The notes under the pieces were generated by a model. The model had not been told where the DNA came from. It did no database searches and was given only the letters and a program-made list of their open reading frames with translations. Both the position numbers and the translations under genes were made by a program. A stretch of DNA of 64,000 nt from positions 1,860,001 through 1,924,000 of the forward strand of contig NZ_CP058348.1 of NCBI RefSeq assembly GCF_013752535.1. The letters run 5' to 3'. The stretch comes from Bdellovibrio sp. KM01. Its GTDB lineage: Bacteria > Bdellovibrionota > Bdellovibrionia > Bdellovibrionales > Bdellovibrionaceae. Positions 1 through 64,000 of the stretch are shown here, piece by piece. Each line of letters starts with the position of its first letter. Position 1 is the first letter of the stretch.

Positions 1-793
1 AACGTAAGCATTGAATTTTGATTTCAGATGGCTGGCCGCAGTGAGGGCACAAGCCGTATTTTGTCGAAGGTTTCAAATCTTGATCAACAGCCACTCGGTG
101 GTCGAATACGAAACACTCGCCTTCGTATTGATCGTTTGGATACTCATTTAAATAATTTAAAATCCCGCCTTCAAGTTGGAATACGTTGTCGTAACCTTTG
201 TCTTGAAGTTCCAAAATGCCTTTTTCGCAACGGATGCCGCCGGTGCAGAAGATTAACATCTTCTTGTCCTTAGGAATTCCTTGAGCCTCGATGTATTGGG
301 GGAAGTCTGTGAATTTTTCGATATTTGGATTCAAAGCGCCCTTGAAGGTGCCGATTTTGTACTCGTACCAGTTGCGGGTGTCGATCATCACGTAATCAGA
401 TTCTTCCTTCATCACTTTGTTCCATTCAGTCGGAGTCAAATGATGGTTCACGCCTTCTGGCGGTTGCATTTCAGGAATACCTGTCGTCACGATCTCTTCG
501 CGGATTTTAACTTTGAAGCGGCGGAAGGGAGCTTTGTCAGAATAAGAATCTTTATAGAACTGAGTCGGCTTGTGGAAATATTCGCGAACGAACTGCTTCC
601 ATGCTTCAAAAGATTCTGCGGTAACTGCTGACACCGTGGAGTTATAACCTTCAGTTCCTAAAATGATCAGACCTTTCACATTCAGCTCTTCAGCCTTGGT
701 TTCCAGATCTAATTTAACTTGTTCGGGATTTGCGATTTTTTGGAAGCTATAAAAAGTCGTAACATAATGCTTTGGAGCATTTTCGGTCGTCAT
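1..793 (-). CDS. trhO: tRNA uridine(34) hydroxylase TrhO (UPF0176, rhodanese-like), 3' end cut by window
   Basis: Translating the minus strand from the ATG at 793 gives an open frame that runs off the left edge (about 264 residues seen). It begins MTTENAPKHYVTTFYSF, has an N-terminal ferredoxin-like region, and then a rhodanese domain with the active-site loop FCTGGIRCEK and the following LEGGILNYL, both hallmarks of the TrhO/YceA family. The family hydroxylates uridine 34 of tRNA at C5, using prephenate-dependent or oxygen-dependent chemistry. The start has an AAGGTG ribosome site 5-6 bases upstream. The visible end (CPHCGQPS) looks like the start of the Cys-containing tail, so only the C-terminus is missing. 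Plus-strand open frames here are its antisense shadows. Confidence 0.93.
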   Translation of the reverse strand, partial: MTTENAPKHYVTTFYSFQKIANPEQVKLDLETKAEELNVKGLIILGTEGYNSTVSAVTAESFEAWKQFVREYFHKPTQFYKDSYSDKAPFRRFKVKIREEIVTTGIPEMQPPEGVNHHLTPTEWNKVMKEESDYVMIDTRNWYEYKIGTFKGALNPNIEKFTDFPQYIEAQGIPKDKKMLIFCTGGIRCEKGILELQDKGYDNVFQLEGGILNYLNEYPNDQYEGECFVFDHRVAVDQDLKPSTKYGLCPHCGQPSEIKIQCLR

Positions 794-916
794 ATTATCA
801 CCTTCAGTTGTCCCTATCCGGTTCCAAACCAGGGGGAGTTGTTAGTTCGAAGAGAGTTATAATGCCCCGGTGGTCCCTCGCGCAAGAGGTAAAAAGACAG
901 CGGGCGTTAATTCCAT

Positions 917-946
917 CCCGGGAGGGGATTCCCTTGCCCCTCTGGG
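917..946. repeat. imperfect GC-rich inverted repeat between trhO and prfC
   Basis: CCCGGGAGGGG and CCCCTCTGGG can pair around a 9-base loop, with one wobble and one bulge. It lies between the divergent trhO and prfC genes and has no T-run, so it is more likely a 5' leader hairpin or a protein site than a terminator. Confidence 0.4.
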
Positions 947-993
947 TGTGATCGAATAAAACGGATTTTTACAGTCAATTTAAAGGTTTAAGT

Positions 994-2601
994 ATGTTAG
1001 CGACACCTCAGATTCAAAAAGAAATTCAAAGACGCCGTACCTTTGCGATCATCTCGCATCCCGATGCTGGTAAAACCACGCTGACGGAAAAACTACTTTA
1101 TCACGGGGGCGTGATCCACGAAACCGGCGAGGTTAAAGGTAAATCAGGTTCTAAAGCTGTGACATCTGACTGGATGGAGCTGGAAAGACAAAAGGGTATC
1201 TCGATCACGTCATCTGTAATGACGTTTGATTATAATGATCTGCGTGTGAATCTGCTGGATACTCCGGGACATAAAGATTTCTCTGAGGATACTTACCGCG
1301 TATTGATGGCTGTGGATTCTGCGGCGATGTTGATCGACGTTGCCAAGGGTGTGGAAGAACGTACAAAGAAGCTTTACGAAGTTTGTCGTTTACGCAAAAT
1401 TCCTATTTTCACATTCGTAAATAAGCTCGACCGTGAAGGTAAAGATCCTCTGACATTGATTGACGAAGTTGAAAAAACTTTGAACATGCAATGTTATCCG
1501 GTGACTTGGCCTTTGGGTATTGGTCAGCGCTTCCGTGGTATTTACAATCGTCTGACTCAAGAAATCTGGATTTACGATCAACGCCGTGAGGAAGTGGAAG
1601 ATTATCAAAAAATTCCATTCGTAAAAGGCAAAGACGACCAAATTCTTTATAACTATCTGGATAAGGAATCCGCAGACCAAGTTTTGGAAGAGCTGGATTT
1701 GATCGAGAGTGCGCTCCCACCATTTGATGTAAACGAATTCCTGACAGGCCAAATTTCACCAGTGACATTCGGTTCTGCGAAACAAAATTTCGGGGTGGAT
1801 ACATTCCTTCAGTTCTTTACCAAGTACGCTCCGGGACCTCAGGCACGCGTAACTAAAGACGATCAAAAGATGGATCCTTTGGATGCAAAATTCACAGGGT
1901 TCGTATTTAAGATTCAAGCCAATATGGATCGTCGTCACCGTGACCGTATTGCCTTTATTCGTATTTGCTCCGGTAAGTTCGAACGTGGCATGAAAGTGCA
2001 ACACAATCGTTTGGAGCGTGAGCTTCGTCTTTCATACTCGTCGCAATTCGTTGCGGCCGACAAAGAAACTGTTGATGAAGCGTACGCTGGTGACATCGTT
2101 GGGGTCGGCGATACAGGAAACTTTGCGATCGGGGATTGCGTTTCTTCCTCTGGAAAAGTGCAATTTGAAGACATTCCGAAATTTGCACCCGAGTTGTTTG
2201 GTCGTTTGTCTGTTCGCGATGCTTTGAAACGTCAAAAACTTCAAGAAGCCTTGAAGCACTTGTCCGAAGAAGGTGCGATCCAACTCTTCATCGAACCCCA
2301 CATTGGTCCACAAGACCCGATCATCGGGGCGGTCGGTGAACTTCAATTCGAAGTTCTTATGCACAGGCTTCAAGATGAGTACAACTTGGAAGTGAAACTG
2401 AATCGTCTGCCATACAGCGTGTGCCGTTGGCCGCGGACTGCAGATGGCAAAGCGGTTACTCATCTTAAAGGTGGCGCGAATATGGCGGAAGACCTTATCG
2501 GTAATCCGGTGGTGTTGGTGAATCAAGAGTGGGATTTGAACTGGCTGAAACGTGAAAATCCAGATGTGGAATTCCAAACAAGTATTTCGAGAGCTCGTTA
2601 A
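994..2601 (+). CDS. prfC: peptide chain release factor 3 (RF3)
   Basis: This is a 535-residue translational GTPase, full length for RF3. The P-loop SHPDAGKTT lies at residues 21-29, the switch I region contains ERQKGISITSS, and DTPGHKDFSED (G3) and NKLD (G4) follow. The C-terminal part carries the EF-G-like domain II and the RF3 domain (GAVGELQFEVL). RF3 is a cytoplasmic GTPase that removes RF1/RF2 from the ribosome after peptide release. Start: ATG with AAAGG eight bases upstream. Its stop codon shares a base with the start of the next gene (TAATG), which suggests coupling to the ABC exporter genes. Confidence 0.97.
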   Translation: MLATPQIQKEIQRRRTFAIISHPDAGKTTLTEKLLYHGGVIHETGEVKGKSGSKAVTSDWMELERQKGISITSSVMTFDYNDLRVNLLDTPGHKDFSEDTYRVLMAVDSAAMLIDVAKGVEERTKKLYEVCRLRKIPIFTFVNKLDREGKDPLTLIDEVEKTLNMQCYPVTWPLGIGQRFRGIYNRLTQEIWIYDQRREEVEDYQKIPFVKGKDDQILYNYLDKESADQVLEELDLIESALPPFDVNEFLTGQISPVTFGSAKQNFGVDTFLQFFTKYAPGPQARVTKDDQKMDPLDAKFTGFVFKIQANMDRRHRDRIAFIRICSGKFERGMKVQHNRLERELRLSYSSQFVAADKETVDEAYAGDIVGVGDTGNFAIGDCVSSSGKVQFEDIPKFAPELFGRLSVRDALKRQKLQEALKHLSEEGAIQLFIEPHIGPQDPIIGAVGELQFEVLMHRLQDEYNLEVKLNRLPYSVCRWPRTADGKAVTHLKGGANMAEDLIGNPVVLVNQEWDLNWLKRENPDVEFQTSISRAR

Positions 2602-3491
2602 TGTTGCCTTTAAAAATTGATAATCTGAAAAAGAAATATCCAGGCGGCCAAGAGGCCGTCAAGGGTGTGAGTTTCGATGTAAAACCAGGGGAGATCTTTG
2701 GTCTTCTGGGGCCGAATGGAGCTGGTAAAACCACAATCATCTCGACAATCACAACTCTGGAAGAACCTTCAAGTGGTGTGGTTGAAGTGTTTGGTCAAAA
2801 CGTGGTGGCAAGCCCGCGTTTTACGAAACAACAATTGGGTGTCGTACATCAGGAAGTCATTACTTCAGGATTTTTCAGCGTTGATGAAATTTTGAATTTT
2901 CAGTCGGGCTATTACGGAATTCGTAATAACAAAGACCGTATTGATTTTCTGTTACATAAGCTTTCCCTTTATGAACATCGCCACAAGAAAGTTAAACAGC
3001 TCTCCGGTGGTATGAAACGTCGTCTGATGATCGCTAAAGCCCTGGTGCACACACCTCGCTTGCTTTTGCTGGATGAGCCGACGGCGGGTGTGGATATTGG
3101 TTTGCGTGAAACCTTGTGGCAGTTCGTACAAGAGCTCCGCAAAGAGGGCATGTCGATTCTTTTAACGACCCATTATCTGGAAGAGGCCGAACAACTTTGT
3201 GATCGTATCGGTATCATCAATCTAGGGCATCTGGAAGCCTTGGGTGAAACCAAGGAGCTGGTTCGTAAATACACACAAAAGAAAATTCGTTTAACTTTGT
3301 CCGAATCTTTTGCATTCGATACTCAGTATCTGTTCTTCCAGGAGGGCCTGGAGTTCATGTTCATGGTGCCGCCTGGAAAATTAATGGGTGAGTTCCTAAG
3401 CGAAATCAAAGTGCCCGTAAATATAATCAAAGACGTGAAAATCGAAGAAGGTAATTTGGAAGAAGCCTTTATGAAGGTGGTGAGCAAATGA
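2601..3491 (+). CDS. ABC transporter ATP-binding protein (ABC-2 type, DrrA/CcmA-like)
   Basis: This is a 296-residue ABC ATPase. Walker A GPNGAGKTT is at residues 37-45, signature LSGGMKR at 134-140, Walker B LLLLDEP near 154-160, and the switch histidine is in LLTTHYLEE. The layout is that of the DrrA/NatA group, which pairs with a separate ABC-2 permease, and that permease is the next gene, overlapping by four bases (ATGA). The start overlaps the prfC stop. The substrate cannot be read from sequence; drugs, lipids or polysaccharide are all possible for this group. Confidence 0.93.
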   Translation: MLPLKIDNLKKKYPGGQEAVKGVSFDVKPGEIFGLLGPNGAGKTTIISTITTLEEPSSGVVEVFGQNVVASPRFTKQQLGVVHQEVITSGFFSVDEILNFQSGYYGIRNNKDRIDFLLHKLSLYEHRHKKVKQLSGGMKRRLMIAKALVHTPRLLLLDEPTAGVDIGLRETLWQFVQELRKEGMSILLTTHYLEEAEQLCDRIGIINLGHLEALGETKELVRKYTQKKIRLTLSESFAFDTQYLFFQEGLEFMFMVPPGKLMGEFLSEIKVPVNIIKDVKIEEGNLEEAFMKVVSK

Positions 3492-4264
3492 TGATTCCAT
3501 TTATCGCTCTTTTTCGCCGTGAAATTGCGCGCTTTTTAAAAGTGATTGTGCAAACGATCGTCACACCTTTTGTTTCATCATTCCTGTATTTGCTTATTTT
3601 CGGGGTGTCGTTGGGTGCCACGATGCCGACTCATCAAGGTGTAAAGTATCTTTCATTCTTGATCCCTGGTTTGATGATGATGGGCTTGATGAATAATGCT
3701 TTCCAGAATTCGTCTTCTTCGATTGTTTCGTCGAAGTTTTCAGGCGACCTGGAAGATCTGCGCGTGGCTCCGATCAGTAATCAGGAAATTATCTGGGCCA
3801 TGAGTCTTGCAGCCTTAGTTCGCGGCTTTATCGTGGCGCTGATTACTTATATCGTAGGCTCCGTTTTCTGTTGGTATCAGCAGGGCGAGATTCTAACGAT
3901 TGCTCATCCGCTGTATGCGATTTTCTTCGTTATTGTTGCGGGATTGATTTTCGCTCTGTTGGGAATTTCCGTCGCATTCTGGGCGACAACGTTTGATCAG
4001 CTTTCAGCATTTTCGGCATTCATTTTGTTACCTCTGACATATTTAGGGGGGGTGTTCTTGTCTATCGATCACTTGCATCCATTCTGGCAGATGCTTTCAA
4101 AAATGAACCCGTTGCTTTATTTGATCAATGGTCTTCGTTACGGCGTGATTGGAGTCAGTGACGTGGGGATGGAAGTCGCAGTGCCGGTTTCGGTTCTGGG
4201 ATTTATTGTGTTCTATGGCCTGGCAAATTTTAGCCTCAAACGCGGGTCATTCCAGCGTTGGTAG
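3488..4264 (+). CDS. ABC-2 type transporter permease
   Basis: This 258-residue polytopic membrane protein shows about six hydrophobic segments. The first is IVQTIVTPFVSSFLYLLIFG, and the late conserved region around FILLPLTYLGGVFLSIDHL and NPLLYLINGLRYG is typical of ABC2_membrane permeases such as DrrB/NodJ. It forms the transmembrane half of the exporter with the ATPase encoded just upstream. The start overlaps the ATPase stop (ATGA). No substrate is inferred. An inverted repeat lies just downstream, before ffh. Confidence 0.92.
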   Translation: MMIPFIALFRREIARFLKVIVQTIVTPFVSSFLYLLIFGVSLGATMPTHQGVKYLSFLIPGLMMMGLMNNAFQNSSSSIVSSKFSGDLEDLRVAPISNQEIIWAMSLAALVRGFIVALITYIVGSVFCWYQQGEILTIAHPLYAIFFVIVAGLIFALLGISVAFWATTFDQLSAFSAFILLPLTYLGGVFLSIDHLHPFWQMLSKMNPLLYLINGLRYGVIGVSDVGMEVAVPVSVLGFIVFYGLANFSLKRGSFQRW

Positions 4265-4281
4265 CGTGATTTCGACAAGTT

Positions 4282-4321
4282 GACGCTGATTGTAAAACTG
4301 AGTTCTTTGTGAATCAGCGTC
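4282..4321. repeat. perfect 10-bp inverted repeat upstream of ffh
   Basis: GACGCTGATT (4282-4291) and AATCAGCGTC (4312-4321) are exact reverse complements around a 20-base loop. The element sits between the ABC permease stop and the ffh start. It lacks a T-run, so it is either a weak terminator or processing hairpin, or a leader element of ffh. Confidence 0.55.
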
Positions 4322-4358
4322 TCTTGGGTTAATTAATTCGATCATTCGGAGAAATACG

Positions 4359-5690
4359 ATGTTTGAAAACTTATCTGATAAAATTATGGCGTCCCTTAAA
4401 AAGGTTCGTGGTCAAAACAAGATCACGGAAGCCAACATCGAAGATGTTATCAAAGAGATCCGTTTAAGCTTCCTGGAAGCTGACGTGAATTTTAAAGTCG
4501 TAAAAAACTTTGTTGATCGCGTAAAAACCAAAGCACTGGGTGCGGATGTTCTTCAGAACGTAAACCCAGGTCAGCAATTCGTAAAAATCGTGCATGATGA
4601 ATTGGTGCAAACCTTGGGTGGCGGCGCCGTTGATATCAATGTGCGTGAAAACCCAAGTGTTATTTTCATGGTGGGTTTGCAAGGTGCGGGTAAAACCACA
4701 TCCTCTGCGAAATTGGCTCTTTATATCCGTCAGAAATTAGGCAAAAAGCCAGGTTTGATTCCAGCGGATATCTATCGTCCTGCGGCGATCGATCAGCTTC
4801 AAACATTGGGTAAACAAAACAACATCCCAACATTTCCAACTCCCATTGGAATGAAACCAGAAGAGATTCTGGAAAAATCCAAACAATGGGCAAAAGACAA
4901 TATGATCGACGTAGTTATCGTCGATACTGCCGGTCGTTTGCAGGTTGATGATGAATTAATGGGTGAGCTAGGTCGCCTGAAAGACATCTGGGCTCCACAA
5001 GAAATCTTGTTGGTTGCGGATGCCATGCTGGGGCAGCAGTCCGTGAACGTCGCAGAGGGCTTCCACAAGCGTTTAAATCTGACCGGTCTTGTTCTTACTA
5101 AAGTAGACGGTGACGCCCGTGGTGGTGCTGCCTTGTCAATTCGTGAGGTTACTGGCATCCCTATTAAATTCCTGGGGGTGGGCGAGAAGGTGAATGCTCT
5201 TGAAGTGTTTCATCCGGATCGTCTGGCAGGTCGTATTCTGGATATGGGTGACGTTCTTTCTTTGGTGGAAAAAGCCGCTGAGGTGATGGACGAAAAGGCG
5301 GCTCGCGAGTCTGCTAAGAAGATGATGAAGAATGAATTTACCCTGGATGACTTCCTGGGGCAGATTCAGCAGCTTAAAAAGATGGGTGGCTTTGAGACTA
5401 TCTTGAAATTTTTACCGGGCATGGGTGAGATTTCAAAACAGCTTAAAAATATGACCCCTCCGGATAATGAGATTAAAAAAATTGAGGCGATCATTCGTTC
5501 GATGACGATCCAAGAACGTAATAACCATAAGATTCTTAACGCTTCGCGCCGTACGCGTATTGCTAACGGTTCGGGGACTCAGGTTTCTGACGTAAACAAG
5601 CTGATTAAGCAGTTTGAGGACGCTAAGAAGATGATGAGCGGGATGATGAAAATGGGCATGGGTCGTGGTGGGATGAAGTTCCCATTTTAA
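4359..5690 (+). CDS. ffh: signal recognition particle GTPase Ffh (SRP54)
   Basis: This is a 443-residue SRP GTPase. The N domain is followed by the G domain: GLQGAGKTT at about 106-114, DTAGRL, the TKVDGDARGG box, then GVGEKVNALEVFHPDR. The C-terminal M domain is methionine-rich (KKMMKNEF, FLPGMGE, and a tail of repeated Met with MMKMGMGRGG). Ffh with 4.5S RNA delivers inner-membrane proteins to FtsY. Start: ATG after CGGAGAAATACG. It heads the conserved ffh-rpsP-rimM-trmD-rplS order. Confidence 0.97.
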   Translation: MFENLSDKIMASLKKVRGQNKITEANIEDVIKEIRLSFLEADVNFKVVKNFVDRVKTKALGADVLQNVNPGQQFVKIVHDELVQTLGGGAVDINVRENPSVIFMVGLQGAGKTTSSAKLALYIRQKLGKKPGLIPADIYRPAAIDQLQTLGKQNNIPTFPTPIGMKPEEILEKSKQWAKDNMIDVVIVDTAGRLQVDDELMGELGRLKDIWAPQEILLVADAMLGQQSVNVAEGFHKRLNLTGLVLTKVDGDARGGAALSIREVTGIPIKFLGVGEKVNALEVFHPDRLAGRILDMGDVLSLVEKAAEVMDEKAARESAKKMMKNEFTLDDFLGQIQQLKKMGGFETILKFLPGMGEISKQLKNMTPPDNEIKKIEAIIRSMTIQERNNHKILNASRRTRIANGSGTQVSDVNKLIKQFEDAKKMMSGMMKMGMGRGGMKFPF

Positions 5691-5693
5691 GGC

Positions 5694-5722
5694 TTGATAT
5701 TTTATTTTAAACACAGTACACA
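5694..5722 (+). promoter_or_regulatory. possible promoter ahead of rpsP
   Basis: TTGATA at 5694-5699 and TACACA at 5717-5722 are separated by 17 bases. The -35 is good and the -10 is poor (it matches TATAAT at T1, A2 and A4 only). The operon may simply continue from ffh. Confidence 0.2.
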
Positions 5723-5758
5723 CTTGAGCTTACTGTTTTGAACAAGAGGTTTAGAAAA

Positions 5759-6007
5759 ATGGCAGTTGTAATTCGTTTGGCTCGTATGGGCGCTAAGCAT
5801 GATCCTAAATACCGCATCACTGTTGCGGATTCTCGTCGCTATGTTACTGGTAAATTCCTTGAGATCCTTGGTGTTTACAATCCAACTCCACGCGGTAACG
5901 ACAAAAAAGTCGATCTAGATCTAGCAAAAGTAGATGCTTGGATCAAAAAAGGTGCACAACCTACTGACCGTGTGAAACACGTTATTAAGTTGGCCCAAGG
6001 TAAATAA
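5759..6007 (+). CDS. rpsP: 30S ribosomal protein S16
   Basis: The protein starts MAVVIRLARMGAKHDPKYRI, the classical S16 N-terminus, and is 82 residues, the normal length. It binds 16S rRNA in the small-subunit body. The ATG at 5759 is preferred over the in-frame TTG at 5738 because AAGAGG (5744-5749) lies nine bases upstream and the family begins here. It follows ffh and precedes khpA/rimM/trmD/rplS. Confidence 0.97.
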   Translation: MAVVIRLARMGAKHDPKYRITVADSRRYVTGKFLEILGVYNPTPRGNDKKVDLDLAKVDAWIKKGAQPTDRVKHVIKLAQGK

Positions 6008-6016
6008 ATAGTTGGC

Positions 6017-6050
6017 ATCTGAGTGATATGCGATAAAATATCACTTAGAT
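6017..6050 (+). repeat. 13-bp hairpin between rpsP and khpA
   Basis: ATCTGAGTGATAT (6017-6029) pairs with ATATCACTTAGAT (6038-6050), with a single G-U wobble and the eight-base loop GCGATAAA. There is no T-run. In the transcript this should be a very stable A/U-rich stem. Its place between rpsP and khpA suggests mRNA processing or 3' end protection of the rpsP message. Confidence 0.6.
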
Positions 6051-6069
6051 AACTGCTGTTGGGGGTAAT

Positions 6070-6309
6070 ATGGATAGCTTGAAAGACCTCGTTGAATTCA
6101 TGGCGAAGTCCCTTGTTGATAAGCCTGAGAATGTTGAAGTGGATGAAATTCCAGGTCAGCAAACGACTCTACTTGCTCTTAAAGTAGATAAAGAAGATCT
6201 TGGTAAGGTTATCGGTAAACAAGGTAAAACTGCAGCTGCGATGAGAACAATCATCCGCGCGGCAGGTACTAAACTGAATAAACGCTATCACTTGGATATC
6301 GTTGAATAG
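6070..6309 (+). CDS. khpA: KH-domain RNA-binding protein KhpA
   Basis: This 79-residue protein consists of one KH domain. The nucleic-acid-binding loop is VIGKQGKTAAAMRTI, with the GxxG element GKQG. Proteins of this size between rpsP and rimM are the KhpA/YlqC family, which bind RNA, often as a heterodimer with KhpB; no khpB is in this window. Start: ATG 6070 after a G-rich ribosome site (GGGGGT). Strong hairpins lie on both sides of the gene. Confidence 0.94.
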   Translation: MDSLKDLVEFMAKSLVDKPENVEVDEIPGQQTTLLALKVDKEDLGKVIGKQGKTAAAMRTIIRAAGTKLNKRYHLDIVE

Positions 6310-6342
6310 TATTCAGACATATTAAATTTTAGATTCTTAGGG

Positions 6343-6367
6343 AAGGGGTTGTGTTACACAACCCCTT
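6343..6367 (+). repeat. perfect 11-bp hairpin between khpA and rimM (terminator-like)
   Basis: AAGGGGTTGTG (6343-6353) and CACAACCCCTT (6357-6367) pair perfectly around the loop TTA. An interrupted T-rich stretch (TCTGTTTC) follows. It may act as a partial terminator or processing site that sets rimM-trmD expression below rpsP-khpA. Confidence 0.6.
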
Positions 6368-6386
6368 TCTGTTTCTTGAGGTACTT

Positions 6387-6899
6387 ATGAAATTGGTTGG
6401 AAAAGTCAGAGAAGCCCATGGTTTGAAGGGTGATCTTTATGTTCTTATTTTCTCAGGCGAGATCGCTTGGGCAAAACGTATGAAGAAATTCGTTCTTCAA
6501 GGTAAAGATGGTTCTACAAACGAATACACTGTTGAGCGCACCAAACCGTTCAAAAAAGGTTTGATCGTGAAAGCCGCTGAGATCGCAGATCGCACGGCCG
6601 CTGAAGGTGTTGAGCACATGGAATTCTTGATCGAAGAAGACCTGATGGTTTCTAAACCTGGCGAGACTATCTATCTTGCTGAAATCAAAAATTTCAAATT
6701 GAAAGACACTGAACAAAATATTCTGGGCGAGATCGTGGATTTTTCCAGCAATGGTGTTCAAGATCTTTTGGTCGTGGAAGCGAACGGCAAAAAAGTTGAA
6801 GTTCCTTTCGTTGATGCCTTCATCAAAAAAATCGATTTCAAACACCAAGCTGTGGTGATGGACCTACCAGAAGGCTTGTTCGACCTAGAGAACGCGTAA
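6387..6899 (+). CDS. rimM: ribosome maturation factor RimM
   Basis: This is a 170-residue protein. The N-terminal RimM barrel starts MKLVGKVREAHGLKGDL (the GxhGxxG pattern of the family) and a C-terminal PRC-barrel runs through VPFVDAFIKKIDF. RimM helps assemble the 30S head by binding S19. I chose ATG 6387 rather than the GTG at 6351, because the family N-terminus begins here and TGAGG (6377-6381) is well spaced. The stop directly abuts the trmD start. Confidence 0.95.
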   Translation: MKLVGKVREAHGLKGDLYVLIFSGEIAWAKRMKKFVLQGKDGSTNEYTVERTKPFKKGLIVKAAEIADRTAAEGVEHMEFLIEEDLMVSKPGETIYLAEIKNFKLKDTEQNILGEIVDFSSNGVQDLLVVEANGKKVEVPFVDAFIKKIDFKHQAVVMDLPEGLFDLENA

Positions 6900-7736
6900 A
6901 TGCTCAAAGTCGATGTGATCACTCTTTTCCCAGAGATGATTGAGAACGCCGTATCTTACGGCGTTCTGGGGCAGGCTCTAAAGAGTGATCGACTGGCCGT
7001 TGCAACTCACTCACCTCGTGAGTTCGCGGCAGATCGCCACAAAACTGTGGATGATCGTCCCTTCGGTGGTGGCGACGGCATGATCATGCTGGCAGAGACA
7101 TTGGAAAAAACTATTCAAAAAGTGAAACATAAAAATTCAAAGGTGATCTATATGTCTCCGCAAGGAGAAGTGCTCACTGATGAAAAGGCCCGTGTACTGG
7201 CCAAAGAAGAACATCTGGTTCTGATCTGTGGTCGATACGGCGGGATCGATCAACGCATTATAAACTCTTACGTCGATGAAGAGATCTCCATTGGGGATTA
7301 CGTCTTGTCAGGCGGGGAGCTGGGCGCATTGGTCGTGGTGGATGCGTTATCGCGCTTTATTCCCGGAGTTCTGGGGCATAATGAAAGCTCTGATAAAGAT
7401 AGCTTCTCCGAGGGTTCTGGGGGGCTGCTGGAACATCCAAACTTTACTCGCCCGCGTGAATTTCTAGGTATGGCGGTTCCGGAAGTTTTATTGGGTGGGA
7501 ATCACAAATTGATCGGGGAGTGGAAGGACAAAGTTTCGGCTTTGGTCACTTTAGTTAAGCGGCCCGATTTATTTCAAGCGTACCTGGAAAAAGAGAACGA
7601 GCAGTATCGCTTGCTTAAGAAAAAGAAAAAAGAAGCTCCGCTAAAAGAGCTTAAAAAATTTTGGATGAATTTGTCTGAGCAGGAGCGCCAGTCTTTGGGG
7701 CTTGCTGCACTCAGTGAGGAAGACTTCAATGGCTGA
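6900..7736 (+). CDS. trmD: tRNA (guanine-N1-)-methyltransferase TrmD
   Basis: TrmD makes m1G37 in tRNAs that read CNN/GGN-type codons, preventing +1 frameshifts. The 278-residue product has the family N-terminus ([23 protein letters not shown]), the trefoil-knot SAM pocket ([27 protein letters not shown]) and the HPNFTRP segment. It is slightly longer than E. coli TrmD, with a lysine-rich stretch [10 protein letters not shown] near the end. It abuts rimM and overlaps the next gene by eight bases. Confidence 0.97.
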
Positions 7737-8310
7737 AAACTCTGTCTATGTTCCACGTCTGGCAATCGGCCTGGTTCATTACCCGGTTCGCGACCGTCAG
7801 AACAAAACGGTCGCGACTAACATCACGAATTTCGATATTCATGACATTGCGAGAGCGGCTCAAACTTTCGGAGTGGAAAAATATTACATTATCCATCCGA
7901 TGCAAGAGCAGCTAATGTTCGTAGACCGCGTTCTGGATCACTGGAGAACGGGGCAAGGTTCCAAGTTCAACCCGATGAGAAAAACGGCGCTAGGGACGGT
8001 TAAAGCGATTGAGAGCGTTGAAAAGGCTCTGGAAGACTGGAATACACCTGAGACCCTACTTATTTCGACTTCAGCTCGAGATGAGGGCTTGAAAAAATAC
8101 TCGTTTAGCGAGCTGCGTCACGAAATGCACGTAGAAAAAAAGCCCGTATTCATGTTATTTGGTACTGGCAACGGCATGACTACAGAGCTTCTAAGATCCT
8201 GCTCCGGCGTTTTAGAAAGCATCCGAGGGGCTCCGCCCCAGGACTACCGCCATCTCTCTGTGAGATCGGCAGTAAGTATCTGTCTTGACCGCGTAATGGG
8301 TCCATGGTAG
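7729..8310 (+). CDS. SPOUT-type RNA methyltransferase (TrmD-neighbour family, PF09936-like)
   Basis: The 193-residue protein begins [20 protein letters not shown]. It has the features of the SAM-dependent RNA methyltransferase family found beside trmD in Thermotogae, Aquificae and delta-proteobacteria-like groups: [20 protein letters not shown], then [19 protein letters not shown], and the final [12 protein letters not shown], a SPOUT knot signature. The methylated RNA is not known to me. ATG 7729 overlaps the trmD stop by eight bases, implying translational coupling. Assignment rests on recognised motifs and gene order. Confidence 0.85.
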
Positions 8311-8358
8311 ACCCTTGTTTTACTTTTTGAAAATCTGATTGGCATAAGGGACTAAGCA

Positions 8359-8793
8359 ATGGCTAAAGCTGCAAAAAAGACTGTTAAAACTAAGACTGTA
8401 AAAGCTAAATCTGATGTTAAAGAAACGAACCTAGTTCGTCGCGTAAGCATCAAGGCTGCTAACAAAAGCATCCAAGCTTTCGATTCTGGAGACACTGTTA
8501 ACGTATACGTAAAAGTAAAAGAAGGCGAAAAAGAACGCGTTCAGCTTTACAAAGGTATCGTAACTAAAATCCAAGGTGCGGGCGCTGCGAAATCTTTCAC
8601 AGTTCGTAAAATCTCTGCAGGTGTTGGCGTTGAAAGAACTTTCCCGTTCAACTCTCCAGCTTTGGATAAAGTTGAATTGGTTAACGTAGGTAAAGTACGT
8701 CGTTCTAAACTTTACTTCCTTCGCAAACTTTCTGGTAAAGCTGCGAAAATTGAATCTGAATTGGTAACTCAATCTGCAACTGCAGCTGAGTAG
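8359..8793 (+). CDS. rplS: 50S ribosomal protein L19 with lysine-rich N-terminal tail
   Basis: The core ([69 protein letters not shown]) is L19, a large-subunit protein at the 30S-50S interface. At 144 residues it is about 25-30 longer than most L19 proteins. The extra length includes a basic N-terminal tail ([17 protein letters not shown]). It is the last gene of the ffh-rplS run and is followed by terminators. Confidence 0.96.
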
Positions 8794-8830
8794 TTCTGAT
8801 TTAAATTTCTATAAATGAAATTTCAAAAAA

Positions 8831-8857
8831 CCTGATTCTAACGAGTCAGGTTTTTTT
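8831..8857 (+). terminator. rho-independent terminator after rplS
   Basis: CCTGATTC TAAC GAGTCAGG forms an 8-bp stem with one G-U pair, followed by seven T. It closes the rpsP-rplS operon. Confidence 0.88.
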
Positions 8858-8897
8858 GTTTCAGGCTCCTGCCTTCAACCCCTTGGGGGCTGGCGCG

Positions 8898-8929
8898 AAA
8901 AAATCCCTTCCTGGGATTTTTTGTTTTTT
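8898..8929. terminator. second, symmetrical terminator-like hairpin after rplS
   Basis: AAAAAATCCC (8898-8907) and GGGATTTTTT (8913-8922) pair around TTCCT, and six more T follow at 8924-8929. It probably backs up the first terminator. The rest of the 230-base gap up to rnhB shows no further clear element. Confidence 0.65.
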
Positions 8930-9023
8930 GCGCAGACTGTTTTGAAGTGACCAGCTAAATCGGCTCTGTCTAAAATCACCGTGCTTTAACTTTTTAAGCA
9001 TTGAGCAGCGGGATAAGACAGCC

Positions 9024-9773
9024 ATGGCAAAAACTAAATCAGCAAAATCTAAGAAGACGTTGAAAGCTGCAAAGGCAAAACGTCCAGCGATCAAGTATGC
9101 GGCGGCAGGGAAATCTGCGAAGTCTGTGACTGTGGTTAAGGCAAAAAAGGCGACGAAGCCTAAAAAGAATCTGGATCTTCCAAAAGTGGAATGGAGAGAT
9201 TTTTCTCCCACTCCGGTAATTGGCGTTGATGAAGTAGGTCGCGGTTGTCTGGCGGGCCCCGTGTATGCGGCTGCGGTAATTTTTGAGTCGGAAGATCTGC
9301 AGGATCTGGTGACGGATTCAAAGCTTTTGTCCGAAGAGCGTCGTGAAGAGCTCGCGAAACTTATTAAAGAAAAACATAAAGTCGGCATCGGCTCTGCAAG
9401 TGTCGAAGAGATCGATGAACTGAATATCTTGCAGGCATCTTTGCTTGCGATGAAGCGCGCGATTGAAGCACTGGGTGTGACTTCGGGGCATGTATTGGTT
9501 GATGGAAATCAAAAGATCCCGAATCTGAATGGCTTTCATCAAACAACCGTGATCAAAGGTGATTTGCGTGTGGCTCCGATTTCTGCGGCATCGATTGTTG
9601 CGAAGGTAACTCGTGACAACTTGATGAAAGATTTGGGAGTGAAATTTCCAGTTTATGGCTTCGAAGGACACAAAGGTTACTCAACACCAGTGCACAAACA
9701 ATCCATCGTCGAGCACGGACCGTGTGATCATCACCGCAAGTCCTTCGCCGGAGTTAAAGAATACGTCCGTTAA
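9024..9773 (+). CDS. rnhB: ribonuclease HII with a lysine/alanine-rich N-terminal tail
   Basis: The catalytic core starts near residue 65. [15 protein letters not shown] holds the first acidic pair (D69, E70), [12 protein letters not shown] follows, VLVDGNQ supplies the next Asp (D160), and [11 protein letters not shown] and [10 protein letters not shown] complete the fold. RNase HII cuts RNA at ribonucleotides embedded in DNA and at hybrids. Unusually, residues 1-48 are a basic tail rich in Lys and Ala ([16 protein letters not shown]) resembling histone H1-like tails. yraN overlaps the 3' end. Confidence 0.95.
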
Positions 9774-10113
9774 AAAAGCTTACTGGGCTCACGAACGCGG
9801 AGTTCAGTCTGAAGAATTTGTCTCCAAGTACTATATCAATCGAAATTATCAGTTACTTAAACGGCGTGTGAAAACGCCGTTCGCGGAGATCGATTTGCTC
9901 TTTCGAACTCCTGACCGAAGAAATCTTTTAATGGTCGAAGTTAAGACGGCCAATCAAACAACATTTTACAATGCACGAATATCGCCGCGACAAAAATTTC
10001 GCTTAAAAGGAGCCGCTGTGTTTTTAGCCGCGCGATTCAATTGCCTGGTCGAGGTCCATTGGGCCTTCGTTACTCGATTTGGGGAAGTCACCATCATAGA
10101 CGATGTAACATAA
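9655..10113 (+). CDS. UPF0102 (YraN-like) endonuclease-fold protein
   Basis: The conserved part is [20 protein letters not shown], then FAEIDLLF and LLMVEVKTA, which is the restriction-endonuclease-like EID/ExK arrangement of the YraN/UPF0102 family. Its function is unsettled; neighbours are commonly rnhB or rsmI, as here. The start is uncertain. ATG 9655 overlaps rnhB by 119 bases, while GTG 9724 gives 129 residues, nearer the usual family length. The stop lies five bases from the lptD stop on the other strand. Confidence 0.85.
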
Positions 10114-10118
10114 ATTTT

Positions 10119-12620
10119 CTAGAAACCGAATTGGTCCAAGGCTTCTGGTGGCATTGGTGGTTTTGGTGTTCCGTCGAAGTTGAACTCGGCACTAAGGCGC
10201 AAGTTGGTGTCACCACCGGTAACTTGGTCTTGAATCAATGTGATCATCCAACAATCGCCGGGCGGTTTAAATTGAGCGATGTAGGCCCAAGACTTTGGAT
10301 TATCAGTACTTCCGCGCGCATTCGCATCGTAAACCAAGCGACCCATTAGATTCACATAACGAGAAATAAAGCCGGCGGAGAAAGCCCAGTCTTCGGTGCG
10401 CGTTGTTGGGTCCACGGGTTTGCCTGGAGAAATTTTGTACTGCTTGGTTAAAGCGACTTGTGCGAATTGACCCATATCATTCAAGACACGCACTCGTGAA
10501 GAGGCGTTGGTGACGCCGTGATAAGGATAGTAATTGAAGATAGAATATGTCTGGAAGCGCGCTAAACGCACATCCAGCGTCGCACTTAAGTCAGACCAGG
10601 GCTCACCCTGCGCTTTGTTGTTTTGAGTGCCGTCATAGGATTGCGCGAGTTTCAAGTAACCGATCTGTTGATATTCGGGACGGTCACTCAGCCAGGTTTT
10701 TCGGATGATTTTATTCGTTAAGGCAAATGTTACCAGATTTCGATCATACACGCGGTCCGTATAGTCGAACTGCAAGCCGTAATCAGATGCTAAGTCCAAG
10801 TCGGAGATGGAATCAGTCGAAGTGTAGGGCGCATCATTCACTTTACCTTGGCCATAAAAAGGATGCGTCCCTTGATCAATCCAAGGAATATTGGTGTAAG
10901 AAATCTCAGGAATAATTTCGTGTTTAAAGCGAGTGGCTTTAGAGTCCACTTGATCGCCGTAAATACGACTGAAATCCATGCGACCGGTAAGCTCGGTGCG
11001 GGCGTATCTGCGCACGTAATTTTTTTGATCGCTGACTTCGAAATTATAATGTGTCTCGCGGTAGCTTACTCGTGGTAGGACGTCGATACCGTCAGACACT
11101 TTGATCGGATAAGAAAGTGTCGGCAAGAAATCCAAACGTTGACCGGTACGAATAAGATCTGTTGATGGGTCATAATTGCCGTCGTACTTTTTTTGACAAC
11201 CAGGAGTGTCTGACCATTGGGGAGTTCCGCAGGTGCTGTCGACATAGCGGATTTTGTTTCCGTTCGCATCGACACCATAAACCATGTCGTCATAGGCCTG
11301 TCCACTGCGTGCGAAATTCACATAGTCCAAATTAATTGTGTAAACGAAATTTGTCTCGCCAATGTTTTTTTCAACCTGCGACCAGCGGATTTCCGGCAAG
11401 CGGTGAACGGCATCTTCATTTCCAGCCAAAGGATCCGCTTGTAAAATATTGTAATAGTAAGACGTATCGACACTGGTGTGAGTATCTTTGGTATTTTTTG
11501 TCACCGACACACGACTTTCCATCGCCGAGTCACCGTGATTCATCGTTTCCAGAGGGAAATCTTTTGGATATTGAAGGTCACTCGCCAGGTTTACGCTGGC
11601 ACGGTGAACATAATCGTTGGGCATCGTTTGGTAGTGATCGTATTTAACATACCAACGCTCAAGCGGCGTATTTTTATCGGCCGGGGAGCGATAGTCATTA
11701 AGGCGCGAATCGTGACCGAAAGCGCTATCGTAAAGTGTGGCTGTATTTAAAATACCGCCACTGTCTTCGTTCAAAGCATAGCGGTACTCGAGCATTCCTT
11801 TAAGACCACGCTTTTCGTAGTTCTTAAGAGTGATCGTGGCATCGGTGTTACGAGAAATTGCCCAGAAATACGGTTGGTAGAATGTAAAACCCCCGTTATC
11901 AGACAACTCGAAGCCGGGAGTCAAAAGACCTGTTTGACGGTCACTCTTTAAGGGAACAACCAGGTAAGGAAACCAGAAGACGGGAATATCAGAAACTCTT
12001 AAGATCGCATTCTTGATGTAAGCATAGCCACCCATTTCAGCGCGAACTGTCGATCCCGAAAAACTCCAGGAAGCGGGACAGTTTGTACAAGTCGTATAGT
12101 CGGCGTTACTAACGATAAATTCCTGATCGCCGGTTTTTTCTAAAACAGTTCCAGAAAACGCCACGGGACCCGATGAAACATAACCATTGTAAATGATGCC
12201 GGTGTTGTTTTCGTAATCAAGATTGATGTGGGAGCCAGCGATCGTGTTTTTCATGTCGCTGATTTCTACATTGCCCATGAGTTCTGCGCGATGAGTGCGA
12301 AGGTGAACGACGGCTTTGTCGGAGCGGATATGTTGCCCTTGATAAACGATCTGTACATTGCCTTCAAGTTCAACCGTTTCGCGCTCGTTATCGCGGAACA
12401 TGCTATCAGCATTCAGCATTATGCCCTGAATTTTTGCAGCGGGTGCTGTCGGTGATGCCCCCGGGGTTGGTGTTGGTGTAGGAATCGGATCCATAGCCAA
12501 AGCCGTGGATGACGTCACCAAAGACAGGAATATTGATAAAAACAAGATGAACCAACGTAGATGCACCAAACTATGGTAGGGAGTCTTTAGCCCTTTGTCG
12601 AGCTTGAAATTTGGACTCAA
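10119..12620 (-). CDS. lptD: LPS-assembly outer membrane protein LptD
   Basis: The frame encodes up to 833 residues. After the signal peptide (WFILFLSIFLSLVTSSTALA) comes a Pro/Thr linker and then the OstA/LptA-like beta-jellyroll (LNADSMFRDNERETVELEGNV, then DKAVVHLRTHRAELMGNVEI). Next are the conserved NADYTTCTNCPASW and IPVFWFPYLVVPL and a long C-terminal beta-barrel. LptD with LptE inserts LPS into the outer leaflet. The frame opens at a TTG with no clear ribosome site. A start at TTG 12569 or GTG 12566 would remove an odd 17-residue leader. The C-terminal Phe is typical of outer-membrane barrels. Confidence 0.94.
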   Translation of the reverse strand: MSPNFKLDKGLKTPYHSLVHLRWFILFLSIFLSLVTSSTALAMDPIPTPTPTPGASPTAPAAKIQGIMLNADSMFRDNERETVELEGNVQIVYQGQHIRSDKAVVHLRTHRAELMGNVEISDMKNTIAGSHINLDYENNTGIIYNGYVSSGPVAFSGTVLEKTGDQEFIVSNADYTTCTNCPASWSFSGSTVRAEMGGYAYIKNAILRVSDIPVFWFPYLVVPLKSDRQTGLLTPGFELSDNGGFTFYQPYFWAISRNTDATITLKNYEKRGLKGMLEYRYALNEDSGGILNTATLYDSAFGHDSRLNDYRSPADKNTPLERWYVKYDHYQTMPNDYVHRASVNLASDLQYPKDFPLETMNHGDSAMESRVSVTKNTKDTHTSVDTSYYYNILQADPLAGNEDAVHRLPEIRWSQVEKNIGETNFVYTINLDYVNFARSGQAYDDMVYGVDANGNKIRYVDSTCGTPQWSDTPGCQKKYDGNYDPSTDLIRTGQRLDFLPTLSYPIKVSDGIDVLPRVSYRETHYNFEVSDQKNYVRRYARTELTGRMDFSRIYGDQVDSKATRFKHEIIPEISYTNIPWIDQGTHPFYGQGKVNDAPYTSTDSISDLDLASDYGLQFDYTDRVYDRNLVTFALTNKIIRKTWLSDRPEYQQIGYLKLAQSYDGTQNNKAQGEPWSDLSATLDVRLARFQTYSIFNYYPYHGVTNASSRVRVLNDMGQFAQVALTKQYKISPGKPVDPTTRTEDWAFSAGFISRYVNLMGRLVYDANARGSTDNPKSWAYIAQFKPPGDCWMITLIQDQVTGGDTNLRLSAEFNFDGTPKPPMPPEALDQFGF

Positions 12621-12681
12621 AACGGCATGGAAATGCGCCGTTAAGTTAGAACCTGATCAGTGAAGAAGAAGGGACTATTTC

Positions 12682-13008
12682 ATGGATTTGAAACTCGTTT
12701 TAGACGGGGATATTACTATTATTTCTTTGAGCGGCCGCATTGAGATCGAAAAAGCTCAATCATTCAAAAAAGCCTGCTTAACTGCTTTCGCCGACAAAAA
12801 AGTCGTCTTTTGCATGAAGAATTTAAATTTCGTCGGATCCTCGGGGATTCAGTCATTTTTCGGGCTGTTAAATGAAATGAATGAAACCAAGCAATTGAAT
12901 GTAAAAATCGCGGGATTGAATCCAGATTTCCAGCGCCTTTTTGCATTTTCTCAGTGCCCGGCGCTGGAAGTTCATGAAAGTATTGAAGGCGCTCTACAAA
13001 GTTTCTAG
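12682..13008 (+). CDS. STAS-domain protein (anti-sigma factor antagonist-like)
   Basis: This 108-residue protein is a single STAS domain. It has an N-terminal strand pair (ITIISLSGRIEIEKAQSFKK), a core MKNLNFVGSSGIQSFFGLL, and a C-terminal helix. Ser53/Ser54 before Gly55 correspond to the phosphorylatable serine region of SpoIIAA-type antagonists, although the usual preceding Asp is Gly here. No anti-sigma kinase is encoded nearby, so the partner is unknown. Start: ATG 12682, with GAAGAAGGG about nine bases upstream. It is divergent from lptD. Confidence 0.85.
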   Translation: MDLKLVLDGDITIISLSGRIEIEKAQSFKKACLTAFADKKVVFCMKNLNFVGSSGIQSFFGLLNEMNETKQLNVKIAGLNPDFQRLFAFSQCPALEVHESIEGALQSF

Positions 13009-13010
13009 GT

Positions 13011-13028
13011 CCGTCGCCGTAGCGACGG
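13011..13028. repeat. 7-bp GC hairpin between convergent STAS and coiled-coil genes
   Basis: CCGTCGC, loop CGTA, GCGACGG is a perfect stem between two convergent stop codons. It has no T-run on either strand. It may stop or stabilise both transcripts. Confidence 0.5.
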
Positions 13029-13034
13029 CGGAAG

Positions 13035-14156
13035 TTATTCCTGTTTACGCATATCGTTTAATTTCTGACTTAACTCAAGGTTCAAGCGCTCCAAAGCAGC
13101 GGCTGCAGCCTTGAGTTTTTCATTTTCTTCGTTTTTAGCATTCCACATATAACGAAGACTTTCGAGTTGCTCGAAATACTGGCGATTTTCTTTTTCCAGT
13201 TTTTGAATCGACTCTTGATCTTGCACCACGCGGATTTGTAAGTCGGCATGCTCAACACCTAGTTTTTGATTCTGACGCGTAAGCTCGCTCATACGCTCTT
13301 GTTGGCGCGTGATTTCTTGCTCCAGACGGTGGCGAATTTCCTCTTTGCTACGACGAACAACAACCAGCTCATTTTCAAGCGTATCTTGGCGTTCTAGCGC
13401 CGAGTGAAGTTTTGCGGTCTTCACTTCAAGATCTTCTTGAGCTTGATGGAGGACCTGAAGTTCTTTGCTCATGCTCGCGATCTGGTCTTCATAATGTTGA
13501 ACCATTTCTTGAGCTTTTTTATCAGAAGTTTCGACCTGGTAGCGCGCATTCTTGGTAACTTCAATCACTTGATGGCGAAGGTCGCGTAGTAATGCCTCGT
13601 TGTGATTTAAGCTGGATTCAAGTTCTGAAACACGAGCATCCTGAGCTGCTGAATATTCTTTCAGTTGCTGAATGTAGGGTTTCACCTGAGTTTTGATGCG
13701 ATCATGATATTTCTCATGGCGGACGATATCCGCTGTCATCGCTCGGACTTTTTGCTCGAGGGCACGCATTTTTTCTGCCTGAATTTCTTTTTCGCGCTCG
13801 ATTTGGTCAACCTTGTGTTTCCACATGTTGTCTTTTTCGCGCCAAACAAGAATCTGATCCGTTACGGATGACTGTGACAGGCGAGCTTTTGCACTTTCTT
13901 CGCTAAGACGTTGATTTTCATTCTCCAGCAAAGAGAGTCGGCGAATCGCAACTTTAAGTCGCGCCATCAAATCTTCATTCTGGGAAATAAGGTTTTCCAC
14001 AGTTGATGATTTCAAAATCTCTTTTGGTAAATGACTGACGTCAGCTCTTTTGGGAAGCTCGTCGGGAAGTGGAATAGGAGCGACCCTGGGCTGGTGTTGC
14101 TCAAATTCAAAGTCTAAATGTGCTAATTTCGCGCTCTGGAATTGTTCGGTGTCCAT
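13035..14156 (-). CDS. coiled-coil protein of unknown function
   Basis: This 373-residue protein has no signal peptide. Residues 1-55 are Pro-containing and probably unstructured (QHQPRVAPIPLPDELPKRAD). From about residue 55 to the end it is almost continuous heptad-like coiled coil, for example ENENQRLSEESAKARL and LEQEITRQQERMSELTRQ. It is probably cytoplasmic and oligomeric. I do not recognise a family. The ATG has a strong ribosome site (GGAGGAGG). It is convergent with the STAS gene and divergent from the gene at 14298. Confidence 0.85.
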   Translation of the reverse strand: MDTEQFQSAKLAHLDFEFEQHQPRVAPIPLPDELPKRADVSHLPKEILKSSTVENLISQNEDLMARLKVAIRRLSLLENENQRLSEESAKARLSQSSVTDQILVWREKDNMWKHKVDQIEREKEIQAEKMRALEQKVRAMTADIVRHEKYHDRIKTQVKPYIQQLKEYSAAQDARVSELESSLNHNEALLRDLRHQVIEVTKNARYQVETSDKKAQEMVQHYEDQIASMSKELQVLHQAQEDLEVKTAKLHSALERQDTLENELVVVRRSKEEIRHRLEQEITRQQERMSELTRQNQKLGVEHADLQIRVVQDQESIQKLEKENRQYFEQLESLRYMWNAKNEENEKLKAAAAALERLNLELSQKLNDMRKQE

Positions 14157-14217
14157 AGCCCTCCTCCATGAAGTCTAGGTCGCCCTAAATCCAGTTTCTC
14201 AGCCTGAGACAATTCCG

Positions 14218-14274
14218 TCAAACCAAAGGCTTAAGACTAGACCAAGATCTCGTGAAATAGGCTTTATGGTTTGA
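14218..14274. repeat. 8-bp inverted repeat in the 13035/14298 divergent promoter region
   Basis: TCAAACCA (14218-14225) and TGGTTTGA (14267-14274) are exact reverse complements 41 bases apart, lying between two divergent genes. They could be operator half-sites, but arms this short can arise by chance. Confidence 0.3.
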
Positions 14275-14297
14275 AAGTAAAGTCCGAAAAGTAATCC

Positions 14298-14891
14298 ATG
14301 GCAGTTCCAGCATTAAAAGACAATGCCGCTGTGGCATCAGAAATTAAGAAGATCGATGACGCTGGCCTATTTGATATGGGCAAGGTGGATAGTTCTGAGT
14401 TGGGAAGTCCTGAGTCTTTCCGCTATAAAATTCTGACATTGGTGTTGGGCGAAAGATACGATCGCGCGATCGAAGAGTTGAAAGACTTTTTGGAGGAGCC
14501 GTCGGAATATCCAGACTTTAAAGGTAAGATCACGAGGTTCATCCATCACGGTATTGATTTGATTTATGCGATCAAAGCTAAACGTGGTTTTCCGGGGATT
14601 AATTCTTTGACCCGCGCTAAGCAACAAGAGCTTCGCGAGAAATTTAAAGAACACTTTAAAGAGCTTCAGTATATCCTTAAAACCATTGAAAAAATTCAGA
14701 CCGATCTGCGTATTGCGGATGCTCGTTCTACGATTTATGTGGTGCGCGCGCTGTGTGCAGCGGCCTTGGGGATTGTTATTTTGGCGTTTTGGTTGGATAT
14801 CGTTCATGGTCTCGCGCAGACGAGCGTGGTTGTCTTTGATGATGCCTTCGGGCGGCTAGCAAACTGGCTGGTTGAGCTCGTCGGTCTTTAA
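14298..14891 (+). CDS. unknown protein with one C-terminal membrane segment
   Basis: This 197-residue protein is mostly soluble and helical (RYDRAIEELKDFLEEPSEYP, LREKFKEHFKELQYILKTIE). A single hydrophobic segment lies near residues 148-168 (VVRALCAAALGIVILAFWL), followed by a short amphipathic end. The arrangement suggests a cytoplasmic domain anchored to the inner membrane by its C-terminus. No family recognised. A terminator follows three bases after the stop. Confidence 0.8.
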   Translation: MAVPALKDNAAVASEIKKIDDAGLFDMGKVDSSELGSPESFRYKILTLVLGERYDRAIEELKDFLEEPSEYPDFKGKITRFIHHGIDLIYAIKAKRGFPGINSLTRAKQQELREKFKEHFKELQYILKTIEKIQTDLRIADARSTIYVVRALCAAALGIVILAFWLDIVHGLAQTSVVVFDDAFGRLANWLVELVGL

Positions 14892-14893
14892 TG

Positions 14894-14922
14894 AAAAAAG
14901 CCACTTTCAAAGTGGCTTTTTT
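14894..14922. terminator. bidirectional terminator between the 14298 gene and the VKOR-DsbA gene
   Basis: GCCACT TTCAA AGTGGC (14900-14905/14911-14916) is flanked by six A on the left and six T on the right, so it can stop transcripts from both convergent genes. Confidence 0.9.
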
Positions 14923-14930
14923 GTTTTCTA

Positions 14931-16139
14931 TTACTTTTTAATAGTTCTGTAAACTTCTTCTAGGATCGGTTTGGATTGGCCGCCGCTGAGAAGCTTTCCG
15001 TTAACAAACACCGTTGGTGTCCCTTGTATTTGAGCATCGCCGCCTTCTTTAGCCATGGAGGAGATCATCTCTTTTGTTGCTGGGTCGTTTACGCATTTTT
15101 TCAGATCTTCTAAAGGAATTCCAACCTTTGTAGCGATTTGCTCAAGCATTTTGTCGATCAATTGAAGCTTGTACATCTCCATTTGGTTTTCGAAAACAAA
15201 GTCATGAGCTTCCCAGCCTTTTTTAGCAATCTGCTCAGAGCACATGACGGAAGCTGCCAGTCCGCAGCGTACGCCATCTCCGCCGCTCCCTTGCATCGCA
15301 GGGTTGCAAGTTGGATCAAGTGGGAATGGTTTGAAAACCAATTTTACGTCTGGGTGTGCTTTTACGAAGGCGTGAATTGGAGGAGCTGCGTCTTTGCAAT
15401 GTGGGCAAAGGAAGTCTGCAAACTCAACAATCGTCATTACGGCTGGTTCTGTTCCTGTTTGCAGGACAAGGCCCTTCGCAATATCAAATTTTTGCTCTGG
15501 TGATGGAATCCAAGAACGTACTTTGTCTTGAGTCATTTTTTGTAAATCACCGAAGCCTTGGCTTTCCATGTACATTAGGTTTGCAACAAAGGCGAAGACC
15601 GGGATGCAGATCAAAGAGCCTAAGATCCAGCGATCCGTTACGAAAATGTCCTTAATATCCTCAGTCAGGTTGCGAGCTGATAGGTTTTCAGCGCCTTTAA
15701 GTGCGCCGACGAAAGTGATGATTGAAAGTACGTAGGTACCGATGCAAACCAGGCAGTATGCTGTCATCGCAGTCGCGGAAATCAAGCCCATGATAACTGA
15801 ACCCAAAAGGACCAGGCTTGCCATCAAGAATGTATAGCGTGAAGTTTTCTCTGGATCTTGAGTTAGATTCCAACGAGTTACGCTTAAAAGGAAAAGTAAA
15901 ATAACATTTGTTACCAAGCCCCAAAGTGCAACGGGGATTCCCAGGAATGAAGCAAACTTGCTGGCTGTCACTGTGTCGCAATTAAATGTTGCGCTGACAT
16001 TACAGAAAGAGGTTCCAGTCAAAGTCCCGAACTTAACCGCATAAAAGTGTTGAGTCAGAAAAGCATGGCAGCCTATCGCGATCAAAGTTGCCAAAAGAGC
16101 GACAGTAAGGAAGACGTTTTTGTTCGAAGTTTGTTTCAT
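14931..16139 (-). CDS. VKOR-DsbA fusion (disulfide bond-forming enzyme)
   Basis: The 402-residue protein has an N-terminal membrane domain of the vitamin K epoxide reductase family. It has loop cysteines Cys46 and Cys54 (SFCNVSATFNC), the redox CxxC in YCLVC (129-132), and about five membrane helices up to residue 190. The C-terminal half is a periplasmic thioredoxin/DsbA-like domain with FADFLCPHC (245-248) and the cis-Pro loop GTPTVFVNGK. Such fusions oxidise exported proteins and pass electrons to quinone, replacing separate DsbB and DsbA. The ribosome site is weak (AAGG directly before ATG). It shares a terminator with the convergent 14298 gene. Confidence 0.92.
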   Translation of the reverse strand: MKQTSNKNVFLTVALLATLIAIGCHAFLTQHFYAVKFGTLTGTSFCNVSATFNCDTVTASKFASFLGIPVALWGLVTNVILLFLLSVTRWNLTQDPEKTSRYTFLMASLVLLGSVIMGLISATAMTAYCLVCIGTYVLSIITFVGALKGAENLSARNLTEDIKDIFVTDRWILGSLICIPVFAFVANLMYMESQGFGDLQKMTQDKVRSWIPSPEQKFDIAKGLVLQTGTEPAVMTIVEFADFLCPHCKDAAPPIHAFVKAHPDVKLVFKPFPLDPTCNPAMQGSGGDGVRCGLAASVMCSEQIAKKGWEAHDFVFENQMEMYKLQLIDKMLEQIATKVGIPLEDLKKCVNDPATKEMISSMAKEGGDAQIQGTPTVFVNGKLLSGGQSKPILEEVYRTIKK

Positions 16140-16217
16140 GCCTTATTCAATCTTAGATTCGTGTTTGAAATCAATAAATTTTATGTAAAAATTGAAGGGC
16201 TATCAAGGAAGACAGCT

Positions 16218-17876
16218 TTGAACGACATACAGAAGTGGATACGCATTCGTAAAGATCTCTATTTGCAAATGGAGAAACAAGTCCGTCATCGCCTGGGGGA
16301 AGATACCCCAGAGTTGATGCGTTATCATAAGACCTATCAAGGTGAATTTGCCCGGAAATGGCAGCCAGCCGCGCCTGTGGATTTGTGGGAGCAGATTGCA
16401 AATTCTCAAGTGGTTCTCATGGGGGACTTTCATGCTCTTCATCAGTCACAAAAAGCTCAGCTTCGTGTCTTAAGAAATATTCCTAAGGAACGTAAGACGG
16501 TTTTGGCTGTGGAATTTTTTGATGCTGCTGACCAGCCGAAAATTGATAAATTTATGCAAGGCAAGATGTCCGAAAAGGATTTCTTAAAAGCCATCAAATG
16601 GGAAACCCGCTGGGGTTTTCCATGGGAGCACTATCGCCCCCTTTTGCGTCATGCTCAGAAACATAAGATTTCCGTGTATGGTCTTAATAAGTCCTTCGCA
16701 AAGCGAAATGCCACGACATTGAAATCGCGGGATGTTTTTGCTGGTAAAAAAATTGCTGAACTGACCAAGGCTCATCCGCAGAGTTTGATCTTTGTGATTT
16801 ACGGCGATTTGCATTTGGCGTCGGCACACATTCCCGCAGAAATTCAAAAAAATCTGGGCAAGCCGTTTTCGAAAAATGTTCTTAGCATCTTTCAAAATGC
16901 GGAAAAAATCTATTTCCAGCTGTTAAATCAAGGCGCCGAGGGAAATACCGACCTCATTCGTATTAATCGCAACACCTTTTGTCTGATGAGTGTTCCGCCC
17001 TGGGTGAAATGGCAAAACTATTTGATGTATCTAGAGCAAACTTACGACGAGGGTTTGCAATTCGAAAGTGAAGACGACGATGATGATTGGGATGACGAGG
17101 ATTCTGATTTTGAACCGTTGGATTTCACGGATCACATTGGCCGCTATGTAAGGATCATGGCCGAGGAGTTGGATTTGGATGTGTCTTTGTCGGCTTTGTC
17201 GGTTTACTCTGCCAATGATGATTCCTTTTGGACTCAGGTGCGTGAACATTATGATGCGAAAAAGCAAATGTGGATTCAGCGTTTGATCGAGGATGAGTCC
17301 TCTTTCTATCTGCCTGAAATCAGCGCGGCTTATCTGGCGCGGGGGACGGTGAATCACGCGTCGACCTTGGCGATGCAGTACATTCATGCGCAGGTGAGCG
17401 AAAGTAAGCAGTTGTTTTCGGAAATGCCGCAGGATTTTCTGCGGTGGATTTGGATGGAAGCGGTTGCTTACTTTGGCTCGAAGATGATCAACCCAAAAAG
17501 AAAGACAGACACCATTGCGGATATTAAGGCCAGTTTGGTGCATAAGGATTCGTCTGATATTGGTAAAGAGGCTTTGCAGCTCGCTCTTGCGCAGAAAATG
17601 CATGAGTTGATGGTGATCACGGGAGTTCCGGAGCATAAGCTTCAGGCCAAACCTCGTCGCAAAGCGAGCTATATGGTGGCCGCGACTTTGCTTGGTGGCA
17701 TGATGGGGGAGCGTCTTTTCTTTGGCTATCAAAAGAAGCTTTTAAAGGCCTCTACGATGGCGTCTTTCATGCGAAAACCTATGGATAATAAAAACTTCGA
17801 AGTGGCGTATTACGGGATATTGGAAGTGGTTGAGTCTTTGCCAACCCCGTTTCACAGTAAAAAGGAAAAGCTATGA
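16218..17876 (+). CDS. ChaN-like (haem-binding family) protein with long C-terminal extension
   Basis: Residues about 40-270 match the ChaN/Cofac_haem_bdg fold: VVLMGDFHALHQSQ, then TVLAVEFFDAADQ, the WGFPWEHYRPLL segment and FVIYGDLHLASAHI. Known ChaN proteins are iron-regulated haem-binding lipoproteins, but here there is no signal peptide, so a cytoplasmic location is likely. An acidic block (DDDDDWDDEDSDFE) links it to a C-terminal half of about 260 residues that I do not recognise. Start: TTG 16218 with AAGGAAG six bases upstream. ATG 16269 is the alternative; the upstream extension overlaps the divergent VKOR gene. It overlaps the next gene by ATGA. Confidence 0.8.
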   Translation: MNDIQKWIRIRKDLYLQMEKQVRHRLGEDTPELMRYHKTYQGEFARKWQPAAPVDLWEQIANSQVVLMGDFHALHQSQKAQLRVLRNIPKERKTVLAVEFFDAADQPKIDKFMQGKMSEKDFLKAIKWETRWGFPWEHYRPLLRHAQKHKISVYGLNKSFAKRNATTLKSRDVFAGKKIAELTKAHPQSLIFVIYGDLHLASAHIPAEIQKNLGKPFSKNVLSIFQNAEKIYFQLLNQGAEGNTDLIRINRNTFCLMSVPPWVKWQNYLMYLEQTYDEGLQFESEDDDDDWDDEDSDFEPLDFTDHIGRYVRIMAEELDLDVSLSALSVYSANDDSFWTQVREHYDAKKQMWIQRLIEDESSFYLPEISAAYLARGTVNHASTLAMQYIHAQVSESKQLFSEMPQDFLRWIWMEAVAYFGSKMINPKRKTDTIADIKASLVHKDSSDIGKEALQLALAQKMHELMVITGVPEHKLQAKPRRKASYMVAATLLGGMMGERLFFGYQKKLLKASTMASFMRKPMDNKNFEVAYYGILEVVESLPTPFHSKKEKL

Positions 17877-18319
17877 AAAAAAACTGGTTTCGCAGCATTC
17901 AATTAAAACCCGTAGGTCCGTTCAGTCTGGAAGAGATGCGCGCCTTTATTCATCGTGGTGAAATTGGTTTGCTGGATTTAGTTTTGGATGAGAGTCAGGG
18001 TGACGTTTGGAAGCCGGCGGCCGAATGGGGTGCTTTTGAGTTGTCATTGTTCCCTGCGGCTCAATCATTTATTCCTGGAATGGAGCTTGATGAAAACGTC
18101 CCGGAATGGGTGGTTTTGGTGGAGCAAAAAGGTTCCGCTCCGCTTCAGGAAGGTCCTTATTCCATTGCTAATATTAAAAATGGAATCCGTTCAGGAAAAT
18201 TCTCACCCTATCAGCATATTTGGAAAAGCGGATTGAGTGGCTGGTGTCAGGTCAAGGATCGCCCTGAATTTTACGCGTCAATTACGTCAGAACAGTTAAG
18301 TCCTGAAGGAACTAATTAA
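17873..18319 (+). CDS. tandem GYF_2-like domain protein
   Basis: This 148-residue protein contains two related units, VGPFSLEEMRAFIHRGEIG (about 13-55) and EGPYSIANIKNGIRSGKFS (about 92-135). Each ends in a W-containing strand (VWKPAAEW, GWCQVKDRPEF). This is the pattern of the GYF_2 domain, thought to bind proline-rich or unstructured peptides. It has no signal or membrane segment. It overlaps the ChaN-like gene by four bases, so the two are probably made together. Its last eight bases overlap the 3' end of HU on the other strand. Confidence 0.75.
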   Translation: MKKNWFRSIQLKPVGPFSLEEMRAFIHRGEIGLLDLVLDESQGDVWKPAAEWGAFELSLFPAAQSFIPGMELDENVPEWVVLVEQKGSAPLQEGPYSIANIKNGIRSGKFSPYQHIWKSGLSGWCQVKDRPEFYASITSEQLSPEGTN

Positions 18320-18584
18320 GAGCGTCTTTAAGATCTTTACCTGGTTTAAAGCGGGGAACGTGGGCACTAGGGATTTTCACCACTTGGCCTGTTTTTGGAT
18401 TGCGACCCTGGCGAGGCTTGCGAGTGGCTTTAGAGAACGTTCCAAAGCCCACAAGTTTTACTTCGTCACCCTTTTTTAAGGCTTCTTGAATTACACGAAG
18501 GGTAGCGTCAAGGATATTTTCTGATTGAGCTTTCGTAGATTTTGTACGTTCAGCGATGATTTCGATCAGTTGAGCTTTGTTCAT
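18312..18584 (-). CDS. HU-family DNA-binding protein
   Basis: The protein is 90 residues, the normal HU length. It has MNKAQLIEIIAERT, then VKLVGFGTFSKATRKPRQGR, the arm tip GRNPKTGQVVKIPSA, and VPRFKPGKDLKDALN. The arm Pro (IPSA) that intercalates into DNA is present. HU bends DNA and compacts the nucleoid. ATG 18584 is chosen over TTG 18590 because AAGGA lies nine bases upstream and the family starts MNK. Confidence 0.96.
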   Translation of the reverse strand: MNKAQLIEIIAERTKSTKAQSENILDATLRVIQEALKKGDEVKLVGFGTFSKATRKPRQGRNPKTGQVVKIPSAHVPRFKPGKDLKDALN

Positions 18585-18614
18585 TGCCAATATCCTTTAG
18601 AGTGCAGGGGATGA

Positions 18615-18643
18615 ACACTAAGTTTTGCTAAGAAAATGGTCAA
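18615..18643 (-). promoter_or_regulatory. possible promoter for HU
   Basis: On the minus strand, TTGACC (18638-18643) and TAGTGT (18615-18620) are spaced by 17 bases, about 30 bases before the HU start. The -35 is strong and the -10 is weak. Confidence 0.35.
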
Positions 18644-18673
18644 GTTAAAATTAGAAATGGGGAGAGTTTTTCG

Positions 18674-19399
18674 ATGAAGAATTTGTTTCGTACCTTAGTC
18701 ATTTTGTTGTTTCCATTGACTTTATCTGCACAGCAAAAAGTTGCTGCTCAGCTGTATGGTTTGAAGTCAGAACGAAAGCAAAAGCTCTATGACTTGGTCG
18801 TTGATTTTTCTCAACAGGGGAAGGAAATCCTTGTGCAGAGCGATTTTCGTGACACGGATGGGAAAACTGTCGTTGCAGAAAAAGGTGTTGTCGCGGGCGA
18901 TAAGATTCTCCGTTATGAAATTGTAAGGTCGCAGACTTCCGAGAAGGGCACCATCGTTGTTGATAACGAGAAAATCAAATTCGAATACGAAGGCGCAGAT
19001 GGAAAGAAAAAATCAGCTGAAGAAAAAGCCAAGGGGTTGATCGTTTGTTCTTCCAGCTTTGCTTTATTCGTTAAGTCCCATTTCGAGCAATTGAAAAAAG
19101 GCGAAGACATCGGCATCCGTTTTGCGGTGTGGGATCGTTTGGAAACTGTCGGGTTCACTCTTCGTAATCTTGGCGTCAAAGAAATTGATGGTGAAAAAAT
19201 GATGGAAGTGCAGATGAAGCCGACAAGTTTTGTGATTGCTGCTTTAGTCGATCCCGTGCACTTCTGGTTTGCTGAAAAAGACCAAAATTTGCGAGTGATG
19301 AAGGGCCGTGTGGCTCCGAAGCAAATGAAAGATGGTAAGTGGAAAGACCTCGATGCAGAGGTTGTCTATACTATGGTCCAGCCCGTAGTCTCAAAATAA
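18674..19399 (+). CDS. exported protein of unknown function
   Basis: The 241-residue product has a clear signal peptide (MKNLFRTLVILLFPLTLSAQ), so it is probably periplasmic. The mature part is beta-rich with a repeated pattern of short strands (LYDLVVDFSQQGKEILVQSD, GTIVVDNEKIKFEYEGADG). It resembles small lipid- or lipoprotein-binding beta-folds, but I cannot assign a family. It has a GGGGAG ribosome site and is followed within 45 bases by the TPR-type gene. Confidence 0.8.
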   Translation: MKNLFRTLVILLFPLTLSAQQKVAAQLYGLKSERKQKLYDLVVDFSQQGKEILVQSDFRDTDGKTVVAEKGVVAGDKILRYEIVRSQTSEKGTIVVDNEKIKFEYEGADGKKKSAEEKAKGLIVCSSSFALFVKSHFEQLKKGEDIGIRFAVWDRLETVGFTLRNLGVKEIDGEKMMEVQMKPTSFVIAALVDPVHFWFAEKDQNLRVMKGRVAPKQMKDGKWKDLDAEVVYTMVQPVVSK

Positions 19400-19441
19400 T
19401 ACAGTCTCAATTTTTGCCTGTTTCCCGCCGATAAGTGGGGC

Positions 19442-20122
19442 ATGAAGAATCAGAACTCTCTCTTTGTAGTTTTCTGTTTGTGCCTCACGATCGGCATCGT
19501 TGCGGTCTATGGAGTGCTTGTTGGGCACTTTAACGGTCATCAGAAATATGAAATTCAAATCTCCGCTCTCAATAAAAAAGTTGAGAAGGAGCAGTTTAAT
19601 AATTCTTTGTTAAGTTATCAACTTAAGGATTTTCAGCAAACTGTTGCGCAAGTCCTTCCGGATAATAAAACATTGCAGGCAAAGCTTGAAATAAGCAATC
19701 TGGCGTCTGCAGTTCGCTCTCCTGCCAGTGAATCCGCTATTGATCTGTCACCCATCATTTTTGAGCGTGCTAAGAAATACTTCACTCAGCAAAGCTATGA
19801 TAAAGCCATTAAAGAATTCAACAACTTGCTGGATAAATATCCACTGAGTTCTCACGGTGTTGAGGTGCACTTTTTCATTGCTGAAAGTTACTTCCTGAAA
19901 AAGGATTTCCGTAATTCTTTGGCGACTATTGATGATATGGTGACTCAGTATCCAGACAATGACCTGACAGGTTTCATTTTACTTCGCATGGGGCAGATCA
20001 GTGAAATCAATAATCAGGTGGATGAGGCCTCTGAGGTTTATAACACTGTTCTAAAAAACTTCAAAAACGAAGATCTTCGTAAGCAAGCCCGTAAGCTTGC
20101 TCAAAGCGTGGAATTTAGATGA
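19442..20122 (+). CDS. membrane-anchored TPR protein (CpoB/YbgF-like)
   Basis: This 226-residue protein has an N-terminal membrane anchor (SLFVVFCLCLTIGIVAVYGV) and a short coiled coil (ALNKKVEKEQFNNSLLSYQL). At least two to three tetratricopeptide repeats start at about residue 103: ERAKKYFTQQSYDKAIKEF, FFIAESYFLKKDFRNSL, RMGQISEINNQVDEASEVY. This coiled-coil-plus-TPR plan matches CpoB/YbgF, which links cell-wall synthesis to Tol-Pal, but no tol genes are adjacent, so the role is open. It overlaps the next gene by ATGA. Confidence 0.75.
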   Translation: MKNQNSLFVVFCLCLTIGIVAVYGVLVGHFNGHQKYEIQISALNKKVEKEQFNNSLLSYQLKDFQQTVAQVLPDNKTLQAKLEISNLASAVRSPASESAIDLSPIIFERAKKYFTQQSYDKAIKEFNNLLDKYPLSSHGVEVHFFIAESYFLKKDFRNSLATIDDMVTQYPDNDLTGFILLRMGQISEINNQVDEASEVYNTVLKNFKNEDLRKQARKLAQSVEFR

Positions 20123-20859
20123 TGAAGAAGGTTCTTCAGATTCTTCTTTTTGTGATGGCGTTTCAGATGGAGGTTCGAGTTCGTGCCTCATCAGATACGT
20201 TGCAACAGCCTTCAGGTTGTTTGAAATCTGCTGATAGCTGTGCGCTTCACGTCCTGGGTTCTCCATTTCACTTAAAACAAGAAGAGCTGGAGCTGCACTC
20301 TGCTGAAGGCTCGACATTGATGCGTCTGTCGCAGGATCAATGGCGTTTGGTGAAAGGTGTGTTGTGGGTAGAGGAAGCTCCGCAAGTGACTGTGGAGACG
20401 CCGTATGCAACGGCGAAGGCTGCTTATGGTCAGTACTGGTTGATCGACCGTGGTGAGAAACTTGTGATTCGAAATATTGATGCCGAATTAAATGTTGTCC
20501 TAAGGGACGGCAAAAAGTTGGAAGTCCCTGCGGGTTTTGAATTCTGGGTGTCTGGAATCAACTCTAAAGGGAAAAACGAATATGGAATGATCCGGACCGT
20601 CGACATGAAAGATCACCTGGTGCTTTGGAATAAATTGTTTAAAGGCACCAAGGAGCAATTTAAGACAGAAGCGACTGAGCTTCGGGAAAAATGGAAAGAT
20701 CTGGCAGAGCGTGGTGGCAGTCTTTATGAAAAGATAGCCCTTCGTCAGATCGCGTCCATCCAAGAGAGTCATCGAATTGAAGCCGAGAAAAAGCGCCAAG
20801 CCCAAGTGGAGCGACAGAAAGTCCGTGAATTAATGTACAAACGGGCTTTCGATAGATAA
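20119..20859 (+). CDS. exported FecR-like domain protein
   Basis: This 246-residue protein has a signal peptide ending near RVRASSD. The central region LVKGVLWVEEAPQVTVETPY, followed by ATAKAAYGQYWLIDRG and LRDGKKLEVPAGFEFWV, has the strand order of FecR-type domains (alternating 'have been set by T/P-A-T-A' and 'leave y/v' blocks). A charged helical tail (EKKRQAQVERQKVRELMYKR) follows. It is coupled to the TPR gene by a four-base overlap, and the pair may form a periplasmic complex. No ECF sigma gene is nearby, so classical FecR signalling is not supported. Confidence 0.6.
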   Translation: MMKKVLQILLFVMAFQMEVRVRASSDTLQQPSGCLKSADSCALHVLGSPFHLKQEELELHSAEGSTLMRLSQDQWRLVKGVLWVEEAPQVTVETPYATAKAAYGQYWLIDRGEKLVIRNIDAELNVVLRDGKKLEVPAGFEFWVSGINSKGKNEYGMIRTVDMKDHLVLWNKLFKGTKEQFKTEATELREKWKDLAERGGSLYEKIALRQIASIQESHRIEAEKKRQAQVERQKVRELMYKRAFDR

Positions 20860-20955
20860 TTCCTTTAAAACCTAGGTCCTGATTTCCGCTCTGAAACCCG
20901 AGTCCTGAAGTTTCTTCCAGCTGTACATGCTATTCTGCAGGCTGGGAGGATAAGG

Positions 20956-22629
20956 ATGTCTTCTATTTCATCAGACCGCTCGCGCCAGGACGAAACAATC
21001 AGACAGACTCGTGAAGAGTATGAAAATCGGGAAACCGAGAATGCCAAGCGCCGCAATGCGGAAATCAAGCGCCTTGAAAAACGCTATCATGACGATGTCA
21101 AAGCCATCACGGATAGTTATGAAAGCAAGCTAGATACGTTGAATCAACGCAATCGTGATTTGTTGACGGAGAAAGACTTCGACAACAATCGTAAGATTGA
21201 TGAAGTTCGCAATACCTATCGCGAATCTTTGCGCAATAAAACAGAAGAAGCCTATAATGACCGCGCTTTGATGCGTGAGTCGTATGAAGCCCAAATTGAT
21301 AAGCAAAAAAAGGTCAATGAATCCCAGAAAGATAATCTGGCGGGGCAGTTGACTACTGAAATCAAAAACCGTGACGATCAAATGCAGCGCATGAGTAATG
21401 AAAATCGCCAGCGTGCACGTGAGGACGTGGCAAAAAATTCGCGTCGCCTGAATGATGCTCATGAAAAAGAGAGAGACGCTATGGCGAGCTCTCATCAGCA
21501 AGAGCTTGCGACAAAAAATCGTGCGACGAATGAGATGCGTAAGGCCTATGAGTCTCGCTTGAAAGAAAGCGAACGCATGCGCAATGATCAAAAAGAAGGT
21601 CTTCAGCAGAAGATCGCGGATATCATTACGAACGATAAGGAAATGTATTCTGATAATTTGAACATGAAACAGGAAGTGATGAACTCCGAGTTGAATCGTG
21701 TTCGGGATAAGTATCAAAATACTTTGGAGAACAAAATGCAGTCTATCGACGGGCAGAATGCGGAGTTCCGTGATACGGTGAATGATCGTATTTCGACTCA
21801 AGTTCGCTCTCGAGATTCTCAAATTCAGCGTCTGAATAGTCGTTTGAATAATGAGATGGCTAAGAATGAAAAACTGCGCGGGATTGAGAGAAAAAATCTG
21901 ACTCAAGCCTATGAAAAGCAGATGGACATTGTCGAACAACGTCGTGAAGACGCGGTGAATGATATGCGTGCCTTATCAAATGAGCGCATTGACAAAATGA
22001 ATCAAAAAAATCAGCAGCTTTTGCACAATGTGGACCGTGAGTATCAATCTCAGGCGAATGTTACGAATTCGCGAATGTCAGCGGATCGTGAGATGATGAA
22101 AGCAACTCACGAGGATCAAATGATCCAGGTGAATAACTCTGCTGAAACACGTGTTAAAAAGATCACGGATCTTTCCAATAAAAATGCAAAAAAATTAGGC
22201 GAATATTATGGTAGTTCCTTAGATCAAATGGAAGAGAACTATAATCAACGCATGGAAGGTCAGCGTCAGCGTTTTACAGAGGACCAAGTGGCTAACAATA
22301 AAGCTATGACGGAGCGTTTCCGTGGTATGGAGCAGAGCTTCAATGCGAAGCTTGAGCAAACTGTGAAGACATACGAGGACAAATTGGCTTCGATGAAAGA
22401 CAACCAAGATCGTGAAATCAAGCGTCTTGAAAAGTTGTATTCACAGCGTATGCAAGATCAAGGCAAGGCGAGTAAGAATGAGAAAGATTCTGTGGCCATG
22501 CAATATGAAGCGAAGCTTGCGCAACTCAGTGAGTCGCACAACGATCAGATTGAGAGAATGAATAGACGTCACCAGGAGGATATGCAAAACTTGTCTGTAA
22601 AGATGAGTTCATACTCTAGGAAGGCATAG
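20956..22629 (+). CDS. giant cytoplasmic coiled-coil protein
   Basis: The 557 residues are almost entirely helical and charged, with hardly any Pro or Cys. There are degenerate repeats of the type NDQKEGLQQKIADIITNDKE and RLEKLYSQRMQDQGK. The motif KRLEKxY occurs near both ends (IKRLEKRYHDDVKAI and IKRLEKLYSQRMQ). There is no signal peptide. The length suggests a rod or filament-forming scaffold. The ribosome site is GGGAGGATAAGG. The stop is only four bases before pyk, so both are likely on one message. No family recognised. Confidence 0.88.
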   Translation: MSSISSDRSRQDETIRQTREEYENRETENAKRRNAEIKRLEKRYHDDVKAITDSYESKLDTLNQRNRDLLTEKDFDNNRKIDEVRNTYRESLRNKTEEAYNDRALMRESYEAQIDKQKKVNESQKDNLAGQLTTEIKNRDDQMQRMSNENRQRAREDVAKNSRRLNDAHEKERDAMASSHQQELATKNRATNEMRKAYESRLKESERMRNDQKEGLQQKIADIITNDKEMYSDNLNMKQEVMNSELNRVRDKYQNTLENKMQSIDGQNAEFRDTVNDRISTQVRSRDSQIQRLNSRLNNEMAKNEKLRGIERKNLTQAYEKQMDIVEQRREDAVNDMRALSNERIDKMNQKNQQLLHNVDREYQSQANVTNSRMSADREMMKATHEDQMIQVNNSAETRVKKITDLSNKNAKKLGEYYGSSLDQMEENYNQRMEGQRQRFTEDQVANNKAMTERFRGMEQSFNAKLEQTVKTYEDKLASMKDNQDREIKRLEKLYSQRMQDQGKASKNEKDSVAMQYEAKLAQLSESHNDQIERMNRRHQEDMQNLSVKMSSYSRKA

Positions 22630-22633
22630 GTTC

Positions 22634-24121
22634 ATGCTAGCAGATCGACGAGCGAAAATTGTGGCGACCATTGGGCCGTCAACTCGTGATGAGAAAAATC
22701 TAGAAAAAGCAATTAAGGCGGGCATGAATGTGGCTCGCCTTAACTTTTCCCACGGTGCACATGAGGATCACCTGAAGGTGATCCACTCACTTCGTAAACT
22801 TTCAAAAGAGTTGAAGGCGCCGGTTACAATCCTTCAGGATTTACAGGGACCGAAAGTTCGAGTTGGTAAAATTGAAGGCGGGAAGATTGAGATTAAACCC
22901 GGCGAGAAATTTACTTTCACGACAGCGCCTGTTTTAGGTCGTCAGGGCTTAATCCCATCTGATTTTAAAGAACTACCACTGGCTTGTACTCCAGGCACGC
23001 GCATCCTTTTGGATGACGGCTTGATGCAAGTGGAAGTGTTGCAAGTTCGCGGTGACGAAGTAGATGTTGTCGTTATCGACGGCGGTATCTTGAAAGATCG
23101 CAAAGGCATGAATTTGCCCGGCGTGAATCTGCCTGTGGATCCGATGACGCCGAAAGATTTGGAAGATCTTGAATTTGGTATTGCGAATAAAGTGGATTAT
23201 ATCGCTTTAAGTTTTGTGCGTCATGCACGCGATATTCGCAAGCTTCGTGAAATTATCGAAGCTCGTGGTTCCCAAGCCAAGATTGTCGCTAAAATCGAAA
23301 TGATCGAAGCTATCGAAAACTTGGAAGAGATCTGCCGTCTTTCAGACGCCGTGATGGTGGCTCGCGGTGACTTGGCAGTTGAAGTCGGTCAAAGCCGTTT
23401 GCCGGGCTTCCAAAAGCGTATTATCAATGTATGTAACCAATTGGGTCGTCCTGTTATTACAGCAACGCAAATGTTGGAGAGCATGATTGAAAACCCTCGT
23501 CCAACGCGCGCAGAGATCACTGACGTGGCGAATGCGGTTTTGGATGGTTCAGATGCCCTGATGCTTTCTGCAGAGTCTGCAAGCGGTAAGAACCCGTTTA
23601 AAGCGATTCGCACTATGCATGAGATCATTCTGGAGGTTGAGCGCAACGAAGAGGAATACTACAAAATTTCCTTGGACAGCGAATTCCTAAGTACACCTGC
23701 ATCGATCGCAGCCAGTGCTTCATTGAGTGCTTTGAAATTAAATGCAACGGCAATCATCTGTCTAACCAGCACAGGTAAAACTGCCAGCATTATTTCTTCA
23801 TTCCGTCCTAAGGCTCGGATCATCTCGGTAACTCAGCACCATGAGGTTTTGAACTCTCAGGAATTAAACTGGGGTATTCAAACACATGCAATTAAGCCAT
23901 ACAAAAACATGGAGGACATCTTGTCTGAAGTGGATCGCTTATTGGTGACTCACGGTTTGTCGAAAACGGGCGACAAAGTTATCGTCACTTTGGGGCAACC
24001 GATTGCGAGTGGTGTGAAGACAAACTCTTTGTATGTTCATACAGTGGGCGGAGAAGAATTGACGAAACTTCCGGACGAGCAATTGCCACTGCGTTGTCAG
24101 GCGGATCCAAATATCGATTAG
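22634..24121 (+). CDS. pyk: pyruvate kinase
   Basis: This 495-residue enzyme turns phosphoenolpyruvate and ADP into pyruvate and ATP, the last step of glycolysis. Seen in order: RRAKIVATIGPSTRD, NVARLNFSHG, DLQGPKVRVG, then DYIALSFVRHARDI. The catalytic segment follows: IVAKIEMIEAIENLEEI, DAVMVARGDLAVEVG, and ATQMLESMIENPRPTRAE. The C-terminal regulatory domain is complete. Start ATG 22634, with AGGAAGG upstream inside the end of the coiled-coil gene. Confidence 0.98.
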   Translation: MLADRRAKIVATIGPSTRDEKNLEKAIKAGMNVARLNFSHGAHEDHLKVIHSLRKLSKELKAPVTILQDLQGPKVRVGKIEGGKIEIKPGEKFTFTTAPVLGRQGLIPSDFKELPLACTPGTRILLDDGLMQVEVLQVRGDEVDVVVIDGGILKDRKGMNLPGVNLPVDPMTPKDLEDLEFGIANKVDYIALSFVRHARDIRKLREIIEARGSQAKIVAKIEMIEAIENLEEICRLSDAVMVARGDLAVEVGQSRLPGFQKRIINVCNQLGRPVITATQMLESMIENPRPTRAEITDVANAVLDGSDALMLSAESASGKNPFKAIRTMHEIILEVERNEEEYYKISLDSEFLSTPASIAASASLSALKLNATAIICLTSTGKTASIISSFRPKARIISVTQHHEVLNSQELNWGIQTHAIKPYKNMEDILSEVDRLLVTHGLSKTGDKVIVTLGQPIASGVKTNSLYVHTVGGEELTKLPDEQLPLRCQADPNID

Positions 24122-24143
24122 ATTTCTTTTGAAAATTAAGAAT

Positions 24144-24178
24144 AAAAAAAAGCCCTGGACTTTTCCGGGGCTTTTTTT
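24144..24178. terminator. bidirectional terminator between pyk and the CNB-domain gene
   Basis: GCCCTGG (24152-24158), loop ACTTTT, CCGGGGC (24165-24171), with a run of A before and seven T after. It serves both convergent genes. Confidence 0.9.
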
Positions 24179-24182
24179 GCTT

Positions 24183-25193
24183 TTAGCGCAGTCTGCGTTT
24201 TAAGTTGTTTAAAAGAGTCCAATTGTTTGCTTGAGGTTCGACAAAAGGCAGCTCCAGCATAACGAAAACGCTTGAACCATCCATGATTTTTTCATTTAAG
24301 TATTTCTTTTCAATCAGACTATTAACATCATCGGGCTTAATTAATTGGCCGAACTCTTTAACTGAATCATTTTGCAGATCAGTGAGGCTTACTTTATTAA
24401 GACCCTTTTTATCTGGTTCAACTTTTTTCGCAAAGTGAATCAAGGCATTTAAAACTTTGCATTCTTGCTCTGTTAAAGGATCTTTTTTATCTTTTTCTTG
24501 TTTGTAGATCCAGTCATTGTACCAATCAACAAATGCAAAAAGTTCTGCCGCTTTCATGTTGACGATTTTTTGCGTGCCATCGCCACGATCTTCCTGGGAC
24601 GCGAAACCCAATTCAGTCAACGCGTTTACAAGGGAATTCATTTTGTTTGTGGCTTCTTGGAATATTTGAATCGTGTAGTTACGAAGCAATACCGAGGAAA
24701 TACTGACGCCGTTGGCTTCGGGTTTTCCATACTTGTTGCAAACAAAATTAAAAATCGACATCAGCTTGTTGATCACATGAGGTGGAAAGCGTTCTTCATC
24801 GGCGTTGGCTGTTTCAAGCTGTTTCAATTTTTTGTTGGATTCACGAATGGTCTCATTCAGATTCTTTAAAATGGCACGAACCCACACTGGCAGCTGATCC
24901 AGCTGTTTATTCAAAGATTCATAGGGGAGAGCGATGACTTCTGTTTCTTTGATTGCTTTAACGTTCGCACTGCGAGGCTTGTTGTCGAACAAACCCATTT
25001 CACCAACCATAGAGCCGGGGCTGATTTCTGCTAAAGAAACTTCTGATTGGCCTTTTGTTTTTGTGACTGCGAGCAATCCGGATTTGATAATGTACATCGC
25101 GTCCGCTGGATCACCTTCGCGAAATAAGTAATTATCTTTTGCGATCTTTTTTGCCTCAGCCACGCACAGGTCCTTCCCGAGAAATTGTTGCAT
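24183..25193 (-). CDS. cyclic nucleotide-binding domain protein with unknown C-terminal half
   Basis: Residues about 12-110 form a CRP-type cNMP-binding domain (LFREGDPADAMYIIKSG, then the phosphate cassette GEMGLFDNKPRSANVKA with Glu65, Arg74 and Ser75). These residues are those needed to hold a cyclic nucleotide, so ligand binding is plausible. Instead of a DNA-binding HTH right after it, there is a coiled linker (RESNKKLKQLETA) and about 200 residues that I do not recognise; part of it (EATNKMNSLVNALTELGFAS) could be a degenerate winged helix. The ribosome site is weak. Confidence 0.8.
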   Translation of the reverse strand: MQQFLGKDLCVAEAKKIAKDNYLFREGDPADAMYIIKSGLLAVTKTKGQSEVSLAEISPGSMVGEMGLFDNKPRSANVKAIKETEVIALPYESLNKQLDQLPVWVRAILKNLNETIRESNKKLKQLETANADEERFPPHVINKLMSIFNFVCNKYGKPEANGVSISSVLLRNYTIQIFQEATNKMNSLVNALTELGFASQEDRGDGTQKIVNMKAAELFAFVDWYNDWIYKQEKDKKDPLTEQECKVLNALIHFAKKVEPDKKGLNKVSLTDLQNDSVKEFGQLIKPDDVNSLIEKKYLNEKIMDGSSVFVMLELPFVEPQANNWTLLNNLKRRLR

Positions 25194-25258
25194 TTAGTAT
25201 CTCGAAAAAAAGAGCTGGGATCACTGGGAAAACTACGGACTGGACTTTAGCTGGTACG

Positions 25259-25325
25259 GACACACTTTCTCCAAAAAAAAGCCCGAGGTTGCACCCCAGG
25301 CTTACATTATTGGAGAAAGTGTGTC
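25259..25325. repeat. perfect 16-bp inverted repeat enclosing a terminator
   Basis: GACACACTTTCTCCAA (25259-25274) and TTGGAGAAAGTGTGTC (25310-25325) are exact reverse complements. The 35 bases between them contain the terminator of the scoAB operon. The whole element could fold into one long stem. Confidence 0.75.
25273..25302 (-). terminator. terminator of the thiolase-scoA-scoB operon
   Basis: On the minus strand, AGCCTGGGGT pairs with ACCTCGGGCT (two G-U pairs) around a short loop, followed by eight T. It lies about 45 bases after the scoB stop. Confidence 0.85.
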
Positions 25326-25345
25326 TTCACCTCTGGCGCGACCTT

Positions 25346-26002
25346 TTAGAAAGTCATCGCTTTGCAGTCAGGGGCGATTGTCATTTTGCCCTCTGTGGCT
25401 GCTAGAACTTTTTCCGGAGACATATCCGGAGCATATTCTTTTAAAACGAAACCTTTATCAGTTACTTCGATCACTCCGAAATCGCTGACGATTTTCTTGA
25501 TACACTTGATGCCAGTTAAGGGCAGGGTGCATTTTGTGCGAAGTTTGGAGTTTCCTTCTTTGTCCGTATGTTGCATGGCTACAATAACGTTACGAGCACC
25601 AGCAACAAGATCCATGGCTCCGCCCATGCCTTTTACCATTTTGCCCGGAACCATCCAATTTGCGATAGAACCTTGCTCGTCCACTTCCATGGCACCCAGA
25701 ACCGTTAAGTCCACGTGACCACCGCGAATCATCGCGAAAGAATCAGCGCTAGAAAAGAAACTTGCACCCGGCACGGCCGTCACAGTTTGCTTACCTGCAT
25801 TGACTAGATCTGGATCGACTTTGTCTTCGGTGGGATATGGGCCCATTCCTAAAAGACCGTTTTCGCTCTGTAACATAACGGACATTCCCTTGGGGATGTA
25901 GTTAGCTACCAAAGTTGGAATACCGATGCCTAGGTTCACGCAGAAACCATCTTGTACTTCTTGGGAAATTCTTTGTGCGATTTGTTCTCTTGTTAATGGC
26001 AT
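25346..26002 (-). CDS. scoB: 3-oxoacid CoA-transferase subunit B
   Basis: The 218-residue beta subunit carries the catalytic glutamate in SENGLLGMG (Glu47), which forms the CoA thioester intermediate. GGHVDLTVLGAMEVDEQG, then GMGGAMDLVAGA and CTLPLTG are family signatures. Together with scoA it moves CoA from succinyl-CoA (or acetyl-CoA) to acetoacetate. It starts three bases after the scoA stop. Ketone-body, polyhydroxyalkanoate or short-chain acid use all fit; the thiolase upstream supports acetoacetyl-CoA as the product. Confidence 0.95.
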   Translation of the reverse strand: MPLTREQIAQRISQEVQDGFCVNLGIGIPTLVANYIPKGMSVMLQSENGLLGMGPYPTEDKVDPDLVNAGKQTVTAVPGASFFSSADSFAMIRGGHVDLTVLGAMEVDEQGSIANWMVPGKMVKGMGGAMDLVAGARNVIVAMQHTDKEGNSKLRTKCTLPLTGIKCIKKIVSDFGVIEVTDKGFVLKEYAPDMSPEKVLAATEGKMTIAPDCKAMTF

Positions 26003-26005
26003 GAA

Positions 26006-26704
26006 TTACCCCTTGCTCACAGTGCGCTGTTCGATGCGTTTTTGATAATTCGTTCCCTGGAAAATTCTTTGAACGAAGACGCCTGGGGTGTGAACTTGAT
26101 CTGGATCCAATTCACCCACTTCAACCAATTCTTCAACTTCTGCAACTGTGATTTTGCCGGCAGTTGCTGCCATCGGATTAAAGTTGCGTGCTGTTTTTCT
26201 GAAAACAAGATTTCCGAACTTGTCACCCTTCCAGGCTTTAACCAAAGCGAAATCACCCACGATACCGCGCTCAAGAACATAATCGCGACCCTCGAAGTTT
26301 TTGATTTCTTTACCTTCAGCCACCAAAGTTCCCACACCTGTTGGCGTGTAGAATCCTGCGATACCCGCGCCACCAGCGCGAATACGCTCGGCCAAAGTTC
26401 CCTGAGGACAGAACTCAAGTTCAAGCTCGCCGCTCATATATTGTTTTTCGAACAAGGCATTTTCACCCACATAAGATGAAATCATTTTTTTGATCTGACG
26501 TTTTTGCAAAAGCAAACCCAAACCAAAATCATCCACGCCGGCATTGTTGGAAACGCAAGTCAGATTTTTTACTCCGCGTTCAACCAAAGCTGCGATGGAA
26601 TTTTCAGGGATACCGCAAAGACCAAAGCCACCGACGACCAAAGTCATTCCGTCTTTCACGCCTTCCAGCGCTGACATGGCATCTTTATAAACTTTTTTGC
26701 TCAT
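26006..26704 (-). CDS. scoA: 3-oxoacid CoA-transferase subunit A
   Basis: This is the 232-residue alpha subunit. The glycine-rich [13 protein letters not shown] near residues 25-37 is the CoA-binding motif of the family, followed by [16 protein letters not shown], then [20 protein letters not shown] and FYTPTGVGT. It is encoded directly upstream of scoB. A terminator-like hairpin separates it from the thiolase gene, so its level may be set below that of thiolase. The ribosome site GGAGAA is well spaced. Confidence 0.95.
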
Positions 26705-26720
26705 GATGTTTCTCCAAATG

Positions 26721-26745
26721 AAAAAGGCTGCCTCGGTGGGCAGCC
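26721..26745 (-). terminator. intra-operon terminator between thiolase and scoA
   Basis: On the minus strand, GGCTGCC CACCGA GGCAGCC is a perfect 7-bp stem followed by five T. scoA starts only 17 bases later, so partial read-through (attenuation) is likely. Confidence 0.75.
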
Positions 26746-26754
26746 CCTAAGCAA

Positions 26755-27930
26755 TTATGCCTTCTCGATGATCAATGCTACGGCTTCACCGCCACCAATA
26801 CACAAAGTCGCCAGACCATAGCGTTTGTTATGAGTGTGAAGTGCGTGAACCAAAGTCGTAAGGATACGAGCGCCAGAAGCACCGATCGGGTGACCGATGG
26901 CGACCGCACCACCGTGAACGTTTACTTTAGCAGCTGGAATTTCCAGTTCTTTCATTGCTACTTGAGTAACAACTGCGAACGCTTCGTTGATCTCCCAAAG
27001 ATCGATATCGCCCACTTTCAAGTTTGCTTTTGCAAGCGCCTTTTTGATCGCGCCAACTGGAGCTGTGGTGAAATATTTTGGTTCATGAGCGAACGTGCCG
27101 TGGGCAACGATTTTCGCCAAAGGTTTTGCGCCACGCTTTTTAGCTTCAGATTCAGACATCAAGACGTGAGCCGCGCCCCCGTCGTTGATTTTAGAAGCAT
27201 TCGCCGCCGTGATTGTTCCCGCTTTGTCGAACGCTGGTTTCAATCCAGGAATTTTGTCGAAGTTCGTGTTGAACGGTTCTTCGTCTTTATCGATAACCAC
27301 GTCGCCTTTGCGACCCGCAACTGTTACTGGAACGATTTCGTTTTTGAAAACGCCATCAGTCCAGGCTTTTTGTGCTTTTTTATAAGAGTCGACAGCAAAA
27401 GCATCTTGTTCTTCACGAGTGAAGTTGTGCTCTTTTACGCAGATCTCTGCAGCATTACCCATGTGGAAATTATTGTAGGGGTCCCAAAGACCGTCTTTGA
27501 TCATGGAGTCCGTCATTTGAGTGGCACCCATGCGGTAACCCGTACGAGAATTTTCAAGCAAGTGCGGAGCCAAAGTCATGTTCTCTTGACCACCAGCCAC
27601 TGCGATTTTCGTGTTACCCAATTGAATGTTATCAGCAGCCAGCATCACGGCTTTAAGGCCAGATCCGCAAACTTTATTGATCGTCATGCATGGAGTATTG
27701 TTGCTAAGACCAGCGAAAAGAGCTGCTTGGCGTGCGGGAGCTTGCCCAACACCGGCAGTCAAGACTTCACCCATAATGACTTCATCGATTTCATTCGGGG
27801 AAACATTTGCACGAGTTAGAGCTTCTTTAATCGCAGCTGCGCCTAGTTTGGGAGCAGGGACTGCACCGAAACCACCTTGAAAGGATGCGACAGGAGTTCT
27901 GACGCTGCTGACAATCACTACATTTTCCAT
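26755..27930 (-). CDS. acetyl-CoA C-acetyltransferase (thiolase)
   Basis: The 391-residue thiolase II has the acyl-accepting cysteine in NKVCGSGLKA (Cys88), the GGAVAIGHPIGASGAR histidine loop, and the second cysteine in CIGGGEA (Cys377). It condenses two acetyl-CoA to acetoacetyl-CoA, or does the reverse. It is first in an operon with scoA-scoB. Together these interconvert acetoacetate and acetyl-CoA. The ribosome site AAGAGGTG is strong. Confidence 0.95.
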   Translation of the reverse strand: MENVVIVSSVRTPVASFQGGFGAVPAPKLGAAAIKEALTRANVSPNEIDEVIMGEVLTAGVGQAPARQAALFAGLSNNTPCMTINKVCGSGLKAVMLAADNIQLGNTKIAVAGGQENMTLAPHLLENSRTGYRMGATQMTDSMIKDGLWDPYNNFHMGNAAEICVKEHNFTREEQDAFAVDSYKKAQKAWTDGVFKNEIVPVTVAGRKGDVVIDKDEEPFNTNFDKIPGLKPAFDKAGTITAANASKINDGGAAHVLMSESEAKKRGAKPLAKIVAHGTFAHEPKYFTTAPVGAIKKALAKANLKVGDIDLWEINEAFAVVTQVAMKELEIPAAKVNVHGGAVAIGHPIGASGARILTTLVHALHTHNKRYGLATLCIGGGEAVALIIEKA

Positions 27931-27963
27931 AATTCACCTCTTCATGTTGAAAATCGTAAAAAA

Positions 27964-27989
27964 ATTATCTTAAATAGAGTCTGAGTCAA
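27964..27989 (-). promoter_or_regulatory. possible promoter of the thiolase operon
   Basis: On the minus strand, TTGACT (27984-27989) is followed by GATAAT after 14 bases, or TAATTT after 16. The boxes are good but the spacing is short. It sits 34-60 bases before the thiolase start. Confidence 0.35.
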
Positions 27990-28013
27990 TATTTCAGAAT
28001 TTGGAGACAACGC

Positions 28014-28997
28014 ATGTCAGCGATCACGGTCATCTTGATGAGTCTTTTTGTTCAGCCTCTTTTTGCAGCCACGTTTGAGGCTCCGGTTCAAGAAGGCACT
28101 CGTTTGGTTCTTAAAGGTTTTGAAGCTCAGGTGCAGCTTGTCGCAGTGCCCGGATCAAATGCCGTCAAAATCTCTGGAGTAGACGAATCAGGTATGGAAG
28201 GCGTCTACGTGGTGACTAAGAAAGATAATATCATCGAAGTCAGCATGAATGAATTCGGCAGCAAAAAAACCTGGATGAATATCTTGCCGAAAGCGAACTC
28301 TCAGATGAAAAAAATTGAGATCTCGGGTGCCCCGATCCCGGTGGAGATTCAGCTTAAAGGTGGCAGCGTTATTGCGCAAAGATGGAGCAAAGATCTGAAA
28401 GTGAGCATGACTTCAGGTCGTGCGGTGACCTCCAATGGTACGGGATCTTTGCAGCTGTACGTGCAAAAAGGCGAGATCAGCGTCAGTGATCATGTAGGGC
28501 GTGTGAATGCCGACGGATATTCAGGAGTCATGAATCTTAAAAACATTCAGGGTGATATCGATGCCTCGATGTTTTCTGGTCAGTTGAATATCGAAAAAGT
28601 TCGCGGCTTCGTATCGCTTTCAACACAGCAGGCCACAGGAAAAGTGAACCAGGGCTCTGGTACAATCCAATTTGAAAATGGAAAAGGCAGTTTGAATTTG
28701 CAGGCATTCCAAGGGCGTCTGGAAGGACAAAACCAAGAAGGAAACGTCAGCATCACAATGGCCTTGGATTCCGAAGTGGATGTGAAATCCAAAGCAGGTC
28801 GCATCAATATCACCTCACCCGCAGCTTCGGGGGCTAGCGTCAATCTGTACACAGTGGATGGTGAGATCTTTGTTCCGAATGAATTGAAAGTAAACAAGTT
28901 AAGCTCAGAGAAAAGTGTTCGCGGACGTCTGCGTGGCACAACACAAAGAGGCAGCATTTCTGTGCGCAGCCAAGAGGCGACAATTCTAGTGAAATGA
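28014..28997 (+). CDS. exported DUF4097-like beta-solenoid protein
   Basis: This 327-residue protein has a signal peptide (AITVILMSLFVQPLFAA). The mature chain is a series of short beta-strands with a recurring pattern of small-residue turns, for example GRVNADGYSGVMNLKNIQGD, SGQLNIEKVRGFVSLSTQ and GSISVRSQEATILV. This is the look of DUF4097/adhesin-like right-handed solenoids. It is probably periplasmic or surface-located; its function is unknown. It is divergent from the thiolase operon. Confidence 0.75.
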   Translation: MSAITVILMSLFVQPLFAATFEAPVQEGTRLVLKGFEAQVQLVAVPGSNAVKISGVDESGMEGVYVVTKKDNIIEVSMNEFGSKKTWMNILPKANSQMKKIEISGAPIPVEIQLKGGSVIAQRWSKDLKVSMTSGRAVTSNGTGSLQLYVQKGEISVSDHVGRVNADGYSGVMNLKNIQGDIDASMFSGQLNIEKVRGFVSLSTQQATGKVNQGSGTIQFENGKGSLNLQAFQGRLEGQNQEGNVSITMALDSEVDVKSKAGRINITSPAASGASVNLYTVDGEIFVPNELKVNKLSSEKSVRGRLRGTTQRGSISVRSQEATILVK

Positions 28998-29065
28998 GTT
29001 GACAGCCCAAGCTCTATGATTCAGGTATTTGAAGGTACATTCACCATCGTCAACTAGGTAAAATA

Positions 29066-29983
29066 ATGGCAAAAATCGTTAAAAAGAAGCCCGCAGCAAA
29101 GACACCAGCAAAACCGGCTAAAAAAGCCCCAGTAAAAGCTGCGTCAAAACCTGCACCTAAAAAAGCAGCTCCGAAAACTGTTGTTAAGAAGAAGGTTGAA
29201 AAAGCTCCTGTAAAGGCAGCTCCAAAAAAACCGGAAGTTAAGAAAAAGGTCGAAGCCAAGGTTGAGCCTAAGGCAAAAGTTCCTGCGAAATCCGCTAAGG
29301 AAGTCAAAGAGACGAAAGCCGAAGTTGCAAAAAAAGAGAAAGTCGAAAAAAAGGCTGCGGCCGCTCCGGCTCCTGAAAAAGCCGTTGCTCCAAAAAAAGA
29401 GGCGAAAGCCGCTAAAAAAGGCGCAAAAGGAAAAGGCAAAGAAAAAGACGACTCTGAAATGGATGATGATTTTATCGCCGATGACGACATGATGGGCGAT
29501 GAGATCGGGGAGTACGAAGAGGAGCTTAAGGCCGTCGAAGAATCCGAAGAGGAAATCGACGTCGTTGAGGAATGGGCTCCTGAAGACAAAGACAAGTCAG
29601 ACGAAGAAATCGTTCTGACAGATGCCGAAGGCCGCCGTTACTGCCGTGCTCGTGATTGCGATCAAGTTGCGGTTGTTGATGTGTACTGCCGTTACCATTA
29701 CCTTTTGTTCTGGAAGAAAATCCAAGTACGTAAGAAGATCCTTACGGATGGTAAACTTGAGCGTTACGTTGAGGAATTGACGTCACGTTATCCAGATAAA
29801 TTCCTTGAGATGATTCGTCGCGATTTGCGTACTGAGAAGGACTTCTTGGCTGCCATTCAAGAGCTTGAGATTGACGAATCAGGAGCAGAAAACGAGTTTG
29901 AAGAAGATACTAATGCATTTATTGAAGAAGTGCGTGGTATGGGGGACTCTGGCGGGAATGCATCGGACGACGACGAGTACTAG
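29066..29983 (+). CDS. histone H1-like tail protein with acidic middle and Cys/His C-terminal domain
   Basis: The 305 residues fall into three parts. Residues 1-128 are a Lys/Ala/Pro-rich tail (KKAPVKAASKPAPKKAAPK) like bacterial histone H1-type proteins. Residues 129-187 are very acidic (EMDDDFIADDDMMGDE). From about 188 there is a folded domain with RRYCRARDCDQ and VYCRYHYLLFWKK, giving Cys193, Cys198, Cys208 and His211 (C-x4-C-x9-C-x2-H), a likely zinc site. Then comes a helical region and an acidic tail. It is probably a nucleoid- or RNA-associated protein; the family is not recognised. Confidence 0.85.
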   Translation: MAKIVKKKPAAKTPAKPAKKAPVKAASKPAPKKAAPKTVVKKKVEKAPVKAAPKKPEVKKKVEAKVEPKAKVPAKSAKEVKETKAEVAKKEKVEKKAAAAPAPEKAVAPKKEAKAAKKGAKGKGKEKDDSEMDDDFIADDDMMGDEIGEYEEELKAVEESEEEIDVVEEWAPEDKDKSDEEIVLTDAEGRRYCRARDCDQVAVVDVYCRYHYLLFWKKIQVRKKILTDGKLERYVEELTSRYPDKFLEMIRRDLRTEKDFLAAIQELEIDESGAENEFEEDTNAFIEEVRGMGDSGGNASDDDEY

Positions 29984-29991
29984 GGCGCACC

Positions 29992-30077
29992 GGCAAATCC
30001 GATTTACCTGCGTTGCTGCGTCGTCGCTGTACTGATAGTACAGCTTCCTCCTGGCGCCTTGTTAAATCGAATTTTCC
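29992..30077. repeat. 86-base palindromic extragenic element
   Basis: Outer arms GGCAAATCCGATTTA (29992-30006) and TAAATCGAATTTTCC (30063-30077) pair at 13 of 15 positions. Between them sits a perfect inner hairpin, GCTGTACT-GAT-AGTACAGC (30026-30044). The G/C-rich flank (GCGTTGCTGCGTCGTCGC) and the nested folding resemble REP/MITE-type repeats. Only one copy is in this window. Confidence 0.6.
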
Positions 30078-30110
30078 AGCACGCTTAAGTTTAATTATTG
30101 ATATTGGAAA

Positions 30111-30141
30111 GCCTCACTCTGACGAGTGGGGCTTTTTTTTT
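30111..30141 (+). terminator. terminator after the histone-tail gene
   Basis: GCCTCACTC (30111-30119), loop TGAC, GAGTGGGGC (30124-30132) with one G-U pair, then nine T. Confidence 0.9.
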
Positions 30142-30346
30142 GGCTGCTTTGCTGCTGCGCGCAAAGAGCCGCCTTTGGGGATGGGGAGGCTTTGGGAGAG
30201 GGAAATCCGTGGGAAATCATGGATTTACATTTGTTAATTTGGAGCCGCTTGGCGCGAGTGCTTGCGTCATGGAATTTTGTAGTACATATTTTATTGCCAT
30301 CTCGAACCCAGATTGGTACCAGTAGCCGCAAGTTACCTAAATATAT
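30142..30346. other. intergenic stretch with no gene seen
   Basis: About 200 bases between the terminator and the leader hairpins of the nuclease gene. Short open frames occur on both strands but lack ribosome sites or recognisable products. I see no RNA gene here. Confidence 0.5.
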
Positions 30347-30392
30347 GTCGGAAATACGGTCCGACGTTTCTACCTGCCACCATTAATGGCAG
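30347..30392 (+). promoter_or_regulatory. two leader hairpins before the HNH nuclease gene
   Basis: GTCGGA/TCCGAC (30347-30352/30360-30365) and CTGCCA/TGGCAG (30374-30379/30387-30392) are perfect 6-bp stems with seven-base loops, about 20-60 bases before the start codon. They may stabilise or regulate the message. Confidence 0.4.
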
Positions 30393-30409
30393 ACTATTTG
30401 GAGATATAA

Positions 30410-30886
30410 ATGAAGAACTTATTCGTTCTTTTCGCGATCCTTGTTGCTTCCGTTACTTCCCACGCTCAAGAGCAGTTCCCAATTGGGCCAGATCATAATC
30501 TGACTCCGGGTTCATTGTGCTCTCGTCCAAGCGAACACCGCTATCCAGAAGGTATCAACTACTGTGAGCGTGACGTTGATTCTGACGTTAAAAGAGGCCG
30601 TTTCGCGGCTTACGATCAATTGGGCTTCCGCACTCGCCAAATGGATCGCCAAGCTTTCAAAATTGACCATTACATCCCACTTTGCATGGGTGGATCTAAC
30701 AACATCGATAATTTGTGGCCACAGCATAAATCTGTGTATGAAATCACAGATTCTTTGGAGCAACTTCTTTGTCAGAAAATGGCTGAAGGTAAACTTTTGC
30801 AAAAAGATGCTGTTCGAATCATCGTTCAAGCGAAAAACAACTTGGATCAAGTTCCTGCGATCCTAGCGCGCGCATACGCTCTATAA
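30410..30886 (+). CDS. exported HNH-type nuclease
   Basis: This 158-residue protein has a signal peptide (LFVLFAILVASVTSHAQ). The catalytic core is KIDHYIPLCMGGSNNIDNLWPQ-like: the Asp86-His87 pair, the GG turn and Asn101 of the HNH beta-beta-alpha-metal fold are all present. Secreted HNH nucleases cut DNA without strong sequence demand. In a predatory cell this could digest prey DNA in the prey periplasm, but that role is inferred. There is a ribosome site (GGAGAT), and a terminator follows. Confidence 0.88.
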   Translation: MKNLFVLFAILVASVTSHAQEQFPIGPDHNLTPGSLCSRPSEHRYPEGINYCERDVDSDVKRGRFAAYDQLGFRTRQMDRQAFKIDHYIPLCMGGSNNIDNLWPQHKSVYEITDSLEQLLCQKMAEGKLLQKDAVRIIVQAKNNLDQVPAILARAYAL

Positions 30887-30914
30887 TTGATTTGACTATC
30901 TCTTCCGAGGGGTA

Positions 30915-30948
30915 AGGCTCACTTCCAGTATTAGGGGTGGGCCTTTTT
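30915..30948 (+). terminator. terminator after the HNH nuclease
   Basis: AGGCTCAC (30915-30922) pairs with GTGGGCCT (30937-30944) with one G-U pair and a 14-base loop, followed by a T5 run. Confidence 0.75.
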
Positions 30949-31047
30949 CGTTTACAACTCTGAATTTTTGCCACGGGGATGCCTAAACCCCCCAAATTCC
31001 ATGAGATTTATGATAGAAACCCTCATTCTTTTGAATGGAGTTTCCTA

Positions 31048-31488
31048 ATGAAAATCCTGGCTCTTATCCTTACTTCTTTGATTGGAACTGGCGCATGGGC
31101 AGCACAATCCAAAGAACAGAAAACACTCGGCTGCAGTGTTCTTTATAACGTTGAAAACAAAGACGGTACTGACGTTCCTGGTGTCTATGAAGACCTGGAT
31201 ACGTCCAAGCTTGATATTAAGACAGTAGTCGGTAAAACAGCGACGTCATCCGATGCCTACCTAAAATTGCAGGCAGCAACCCAAACCGATGAAAATGGCA
31301 AAGATCTGCTGACGTTGAATGTATGGGATGCAAAATCCAAAGTACTTTTGGCGAAAATTAAAAATGCCGTATTGGTGAATGAATTAAATTTATTTGTGCG
31401 TTTGCCAGAGGAAACTCGGACCCGCATGAAAAAGAAAAACATGGGCGATATCGCCTGGGCTGAACTTTGGTGCTCAATCTCGGAATAA
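31048..31488 (+). CDS. small exported protein of unknown function
   Basis: This 146-residue protein starts at ATG 31048, which has GGAG seven bases upstream and begins a good signal peptide (MKILALILTSLIGTGAWAA). An upstream in-frame ATG at 30979 would bury the signal sequence. The mature part has two cysteines (TLGCSVLYN, ELWCSISE) that could form a disulfide joining the ends of a small beta domain. No family recognised. A terminator follows directly. Confidence 0.82.
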   Translation: MKILALILTSLIGTGAWAAQSKEQKTLGCSVLYNVENKDGTDVPGVYEDLDTSKLDIKTVVGKTATSSDAYLKLQAATQTDENGKDLLTLNVWDAKSKVLLAKIKNAVLVNELNLFVRLPEETRTRMKKKNMGDIAWAELWCSISE

Positions 31489-31518
31489 AAAAAAAGCTCC
31501 CTAGTGGAGCTTTTTTTT
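31487..31518. terminator. bidirectional terminator
   Basis: GCTCC CTAGT GGAGC (31496-31510) is flanked by a run of nine A (31487-31495) and eight T. It lies between the convergent genes ending at 31488 and 31501. Confidence 0.88.
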
Positions 31519-32151
31519 ATTCCCGCTAAACATCTTCGGGCCTTTTTCGTCGTCATCATCAGAGTCATCGATGTCCTCTTCTGAATCTTCATAATCCTCA
31601 TCGTCTTCATCGCGGGGAGGGCTTAGTTCTTCGCTTTTTTCCGCTCTGGAAAGAGCATCCTCTGATTCCGATTCTTCGTAAATCATAGTGTCATCATCAA
31701 CACCCAAAAGCTTGTTGGCTTCGGCTTCCAGATTGGAATTTTCTGTGGAGAATTGAAGATAAAGTTTTTTGCCCTGGAACGGAAATTCCTGCCAAACATA
31801 TGGGAAATCAACTTCGCCTTCTTTTTCAAAATATTCCATCATCATGGAGGCAGCTGCATCCACGCAGTTGTGAATTCGAGAAACGGCGTCTTGTTGTTCC
31901 TGGGAGTAGTTCATGGAAACTTCAAAGTTTGCTTGCGCCAAGCGGCCTTGTTCATGATACCCAACGCGTAGCACAATTTCTTCGGTGTAGATACGGCCTT
32001 CGATAATCAGTTCAGCATCATCAAGGTATTGCGCGAAATTCTCGTTGAACACCGTCTGAATTTGATCTGAGTACTCTTTGGGGAAATTAGTCCATTTTTT
32101 GGAACTTTTCAGTCTTGGATTCATAGAGAGTGGCTCCTCGAACTTTGACAT
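31501..32151 (-). CDS. protein of unknown function with acidic C-terminal tail
   Basis: The 216 residues form a folded N-terminal domain of about 140 (EYSDQIQTVFNENFAQYLDD, EEIVLRVGYHEQGRLAQANF, FPYVWQEFPFQGKKLYLQF). A disordered tail of Asp/Glu/Ser (EDIDDSDDDDEKG) ends in basic GNKKKLH. There is no signal or membrane segment. No family recognised. The ribosome site GGAG is ten bases upstream of the ATG. It is divergent from miaB. Confidence 0.82.
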   Translation of the reverse strand: MSKFEEPLSMNPRLKSSKKWTNFPKEYSDQIQTVFNENFAQYLDDAELIIEGRIYTEEIVLRVGYHEQGRLAQANFEVSMNYSQEQQDAVSRIHNCVDAAASMMMEYFEKEGEVDFPYVWQEFPFQGKKLYLQFSTENSNLEAEANKLLGVDDDTMIYEESESEDALSRAEKSEELSPPRDEDDEDYEDSEEDIDDSDDDDEKGPKMFSGNKKKLH

Positions 32152-32206
32152 TTCTAAAGTGCTCCTCTATAACTCACTTTCTTTGATGACACAAGAGGTA
32201 AGACAC

Positions 32207-33580
32207 GTGGATGAACTGAGCCAAAATCCTGAAATCACCAATCAAATTCAGAGCATGAATCAAGATGTCGGTCAGGGCCGTGGCGTCTACATTTCTACGT
32301 ATGGTTGCCAGATGAACGTGAACGATACAGAGCGCATGCATTCTCTTTTGGAAATGCAAAACTTTGTTCCGGTGCAAACACCGGAAGAGGCGTCTTTGAT
32401 CATCATCAATTCTTGTAGCGTTCGTGAAAAACCGGTTCATAAGGTTTATTCTGAAGTCGGTACTTTCAGAAAGATGAAAGAGAAAAACCCGGAGCTTCGT
32501 ATTGGCGTTGGCGGTTGCGTGGGCCAACAGGAAAAAGAAAATCTTATTAAGAATCAGCCAATGATCGATTTCGTGTTTGGTACTGATCAGATCGATTCTC
32601 TTCCGTATCTGGTGGCTGATAGTTTTATGGATCGTGAAAAACGCATCAATGCTAAATTCCAGCATCGTGCGCCTTATCATATCGAAACCCTGGTTCGTAA
32701 TCCAGGTGTCGCGACGTTTGTGAACATCACCAAGGGTTGCGATAATTTCTGTACATTCTGTGTGGTGCCTTACACTCGTGGTCGCGAGAAATCTCGTCCG
32801 TTGCAACACATTTTGACGGATATCCGTCATTTAGTAAAACGCGGGATGAAGGAAGTGACTCTGCTGGGTCAAAACGTAAATTCCTATTCCGATAGCGACG
32901 TCGATTTTGCTGATTTGATGGCAAAGGTGGCGACAGAGACGGATGTGGAAAGAATTCGTTTCACGACATCTCATCCAAAAGACTTTAACCAAAAGCTTGC
33001 GGATACGATGGCGGCCCATCAAAACAAAATCATGGAATATATCCATTTGCCGTTCCAAAGCGGCAGCACGCGCGTATTAGAGCGTATGAATCGTATTTAC
33101 ACGCGTGAAGAGTATTTGGAAAAAATCGCGATGCTTCGTAAGTCGATTCCAAATGTGGTTTTCTCGACTGACATCATCGTGGGCTTTCCCGGTGAAACGG
33201 AAGAGGACTTCCAGGATACGATGAACATGGTTCAAGAAGGTGGCTTTGAAACTATCTTTGCTTTCAAATACTCGCCACGTCCGTTCACGAAAGCTGCGAA
33301 ATTTGAAGATCAAATTGCGGAGGAAGTAAAGTCGGAGCGTTTGAATCGTCTTTTCGATATGCATGACAAAATGTCTTTCGAATTGGTGAAAAGATACGAA
33401 GGCCAAGTTTTGAAGGTCTTAGTTGAAAACACAGATCGTGAAGAAGGAAAAGTTCACGGCCGCAGCACGGGCAATAAACTTGTTCACTTAAAGGGCTCTG
33501 CTGATTTGATCGGGAAAACAGTGGATGTTCGCATCACACGTGCGTTTCCGGCGACATTCCACGGAGAGTTGGTTCAATAA
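32207..33580 (+). CDS. miaB: tRNA-2-methylthio-N6-dimethylallyladenosine synthase MiaB
   Basis: MiaB is a radical-SAM methylthiotransferase that adds the ms2 group to i6A37 of tRNA. The UPF0004 domain is VYISTYGCQMNVNDTERM with two further cysteines (NSCSVREKP, GGCVGQQE). The radical-SAM motif is KGCDNFCTFCVVPYTRGRE, and a C-terminal TRAM domain follows. I prefer GTG 32207 (457 residues) because AAGAGG lies eight bases upstream and the length fits. The ATG at 32186 lacks a ribosome site. The stop overlaps the next start by one base. Confidence 0.95.
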   Translation: MDELSQNPEITNQIQSMNQDVGQGRGVYISTYGCQMNVNDTERMHSLLEMQNFVPVQTPEEASLIIINSCSVREKPVHKVYSEVGTFRKMKEKNPELRIGVGGCVGQQEKENLIKNQPMIDFVFGTDQIDSLPYLVADSFMDREKRINAKFQHRAPYHIETLVRNPGVATFVNITKGCDNFCTFCVVPYTRGREKSRPLQHILTDIRHLVKRGMKEVTLLGQNVNSYSDSDVDFADLMAKVATETDVERIRFTTSHPKDFNQKLADTMAAHQNKIMEYIHLPFQSGSTRVLERMNRIYTREEYLEKIAMLRKSIPNVVFSTDIIVGFPGETEEDFQDTMNMVQEGGFETIFAFKYSPRPFTKAAKFEDQIAEEVKSERLNRLFDMHDKMSFELVKRYEGQVLKVLVENTDREEGKVHGRSTGNKLVHLKGSADLIGKTVDVRITRAFPATFHGELVQ

Positions 33581-34134
33581 TGAAAGAAGAAGTTTTAGAT
33601 TTGAACAATCTGAAAGCAAACATCATCTTCGCTGAGGAATCTCATGATGAAGAAACCTTCCATCAGGAAGACCTGGTGCAGTTGTTCCCATACGGTCTTT
33701 CCGTGACGGGGGATATTTCTCGTCCTTTCCTTTTATTGAAAGATGAATCCCATGCTTATACTTTGCCTGTGGCAGTTTCGCCGATCGAAGCAGGTGTGGC
33801 GTTGTCTCAGTCGAATAAAAGCATTGCAGAGTCCACTCCGCACAAATTCACTCAGCTTCTTATGGAATCTTTAGGGATTGAAGTACGCCAGGCCGTGTTT
33901 GTTGAAATCAAAGGTGCGAACCAGTACGTTCGTCTTTATTTGACGGGACATCCAAAAACAAACTCGATCAAAGTGCGCGCAGATGAAGCTATGTCATTGT
34001 GTCTTCACTTGGGCACTCCGATTTTTGCGACTAAAAACTACATCGGCCGCTCGAAAGTCATGAATGCAGCGGTGGAGAGCAACTCCCACGTACTCCAAAA
34101 CATGTCTGGCGAAAAGCCTAGATATCTGAACTAA
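33580..34134 (+). CDS. bifunctional nuclease family (DUF151) protein
   Basis: This 184-residue protein contains the DUF151 core: RPFLLLKDESHAYTLPVAVS, then PIEAGVALSQ, HKFTQLLMESLGIEVRQAVFVE and VRADEAMSLCLHLGTPIFA. Members were named for DNase and RNase activity shown in plants; the bacterial role is unclear. The TAATG overlap with miaB suggests coupled translation and a link to tRNA modification or RNA turnover. Confidence 0.88.
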   Translation: MKEEVLDLNNLKANIIFAEESHDEETFHQEDLVQLFPYGLSVTGDISRPFLLLKDESHAYTLPVAVSPIEAGVALSQSNKSIAESTPHKFTQLLMESLGIEVRQAVFVEIKGANQYVRLYLTGHPKTNSIKVRADEAMSLCLHLGTPIFATKNYIGRSKVMNAAVESNSHVLQNMSGEKPRYLN

Positions 34135-34207
34135 AAATTAAATTAACATTTGAAAAATTGCTGTACTGCAAATTGTTTTAAGGCTCTGTTGTTGAAACAA
34201 TAGAGCC

Positions 34208-36415
34208 ATGATTCATCTACCACCATTAATTTACGATCTTGGGATAATTCTGGTAGTGGGCGCCTTGGTGACCCTGCTGTTTAAAAAGCTCCGACAGCCT
34301 TTGGTGTTGGGTTATCTTGTTGCAGGTTTCCTGGTTAGTCAGCATTTTCCGTATCTTCCAACTATTCAAGACAAAGCCAATATAAGCACATGGGCCGAGA
34401 TCGGTGTGATCTTTCTTTTGTTTGGTTTGGGGTTGGAATTCAGCTTTAAAAAACTAGTAAAGGTCGGTGGCTCTGCCGGATTCACCGCGGTGTTTGAAGT
34501 GATCTTCATGGTGGGCTTGGGCTATCTGGTGGGAAGATTGATCGGGTGGAATTCCATCGACAGTCTTTTTATGGGTGGTGTGCTTTCGATTTCTTCAACC
34601 ACCATCATTGTGCGTGCCTTCCAGGAATTGAATATGAAGGGTCAGCGCTTTGTGGAGTTGGTCTTTGGTATTTTAATCGTGGAGGACATCGTCGCCGTTT
34701 TGCTTTTGGTCTTGTTGCCATCGTTGGCAATGAGCGAAGGCTTAAATATGGGTTCACTGATGACGGTGACTCTGCGAATGGTTTTCTTTATTTTACTGTG
34801 GTTCGTGGTGGGAATTTTTCTTTTACCCGTATTCTTGCGCAAAATCCGGACACTGCTAGAGGAGGAAACGACGTTGATCGTTTCGATCGCTCTATGTTTT
34901 ATGATGGTGGCGATTTCATCTTTGGCGGGATTCTCTCCGGCGTTGGGGGCTTTTGTGATGGGTTCGCTTTTAGCAGAGACTCCCGAAGGTCATCACATTG
35001 AAAAACTGATCAATCCGGTAAAAAATCTTTTTGCAGCTGTTTTCTTTGTTTCCGTGGGAACGATGATTGATCCACAGATCATCATGGATAAGCCCGCCCT
35101 GATTCTGCTTCTGACACTGGTTACGATCTTTGGTAAATTCCTAAGTACTTATTTGGGGGCTTTGCTAACAGGCCAAAGCCGAAAAACTTCGATGCAGTCA
35201 GGGATGAGTCTTGCGCAAATCGGGGAGTTCTCTTTTATCATCGCAGCTCTTGGTACGACACTTAAGGTGACTAGTGATTTCATTTATCCTTTGGCAGTGG
35301 CCGTTTCAGCAGTCACGACATTTACGACACCCTATATGATCAAAGCATCGCCGTGGTTCACAGAGGCTATGGATCGCTTATTGCCGGATCGCCTTAAGAA
35401 GGCCATGGATAACTATAAGTCATCTTTCGAACGCCAAGGAACTCGCAACGTCGGATCTTTGCTGGCGGAGGCTTACGGAATGAAGATCATTTTAAATTCC
35501 GTGGTGATCGTAGCTTTGACTTTCGGATTTAAAAAGTTTGCGGCTCAGTTCTTGCAAAAAGTTCTACCGGACTTTGAGCACGTGAACGGTGTGAGCTTAA
35601 TGCTTTGTATGATTCTCTCGGCTCCATTTTTCTGGGGCTTGGTTAAGGGGCGTCCTGCAAAAAAATTAGCGCAAGATCTGGATGTCATGGCAAGGCTTCG
35701 TCGTTTGATTCCGGGGATCACCTTTGCGCGCGTGTTGCTGGCAATCGTACTGCTGGCAGGCTTGGTCGCGCAGTTTGTTTCCTTAAGACTGGCATCCGGC
35801 GCCTTGGTCGGTGCAGTTTTAGTGATGGGTGTGCTTTCGTACCGCTATGGCGAAAAAGTCTACAAGCTTTTTGAGGGCGAGTTTTTATCAAACCTCACCG
35901 AAAAAGAGCGCGAAGAGATTTCTAAGCGTGACGAGATCACGCATCTCGCATTGCCGTGGGATGCCTCAATCAGTGTTTTGGAAGTGGCCGTGGATTCCAC
36001 GTGGGCTGGTCGCACTCTGCGTGAATTAAAATTTAAAGAAAACTACAGTGTGACGATTGCTTCGGTGATTCGTGGCACTCGTCGCTTTTTCGCGCCGGCT
36101 GGGGATTTTATCTTGTGGCCATTTGATAAAATCGTCTGCTTTGGAAGTGAGGCAGAGTTACTTGATTTGAATAATAAAGTAGAACAAGAGCGAATTCATA
36201 AATGGCAAGAAGCGGAAACGCCGAAATACCGCATGGGCTCATTTGTTGTTCAGGACGAAGAGACCTACTTGGGTAAGACCATTCGCGAGAGTGGTATCCG
36301 GGAAGCGAAAAAGATTCTGGTCGTTTGTGTGGAGCGAGGTAAAGAAAGAATCCTGGGGCCCTCTGCTGGTACGGTTTTGCAGGCAGGTGATCTAGTCTGG
36401 TTTGTGTCGGAATAA
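34208..36415 (+). CDS. CPA2-family monovalent cation:proton antiporter with TrkA-C domains
   Basis: This 735-residue protein has about 12-13 membrane helices in the N-terminal 400 residues (FLLFGLGLEFSFKKL, SISSTTIIVRAFQE, LAQIGEFSFIIAALG; typical Kef/YbaL-type Na+(K+)/H+ antiporter). A second group of hydrophobic helices runs from 425 to 550. Two cytosolic TrkA_C-like units end it, near 590-655 and 668-735. It exchanges K+ or Na+ for H+ across the inner membrane, gated by a ligand on the TrkA_C domains. No NAD-binding TrkA_N domain is apparent. Confidence 0.93.
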   Translation: MIHLPPLIYDLGIILVVGALVTLLFKKLRQPLVLGYLVAGFLVSQHFPYLPTIQDKANISTWAEIGVIFLLFGLGLEFSFKKLVKVGGSAGFTAVFEVIFMVGLGYLVGRLIGWNSIDSLFMGGVLSISSTTIIVRAFQELNMKGQRFVELVFGILIVEDIVAVLLLVLLPSLAMSEGLNMGSLMTVTLRMVFFILLWFVVGIFLLPVFLRKIRTLLEEETTLIVSIALCFMMVAISSLAGFSPALGAFVMGSLLAETPEGHHIEKLINPVKNLFAAVFFVSVGTMIDPQIIMDKPALILLLTLVTIFGKFLSTYLGALLTGQSRKTSMQSGMSLAQIGEFSFIIAALGTTLKVTSDFIYPLAVAVSAVTTFTTPYMIKASPWFTEAMDRLLPDRLKKAMDNYKSSFERQGTRNVGSLLAEAYGMKIILNSVVIVALTFGFKKFAAQFLQKVLPDFEHVNGVSLMLCMILSAPFFWGLVKGRPAKKLAQDLDVMARLRRLIPGITFARVLLAIVLLAGLVAQFVSLRLASGALVGAVLVMGVLSYRYGEKVYKLFEGEFLSNLTEKEREEISKRDEITHLALPWDASISVLEVAVDSTWAGRTLRELKFKENYSVTIASVIRGTRRFFAPAGDFILWPFDKIVCFGSEAELLDLNNKVEQERIHKWQEAETPKYRMGSFVVQDEETYLGKTIRESGIREAKKILVVCVERGKERILGPSAGTVLQAGDLVWFVSE

Positions 36416-36489
36416 AAATTGACCCTTTCGCTTGGCAGCGCGAAAATTAGAAAAGTATCTTCAAAAGTTTTGTATGAAAGGCCTCGGTC

Positions 36490-37638
36490 ATGCCTACAAA
36501 GTTTTCCCGCAAGATTCTTTTTTTCGTTGCCGTTATTATTGGCCTGGGATTTTTCGTGGGCGGTTCCACCGCCATTTCTCAGCTTCACGCTCCTCTCACT
36601 CAAGAAGACATAGCTGCTTTATCAGAACCAGATTTGTCTGAGGATATGGTGGCGGCGATGAATCCTTCGAATCCAAATTTTGGTCAAAGTATGGTTTGGA
36701 TTCCTGGTGGCGAATTTTGGATGGGCAGTAACAATCCCGGGGTCATCGATGCGCAACCTGAACATCGCGTTCATATCGATGGATTCTGGATGGATCAATA
36801 TCTTGTCACCAATCGTGATTTTATGGATTTCGTGGATCAAACCGGATATGTCACGGTCGCGGAAAGACGACTGGATCCGAAAGACTATCCTGATTTGCCA
36901 GCAGAGCTTTTAGCTCCGGGTGCCATCATTTTTAGTCCTCGTATCGATCGAACCGATTTGGGAATTTCTGGATCCGTTTATTGGCGCTGGCAACCCGGTG
37001 CAAATTGGCGTCACCCGGAAGGGCCTGGCAGCGATTTGCGCGGACGAGAGTTGATGCCCGTGATTCATGTATCCTATGCGGATGCAGAAGCCTATGCGAA
37101 TTTCAGAGGAAAACGTCTGCCTACAGAAGCTGAATGGGAGTACGCCGCTCGTGGTGGGCTGGATCGTATGCCATTTAGTTGGGGAAAAGATTTCCGTCCT
37201 TCTGGAAAGTTTATGGCCAACACCTGGCAGGGAAATTTTCCTTACTTTGATTCTGCCGAAGATGGTTTTAAAGGACTTTCTCCCGTGGGAAGTTTTCCTC
37301 CGAATGGCTATGGACTGTATGATATGACGGGAAACGTCTGGCAGTGGGTCTCTGATTGGTATCGCCCTGATTATTTCAAACACCAGGCAGGTAAAGTGAC
37401 GATGAACCCGCAAGGACCAAAAACTTCAGAGAAAGGTCCCGATCCATCCTATAAAAAAAGGGTGCAAAAAGGCGGTTCATATCTTTGCACAGATTTCTAT
37501 TGTTCGAATTTGGATCCTGGAGCTCGTCGTCGTGGCGACGTGTGGAGTGGATCACCTCAGGTGGGTTTTCGTCTGGTTACTTCTGAGCCAGCAAACGCCT
37601 CATTTACCTTTAAGCAAAAATTTTCCCAATACCGATAG
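36490..37638 (+). CDS. formylglycine-generating enzyme family protein, membrane-anchored
   Basis: This 382-residue protein has an N-terminal hydrophobic segment (FFVAVIIGLGFFVGG). The FGE-sulfatase domain begins WIPGGEFWMGSNNPG and includes GKRLPTEAEWEYAARGG, GNVWQWVSDW and the final GGSYLCTDFYCSNLDPGARRR. Cys333 and Cys338 match the copper-binding, catalytic Cys pair of true FGE (LC-x4-C), which many FGE-like proteins lack. True FGE oxidises a Cys of sulfatases to formylglycine. No sulfatase gene is in this window. Location outside the cytoplasm is likely. Confidence 0.88.
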   Translation: MPTKFSRKILFFVAVIIGLGFFVGGSTAISQLHAPLTQEDIAALSEPDLSEDMVAAMNPSNPNFGQSMVWIPGGEFWMGSNNPGVIDAQPEHRVHIDGFWMDQYLVTNRDFMDFVDQTGYVTVAERRLDPKDYPDLPAELLAPGAIIFSPRIDRTDLGISGSVYWRWQPGANWRHPEGPGSDLRGRELMPVIHVSYADAEAYANFRGKRLPTEAEWEYAARGGLDRMPFSWGKDFRPSGKFMANTWQGNFPYFDSAEDGFKGLSPVGSFPPNGYGLYDMTGNVWQWVSDWYRPDYFKHQAGKVTMNPQGPKTSEKGPDPSYKKRVQKGGSYLCTDFYCSNLDPGARRRGDVWSGSPQVGFRLVTSEPANASFTFKQKFSQYR

Positions 37639-37668
37639 CCCTGTGCTAGGATTGCTTACGAGGTTTTT

Positions 37669-38187
37669 ATGAGCAATCCATTTGTCAAAGCACGGGGCAA
37701 GTCTCCCATCGTTGCAGAAAAAGTTTTTATCGCCGACAACGCACGTCTGATTGGTGATGTGGAAGTCGGTGAAGGCTCTTCCATCTGGTACAATGTCACG
37801 ATCCGCGGCGATGTCATGCCTATTAAGTTGGGTAAAGAAGTGAATGTTCAAGATGGCAGTGTGGTTCATGGAACATACGGAAAGTATGGAACGACCCTGC
37901 ATGACCGAGTTACTGTGGGGCATTTAGTTATGTTGCATGGCTGCGAAGTCGGTCGTGCAACGCTCGTGGGTATGGGGTCAATTTTGATGGATGGCGTAAA
38001 AGTAGGAGAGCACTGTCTGATTGGAGCGGGGTCTCTCTTGACGGAAGGCACCGAAATTCCTCCGCGCAGCCTGGTTGTGGGGCGTCCTGCTAAGGTTAAA
38101 CGCGCTTTGACAGACGAAGAGGTCGCCTTGCTGGAGAAGTCAGCAGATAATTACCTGCTATATAAAACGTGGTACAACGAGGTCTAG
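37669..38187 (+). CDS. gamma carbonic anhydrase family protein (YrdA/PaaY-like)
   Basis: The 172 residues form a left-handed beta-helix of hexapeptide repeats (NARLIGDVEVGEGSSIWYNV, then RGDVMPIKLG) and a C-terminal helix. The metal ligands are His67 (SVVHGT), His85 (VTVGH) and His90 (MLHGCEVG), as in gamma carbonic anhydrases. Some family members act as thioesterases or have no known activity, so the substrate is open. The ribosome site GAGG is well spaced. Confidence 0.93.
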   Translation: MSNPFVKARGKSPIVAEKVFIADNARLIGDVEVGEGSSIWYNVTIRGDVMPIKLGKEVNVQDGSVVHGTYGKYGTTLHDRVTVGHLVMLHGCEVGRATLVGMGSILMDGVKVGEHCLIGAGSLLTEGTEIPPRSLVVGRPAKVKRALTDEEVALLEKSADNYLLYKTWYNEV

Positions 38188-38194
38188 TCTTAAC

Positions 38195-39725
<1,531 letters not shown>

Positions 39726-39730
39726 TCGCT

Positions 39731-41254
39731 ATGCTACGTGGATTTATCATTTTGGATTTCGGTTCGCAATTCACTCAGTTGATTGCGCGTCGTTTGCGTG
39801 AAATGGGATATTATTCAGAGATTCATTCTTACCAATATCCCACAGAAGAAATCATTAAAAAGAAACCTTACGGAATTATTTTGAGTGGCGGACCGAACTC
39901 GGTTTACGAGACAGGATCTCCGCAAAGAAATATCCAGGAACTTCGTAACATAAGTCCTTTGTTTTGCGTATGTTATGGAATGCAGTTACTGACTCATTCA
40001 TTGGGTGGCAAGGTTACGAAAGCTCAGCATCGTGAGTACGGCCTTAATTATGTAACATGGACTGAAGTCGTAAAAGGCGTTCCGCAAAAACAGAAAGTCT
40101 GGATGAGTCACGGTGACGTAGTTGAAGCTGTGCCTGAGGGCTTTAAAGTCATCGCAACTTCTGATGGTGATCACCCCGCAGCGATGCGTGGCGAGAACGT
40201 CCTGGCGGTGCAATTCCATCCTGAGGTGGTCCATACCGAGCACGGTTTGGATCTGTTGAAGTATTTTACCGCGGATATGTGTAAAGCCCCTGCTGATTGG
40301 GATGCGCCTCACATCAAAGATCACTTGATGGACGATATTCGTAAGAAAGTCGCCCCGGAAGACCACGTGTTGGTTGGATTAAGTGGAGGCGTTGATTCCA
40401 CTGTGGTCGCAACGTTATTAACGAAAGCGCTGGGTGCCGATCGTGTTCACTGTGTATTTGTCGATAATGGTTTGCTTCGTAAAAACGAGTACGAAAATGT
40501 TTTGCAAAGCTATCAAGGCTTAGGTTTGAACGTTCGCGGTGTTGATGCTTCGAAAGAATTCATGGACGCCTTGGCTGGTAAAACAGATCCTGAAGATAAA
40601 CGTAAAGCCATTGGCCGCGTGTTTATCGAGGTTTTTGACAAGAGTTATGACAAAGCACTTCCGATCAAGTGGCTTGCGCAAGGGACCTTGTATCCCGATG
40701 TGATTGAAAGCGTTTCTTCAATTGGTGGCAGTGTCACGATCAAGTCTCACCACAATGTGGGTGGCTTGCCGGAAAAAATGAAATTGAAATTGTTGGAACC
40801 CGTTCGAGAGCTTTTTAAAGATGAAGTTCGCGCGATGGGAGCTCAGTTGGGATTGTCGAAAGAACTTTTATGGCGTCATCCTTTTCCTGGTCCGGGTCTT
40901 GCGATTCGTGTCTTGGGTGAAGTCACGCCAGAAAAGTTGCGTATCTTGAAAGATGCTGACGATGTTTATATTTCACAACTGCGTAAGCACGGTCTGTATG
41001 ACAAAATATGGCAGGCCTTCTGTGTGCTGTTGCCAGTGAGAACGGTGGGCGTGCAAGGTGATTCCAGAACCTATGATCACGTTCTGGCTTTGCGTGCAGT
41101 GACTTCTAGTGACGGCATGACGGCGGATTGGTATCCGTTTGAATTCGCCTTCCTGCGCGAAGTTTCCAACCTTATTACCAATAAAGTAAAAGGTGTGAAT
41201 CGCGTGGTCTATGACGTCACCAGTAAGCCTCCCGGGACGATTGAGTGGGAGTAG
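39731..41254 (+). CDS. guaA: GMP synthase (glutamine-hydrolysing)
   Basis: This 507-residue enzyme converts XMP to GMP. The N-terminal class I glutamine amidotransferase has the nucleophile Cys81 in FCVCYGMQ and its His/Glu in VQFHPEV. The ATP-pyrophosphatase P-loop is VGLSGGVDSTVVA. The C-terminal dimerisation domain ends RVVYDVTSKPPGTIEWE, as in the family. It is in an operon with guaB. Confidence 0.98.
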   Translation: MLRGFIILDFGSQFTQLIARRLREMGYYSEIHSYQYPTEEIIKKKPYGIILSGGPNSVYETGSPQRNIQELRNISPLFCVCYGMQLLTHSLGGKVTKAQHREYGLNYVTWTEVVKGVPQKQKVWMSHGDVVEAVPEGFKVIATSDGDHPAAMRGENVLAVQFHPEVVHTEHGLDLLKYFTADMCKAPADWDAPHIKDHLMDDIRKKVAPEDHVLVGLSGGVDSTVVATLLTKALGADRVHCVFVDNGLLRKNEYENVLQSYQGLGLNVRGVDASKEFMDALAGKTDPEDKRKAIGRVFIEVFDKSYDKALPIKWLAQGTLYPDVIESVSSIGGSVTIKSHHNVGGLPEKMKLKLLEPVRELFKDEVRAMGAQLGLSKELLWRHPFPGPGLAIRVLGEVTPEKLRILKDADDVYISQLRKHGLYDKIWQAFCVLLPVRTVGVQGDSRTYDHVLALRAVTSSDGMTADWYPFEFAFLREVSNLITNKVKGVNRVVYDVTSKPPGTIEWE

Positions 41255-41261
41255 TTTCTAT

Positions 41262-41693
41262 TTAATGCTGGTGGGTGTGTCCTTGTTTGGCATAATCCAC
41301 CATGCCTTGGAAGTCGATCAGAACCACGGGTTCATTGCCGACGACCCAAGCATCGTGTCCCGGAGGAATTAACGAAACTTCGCCGGGGCCGCATTCGATC
41401 TCTTTTCCGTCATCCATTTTAATTCTTAAAGTTCCCGACACATGATACTGAAAGTGCGGAGCTTTGCAGCTGTCAGTCTTAGCAATCGGTTTAACGGATT
41501 CAGACCATTTCCAGCCGGGTTGCAGTGTCGCGCGACCGACGATAGCGCCGTCGAAATCCAGTAGTTCCAAGCGTCCCAGTGGGAATTCGCGAACCTCTTT
41601 GGTTTCAGAAAAATCCAGGGCGGTCAGTGCACCCATGACGTTTGAGTTCTTATTGTGTTGTTGTTCAGAAGAGATATTACTTTGCAGAGCCAT
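41262..41693 (-). CDS. small cupin-domain protein
   Basis: The 143-residue protein holds one cupin barrel (HFQYHVSGTLRIKMDDGKE, CGPGEVSLIPPGHDAWVVG). The metal-ligand pattern is only partly kept (HFQYH and PGHDAW), so it could be a binding rather than a catalytic cupin. It ends in a His-rich tail (KQGHTHQH). The ribosome site is AGGAGG, and its 3' end faces that of guaA. Confidence 0.82.
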   Translation of the reverse strand: MALQSNISSEQQHNKNSNVMGALTALDFSETKEVREFPLGRLELLDFDGAIVGRATLQPGWKWSESVKPIAKTDSCKAPHFQYHVSGTLRIKMDDGKEIECGPGEVSLIPPGHDAWVVGNEPVVLIDFQGMVDYAKQGHTHQH

Positions 41694-41735
41694 ACTTGCC
41701 TCCTAAAATAGCGAATAGCTTATTCGACTCGTAAA

Positions 41736-42248
41736 TTATTGAAGTCCACATTCTAATTTAAACTTTTCCCAGTTCCCAATTTGCTTGGCGTCGGTATGAA
41801 TGGTGTTGGTGATGCGTCCACCGCCTCCCACCGCTGTGACATAGTTGCCGCTGATGGTTTGCAAAGCGTAAATCCCGCCACCGATCGAGATGGTTTTAAA
41901 TTTTTCCCAAGCTTGTAGTTGGGTGGCGTCGGAATGGATAACGTCAGTGATGCGTCCGCCACCGCTGACAGCTGTCAAATAGTAGCCTTTGACAGTTTTT
42001 AAGCCGTAATTAATATAGGAATCACCATCGCAGGAATCTTCAAAGATGAATGTTTCCCAGGACCCAATTTTTTTCGCATCCGTGTGAATCACATCCGTAA
42101 TTCTGCCCCCGCCGCCAACGGCTGTCACATAATGACCATTGTATGTTTTAATTGCGCATTTAATAGGTCCATTGCAAGCCAGAGAAATACTGGCAAAGCA
42201 TTGCACGATCAACAGAGAGAATCCCGTCAGGATGAGAGTCTTTTTCAT
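41736..42248 (-). CDS. secreted fascin-like beta-trefoil protein with three repeats
   Basis: Start ATG 42248 has AGGAG and begins a signal peptide (MKKTLILTGFSLLIVQCFAS); the frame extends further upstream without a ribosome site. The mature 145 residues are three copies of about 43-50 residues. Each contains GxYxTAVxGGGRITDVIHTD followed by W-E-x-F, the layout of fascin/actin-crosslinking-like beta-trefoils. Such folds often bind sugars or proteins. Four cysteines are present in the mature part, at the start, middle and end. Confidence 0.8.
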   Translation of the reverse strand: MKKTLILTGFSLLIVQCFASISLACNGPIKCAIKTYNGHYVTAVGGGGRITDVIHTDAKKIGSWETFIFEDSCDGDSYINYGLKTVKGYYLTAVSGGGRITDVIHSDATQLQAWEKFKTISIGGGIYALQTISGNYVTAVGGGGRITNTIHTDAKQIGNWEKFKLECGLQ

Positions 42249-42411
42249 AGGCACTCCTTTTGAGTGATGGCGTTGTGTCCTTAGCAAACTCCCAAGAAAT
42301 CATTCTCGCAAGGCCGGGATGTTGCAATGCAATTTGAATTTCAGCATAACTGGATTGGTTCAGGAAAATCCCCGGAGTAGAATTTAGAATGTCTTCTGCC
42401 TTGGAGGCTTC

Positions 42412-43158
42412 ATGAAATCATTTTTCATAGTGGTATTTCTATTCTCTTTAACGGCTCGTGCGGAGACGGTGATCTTGGGACCTTCGCAGAATATCGGCGA
42501 AGGCCAGGCTTCAAGTTTCGTAAAAATGGATGAGACCAGTTTGATCACATCCTTGGGATTGGTGTTTTCTGGAAAATGTCTGCAAGGACTTCCGGATAGC
42601 AAAGGACATGACTATGAATACAATCTGGATTTGCCAGAGGGTGTTTTAGCGCCTCCTTTTGATCACTTCACCATGAATTGGAATCCTCATGGTCATGTTC
42701 CTGATGAAATATACGGGGTTCCACATTTTGATTTTCACTTTTATTTTATAACCAAACATGAACAGCACATGATTCCTTGTGATGGTACGGATAATGCGAC
42801 TTGTATGAAGCAGCCACCTGCGGATTACATCCCTCCCTATTATATTTCAGGGCCGGGTGGGGTCCCGATGATGGGATGGCATTGGGTGGACTTTCGCTCT
42901 CCAGAATTTCACGGCCAGCCTTTTACGACGACCTATATTTATGGATTCTATAATGGAGAAATGATTTTTCTGGAGCCGATGATGGCTCTTTCATACCTGC
43001 AAACCAAACCGCAGTTCACCAAAGAGGTGCCGCTACCTAAGAACGTGGCAAAGCCCGGAAATTATCCAGCCAATTATTCATTGATGTACGAGTCAGTTCA
43101 GGATTTGTATTGGTTGTCTCTGGATAAATTGACGGAGCTTAAGAGCGGTAATTTATGA
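42412..43158 (+). CDS. exported TTHB210-like (DUF5602) protein
   Basis: This 248-residue protein has a signal peptide (FFIVVFLFSLTARAE). A His/Asp-rich core follows: FTMNWNPHGHVPDEIYGVPH and then FDFHFYF, FITKHEQHMIPCD and GWHWVDFRSPEF. This is the TTHB210-like family, where histidines probably hold a metal; the biological role is unknown. Ribosome site GGAGG. A second exported gene follows after 27 bases. Confidence 0.78.
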   Translation: MKSFFIVVFLFSLTARAETVILGPSQNIGEGQASSFVKMDETSLITSLGLVFSGKCLQGLPDSKGHDYEYNLDLPEGVLAPPFDHFTMNWNPHGHVPDEIYGVPHFDFHFYFITKHEQHMIPCDGTDNATCMKQPPADYIPPYYISGPGGVPMMGWHWVDFRSPEFHGQPFTTTYIYGFYNGEMIFLEPMMALSYLQTKPQFTKEVPLPKNVAKPGNYPANYSLMYESVQDLYWLSLDKLTELKSGNL

Positions 43159-43185
43159 TTTGAAAATTAAAAAATGGAGGTTTCC

Positions 43186-44121
43186 ATGAATCGTTTCAAG
43201 TGGATTTTGCTGACGGTGGCTTCTATGGCTGTCGTGGCCGTTGCAGCGGAGCATATTTTCTTTCAGACAGCGGGAACGTCTGCGTTTGGCTATGTGAAAG
43301 ATATCAACAACCTTCGTCAGGTGAAAAAAGTTTTACAAGATTATGAACTCTTGGTGATGTATGGTCCCGCAGATTCACAAAGCCTTTATCTGGTCGACAG
43401 CAAATTAACCACGCAGTATTCTTTGGATGTCGATGGTATTGCCGGAAAATTGAAGATGGAAGTTCGTACTGGAGACAATTTGCAAATTCCTCTTTGGAAC
43501 AAAGCCGAAGACGCAACCGGCATCGATTATGATCACGAATTTGGTTTGGTGACGACCGGACTTTCCCAATGTTGTGGGGCGGTTACGGGTTATCGTGCCT
43601 ATGACGTGAAGTCGGGATATTTAATTCTGTCATTCAATTCTTTTTCGGGTGGCAATGGGGCTGTTCAGCATCCCTTCGTCCTTGATGTGCCGAATTCACA
43701 GCTGCCACAAAGATACATCGGTGTCATCAGCGGCGACAGCACTCGGGATCAGGATTTCGTAACACCAGCTCCGGGAATGGTAAAAACGGCATTGGTAAAA
43801 ATGGGAATTGTCGGCAAGTTTTATCAACGTTTGCAGTTGGATATGAAAGTCGCTGAAGGTTACGCGCCAAGTATCATGTCAGTTACGATGGAAAAGAATC
43901 CGAATGATCCTGACAGCGGTAAAATTGAGATCAACAATGATGTTGCGACACTTTGGAATATTGATGGAGGTACAGATCCCAATGCCATTCAGGGTGTGCA
44001 AATGAAGATCGTCGTAAATGGTGGTGACGGAGATAAAACTGTCATCATTCCGGTTGTGAATGATCGTCTGAATCTTGACCAAGCGACAGTCCCTGAGGGC
44101 GTCAGTCTGAAAGCGCAGTAA
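43186..44121 (+). CDS. exported protein of unknown function
   Basis: ATG 43186 is used because GGAGG (43176-43180) lies just before it; the ATG at 43174 overlaps that site. The 311-residue product has an N-terminal hydrophobic segment (WILLTVASMAVVAVAA). The mature part is beta-rich, with DYDHEFGLVTTGLSQCCGAV holding a Cys pair and VKMGIVGKFYQRLQLDMK after it. No family recognised. It probably shares a message with the TTHB210-like gene. Confidence 0.78.
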   Translation: MNRFKWILLTVASMAVVAVAAEHIFFQTAGTSAFGYVKDINNLRQVKKVLQDYELLVMYGPADSQSLYLVDSKLTTQYSLDVDGIAGKLKMEVRTGDNLQIPLWNKAEDATGIDYDHEFGLVTTGLSQCCGAVTGYRAYDVKSGYLILSFNSFSGGNGAVQHPFVLDVPNSQLPQRYIGVISGDSTRDQDFVTPAPGMVKTALVKMGIVGKFYQRLQLDMKVAEGYAPSIMSVTMEKNPNDPDSGKIEINNDVATLWNIDGGTDPNAIQGVQMKIVVNGGDGDKTVIIPVVNDRLNLDQATVPEGVSLKAQ

Positions 44122-44163
44122 CGCCAGTCTTGCGAATTGTAGAGAGTTACACTATCATGTCTC

Positions 44164-45420
44164 ATGCTTATTAATGTGACTCCTCTTCGCAAGTATCGTG
44201 ACTTTCGCCTTTTATTTTTCGGACAGATGATTTCTCTCTTAGGAAGTATGGTGACCTATGTTGCTATACCTTATGAGGTCTACGAACTGACCAAGGACAA
44301 CTGGTTGGTTGGTATGTTGGGACTTGTGCAGCTTCTTCCAGTTTTAATTTTTGGTATTTTAGGTGGCACTTATGCAGATCGCATGGATCGTCGTAAGCTG
44401 CTTTTGACTTCTGAAATTATCATGACCTTGATTATTTTAGCGCAAGCTTTGAATGCATGTCGTGAAAAGCCTTCGGTTCCTTTGATCTTTGTATTGGTGG
44501 CTATTTTTCAATCTGTTCTGGGTTTCCATCGTCCCGCGATGGAAGCGATGACTCAAAAAATCGTTGATCCCGAAGATTATCCAGCCATTGGTGCCTTGGG
44601 AAGCTTCCGTTGGGCCACGGGCGCGATCGTCGGTCCTGCTTTAGGTGGAGTGTTGATTGCAAAATTTGGTGTGAAGGGGGCTTACTTCTTTGACGTCGTG
44701 AGTTTTGCGGCAGCTTTTATTGCGCTTTGGATGATGAGTCGTATGCCCGCTCCGGAGAAAAGAGATGTTTCTCCTTTGGAGGACGCGAAGGCGGGGCTAA
44801 AATATGCGCTTTCCAAACCTGAGCTGGTTGGAACTTATGTGATCGATATCGTCGCCATGGTTTTTGCATTTCCAGTCGCACTCTTTCCTGCGATGTCTGA
44901 AAATTGGGGAGGCGCGACTGCGGCTGGAGCCTTGTTCTCGGCAATGGCTGTAGGTTCCTTGATTATGACTTTGTTCAGTGGTTGGACCGGAAAAGTTCAA
45001 CATCATGGACGAGCGGTGGTGATTGCTGCCACTTTGTGGGCGGTGTTCATAATCGGTGTGGGATTTGCACAAAACCTTTGGGTCGCGGTTTTATTTTTAG
45101 GGTTAGCGGGGGCCGCTGACATGATGAGTGGTTTGTTCCGTGGAATAATTTGGAATCAAACAGTGCCGAATGATTTGCGCGGTCGCTTGTCAGGGATTGA
45201 AATGATCTCCTATATGTCGGGTCCACTCCTTGGAAATGCCCGGGCTGGGTGGGTTGCTGCGAAATATTCTGTGCCGGTGAGTATTGCCAGTGGTGGTTTA
45301 ATTTGTGCGGTTATGGTGGTTCTGACGGGGTTTATGCTCCCCCAGTTTTGGCGCTATAAGAGTCAAGGCAAAGATGAGCAAAAACTTATCCCTGCAGAGG
45401 GGTTAACGCAAGGCTCCTAA
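44164..45420 (+). CDS. MFS transporter (EntS-like MFS_3 group)
   Basis: This 418-residue carrier has about 12 membrane helices. The loop between helices 2 and 3 reads GGTYADRMDRRKLLL, the standard MFS motif A. RPAMEAMTQKIVDPEDYPAI and GALGSFRWATGAIVGPALGG resemble EntS-type exporters. The substrate is unknown; siderophore or drug export are the usual roles of this group. It stands alone between an exported-protein pair and dnaE. Confidence 0.9.
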   Translation: MLINVTPLRKYRDFRLLFFGQMISLLGSMVTYVAIPYEVYELTKDNWLVGMLGLVQLLPVLIFGILGGTYADRMDRRKLLLTSEIIMTLIILAQALNACREKPSVPLIFVLVAIFQSVLGFHRPAMEAMTQKIVDPEDYPAIGALGSFRWATGAIVGPALGGVLIAKFGVKGAYFFDVVSFAAAFIALWMMSRMPAPEKRDVSPLEDAKAGLKYALSKPELVGTYVIDIVAMVFAFPVALFPAMSENWGGATAAGALFSAMAVGSLIMTLFSGWTGKVQHHGRAVVIAATLWAVFIIGVGFAQNLWVAVLFLGLAGAADMMSGLFRGIIWNQTVPNDLRGRLSGIEMISYMSGPLLGNARAGWVAAKYSVPVSIASGGLICAVMVVLTGFMLPQFWRYKSQGKDEQKLIPAEGLTQGS

Positions 45421-45456
45421 TTTGAATAAAGGGGCTAGCTAAGATAAGAATTTAAC

Positions 45457-48400
45457 ATGTCTTTTGTTCATTTACATGTCCATTCTGAGTACTCCCTTTT
45501 AGAAGCTGCTTGCCGGGTCAAAGCGATCGCGAAAAAAGCAGCTGCGATGAATATGCCTGCTGCCGCATTGACGGATAACGGGAACATGTTTGGCGCTGTT
45601 GAATTTTACTTTGCCTGTAAAGACAACAACGTCAAACCACTGTTGGGATTGGATGCGTATCTTGCTCCAGGATCACGTTTAGAGAAAAAACAAGATCGTG
45701 ATCAAGTGGCTCAAGGGCCTCGTCGCCTGGTGTTCTTGGCGCAAAATACCAAGGGCTATCAAAATCTTTGTAAGCTTTCGACAATTGGTTACCAAGAAGG
45801 TTTCTACTGGAAGCCGCGTATCGACTACGAGGTGATCAAAGAATATAATTCTGATTTGATCTGTTTGACGGGTGGACTTCGTGGTGAAGTCGCAGAAGCC
45901 TTCATGAAAGAAGGTGCTGATGCGGCTTTGGCGAAAATCCGTCAACTGAAAGAAATCTTTGATGACCGCTTGTATTTGGAAATGTGCCGTACCGGTGTTC
46001 CAGAGTGGGATCAAATCAATCCGTTCTTGCTGGAAGCTTCAAAAATCACAGGTGTCCCTGTGGTGGCTAGTAATGATGTTCACTACATGACTCAAGACGA
46101 TCAGATCGCCCAAGAGGTGTTGATCTGTATCGGAACCAATAAAACTTTGAGTGATGAAAGCCGTTTCCGCTTGGGAACGGATGAATTCTATTTTAAAAAA
46201 CCAGAGCAAATGGTTGAGTTGTTCTCTGATATTCCAGAGGCTATCAGCAATACTTTGCAAATCGCAGAACGTTGCGATGTGAAATTCAAACTTAAAGACG
46301 ACGCGGGTAAGCCGATTTATCACTTGCCAACATTCCCGACAGACGAAGGTGTGACTTTGAAAGAAGACATCGCACGTCGTTCTAAAGAAGGTTTGCTGCT
46401 GCGTTTTGAAGAAGCTGCTGAACGAGGTGAACCTGTACCAGAGGAAAAAAAGCCTGAGTACTACACGCGCTTGGATTATGAGCTTGGTATTATCGATCGT
46501 ATGGGATTCAATGGTTACTTCTTAATCGTCCAAGACTTCATCGGTTGGGCGAAAGATAACGACATCCCGGTGGGCCCTGGTCGTGGTTCCGGTGCCGGCT
46601 CCCTGGTTGCTTACGTTTTAAAAATTACGGATTTGGATCCACTTCCAAATTTCCTTCTGTTCGAGCGTTTCTTGAATCCAGAACGTATTTCGATGCCCGA
46701 CTTCGATATCGACTTCTGTCAGGATCGTCGTCAGGAAGTGATCCGTTATGTGACTCAGAAGTACGGACAGGCTTCAGTTTCTCAGATCATCACTTACGGT
46801 AAATTGCAAACTCGTGCCGCCTTGAAGGACGTGGGCCGCGTTCTGGGAATGCTTTTCGCGGAAGTGGATCAAGTAACAAAATTGATTCCAGATAAATTGG
46901 GTATCAGTCTGAAAGAATCTCTGGAAATGGAGCCTCGTCTGACTGAGATGATGGAGATGAATCCAACGGTTGCGACTTTGATCGACCTTGCACAACGTGT
47001 GGAAGGTATGGTTCGAAACGCGGGTATCCATGCTGCCGGTGTTATTATCGGTGATGGTCAGTTGGTAAAGCATGCGCCTTTGTATAAAGGCGCTGATGGC
47101 GAGCAAGTCGTACAATACGATATGAAGCATGCCGAGAAAATCGGTTTGATCAAATTCGACTTCTTGGGATTAAAGACTCTGACTCACATCAACATGGCTT
47201 TGAAACTTATCAAAAAGAATCGTGGCAAGACGATCACTTCACGCATGATTCCGATGACCGATACCGCCACTTTTGAAATGATGTCACGTGGTGATACAGC
47301 GGGGGTATTTCAGTTCGAGGGTGAGGGTATCACCGATGCCACTCGTAAAATCCGTCCGTCGTCGTTTGCCGATATCACAGCGATCACGTCGTTGTACCGT
47401 CCAGGTCCGATGGCGAACATTCCTGACTTTACCGATCGTAAACACGGAAAAGCTCCGGTTGAATACTTGCTTGAAGATACCAAAGAAGTTTTATCAGAGA
47501 CTTACGGTATCATGGTTTACCAAGAGCAAGTTATGGGTATTGCCTCTAGAATTGCCGGTTACTCTCTGGGCGAAGCCGACATGCTTCGTCGTGCGATGGG
47601 TAAGAAAATCAAAGAGGAGATGGATCAGCACCGCGAACGTTTCATGAAGGGTGCGATCGAAAGAGGCCACAACAAAGAACGTTCCTCAGATCTTTTTGAT
47701 TTGATGTATAAGTTCGCGGACTACGGTTTCAATAAATCTCATGCCGCTGCATATTCTGTTGTGACGTTGCAGACGGCTTGGTTGAAATGCCATTATCCGG
47801 TTGAATTCTTCGCGGCACTTCTATCTACCGAGTTATCTGATACAGAAAAAATCGTAAAATACTCCAAGGATGCTGCAAAACGCGGTATCACAGTGAAATC
47901 ACCGCATGTGAATTTCTCAGAATACTTCTTTGGTGCTCATGGGGACGAAGTTTACTTCGGTCTGGGAGGGATCAAAGGTGTGGGGCAAAATGCGGTGGAG
48001 GCGATCGTCGAAGCCCGTGAAAACATGCCAGACAAAAAGTTCAACTCCCTGGATGAGTTCTTTAATGCTATCGATCTTCGCCGTGTGAATAAAAAAGTGA
48101 TTGAATGTTTGATCAAGGCCGGTGCCTTTGAAGGTTTCGGCGCGCATCGTGCACAGTTAATGGCGGGATATCAGAAATTTCTGGATCGCGCTCAAGGTTT
48201 GCAAAAGGACCGTGAGTTGGGGCAATCCTCCCTTTTCGATCTGGGGCCTTCGACGGAAACGATTGTGAAATTGGAAGAAGTTAAACCATGGAGTCGTACG
48301 GCTTCTTTGGCTTATGAAAAAGAAGTCTTGGGTTTCTATTTAAGTGATCACCCTTTGAAAGGGTTTGATACTTTGTCAGAGATCTTTACGTCTTGTAAGA

Positions 48401-48993
48401 TCGTGGATTTGCCAGCGCAGATGCCAGCTCAAGGTTCGCCTGAATGGGAGGCCATGCAGGCCGCAAAAAAAGACTGGAAGAACCGCGATGCCGCTAAAAA
48501 ACGTGTGGTGGTTGCCGGACTTATTACCGAGCTTCGCGAGCTTATTACAAAAAAAGGCACGCGTATGGCTTTCGGTAAGGTCGAAGATTTAACCGGAGCG
48601 GTGGAGTTAGTTATCTTCCCTGATGCATTTGCAAAAAATGGCGAGATGTTAAAAGACGAGCGTCCCATGTTGATTGGTGGTGGTCTTGAAGTCGAGGAAG
48701 GTGTTGCTAAAATCATGGTGGATTCAGTGTCTCCGCTAGAGGATATTCTGAAGAAAACCAAGCGCATGGTCTTTAGGCTGGATCGTATTCCACACGAAGA
48801 CTATGGGCGTTTAAAATCATTGATGACGGAGAATCCCGGTCCAACGGCAGTCAGTCTAGAAATTGATATACCCGACGTCAGTCGCCGTGTGATGATGGAT
48901 ATAGGCGAGGGATCCGGAGTTAATGTCAGCAATGAATTCTTTGAAGGGGTGCATTCCCTTTTTGGACGAACGGATTTTATTGAATTGAGGTAA
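45457..48993 (+). CDS. dnaE: DNA polymerase III alpha subunit
   Basis: This is the 1178-residue replicative polymerase. The PHP domain is at the N-terminus (FVHLHVHSEYSLLEAACRV). The palm carries GPGRGSGAGSLVAY and MPDFDIDFCQDRR with the catalytic aspartates, and fingers and tandem HhH follow (GLGGIKGVGQNAVEAI). An OB fold lies near residues 1010-1090 (VVVAGLITELRELITKKGTR). The beta-clamp motif QSSLFDL near 930 is seen. It replicates the chromosome. An envelope gene starts six bases after its stop. Confidence 0.98.
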   Translation: MSFVHLHVHSEYSLLEAACRVKAIAKKAAAMNMPAAALTDNGNMFGAVEFYFACKDNNVKPLLGLDAYLAPGSRLEKKQDRDQVAQGPRRLVFLAQNTKGYQNLCKLSTIGYQEGFYWKPRIDYEVIKEYNSDLICLTGGLRGEVAEAFMKEGADAALAKIRQLKEIFDDRLYLEMCRTGVPEWDQINPFLLEASKITGVPVVASNDVHYMTQDDQIAQEVLICIGTNKTLSDESRFRLGTDEFYFKKPEQMVELFSDIPEAISNTLQIAERCDVKFKLKDDAGKPIYHLPTFPTDEGVTLKEDIARRSKEGLLLRFEEAAERGEPVPEEKKPEYYTRLDYELGIIDRMGFNGYFLIVQDFIGWAKDNDIPVGPGRGSGAGSLVAYVLKITDLDPLPNFLLFERFLNPERISMPDFDIDFCQDRRQEVIRYVTQKYGQASVSQIITYGKLQTRAALKDVGRVLGMLFAEVDQVTKLIPDKLGISLKESLEMEPRLTEMMEMNPTVATLIDLAQRVEGMVRNAGIHAAGVIIGDGQLVKHAPLYKGADGEQVVQYDMKHAEKIGLIKFDFLGLKTLTHINMALKLIKKNRGKTITSRMIPMTDTATFEMMSRGDTAGVFQFEGEGITDATRKIRPSSFADITAITSLYRPGPMANIPDFTDRKHGKAPVEYLLEDTKEVLSETYGIMVYQEQVMGIASRIAGYSLGEADMLRRAMGKKIKEEMDQHRERFMKGAIERGHNKERSSDLFDLMYKFADYGFNKSHAAAYSVVTLQTAWLKCHYPVEFFAALLSTELSDTEKIVKYSKDAAKRGITVKSPHVNFSEYFFGAHGDEVYFGLGGIKGVGQNAVEAIVEARENMPDKKFNSLDEFFNAIDLRRVNKKVIECLIKAGAFEGFGAHRAQLMAGYQKFLDRAQGLQKDRELGQSSLFDLGPSTETIVKLEEVKPWSRTASLAYEKEVLGFYLSDHPLKGFDTLSEIFTSCKIVDLPAQMPAQGSPEWEAMQAAKKDWKNRDAAKKRVVVAGLITELRELITKKGTRMAFGKVEDLTGAVELVIFPDAFAKNGEMLKDERPMLIGGGLEVEEGVAKIMVDSVSPLEDILKKTKRMVFRLDRIPHEDYGRLKSLMTENPGPTAVSLEIDIPDVSRRVMMDIGEGSGVNVSNEFFEGVHSLFGRTDFIELR

Positions 48994-48999
48994 GAACAG

Positions 49000-50166
49000 A
49001 TGCGTTTTGCAGCTTTGATGGGTTTCTTCTTGATGTTTACTTCTTCGGTTTTTGCGCAACAGGCAGATTTGCTTGAGCGCAACTTTGCGGGCACGTCCAA
49101 ACAAACGACGCCCCAAGCGGCGAAAGCCGACATTCAAAATCAAGCCGCGCAAAAAATCTCTGAAGAGGTTATTCGCGATTTGATCGGTGAAGATCGTTAT
49201 AACAAAAACAAAGCCCTGATCGCTAACAAAGTGATCAAGCTGTCCGGTCGTTACATTCCTTTCGTTAAACCTTCTGCGATCACTCAAGAGGGTGAAGAAT
49301 TCAAAATGACGGTGAACATGAAAGTGTCCATGCCAGATTTGAAGCAGCTTCTTCAGGTAAATTCCCTTTTGAATGAAAACGACACAGTTCCGGTGGTTTT
49401 GCCGGTGATCAGTTTTGTTGATAAAGTGGAAGGTCGTAATTATCGCTGGTGGCAAAATTCTTCAGATAAAAGCCAAGGCTTTTTGATCAAGCAAGGTCGG
49501 ACCTTGGAAGAAGCTTTGCGTAGTTCGTTCCAGAAAAATAATTTCTTCGTGATCAAACCAGTTGAAGCGGGCTTGGGTACGAACATCCCAGCAAGCTTTC
49601 AAAATGAAAGAGTTGCTGGCGAAGATGCTCAATTCTTTGCGCAATACTTCAATGCCCCCGTATTGATTGACGGCCAGGTGCTGATGAATAAGGCGGACAA
49701 AGGTGGTGGCTATCGTGTGGAAGTGCGTATGACGGCCATTCAAGTCAGCAATGCGCGCCCGATCGCCGATGTTTCACGCCGTTATGATGTTCAAGGGTCC
49801 TTCGAGGGCGCTGTGGATAAAAAAATCCGCGAAGTGGCCGAGGCTGTTGCCAATGATCTGGCTTCGCAAGTTTTCGAAGCCTGGCAAAGAGGTTCCGTGG
49901 GAACTTCCGTTATTCGCGTCACGGTAACGGGTAAACACACATTGCCGTCGATGGAGGCTTTGAAAGAGCGCATTCGCTCTCAACTAACTCAGGTAAAAAA
50001 TATTCGCGAACGTTTGGTAAGTTCTGATTCTGTGAGTTTTGAAGTCGATACAGCGGCTTCCTCGAATGAGCTTGCATCTAAATTGGAAGCTTTGGATGTC
50101 AACGGCAAGAAGCTGGTGAAAGTATCTGAAGATCGCGAAGAAATCGTTCTAAGACTGGCACAATAA
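49000..50166 (+). CDS. exported FlgT/CsgG-like multi-domain protein
   Basis: The 388-residue protein has a signal peptide (FAALMGFFLMFTSSVFAQ). Residues about 35-125 look like the FlgT/LPP20 N-terminal domain: a helix-rich AAKADIQNQAAQKISEEVIRD followed by the strand EEFKMTVNMKVSMPDLKQLL. Residues 130-290 resemble a CsgG/TolB-N type fold (EALRSSFQKNNFFVIKPVEA, VLIDGQVLMNKADKGGGYRV). The rest is a small alpha/beta domain (VIRVTVTGKHTLPSMEALKE). It sits six bases after dnaE and 11 before a FlgT-like lipoprotein. The family call is by eye. Confidence 0.65.
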   Translation: MRFAALMGFFLMFTSSVFAQQADLLERNFAGTSKQTTPQAAKADIQNQAAQKISEEVIRDLIGEDRYNKNKALIANKVIKLSGRYIPFVKPSAITQEGEEFKMTVNMKVSMPDLKQLLQVNSLLNENDTVPVVLPVISFVDKVEGRNYRWWQNSSDKSQGFLIKQGRTLEEALRSSFQKNNFFVIKPVEAGLGTNIPASFQNERVAGEDAQFFAQYFNAPVLIDGQVLMNKADKGGGYRVEVRMTAIQVSNARPIADVSRRYDVQGSFEGAVDKKIREVAEAVANDLASQVFEAWQRGSVGTSVIRVTVTGKHTLPSMEALKERIRSQLTQVKNIRERLVSSDSVSFEVDTAASSNELASKLEALDVNGKKLVKVSEDREEIVLRLAQ

Positions 50167-50177
50167 GGAGGCCTTTC

Positions 50178-51104
50178 GTGAGATTGTTTTTGGCTTTGGC
50201 AGTTGTGATATCCATGGTGGGATGTATGACTGTGGACCGTGCGGGTGGTCCTCGTCGCGAAGTGCGTGATGAAAATCAGGTTACTTTGAAAGACGAATCC
50301 TCGCCAAGAAAACGCCTGATGGTTTTACCATTCCTGGATGTTTCTGACAAAAGACCTCAAAGTTTCCGAGATCGCGCGCGTTCGGCTTTTATCACGGATC
50401 TAAATCGTTCCGGAGATTTAATTGCTTTGGACAGTCGTGAATTGAATTTGGATCTTTCAAAAATGATGGATCCTGCCGGCGGTTATAAAATGACGGAAGT
50501 TGCCAAAGCTGCAAGTGCGTTAGGTGTCAGTGCTGTTTTGGAAGGCCGCATTTTGGATATTCGTGTGCAAAGAAAGTCTGACAATGTGGGTGTGGTTCGA
50601 CAACTGACGACTGGATTTGAAGTCGTTGCACAAGTGCGTGTTGTCACTGCTCGCGGAGGAAAAGAGATTTTCAACACAGTGAAAACCGTGACTTTGAAAG
50701 ACCAAGGCATTCGCGTTGCTGAGCGCGTAGAGACTGACAAGTTTTTACAAAACAATCCCGAGATGATTGAAGTGATTGTGAAAGATGCGTTCTTGGATTT
50801 TTCTCCGCAGGTGCTGGCTGCTCTTGATAAAATTTCTTGGGAAGGTCGTATTGCGGCCATTCAGGGAGATCGTATCTACTTAAACGTTGGAAAAATTTCC
50901 GGTTTGCAAATGGGAGATCTTCTGAAAGTAATGGAAGACGGTGATGATATTTACGATCCAGAAAGTGGGACGCACATTGGACGCGCTCCAGGTCGTTTAA
51001 AAGGGACATTGGAATTGATTTCTTACTTCGGCACAGATGGCTCAATTGCAATCATTCACAGTGGTTCTGGCTTCAAAGAAAACGATCGCGTAGAACTCTA
51101 TTAG
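50178..51104 (+). CDS. FlgT/CsgG-like lipoprotein
   Basis: GTG start with AAGGAGG. The 308-residue protein has a lipobox (VISMVGC), so it is lipid-anchored. Residues 45-205 have a CsgG/TolB-N-like fold (RLMVLPFLDVSDKRPQSFRD, VSAVLEGRILDIRVQ). The C-terminal 90 residues read like the FlgT C-terminal domain: GRIAAIQGDRIYLNVGKISG, then LQMGDLLKVMEDGDDIYDPE and ENDRVELY. FlgT builds the H-ring of sheathed flagellar motors. It follows the exported FlgT-N-like gene, suggesting a two-gene version. Confidence 0.68.
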   Translation: MRLFLALAVVISMVGCMTVDRAGGPRREVRDENQVTLKDESSPRKRLMVLPFLDVSDKRPQSFRDRARSAFITDLNRSGDLIALDSRELNLDLSKMMDPAGGYKMTEVAKAASALGVSAVLEGRILDIRVQRKSDNVGVVRQLTTGFEVVAQVRVVTARGGKEIFNTVKTVTLKDQGIRVAERVETDKFLQNNPEMIEVIVKDAFLDFSPQVLAALDKISWEGRIAAIQGDRIYLNVGKISGLQMGDLLKVMEDGDDIYDPESGTHIGRAPGRLKGTLELISYFGTDGSIAIIHSGSGFKENDRVELY

Positions 51105-51142
51105 TCTTTGAACAACAATATAATTAGGGGTATTATCGAAGT

Positions 51143-52906
51143 GTGAAATCATCATTCGCACTTTGCCTTACTATTCTTGTCTCGTCTTTATTTTCTTCAG
51201 TCACTTACGCTAAAGACTGGAAGGTTGCCGTTCTTTATTGGAGTATGAAGATCGAAGGCCAGGTTGCCATGCGCAAAGGTCTTGAAGAACAGGTTCAACT
51301 TTTTAATAAAGAAAACAAAGGCAAAAATTCCATCGTTTTGGTTCCGTTTGTTGCCGGTGAAGGCCGTAAAGGAATTGAAAATCAAGCCGCGCAAATGCAA
51401 CAGGCTTTGAAGGAAAAACCCGACCTTATCGTGATTCAACCGACGGACAACTCAACACTCGCTTCTTCACTGCAAGAGGCAAATGCATTAAAAATTCCTG
51501 TGATCGCCTATGACCAGTATATCGTGAACGGGGAGCTGACAGCTTTCATCACGAGTGCGAATTACAAAGCGGGACAAGATAACGGCGAATTCATCAATGC
51601 CCAGTTCAAGTCAGGTCAAGAAATTCGTATCGCTGTGTTTGAGTATCCGGCCGTGTCTTCAACAACGGAGCGCGTGGATGGATTCTTTGACTCCCTTCGC
51701 GCCCAAAATGCAAAATTCAAAGTCGTGGGTGTCTATCAAGCGGTGGATCCTGAATCCGGCAAGCAGGCAGTAAAAAAATTCCTTAAGGATTTTCCTGATA
51801 AAAACAGCGTCGATGTGGTTTTCACCGTCAACGATGGCGGCGGTCTGGAAATCGTTAAAGAGCTGAATGCCAAGAAACGCACCGAAATCAAACATGTGAC
51901 TTTCGATGGCGATCCTGAATCCGTTGAAAATATTCGAGCGGGTCGCCTGACGGTGATTGATTCCGCGCAGTTCTGTGGAGAATTGGGTCGTGAGACGGCA
52001 AGAACCACGATAAAAGTTCTAACTGGAAAACCCGTTGAGCGTAAAATCCGTGTTCCCACATTTCCAATCACGAAAAAGACTTTAAGTGAGTACCCCGGCT
52101 GGATGGGCGTGCCGAAGCCTGAATTGAGTAAAAAAACAGAGCGTCCACGCGCAGGCCTGGTTCCTCATGAAGAATTCGATCGCAATCAAAAACGCATCAT
52201 TCGAATCGGCACAACGCCACTTTGCCCATATATCTGTGAAAAAAGCCCTGGTGTGTGGACGGGTTACTTGTTTGAAATTCTGGGTGAAGTTTCTAGAGAC
52301 CTGGGCGTAGAATTGCGTCTGGAGAACGTGGCGACAAACCGATTGAAGCAGGGTTTGGAATCCCGAAAGTTAGATTACATCATCGCTCCCGAGTACGTGG
52401 TGCGCTATATGGATGACATTTTAGTGGTGGGGCCTCAGTTGGGTGTGAACTATACAGGTGCTTTGCTGCAAAAAGATAAAAAAGCACCCCACATCATCGA
52501 CAGCAAGTCTTTGGAAAACCAGCGCATCTTGTATTCTGATTTCGGTTTGCAGGATGGTCGTATTGAGGCGGAGTTTACGGGTCATAAGATTAATAAGCTT
52601 TCGGGTTCTGATGTTGTGGAGCGGATGTTCCGCATCGTGGCGCAAAAGCGTATGGATGTGGCACTGGGGGATTACAACGTCCTTCGGTACTATCAGGTTC
52701 GTGATAAAGGCCAATTTACCCTGTATCCCACCTCTATTACTGGGTTTAGTTTCCTGGTGTTGGTGGGGCTTAAGAAAAATCCTCAGGTCCAATTATTGGG
52801 CGATGGATTGACGGATTGGTTTATTCAGGCTCGAAAAAGTTCTCACCTTCAGGAGGTCCTGGGTCGCTATAACCTGACCGACTGGAACATCCTGACTCGC
52901 GATTAA
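51143..52906 (+). CDS. double periplasmic substrate-binding protein (type I + type II fusion)
   Basis: GTG start and a signal peptide (FALCLTILVSSLFSSVTYA). Residues about 25-320 are a ribose-binding-like type I domain (ALKEKPDLIVIQPTDNSTLA, IPVIAYDQYIVNGELTAF, VVFTVNDGGGLEIVKELNA). Residues about 350-587 are an SBP_bac_3 type II domain (RIGTTPLCPYICEKSPGVWT, GYLFEILGEVSRDLGVEL). No permease, kinase or cyclase domain follows, so it may pass binding information to a separate partner. Substrates are probably a sugar and an amino-acid-like ligand, by family only. Confidence 0.82.
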   Translation: MKSSFALCLTILVSSLFSSVTYAKDWKVAVLYWSMKIEGQVAMRKGLEEQVQLFNKENKGKNSIVLVPFVAGEGRKGIENQAAQMQQALKEKPDLIVIQPTDNSTLASSLQEANALKIPVIAYDQYIVNGELTAFITSANYKAGQDNGEFINAQFKSGQEIRIAVFEYPAVSSTTERVDGFFDSLRAQNAKFKVVGVYQAVDPESGKQAVKKFLKDFPDKNSVDVVFTVNDGGGLEIVKELNAKKRTEIKHVTFDGDPESVENIRAGRLTVIDSAQFCGELGRETARTTIKVLTGKPVERKIRVPTFPITKKTLSEYPGWMGVPKPELSKKTERPRAGLVPHEEFDRNQKRIIRIGTTPLCPYICEKSPGVWTGYLFEILGEVSRDLGVELRLENVATNRLKQGLESRKLDYIIAPEYVVRYMDDILVVGPQLGVNYTGALLQKDKKAPHIIDSKSLENQRILYSDFGLQDGRIEAEFTGHKINKLSGSDVVERMFRIVAQKRMDVALGDYNVLRYYQVRDKGQFTLYPTSITGFSFLVLVGLKKNPQVQLLGDGLTDWFIQARKSSHLQEVLGRYNLTDWNILTRD

Positions 52907-52910
52907 AATA

Positions 52911-52937
52911 TTGATTTTACAGCCTAAATTGCATAAT
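52911..52937 (+). promoter_or_regulatory. possible asnS promoter
   Basis: TTGATT (52911-52916) and CATAAT (52932-52937) are spaced by 15 bases, ending about 28 bases before the asnS start codon. The boxes are good and the spacing is slightly short. Confidence 0.4.
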
Positions 52938-52940
52938 CAT

Positions 52941-52965
52941 AGAAGGTCAGTTGAAAGGGCCTTCT
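52941..52965 (+). promoter_or_regulatory. hairpin abutting the asnS start codon
   Basis: AGAAGGTC (52941-52948) pairs with GGCCTTCT (52958-52965, one G-U) around a nine-base loop, and the ATG follows at once. Part of the ribosome site AAAGGG lies in the stem. Confidence 0.5.
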
Positions 52966-54357
52966 ATGCAAACAACTCTGGTTAAGTCGCTTTTTAGAGA
53001 AACAGAAAAATTCTTGGATAAAGAAATCCATATGTCTGGTTGGGTTCGTAAGATCCGTGACCAAAAGAATTTCGGTTTCATCGAGTTGAATGACGGCTCA
53101 TTCTTTAAAGGTGTTCAGGTTGTTTTTGACGAGAAACTTGCAAACTTTGAAGAGTTGGCGAAGCTTTCAATCGCAAGCTCCATCGTGGTTACGGGGAAGG
53201 TTGTTAAATCTCAAGGTGCGGGACAAACTTTTGAAGTTTTGGCTTCAAAGATTGAGGTCATTCAAAAAGCGTCTGCTGAATATCCTCTCCAAAACAAACG
53301 TCACAGCTTTGAGTACCTGCGCGAAATTGCTCACTTGCGTCCGCGTGGCAACACGTTCTCTGCGGTCTTCCGTGTGCGTTCTGTACTTGCTTATGCCATT
53401 CATAAATTCTTCCAAGAGCAAAATTTCGTTTACGTGAACACGCCAATCATCACGGGTTCAGATGCTGAGGGTGCAGGAGAAATGTTCCGAGTAACAACTT
53501 TAAAGTTGGACAATCCTCCTAAAACTGCCGACGGTAAAATCGATGCTAGCAAAGATTTCTTTGGTAAAGAAACGAACCTGACAGTTTCCGGTCAATTGAA
53601 CGGTGAAACGTTCTGTGCAGCTTTCCGTAATATTTATACTTTCGGTCCTACCTTCCGTGCAGAGAATTCAAACACGTCTCGTCACGCAGCGGAGTTCTGG
53701 ATGATCGAGCCTGAAATTGCATTTGCTGATTTGGCAGCGAATATGGAATTGGGCGAGGCGATGATCAAGTACATCATTCGCTACGTGATGGAACAATGCC
53801 CAGAGGAAATGGAATTCTTCAATCAGTTTATTGAAAAAGGTTTGTTCGATAAATTGAATAACGTTTTGAACAACGATTTCGCCCGCGTCACATACACTGA
53901 GGCGATTGAGATCTTGAAAAAAAGCGGTAAGAAATTCGAATTCCCGGTCGAGTGGGGAATTGACATGCAGTCTGAGCACGAAAGATATCTGGCGGAAGAA
54001 CACTTCAAGCGCCCGGTTTTCGTGACGGACTACCCGAAAGAGATCAAAGCATTCTATATGAAATTAAATGCGGATGGTAAAACTGTTCGCGCCATGGATC
54101 TGTTAGCACCTGGCATCGGTGAAATCATCGGCGGTTCTCAACGTGAAGACGATCTTGAGATCTTGGAATCTCGTATGAAGGGTCACGGTCTGAATGTGGC
54201 AGATTACTCTTTCTATACAGATCTTCGTAAGTATGGAAGCTTTCCGCACGCGGGTTATGGTTTGGGGTTTGAACGTATGTTGATGTACGTAACAGGCATG
54301 ACAAACATCCGTGACGTGATTCCGTTCCCACGTACACCAAACAACGCACTTTTCTAG
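52966..54357 (+). CDS. asnS: asparaginyl-tRNA synthetase
   Basis: The 463-residue class IIb synthetase charges tRNA-Asn. The N-terminal OB fold ([20 protein letters not shown]) is followed by the catalytic domain. Motif 2 is [20 protein letters not shown], and motif 3 is [18 protein letters not shown]. The NSNTSRH segment is typical of AsnRS rather than AspRS. The start is ATG 52966, with TTG 52951 as a less likely alternative. A terminator follows. Confidence 0.96.
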
Positions 54358-54362
54358 AGTGC

Positions 54363-54395
54363 AAAAAAAGGCTGCCTGATAAGCAGCCTTTTTTT
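54363..54395. terminator. bidirectional terminator after asnS
   Basis: GGCTGC (54370-54375), loop CTGATAA, GCAGCC (54383-54388), with a run of seven A before and seven T after. It serves asnS and the convergent TMEM175-like gene. Confidence 0.9.
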
Positions 54396-54969
54396 ATTTC
54401 GCCGGGTGTTTTTCGATTCTCGTGTCTGGTATTACCCACATCGCAGCGACTATTACATACATCGCGCACGCCAGCCACACATTCACAAAGGCCAAGCCCA
54501 TTCCTGCAAGATATAGAACAGGGGAGATCTTGCCTTTTATATCTTTGCCAATGATCTGCCGTAGATGCTCGTTTTTATGCGCTCCACAGGTCAGAGCTTG
54601 AACTAAAAGATAATAGGCAATCGCGGATGCCAGTAAGATCAATCCATACATGAATACGGGCCACGCTCCGAAATGATTTTCTCCCATCCAGGCCGTCGTT
54701 GCCGGAATCAGTGATAGCCAGAACAGCAGGTGAAGATTGGCCCACATAGATCGGCCATCGACTTCCTCAATGGAATGAATAAGATGGTGATGATTGTTCC
54801 AGTAAATCCCCACGTATATAAAGCTTAGGACGTAAGAAAATAGGACCGGCCACAAAGGCAGCAGATCTTCCAGGTGATCTCCATGGGGCACTTTAAGCTC
54901 CAAGACCATGATGGTGATAATAATCGCTAATACGCCGTCACTGAACGCTTCCAATCGTCCTTTTTTCAC
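54394..54969 (-). CDS. TMEM175-family (DUF1211) membrane protein
   Basis: The product has about six membrane helices. The first is RLEAFSDGVLAIIITIMVLE, carrying the FSDG motif that lines the pore of TMEM175 potassium channels. NNHHHLIHSIEEVDGRSMWANLH-type loops follow. Bacterial members are small K+ channels. GTG 54969 (191 residues) is chosen because the family starts just before GRLEAFSDG. The frame reaches an ATG at 55032 that would add a His-rich leader without a ribosome site. Confidence 0.85.
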   Translation of the reverse strand: MKKGRLEAFSDGVLAIIITIMVLELKVPHGDHLEDLLPLWPVLFSYVLSFIYVGIYWNNHHHLIHSIEEVDGRSMWANLHLLFWLSLIPATTAWMGENHFGAWPVFMYGLILLASAIAYYLLVQALTCGAHKNEHLRQIIGKDIKGKISPVLYLAGMGLAFVNVWLACAMYVIVAAMWVIPDTRIEKHPAK

Positions 54970-55035
54970 TTTTAAGCCTTTGTTTCGTTGGTGGTGATGA
55001 ATGACGATAAAGATCTTTAGGCAAATCTTCAACTG

Positions 55036-55081
55036 CGGCGGTTCTGCGTTGTGCCATTTCTTGCGGATGTCAGAACCACCG
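55036..55081. repeat. 10-of-11-bp inverted repeat upstream of tRNA-Val
   Basis: CGGCGGTTCTG (55036-55046) pairs with CAGAACCACCG (55071-55081) except at one position. It lies between the TMEM175-like gene and the tRNA. A TTGCGG/TATAGA promoter match for the tRNA (55061-55066/55082-55087, 15-base spacing) overlaps its right arm. Confidence 0.4.
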
Positions 55082-55106
55082 TATAGATTTAACGTTCCAA
55101 TTATGT

Positions 55107-55182
55107 GCGGATATAGCGTAGTTGGTAGCGCGCTTCCTTGACATGGAAGAGGTCACTGGTTCAAGTCCAGTTATTCGCACCA
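55107..55182 (+). tRNA. tRNA-Val (anticodon GAC)
   Basis: The cloverleaf folds completely. Acceptor GCGGATA/TATTCGC (one G-U), T8-A9, D stem GCGT/GCGC with AGTTGGTA loop, anticodon stem CTTCC/GGAAG with loop TTGACAT (anticodon GAC at 55140-55142). Variable loop AGGTC, T arm ACTGG-TTCAAGT-CCAGT, discriminator A and encoded CCA. It reads GUC and GUU codons. It stands alone between two minus-strand membrane-protein genes. Confidence 0.95.
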
Positions 55183-55232
55183 AATTTTCCTTTTCTAAAT
55201 TTTTAATCAAAATAAGAACCCATTAATTATTT

Positions 55233-55592
55233 CTAGGCGTTTCTGCGACCAAAAGCGATGAAACCGCAGATGGCAGCGACCACCAGCCAATAGGTGATTG
55301 AAGCATAGTCAACAGTTCCCGAAAAGATGGAAAGAGCGCAAAACATTAGCATCTCAAAAACAATAATCAAAGCTGAAATGGAGATCAGTGAGGTGTAGCG
55401 TTTCAAGTATCCTGGGACAACGAGTCCCGCGGCACACAGAAGTTCAATGATCGCCAGAGCAACCCAAATTCCGTAAGGAATCATCGCCAGTGAGGGATTA
55501 GTTTCTTCTGCAGTTTTCGTAAATTTCCAAGCAGCACCCAGGCCTGTATGTAATGCCATCAAAACTTGTAGAACCCACAAAAGAATATTCAT
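55233..55592 (-). CDS. DoxX-like small membrane protein
   Basis: ATG 55592 has AGGAGA eight bases upstream. The upstream in-frame extension to 55703 has no support. The 119-residue protein has four membrane helices (ILLWVLQVLMALHTGLGAAW, GIWVALAIIELLCAAGLVVP, SISALIIVFEMLMFCALSIF, ASITYWLVVAAICGFIAFG). It resembles the DoxX_2/DoxX-like family, whose role is unclear. It is divergent from the GST gene. Confidence 0.82.
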   Translation of the reverse strand: MNILLWVLQVLMALHTGLGAAWKFTKTAEETNPSLAMIPYGIWVALAIIELLCAAGLVVPGYLKRYTSLISISALIIVFEMLMFCALSIFSGTVDYASITYWLVVAAICGFIAFGRRNA

Positions 55593-55737
55593 GCTTTTAT
55601 CTCCTAAGTAAAAGCGTAAACCATGCAAAGAAAATGACAAGAACAAATGCGTGTGCCGAATTGTCATCTGACGATTGCATTCGACATTGATTTTTTCACT
55701 CAATGGACTTCCAATCTAATTGCTAAGGAGGCGCCCA

Positions 55738-56349
55738 ATGATTGATTTTTACACAGCTCACACACCCAATGGCCGCAAAGTTTGGATTATGCTAGAGGAG
55801 CTGGGCATTCCTTATAAGCTTCACGAAATTGATCTTAAAAAAGGCGAGCAAAAAAAACCCGAGTTTCTAGCGATGAATCCGAACGGACGTATTCCCGTGA
55901 TTGTGGATAATTCGGCTATTGATTCAGTGACGGTTTTCGAAAGTGCCGCGATTTTATATTACCTTGCTTCTAAGTACGAAGGTCGCTTCTTTGGATATGG
56001 CTTGGATGAGCGCACGCATGTGATGGAATGGATGATGTTCCAGATGTCAGCAGTGGGTCCTAATTTTGGTAATTTAAACTACGGCCATCACTCGATGGAG
56101 CCCAAAAATCCTGCCTTCATCGAACGCTTTGAAAAAGAAAGTATTCGCATCGTGGATGTTTTAGAAACTCAACTGGGAAAAAATGATTATCTGGCTGGTG
56201 GCAATTACACGATCGCCGATATTTGTACTTATCCGTGGGTTGCGGGAATGATGGACAGACAGCCTAAGATCTTTGCTCAGGCTCCGAATCTTAAAGCTTG
56301 GGTTCAGAAGATTTCTGAGCGTCCTGCGGTGAAGATAGCGATGGCTTAA
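55738..56349 (+). CDS. glutathione S-transferase (YfcG/YghU-like)
   Basis: ATG 55738 has AAGGAGG upstream. The 203 residues have a thioredoxin-like N-domain (MIDFYTAHTPNGRKVWIMLE, NPNGRIPVIVD, VFESAAILYYLASKY) and an all-helical C-domain (YLAGGNYTIADICTYPWV). The TPNG-K start is typical of the nu-class disulfide-bond reductases YfcG/YghU, which use Thr/Asn rather than Ser/Cys/Tyr. The last 59 bases overlap the 3' end of ttcA on the other strand. Confidence 0.92.
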   Translation: MIDFYTAHTPNGRKVWIMLEELGIPYKLHEIDLKKGEQKKPEFLAMNPNGRIPVIVDNSAIDSVTVFESAAILYYLASKYEGRFFGYGLDERTHVMEWMMFQMSAVGPNFGNLNYGHHSMEPKNPAFIERFEKESIRIVDVLETQLGKNDYLAGGNYTIADICTYPWVAGMMDRQPKIFAQAPNLKAWVQKISERPAVKIAMA

Positions 56350-57115
56350 GGCCTTTAAAATCCCACAAAGCCTGGTCAAGCATTTGGCTGGGCTTTACAT
56401 TCCCCAAAGAATTTTGAATCGTCGAATAAATATTTGGAATTTCTTTTTCCAGATCACGCACCAATTTTTTAACTCTGTTGCGCTTTAATCCGTCCTGAGA
56501 TCCGCACAAATTACATGGAATAACTGGGAAGGCCCAGTCGGCTGCCAAAGTCTCAATGTCGCGCTCTGAAACATACGCTAAAGGACGAAGCAAAATATTG
56601 CGACCGTCGTCAGAGCGAAGTTTTGGAGGCATTGCGGCGGTTTGACCTGCGTAAAGCATATTTAAAAGTGCGGTATGAACGATGTCGTCACGGTGATGCC
56701 CCAGAGCCATTTTCGTAAAACCCAAGTTGTGAGCGTAATCATACAAAATTCCGCGACGAAGGCGAGAGCACAGTGAGCAGTAAGTCGCTCCTTGTGATTT
56801 TTCTTTCACAATCGAGTACGTGTCTTTTTCAATCACGTGCAGTTTTACGCCCAAAGATTCAATCCAGACTTTGAAGTTGGTCGCATCAAAGCCAGGTTGT
56901 TTTTGATCCAAGATGGCTGCTTCAATTTCAAAACGTCGTTCAGAACGTTTTTGGATTTCTGTCAAAAGAGCCAAAAGGATGCTGGAATCCTTGCCGCCGG
57001 AGACGCAAACCATCAGTTTGTCGCCGTCCTCGATCATATTGAAATCGTTCAGTGCCTGCACGATTTGCTTGCGGATTTTAATGGCGAGCGGGTGCTCAAA
57101 GTTGACTTGTGACAT
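56291..57115 (-). CDS. ttcA: tRNA 2-thiocytidine synthetase TtcA
   Basis: TtcA makes s2C32 in tRNA using ATP and a [4Fe-4S] cluster. The 274-residue protein has the PP-loop VCVSGGKDSS (about 37-46), the cluster-type cysteines YCSLCSRLRRG and PCNLCGSQ, and ALGHHRDDIVHT, all TtcA signatures. Its start lies 20 bases inside the end of the MscS-like gene, so the two are coupled. Its 3' 59 bases overlap the convergent GST gene, and the extra tail (LSSPQDAQKSSEPKL) is not conserved-looking. Confidence 0.94.
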   Translation of the reverse strand: MSQVNFEHPLAIKIRKQIVQALNDFNMIEDGDKLMVCVSGGKDSSILLALLTEIQKRSERRFEIEAAILDQKQPGFDATNFKVWIESLGVKLHVIEKDTYSIVKEKSQGATYCSLCSRLRRGILYDYAHNLGFTKMALGHHRDDIVHTALLNMLYAGQTAAMPPKLRSDDGRNILLRPLAYVSERDIETLAADWAFPVIPCNLCGSQDGLKRNRVKKLVRDLEKEIPNIYSTIQNSLGNVKPSQMLDQALWDFKGLKPSLSSPQDAQKSSEPKL

Positions 57116-58154
57116 CAGGGGTATTTTTAGACGAAATCTCGACGACTTGTCGAGCTAATTTCACGCCTGCTGACGTCAGTTCCGCTATACCGCGGGTATA
57201 AACCTTGTCTCCAATGCTGTATTGGGCACTATAGTGGTCGATAAAGTAAATTATTTTCAGTTCCACCCAGTTTTCGTTGGCGTCAGACACATAAGCCCAC
57301 GGCGCCGGGATACCGCGAACCTCCCCAATTCCAGCCACCACTTTTTCCAGGATTTGTTTGGCGAGATCAATATTAGCGCCATAGGCCAGACGGAAAATTT
57401 GACGGCGCAAAATCGGATTGTCAGGCGGGGAGAAATTGGAAATTTGGGCATTCGCCATAAAGCGATTGGAAAAAGTGATAACTTCGTCTGAAAAACCAAT
57501 CAACGTCGTCGATCTCCAGGAAATTTCTTTCACTTGTCCGGTCGCTTTTTGAATGCCGTTGACGATTTCTAACCAATCACCGATTTCAAAGTTGCGATCC
57601 AGCTGCAAAGAAATTCCGGCGAAAAGATTTCCCAGTGTATCTTGCAAAGCTAACCCTAGAATCACCGACGCCGCAGCAGATGTTGCCAGCAAAGGTCCCA
57701 GCTCCAAACCAAAGATGCGATTGATGCCCCAAAATAAAAGAGCGATGGACATGATCAGTGAAAAAATATTTACCAGAAGCAGGGGGACACCATGCTTCAT
57801 GGAACCTAGGAAAAGGTACTGGAGCACCATGAGACGGGCGGTTTTTACGAAAACCACGTTCGCCCAGATAAACGTCATCACGGCGACGTAAGGCGTGAAC
57901 CGGTTGATGCTTCCAAGTTGAGCTTCAGAGCTCTGCATGAAAATAAATAAGACAAAAAGAAAACTTAGAATGACGAAATGACGAAGTAAAATACGGAAAT
58001 GATTGCGAATACTTTTATGACGTTCATCGCTGACCTCTTTTAAAAAAAACTTATAAAAGAGCCACGCAAGTGCGAGGAGACTTCCAATCAGGATGTAACC
58101 TTCCAGTTGAAGAATGTCGTACAGTACATGAATTTTGATGAACTTCTCTGCCAT
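57096..58154 (-). CDS. MscS-family mechanosensitive channel
   Basis: About four N-terminal membrane helices are followed by the pore helix and MscS beta domain: LLATSAAASVILGLALQDTL, GNLFAGISLQLDRNFEIGDW and VKEISWRSTTLIGFSDEVIT. These are the classical MscS signatures. It releases ions under osmotic down-shock in the inner membrane. ATG 58154 has GAGGA about ten bases upstream; ATG 58178 lacks a ribosome site. It is upstream of and overlaps ttcA. Confidence 0.9.
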   Translation of the reverse strand: MAEKFIKIHVLYDILQLEGYILIGSLLALAWLFYKFFLKEVSDERHKSIRNHFRILLRHFVILSFLFVLFIFMQSSEAQLGSINRFTPYVAVMTFIWANVVFVKTARLMVLQYLFLGSMKHGVPLLLVNIFSLIMSIALLFWGINRIFGLELGPLLATSAAASVILGLALQDTLGNLFAGISLQLDRNFEIGDWLEIVNGIQKATGQVKEISWRSTTLIGFSDEVITFSNRFMANAQISNFSPPDNPILRRQIFRLAYGANIDLAKQILEKVVAGIGEVRGIPAPWAYVSDANENWVELKIIYFIDHYSAQYSIGDKVYTRGIAELTSAGVKLARQVVEISSKNTPDVTSQL

Positions 58155-58268
58155 GATTTCGCTGTCCTCGTTAACCATGAGTATAGTGACTAATTTTTAG
58201 TCTAGTCGAGTAGAAATATTTTTCGTCCAAGCGTTTGGAAGCTGCGTCGGCGCGCCGATAAGCTTTTC

Positions 58269-59816
58269 ATGAGAAATCTAATATTATCTATGAGTGCATC
58301 CGTATTACTAGCAGGCTGTGGCCAGCAGTACTCCGTTGCCGTTGATGGTATGGCATCTCAGACCGTTTCAGACATTGCCTGCAAAAATCAGCAATTGGAA
58401 GAAAAGCTGTATGACGGCTTAAAAAGCTATTTAATTGAACAAAAATCCATTCCTTCGGCAGTGGATTTAAAGTCAGCTTTTAAAACTCATGTCGAGAAGC
58501 TTGCACAAGAAAATCCACGTATGACCGCTGAACAGCAGTCACGCATCCAATCTAATTTGGATCAATTGGTTGATTCTCTTTTGGAAGAAGCTCCGCAGGG
58601 TGAGCGTATTGAAACTTCTGAGCAATTGCTCGGTTTGTTGTCTGCCATCGACGTCGGAGACCGCTCAACGACGTTCCGTTCTTATATGCAAGACCGCGTG
58701 CGCAGCAATTTCAATCAGCTTTCATCAACTGTTAAAGCGATGGATTTAGACTGTCCGCCGGCAGGTGACAGTACGCAATCAACGGATGGTGGTGCCGCGA
58801 CAACTCCGGTCGAGCCGACGACCCCGCAAATTGAAGCCAATCCTGATTACGACTATCATAAAAAACAAGCGGTCGCAGCCGGTGTGCCTCTCGCAGTATT
58901 TGGCGAGCGTTGGGCTTTGGCAACGGCTTACCAATCTTGCAACAGTTTGGAAATTCCAGCATTGAACGATTCAGTGGCAGATATCAAAGGCATTGCGATC
59001 ACGGGCAAGCATTCCGATGGTGTGGGCAATAAACGTGTGATCGCAAGTTTGTCACAAGTTCAGGCGACTCATCCTTATCTTAAAGAAGTTTCTTCCTATG
59101 GTTCGGCTTGCTTTAACGTTCGCCAGAATCCTCTGATTTACGATTACGGCGGTAAGCCTTATGCCACAACATCCAGCACTTCGCCTATTGATCTATTCAA
59201 AAACGGTGGTGATGGTACGAGTGTTCTGGGGATTGATTGTTCTGGTTACGTTTATACTTCGATGGCGACAGCGGGTCTTCGTTTGAAGGAAGGTCGTTCA
59301 CTGAAAGCTTCCGATTCCTGGGCTTGGGGGTCTACTTCTTACGTGGAACCTCAAAGCAATGGTCTGACTTGTTTAAGTAAAATTACTGTGACTCCGTCCA
59401 TGAGTTTGAAGGCGGGGGATATCGTCGCAGTTCCAGGTCATGTGATTATCATCGACCGCGTGGGTGCGGATCCATTCGGTATCAGTACAGCGCAAACAGT
59501 GAGTGATTGCTCTAAGATCACTTCGGATGTTTTCGATTTTACGGTGGCGCAAAGCTCCCCAAGCAAAGAAGGTGTGGGCATTAATCACTCCATCGCTAAG
59601 GACTATCTGCCCACAAGTGAAAAGATGAAGGCGGGTTTGCAAAAGTATGCTTATTACGCTTGTCTTGCGAAATTTAACGCCAAAAACTACACGCCAAGCC
59701 TGGGAACACTTTCAGTTGTACGTCATAAAGGGACTTCGGCTTGTACGGATAAGCGCGTCGTTTTGGCTCGTGAAAGCTGTATTCAATCCTGTTCTTCTTC
59801 AGCATTTACTCAATAA
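58269..59816 (+). CDS. lipoprotein with NlpC/P60-like C-terminal domain
   Basis: This 515-residue protein has a lipobox (SVLLAGC, Cys17). Residues 35-160 are helical (ENPRMTAEQQSRIQSNLDQL), and a Thr/Pro/Gln linker runs to about 195. The C-terminal domain has VLGIDCSGYVYTSM (Cys324) and KAGDIVAVPGHVIIIDRVG (His391), the Cys/His arrangement of NlpC/P60 peptidases. These cut cell-wall peptides. The domain is larger than usual and Cys-rich at its end (ESCIQSCSSS). An L,D-transpeptidase gene follows. Confidence 0.78.
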   Translation: MRNLILSMSASVLLAGCGQQYSVAVDGMASQTVSDIACKNQQLEEKLYDGLKSYLIEQKSIPSAVDLKSAFKTHVEKLAQENPRMTAEQQSRIQSNLDQLVDSLLEEAPQGERIETSEQLLGLLSAIDVGDRSTTFRSYMQDRVRSNFNQLSSTVKAMDLDCPPAGDSTQSTDGGAATTPVEPTTPQIEANPDYDYHKKQAVAAGVPLAVFGERWALATAYQSCNSLEIPALNDSVADIKGIAITGKHSDGVGNKRVIASLSQVQATHPYLKEVSSYGSACFNVRQNPLIYDYGGKPYATTSSTSPIDLFKNGGDGTSVLGIDCSGYVYTSMATAGLRLKEGRSLKASDSWAWGSTSYVEPQSNGLTCLSKITVTPSMSLKAGDIVAVPGHVIIIDRVGADPFGISTAQTVSDCSKITSDVFDFTVAQSSPSKEGVGINHSIAKDYLPTSEKMKAGLQKYAYYACLAKFNAKNYTPSLGTLSVVRHKGTSACTDKRVVLARESCIQSCSSSAFTQ

Positions 59817-59843
59817 GATTTTTGAAAAAAGATCATGACTCAT

Positions 59844-59870
59844 AAGGGCTCCTACGTATGGAGCCCTTTT
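59844..59870 (+). terminator. terminator after the NlpC/P60-like gene
   Basis: AAGGGCTCC (59844-59852), loop TACGTAT, GGAGCCCTT (59860-59868), then T to 59870. The stem is strong but the T-run is short. Confidence 0.75.
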
Positions 59871-59938
59871 AAATTATAAAAGAGAAATATGCGTAAGAGT
59901 GCTTTGCAGGGGGCTATGGCTGCGCTATAACCCCCGCC

Positions 59939-60589
59939 ATGAAAGCACTCTCTTTAATTCTATCCGTTTTGATTTCCGCAGGCAGTTTCGCATTTGCTGA
60001 CACTCGCTCTTACTGTGATGATATAGAGCGTTTGGATCAGTTGCAGCACTTAACATCTGATCAATTCAAGAACTTTTTTATTGATGGAACTAAGATCGAT
60101 CGAATCGTTATCTCTAAAGATCGCAAGAAACTTTATGCGCTTCGTGATGATGTGGTTTTGAAATCTTACGATGTGGCGTTTGGTTCCGTTCCTTACGGAC
60201 CAAAGCAATTTGAGGGTGATAATAAAACTCCAGAAGGTATCTATAAAATCGATGCAAAAAATCCCGAGAGCCTTTTTTATCTGGGGCTTCATATCGATTA
60301 TCCCAACAAAGCGGACCGAGCCTATGCGAAATCTAAAGGTCGCTCTGCTGGTGGCGATATTATGATCCATGGATTCCCGAATGATGCCGCTAAAAATGCG
60401 ATGGTTTCAGCAGTCCATCCTTTTTATAACTGGACCTCGGGATGCATTGCTTTGACGAACTTGGAAATTCAACAGCTCTACACGATGACAAAAAAAGGAA
60501 CGACAGTGGAGATCTGTAAAATGAAAGCACCACCGACTCAGCCCGTTCCGCCTGAGGCTCCTCAGCCACCGGAAGACGTGGAACAATAG
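59939..60589 (+). CDS. L,D-transpeptidase (YkuD domain)
   Basis: The 216-residue protein has a signal peptide (ALSLILSVLISAGSFAFAD). The YkuD domain starts DRIVISKDRKKLYALRDDVV and ends with the active site GGDIMIHGFPN (His144) and WTSGCIALTN (Cys169). These enzymes form or exchange 3-3 crosslinks in peptidoglycan, or attach proteins to it. The C-terminus is Pro-rich (PTQPVPPEAPQPPEDVEQ). In a predator it could act on its own wall or on prey wall; the sequence does not say which. Confidence 0.93.
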   Translation: MKALSLILSVLISAGSFAFADTRSYCDDIERLDQLQHLTSDQFKNFFIDGTKIDRIVISKDRKKLYALRDDVVLKSYDVAFGSVPYGPKQFEGDNKTPEGIYKIDAKNPESLFYLGLHIDYPNKADRAYAKSKGRSAGGDIMIHGFPNDAAKNAMVSAVHPFYNWTSGCIALTNLEIQQLYTMTKKGTTVEICKMKAPPTQPVPPEAPQPPEDVEQ

Positions 60590-60595
60590 GAATCT

Positions 60596-60628
60596 AAAAA
60601 GCCTCCTGACTCAAAGGAGGCTTTTTTT
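60596..60628 (+). terminator. terminator after the L,D-transpeptidase gene
   Basis: GCCTCCT (60601-60607), loop GACTCAA, AGGAGGC (60615-60621), then seven T. The right arm contains AGGAGG, placed eight bases before an ATG at 60629. Confidence 0.88.
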
Positions 60629-60754
60629 ATGTCAAAAAAAGTCCAGGACCTCACAGAATTCTTAGAAAATCTGAGTAAATCCCTTAACATGATAAATAGT
60701 TTATTTAGTGTGAATAGCATCGACGAAGGTCTTGCTGCGCAGAGTATCTCGTAA
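60629..60754 (+). CDS. possible 41-residue peptide gene
   Basis: An ATG directly follows the terminator T-run, with AGGAGG (in the stem) eight bases upstream. The frame reads MSKKVQDLTEFLENLSKS and then a hydrophobic stretch to the stop at 60752-60754. It looks like a short amphipathic helix. I found no recognisable family, and the region may be non-coding. Confidence 0.25.
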   Translation: MSKKVQDLTEFLENLSKSLNMINSLFSVNSIDEGLAAQSIS

Positions 60755-60794
60755 CTCAATATGAGACTGCATGGTGGAATCTAAGTTAAGTGCA

Positions 60795-60835
60795 GGTTCT
60801 TGTTAAGTATTTACCGTGATGTACCGAAAAGAACC
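60795..60835 (+). promoter_or_regulatory. leader hairpin before the Cys-rich membrane protein
   Basis: GGTTCTT (60795-60801) and AAGAACC (60829-60835) pair perfectly, 17 bases before the start codon at 60853, with a 27-base loop. Confidence 0.35.
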
Positions 60836-60852
60836 ACAACTATGAGGTCGTT

Positions 60853-62754
60853 ATGAGATTGAAATTGAAGCCGTTTAGTACACTCAAAGCACTCGCTGCC
60901 AGCGCATCCGTATTTACGTTTTGCATGGCACCAGTCGCACAGGGCGCAGCAGCGGCCAATCAAAAACAACTGATCAATCAGTTTTTAAAAGACACGAAAA
61001 TCACAACGAAGAAACAGACTGTCGGTGAATTCTGGGCAGGTGTTCGTCAGGTTTTCCCTAAAAAACCTCAAAGCCAAATGGATCAATGGATGCGCATTAA
61101 TGGTGATCAACCAATGCCTTCTGTTGAAGCGACTACTTTTAAAGGTGCTGATGGCAAAGAGCAGGTTCGTTTGAACTTCCTTTCCAAAGACGGCAAGACG
61201 ATGACAATGACTTTCACAGGTGACGAAGAGAGATTTGTAAAAATCAACTCTGTGTACTTGTCTGCGAAAGACTTGCAACGTTACAACAATTTCGACCAAA
61301 TCGTAGCGAAGCTTGCAAAAGATCCTGCACTTAAAAAATCTCTAGAAGGCCCCGTCGTAGCTGGCATGTCAACTCCTGTGAAAAAGAATCCTGCCAGAAG
61401 AATTCTAACAGGACGAGAGATTGCTAAACTTAAAACGACTCGTGCTCAAGCTGAGTACCTGTTGCGCTTAAGACTTGCTTCTGAAGCAGCAGACAAAGTT
61501 TTCACTTCGGGCACTGGTAAAAAAGGTGCGATGAATGAAATTCTAAACCAAGATGCGATTCAATATGTTTGGAGCTTGTTGCTTCCAGATGCGAATGCAG
61601 CGCAAGGTCCTTGCGTGGCTTCGGGTTGGGTTGCTGAGTACGATAAAAACTCTTGTGCCGCGGCTCCAATGGGTCGTGAGGCTTTGAACTCTAGAATTGC
61701 TGAATTGCCTTTCTCAGACAAAATCAAATCTGACATGCAATCTTGCTCAGAAGGTGGAAATCTTCCGTGCAACCCGATGATCTTTGGTTTCAAAGATAAC
61801 AACGGGACACCAATTTGTATTCAACGTACATCTGATCGCAGAGCTTTGAATTCAGCGACAAGCCAGTGTAATAAATTGGCTCCTATTGATTCAGCCTCTG
61901 CGAAAGAGAAAATCATTCAGTCTATCGTTGCCGCAAAAGGCAAAGAGGCTTCTCTGTGTAAGTTGAGCGGTGAAAAAGAAGTTTCTCAAGACTGTATCAA
62001 TTCACTTGAGAAATATACTGATGGCCTAAAAGACCATTACATGAATGCTGCAAATTTCTGTACAGCGAACAAAGTTAAAGATCCAACAGATAGAGCTTCT
62101 TGGGTAACGCGAACTGATCTTAAAAAGGACCAGATTGATGCCTGCGAAAACTTGAAAGATCGTTACTTTGACTTGGTAACTATCCTTGATCCTAAAACAG
62201 GTATCGCGACGCCTCCACCAGTGCCAGCTGATCCATGTCCGCAGCAAACTGCAGGTACATACCAGGATTCAAATGGTCAGTGTGTATGTCAGTCTACTCA
62301 AAAACCACCTGAAAAAAGCGAAGCAGTTGGTCCGGTTAAATTGACATGCCCTGCTGCCGTTATCCCAGGTGTTGGCGAGCCAACTGATAAAGCTCCTGAA
62401 GAATGTACTGAGTGGAGCTGGTGTAAGAAAAAAGGCTTGTACATCGGTGCAGGTATCGCAACAGCAGCTTTGATTGCTTGGTTGTTGTTGAAGAAAAAGA
62501 AAAAGGACAAAAAAGATCCAGTTTACGAAACGCCAGTAACAGTTGAGCCATCAGTTTCCCCAAGCCCAACTGCGACAACTCCGGGAACTGTGATTGAAAC
62601 TCCAGATCCAGGTCCGACGACGCCTACTTGTGAAGTGCCGCCGAACTCAGTGATCAACGGTGTTTGTACTCCTCCGACGGTAGTAATCCCTGATCCTCCA
62701 CCATCTGAAGGTGGTACGACAGAGGGCGCACCAACAAGCGGTGGCGTTCGCTAG
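60853..62754 (+). CDS. large Cys-rich exported protein with C-terminal membrane segment and Pro/Thr tail
   Basis: The 633-residue protein has a signal peptide (TLKALAASASVFTFCMAPVA). The mature region to about 520 has about 17 cysteines, e.g. CPQQTAGTYQDSNGQCVCQ, and should be rich in disulfides. A membrane segment (LYIGAGIATAALIAWLLL, about 530-548) is followed by KKKKKDKK and an 80-residue Pro/Thr-rich tail containing two Cys (PTTPTCEVPP, NGVCTPPT). By the positive-inside rule the tail should be cytoplasmic. No family recognised. The RDD gene follows after eight bases. Confidence 0.82.
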   Translation: MRLKLKPFSTLKALAASASVFTFCMAPVAQGAAAANQKQLINQFLKDTKITTKKQTVGEFWAGVRQVFPKKPQSQMDQWMRINGDQPMPSVEATTFKGADGKEQVRLNFLSKDGKTMTMTFTGDEERFVKINSVYLSAKDLQRYNNFDQIVAKLAKDPALKKSLEGPVVAGMSTPVKKNPARRILTGREIAKLKTTRAQAEYLLRLRLASEAADKVFTSGTGKKGAMNEILNQDAIQYVWSLLLPDANAAQGPCVASGWVAEYDKNSCAAAPMGREALNSRIAELPFSDKIKSDMQSCSEGGNLPCNPMIFGFKDNNGTPICIQRTSDRRALNSATSQCNKLAPIDSASAKEKIIQSIVAAKGKEASLCKLSGEKEVSQDCINSLEKYTDGLKDHYMNAANFCTANKVKDPTDRASWVTRTDLKKDQIDACENLKDRYFDLVTILDPKTGIATPPPVPADPCPQQTAGTYQDSNGQCVCQSTQKPPEKSEAVGPVKLTCPAAVIPGVGEPTDKAPEECTEWSWCKKKGLYIGAGIATAALIAWLLLKKKKKDKKDPVYETPVTVEPSVSPSPTATTPGTVIETPDPGPTTPTCEVPPNSVINGVCTPPTVVIPDPPPSEGGTTEGAPTSGGVR

Positions 62755-62762
62755 AAAAAGCG

Positions 62763-63356
62763 ATGAGCAATACCGAAATTAATAAACAAGAAATTCCACA
62801 GCGGGCTCCTCGGAAACGAGAAGCCCCTGTGCCGTTAAGGGGTCCATCAAAGGACCTTTTTAATTCGCGCAAAGACATGGATTTTTCGGTGGGCACCGGA
62901 TTCCAGGGTGGTCCGTCACGTAAGCGCAAAGGTTATCGCCTGGCTTTATGGTCGTTGATGGCATCTTTCATTGATGGCTTGGTTCTGGTTGCGGTCAGCT
63001 GTGCTTTTTTGGTGCTGTTTTCGCTATTGATGAAGACCAACGCCAGTATCGTGATTAAAAACTATTTCCATACTGAATCGCAAATTATGTTACTGGCTGA
63101 AATCTACGCGGTGAGTGCATGGGTGTATCTGATCGCAACCCGTGTGCTGACGGGTTCTAGCATTGGCGAATGGGCCTGCAATATCCGATTGGGTCAACCC
63201 CATGAGCGATTAGAAACTCGTTATGTCTTGCGTGTATTAGCGCGCTCTACGCTGATCGTGGTGACTGGTGTTGTGACTCTGCCAGCACTGTCTTTGATTT
63301 TGGGTGGAGATTTGACCGGCAAGCTGTGCGGTCTTCGTTTATTTTCTTTGAAGTAA
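62763..63356 (+). CDS. RDD-family membrane protein
   Basis: This 197-residue protein has a basic, Pro-rich cytosolic N-terminus of about 55 residues (RAPRKREAPVPLRG), then three to four membrane helices. The RDD signature is LMASFIDGLVLV with the Asp, then GSSIGEWACNIRL. RDD proteins are small membrane proteins, some linked to ion or protein transport; the function here is unknown. It follows the Cys-rich membrane protein closely. The last 18 bases overlap the convergent methyltransferase gene. Confidence 0.85.
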   Translation: MSNTEINKQEIPQRAPRKREAPVPLRGPSKDLFNSRKDMDFSVGTGFQGGPSRKRKGYRLALWSLMASFIDGLVLVAVSCAFLVLFSLLMKTNASIVIKNYFHTESQIMLLAEIYAVSAWVYLIATRVLTGSSIGEWACNIRLGQPHERLETRYVLRVLARSTLIVVTGVVTLPALSLILGGDLTGKLCGLRLFSLK

Positions 63357-64000
63357 GCCTAAAACTTCATAATGATTTGTTTGCGGAAACTGATCCAGTA
63401 TCACAAGCTCTTTGATTTCATATCCATACGACTGAAGACGTTGCATGTCTTTCGCCATCGACTCTGGAAAGCATGACATATAAATGAAAAATGGCGGTCG
63501 CTGGTCGTAACTGAGTTCTTCCAATGGATTTAAGAAGCCCATCAGGCCCGAGCGCGGAGGATTTGCCAAGACTCCATCAAATTGACTGAAATCCTGCAGA
63601 ATTTTCTTTTGAAAATCTCCCCGGTAAATTGTTAATTTCTGACTGTGGGGTTTTAATTCGGAAGGTAACATAAGAACTGTTTTTTCAAGTCCTTCCAATG
63701 AAAGTGCGTCGATCTCGCAGGCTAAAACTGATTTTGCCGCTGTCAGTGCTGGCAACGTTAAATTACCAATTCCTGAACCGAATTCAATAATGCGTGCCTG
63801 AGGAAATTGATTCACCCAGGATGAGATCTTATCTGCAATCAGTTTATTTGCCTTAAGGCTTGGCTGTGTAAAGCTCGCAACGTGGCAGTAAAGTTTCACT
63901 GCTAGTTCGCCCATCCATGTTGTGAACCAAACGTTCAATTCTGGATCTTTTAGTTTGAATTCATGTCCATTCCAGACGGGGATTTTACGGCGTTGGCCGA
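63339..64000 (-). CDS. TrmA/RlmD-family RNA m5U methyltransferase, 5' end cut by window
   Basis: The minus-strand frame is open to the right edge (about 220 residues seen), so the apparent TTG start at 63938 is internal. Visible: KLYCHVASFTQPSLKANKLI, then the SAM-binding loop IIEFGSGIGNLTLPAL, FDGVLANPPRSGLMGF, the nucleophile loop FIYMSCFPESMAKDM (Cys), and HYEVLGLL (Glu). These are the motifs of m5U methyltransferases that modify tRNA U54 or 23S rRNA. NPPRSG in place of DPPRxG, and CFP in place of CNP, are mild variants. The N-terminal TRAM or Fe-S part is outside the window, so the target is not decided. Confidence 0.88.
   Translation of the reverse strand, partial: GQRRKIPVWNGHEFKLKDPELNVWFTTWMGELAVKLYCHVASFTQPSLKANKLIADKISSWVNQFPQARIIEFGSGIGNLTLPALTAAKSVLACEIDALSLEGLEKTVLMLPSELKPHSQKLTIYRGDFQKKILQDFSQFDGVLANPPRSGLMGFLNPLEELSYDQRPPFFIYMSCFPESMAKDMQRLQSYGYEIKELVILDQFPQTNHYEVLGLLQRK

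Follow-up and report, generated by a model that had tools for sequence, protein, structure and literature searches.

Two adjacent envelope genes behind dnaE in Bdellovibrio sp. KM01, here called A and B, differ in their relation to the flagellum: the presence of B is tied to the flagellum across the phylum, and that of A, compared within the class, is not. The B protein is probably an H-ring-like basal-body lipoprotein of the outer membrane that has the middle and C domains of FlgT, with A as a co-encoded periplasmic protein whose function does not depend on the flagellum.

The dnaE-A-B locus

The window, the whole 64,000-nucleotide stretch that we analysed, comes from a genome assembled as a single 3.96-Mb contig (G000:C1:1860001-1924000); the same genus also yields loci of Bdellovibrio bacteriovorus. 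Gene A opens with ATG 6 bp after the stop codon of dnaE, and its product carries a signal peptide by inspection; gene B starts with GTG after a gap of 11 bp (Table 1). Homologues of A occur in 112 and those of B in 116 of the 141 genomes of the order, indicating that neither is a chance open reading frame, and the original prediction of two neighbouring envelope genes in this place holds, with both reading frames present and conserved. A scan for promoter and terminator consensus sites yielded no more of them than shuffled sequences did, and a literature search returned no paper naming either protein in Bdellovibrio.

Table 1. Features of the locus and of shortened A genes in relatives (window positions unless a locus is given)
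Feature	Coordinates	Strand	Description and basis
dnaE	45457..48993	+	Conserved upstream neighbour of gene A; dnaE-A-B order recurs across the phylum
Gene A	49000..50166	+	Exported, 388 aa; FlgT N + middle-like, plus extra C-terminal domain
A N-terminal helix-strand domain (mature residues 1-105)	49057..49371	+	FlgT_N-like by fold; AlphaFold2, VIA; boundary approximate
A CsgG/TolB-N/PelC-type domain (mature residues 106-280)	49372..49896	+	AlphaFold2, Foldseek, VIA
A C-terminal alpha/beta domain (mature residues about 281-369)	49897..50163	+	Outside the FlgT match
RBS-like AAGGAGG for B	50165..50171	+	Sequence
Gene B	50178..51104	+	308-aa lipoprotein with the FlgT middle + C domain layout; occurs together with the flagellum
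B signal peptide and lipobox MVGC (Cys = residue 16)	50178..50225	+	Sequence, 77 homologues
B middle-type (TolB-N/CsgG-like) domain (mature residues 29-204)	50307..50834	+	AlphaFold2, Foldseek, VIA
B FlgT_C-like beta-barrel (mature residues 205-293)	50835..51101	+	Pfam FlgT_C, VIA, invariant columns
Short A, C-terminal domain alone	L173:5345-5695 (G252); L168:4555-4932 (G251)		
Short A-like genes of family f15	L183:5856-6590; L185:5669-6394; L184:6289-6693		

The order dnaE-A-B-lipB runs through family f1 and its order and recurs in the sister family f11 and in families f13, f14, f17 and f21; we take it to be the ancestral order. The conserved gene 3' of B in relatives we take, as recognised from its sequence, to be lipB, a housekeeping neighbour. 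In the KM01 genome its position is occupied by a gene for a 587-aa solute-binding fusion (51143-52906, + strand) that joins a Peripla_BP_4 domain (sugar-type periplasmic binding; E 6e-39) to a weaker SBP_bac_3 match (E 1e-4). Family f12 has dnaE-A'-B with a diverged A', which is probably a distant homologue of A, as suggested by hhalign (91%, E 1.2e-6).

At most of the loci read, A and B lie in dnaE-A-B-lipB with no flgO/flgP or flagellar cluster nearby, and flg genes were found close by in two genomes only, near A and B in G067 and near A in G030, where the neighbours are flgF-flgJ. The series in G067 reads flgLKNJIHAGF, a regulator, a PilZ gene, A, B and pil genes; A and B are convergent there, with the flg cluster and pil-like genes alongside (L051:1-18907, G067:C57). 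Next to A in one genome and next to B in another lies a secreted protein that resembles FecR by eye; these two proteins (286-290 aa) are related (L054:7539-8399, L047:5420-6292).

Folds and domains of the two proteins

Single-sequence scans of A and B against Pfam and NCBIfam, and PDB sequence searches with both, gave nothing significant; significance for their relations came only from many-homologue profiles and from folds. For B, we built an AlphaFold2 model from a 77-homologue alignment (mean pLDDT 88, pTM 0.79). The best PDB match of this model by Foldseek was FlgT in the Vibrio L-P-H-T ring (8z5n, E 4.9e-17), followed by the FlgT crystal structure (3w1e, E 1.3e-16), and the first match after these two FlgT structures stood at E 2.5e-7. 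Residues 8-293 of B align by VIA to FlgT residues 90-376 (Z 19.1 for 8z5n and 16.7 for 3w1e), which comprise the middle and C domains, showing that this part of the FlgT fold is present in B in the same domain order and that the N domain is not. The corresponding comparison with TolB (Z 12.9) covers the middle-type domain only. The C-terminal part of B also resembles the barrel at the N terminus of F1-ATPase subunits (VIA Z about 10), a likeness that the FlgT structure paper reportedly describes for FlgT-C.

The sequence profiles of B point in the same direction as its fold, though below curated cut-offs. The FlgT_C-like beta-barrel is the most conserved part of the protein; Pfam FlgT_C is matched by 72 of the 77 homologues at E <= 0.1, the window protein itself scoring 18.5 bits, under the curated cut-off of 27. 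FlgT_M gave weak matches in 5 of the 77. Pfam CsgG was matched at E <= 0.1 by 28 of them, with the window protein not included and with the best match (1e-29) in a WOR-3 outgroup. In E. coli, the membrane to which a lipoprotein goes is predicted by the residue that follows its lipobox cysteine (the +2 rule). Across the 77 homologues this position holds S, A, G, Q, T, V, M, I or E and never D, so B is predicted to be an outer-membrane lipoprotein.

For A, which had no match in a Pfam scan of the window protein, an AlphaFold2 model from a 62-homologue alignment (pLDDT 90.5) again had FlgT as its first-ranked hit in Foldseek (E 2.8e-8 and 2.8e-7), here over the N and middle domains. FlgT is thus the top PDB match of both proteins, which bears out the FlgT-like domains originally read by eye. 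By VIA, residues 6-280 of A align to residues 1-266 of FlgT (3w1e) with Z 10.0 and an rmsd of 7.4 over 216 residues; HpaA (Z 11.1), PelC (10.4) and TolB (9.9) score similarly, and the match to FlgT is not specific, because PelC and HpaA rank level with it for the middle domain of A. The best conserved part of the A family is the C-terminal alpha/beta domain. In two genomes (G251 and G252), A is cut to a secreted protein of 116-125 aa that consists of this domain alone and still lies between dnaE and B, and family f15, which is non-flagellated, has after dnaE a short A-like gene (134-244 aa) that matches the N-terminal part of A and is not followed by B. These truncations indicate that the FlgT-like parts are not a constant feature of A.

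We also looked for a separate flgT in the KM01 genome with FlgT_C and FlgT_M profiles and saw none. A FlgT_C profile search returned weak matches to B and one LysM protein alone, and a FlgT_M search was empty; the latter was run without a positive control and is therefore no proof of absence. The LysM protein (549 aa, next to a DprA-like gene) was rejected as a FlgT. Its FlgT_C-like stretch (L139, G000:C1:2483966-2484148) indicates that the barrel is used outside flagella.

Co-occurrence with the flagellum

We scored the 242 phylum genomes that are at least 90% complete as flagellated when FlgI or FliF was present and as non-flagellated when neither was, with some absences assigned by elimination since not all negatives were listed. 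FlgI was found in 223 and B in 216 of these genomes. Among the 19 genomes without FlgI, 17 are also without FliF and B, and the other two (G073 and G251) have B and FliF; as both carry FliF, we counted them as flagellated with a gap. B was present in 216 of 225 flagellated genomes and in none of the 17 non-flagellated ones (Fisher 6e-20), in 61 of 68 against 0 of 8 when genomes of 2.0-2.9 Mb were compared (Fisher 3e-7), and in 94 of 98 against 0 of 9 among 107 genomes at class level (p = 2e-10), whereas A, in the same 107 genomes, was present in 82 of 98 against 6 of 9 (p = 0.2); because the genomes are related, these p-values overstate the evidence. The flagellar link originally proposed for the pair, scored here on flagellum presence, accordingly stands for B across the phylum and is not supported for A within the class.

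Nine flagellated genomes are without B. In one of these (G128) A lies at a contig edge, and the absence of B is probably an assembly gap. Three others (G274, G275 and G276) belong to family f23 and have both FlgI and FliF.

The two genes separate in both directions. In the non-flagellated genomes G095, G096, G102, G105, G120, G123, G124, G125 and G126, of which G102, G105 and G123 are under 90% completeness, B is gone and A and lipB are direct neighbours; genus g17, which is flagellated, has B and no A. Non-flagellated genomes are spread over families f9, f12, f15 and f16, and since f9 and f12 also hold flagellated members with B, the gene and the flagellum were lost together at least twice independently. 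PilQ-type secretins are kept in the non-flagellated genomes, clearly in f9 and f12 and more weakly in f15 and f16, indicating that B does not track pili; a type IV pilus link, raised by the pil genes beside B in G067, was rejected on this ground.

The CsgG matches among the B homologues would also fit a general outer-membrane lipoprotein of the CsgG/PelC/LpoB type, serving for example in surface export or envelope maintenance and lost with the life-style change that removed the flagella. The non-flagellated genomes are small on average, and CsgG-type B-like lipoproteins occur in WOR-3 and Geobacter (L136, L137 and L138) with no flagellar genes nearby, those of Geobacter adjoining porin-like genes and two of the set giving a weak FlgT_C match. 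FlgT-like architecture alone is therefore not diagnostic of a flagellar role. We nonetheless consider such a general function unlikely for B: its association with the flagellum persists among genomes of overlapping size, most of the same non-flagellated genomes still carry A and the pilus secretin, and the two-domain match to FlgT lies far above all others.

Less likely again is the original prediction of a FlgT divided between the two genes, in which A would give the N (and middle) domain and B the middle and C domains of one jointly assembled H-ring. Such a division would accord with the adjacency of A and B, with a dnaE-A-B order found in many families of the phylum and extended to f12 by the probable homologue A', and with FlgT as the leading match of both proteins at complementary ends. 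However, the parts do not sum to one FlgT, because both proteins carry a middle-type domain and A has an extra C-terminal one, and the A-FlgT score is tied with those of PelC and HpaA. A is moreover kept in non-flagellated genomes, missing from the flagellated, B-bearing genus g17, and reduced in G251 and G252 to the domain that is not FlgT-like. We therefore consider it unlikely that A is one part of a divided FlgT, given that it occurs irrespective of the flagellum, that its most persistent domain is absent from FlgT and that its middle domain duplicates that of B.

A predicted collar beneath the outer membrane

Cryo-ET of the B. bacteriovorus motor has shown P- and L-rings that are enlarged by one or more unidentified proteins and contact the outer membrane at its transition to the sheath, together with a small outer-membrane disk of unidentified composition; BLAST searches of this species for FlgT, FlgO and FlgP found none (PMC5758724). 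In Vibrio, about 80% of flagella stay in the periplasm when flgT is deleted (PMC7175336). On the basis of the enlarged rings and this phenotype, we name B as a candidate for the protein or proteins that enlarge the P- and L-rings at the sheath. As an H-ring-like lipoprotein, B would most likely sit on the P/L rings just beneath the outer membrane, held by its lipid anchor, where it may form or enlarge a collar at the point at which the membrane bends into the sheath. By analogy with the Vibrio flgT mutants, it would aid the exit of the flagellum from the cell and the stability of the rings. That B instead builds or maintains the sheath is very unlikely: the flagella of Bdellovibrio and Bacteriovorax are sheathed (PMC7175336) and B is a phylum-wide, predicted outer-membrane lipoprotein, but its fold is that of a ring protein of the periplasmic side, and sheath status is known for a minority of the genomes.

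A, with its related N and middle architecture and its own C-terminal domain, would be secreted to the periplasm and may assist B there; its conserved place beside B suggests cooperation between the two, and its persistence in genomes that lack B suggests a broader role in the envelope. A more far-reaching version of the H-ring-like reading, in which B is a phylum-wide, lipid-anchored H-ring analogue that works without the N domain and itself forms the P/L enlargement, with A as a moonlighting partner outliving the flagellum, we put at somewhat less than an even chance.

Several observations count against a flagellar reading of B. The gene lies mostly behind dnaE, outside flagellar operons; nine flagellated genomes do without it; and its FlgT_C scores stay under the Pfam cut-off. 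The N domain, which B lacks, builds the H-ring in Vibrio FlgT, and we know of no description of Vibrio FlgT as lipid-anchored. Even so, B is a named, single-copy and testable candidate for the B. bacteriovorus ring protein. If it is one, FlgT-type rings would not be confined to Vibrio-like motors, would be workable without the FlgT N domain and would be common to the sheathed flagella of distant phyla, and a conserved lipoprotein of predatory bacteria that has no Pfam or NCBIfam annotation at cut-offs would gain a function.

Among known families, DUF2066 (Pfam), for which we know of no function, is matched by 3 of the 62 A homologues (best E 1.6e-5) and not by window A. The lipoproteins of the CsgG/PelC/TolB-N fold, of which CsgG and PelC form outer-membrane rings, share this fold with the middle-type domains of A and B, whereas B adds the FlgT_C barrel; neither curli nor Pel genes appeared in the A/B neighbourhoods listed. 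FlgO and FlgP are lipoproteins that belong to the rings or disks at the outer membrane in sheathed flagella (PMC5758724, PMC7693769); B is likewise a lipoprotein but differs from them in its FlgT-type two-domain architecture, and neither A nor B matched the FlgO/FlgP Pfam families at E <= 10. FlgT itself combines its N, middle and C domains in one periplasmic protein. A has N- and middle-like parts in a separate protein with an extra C-terminal domain, and B has the middle and C domains alone, in a lipoprotein that is encoded in dnaE-A-B-lipB, away from flgO/flgP, and falls under the FlgT_C cut-off. B nevertheless resembles Vibrio FlgT in having a TolB-N-like middle domain ahead of the FlgT_C barrel and in matching it structurally over its whole length, and, like FlgT, it co-occurs with the flagellum.
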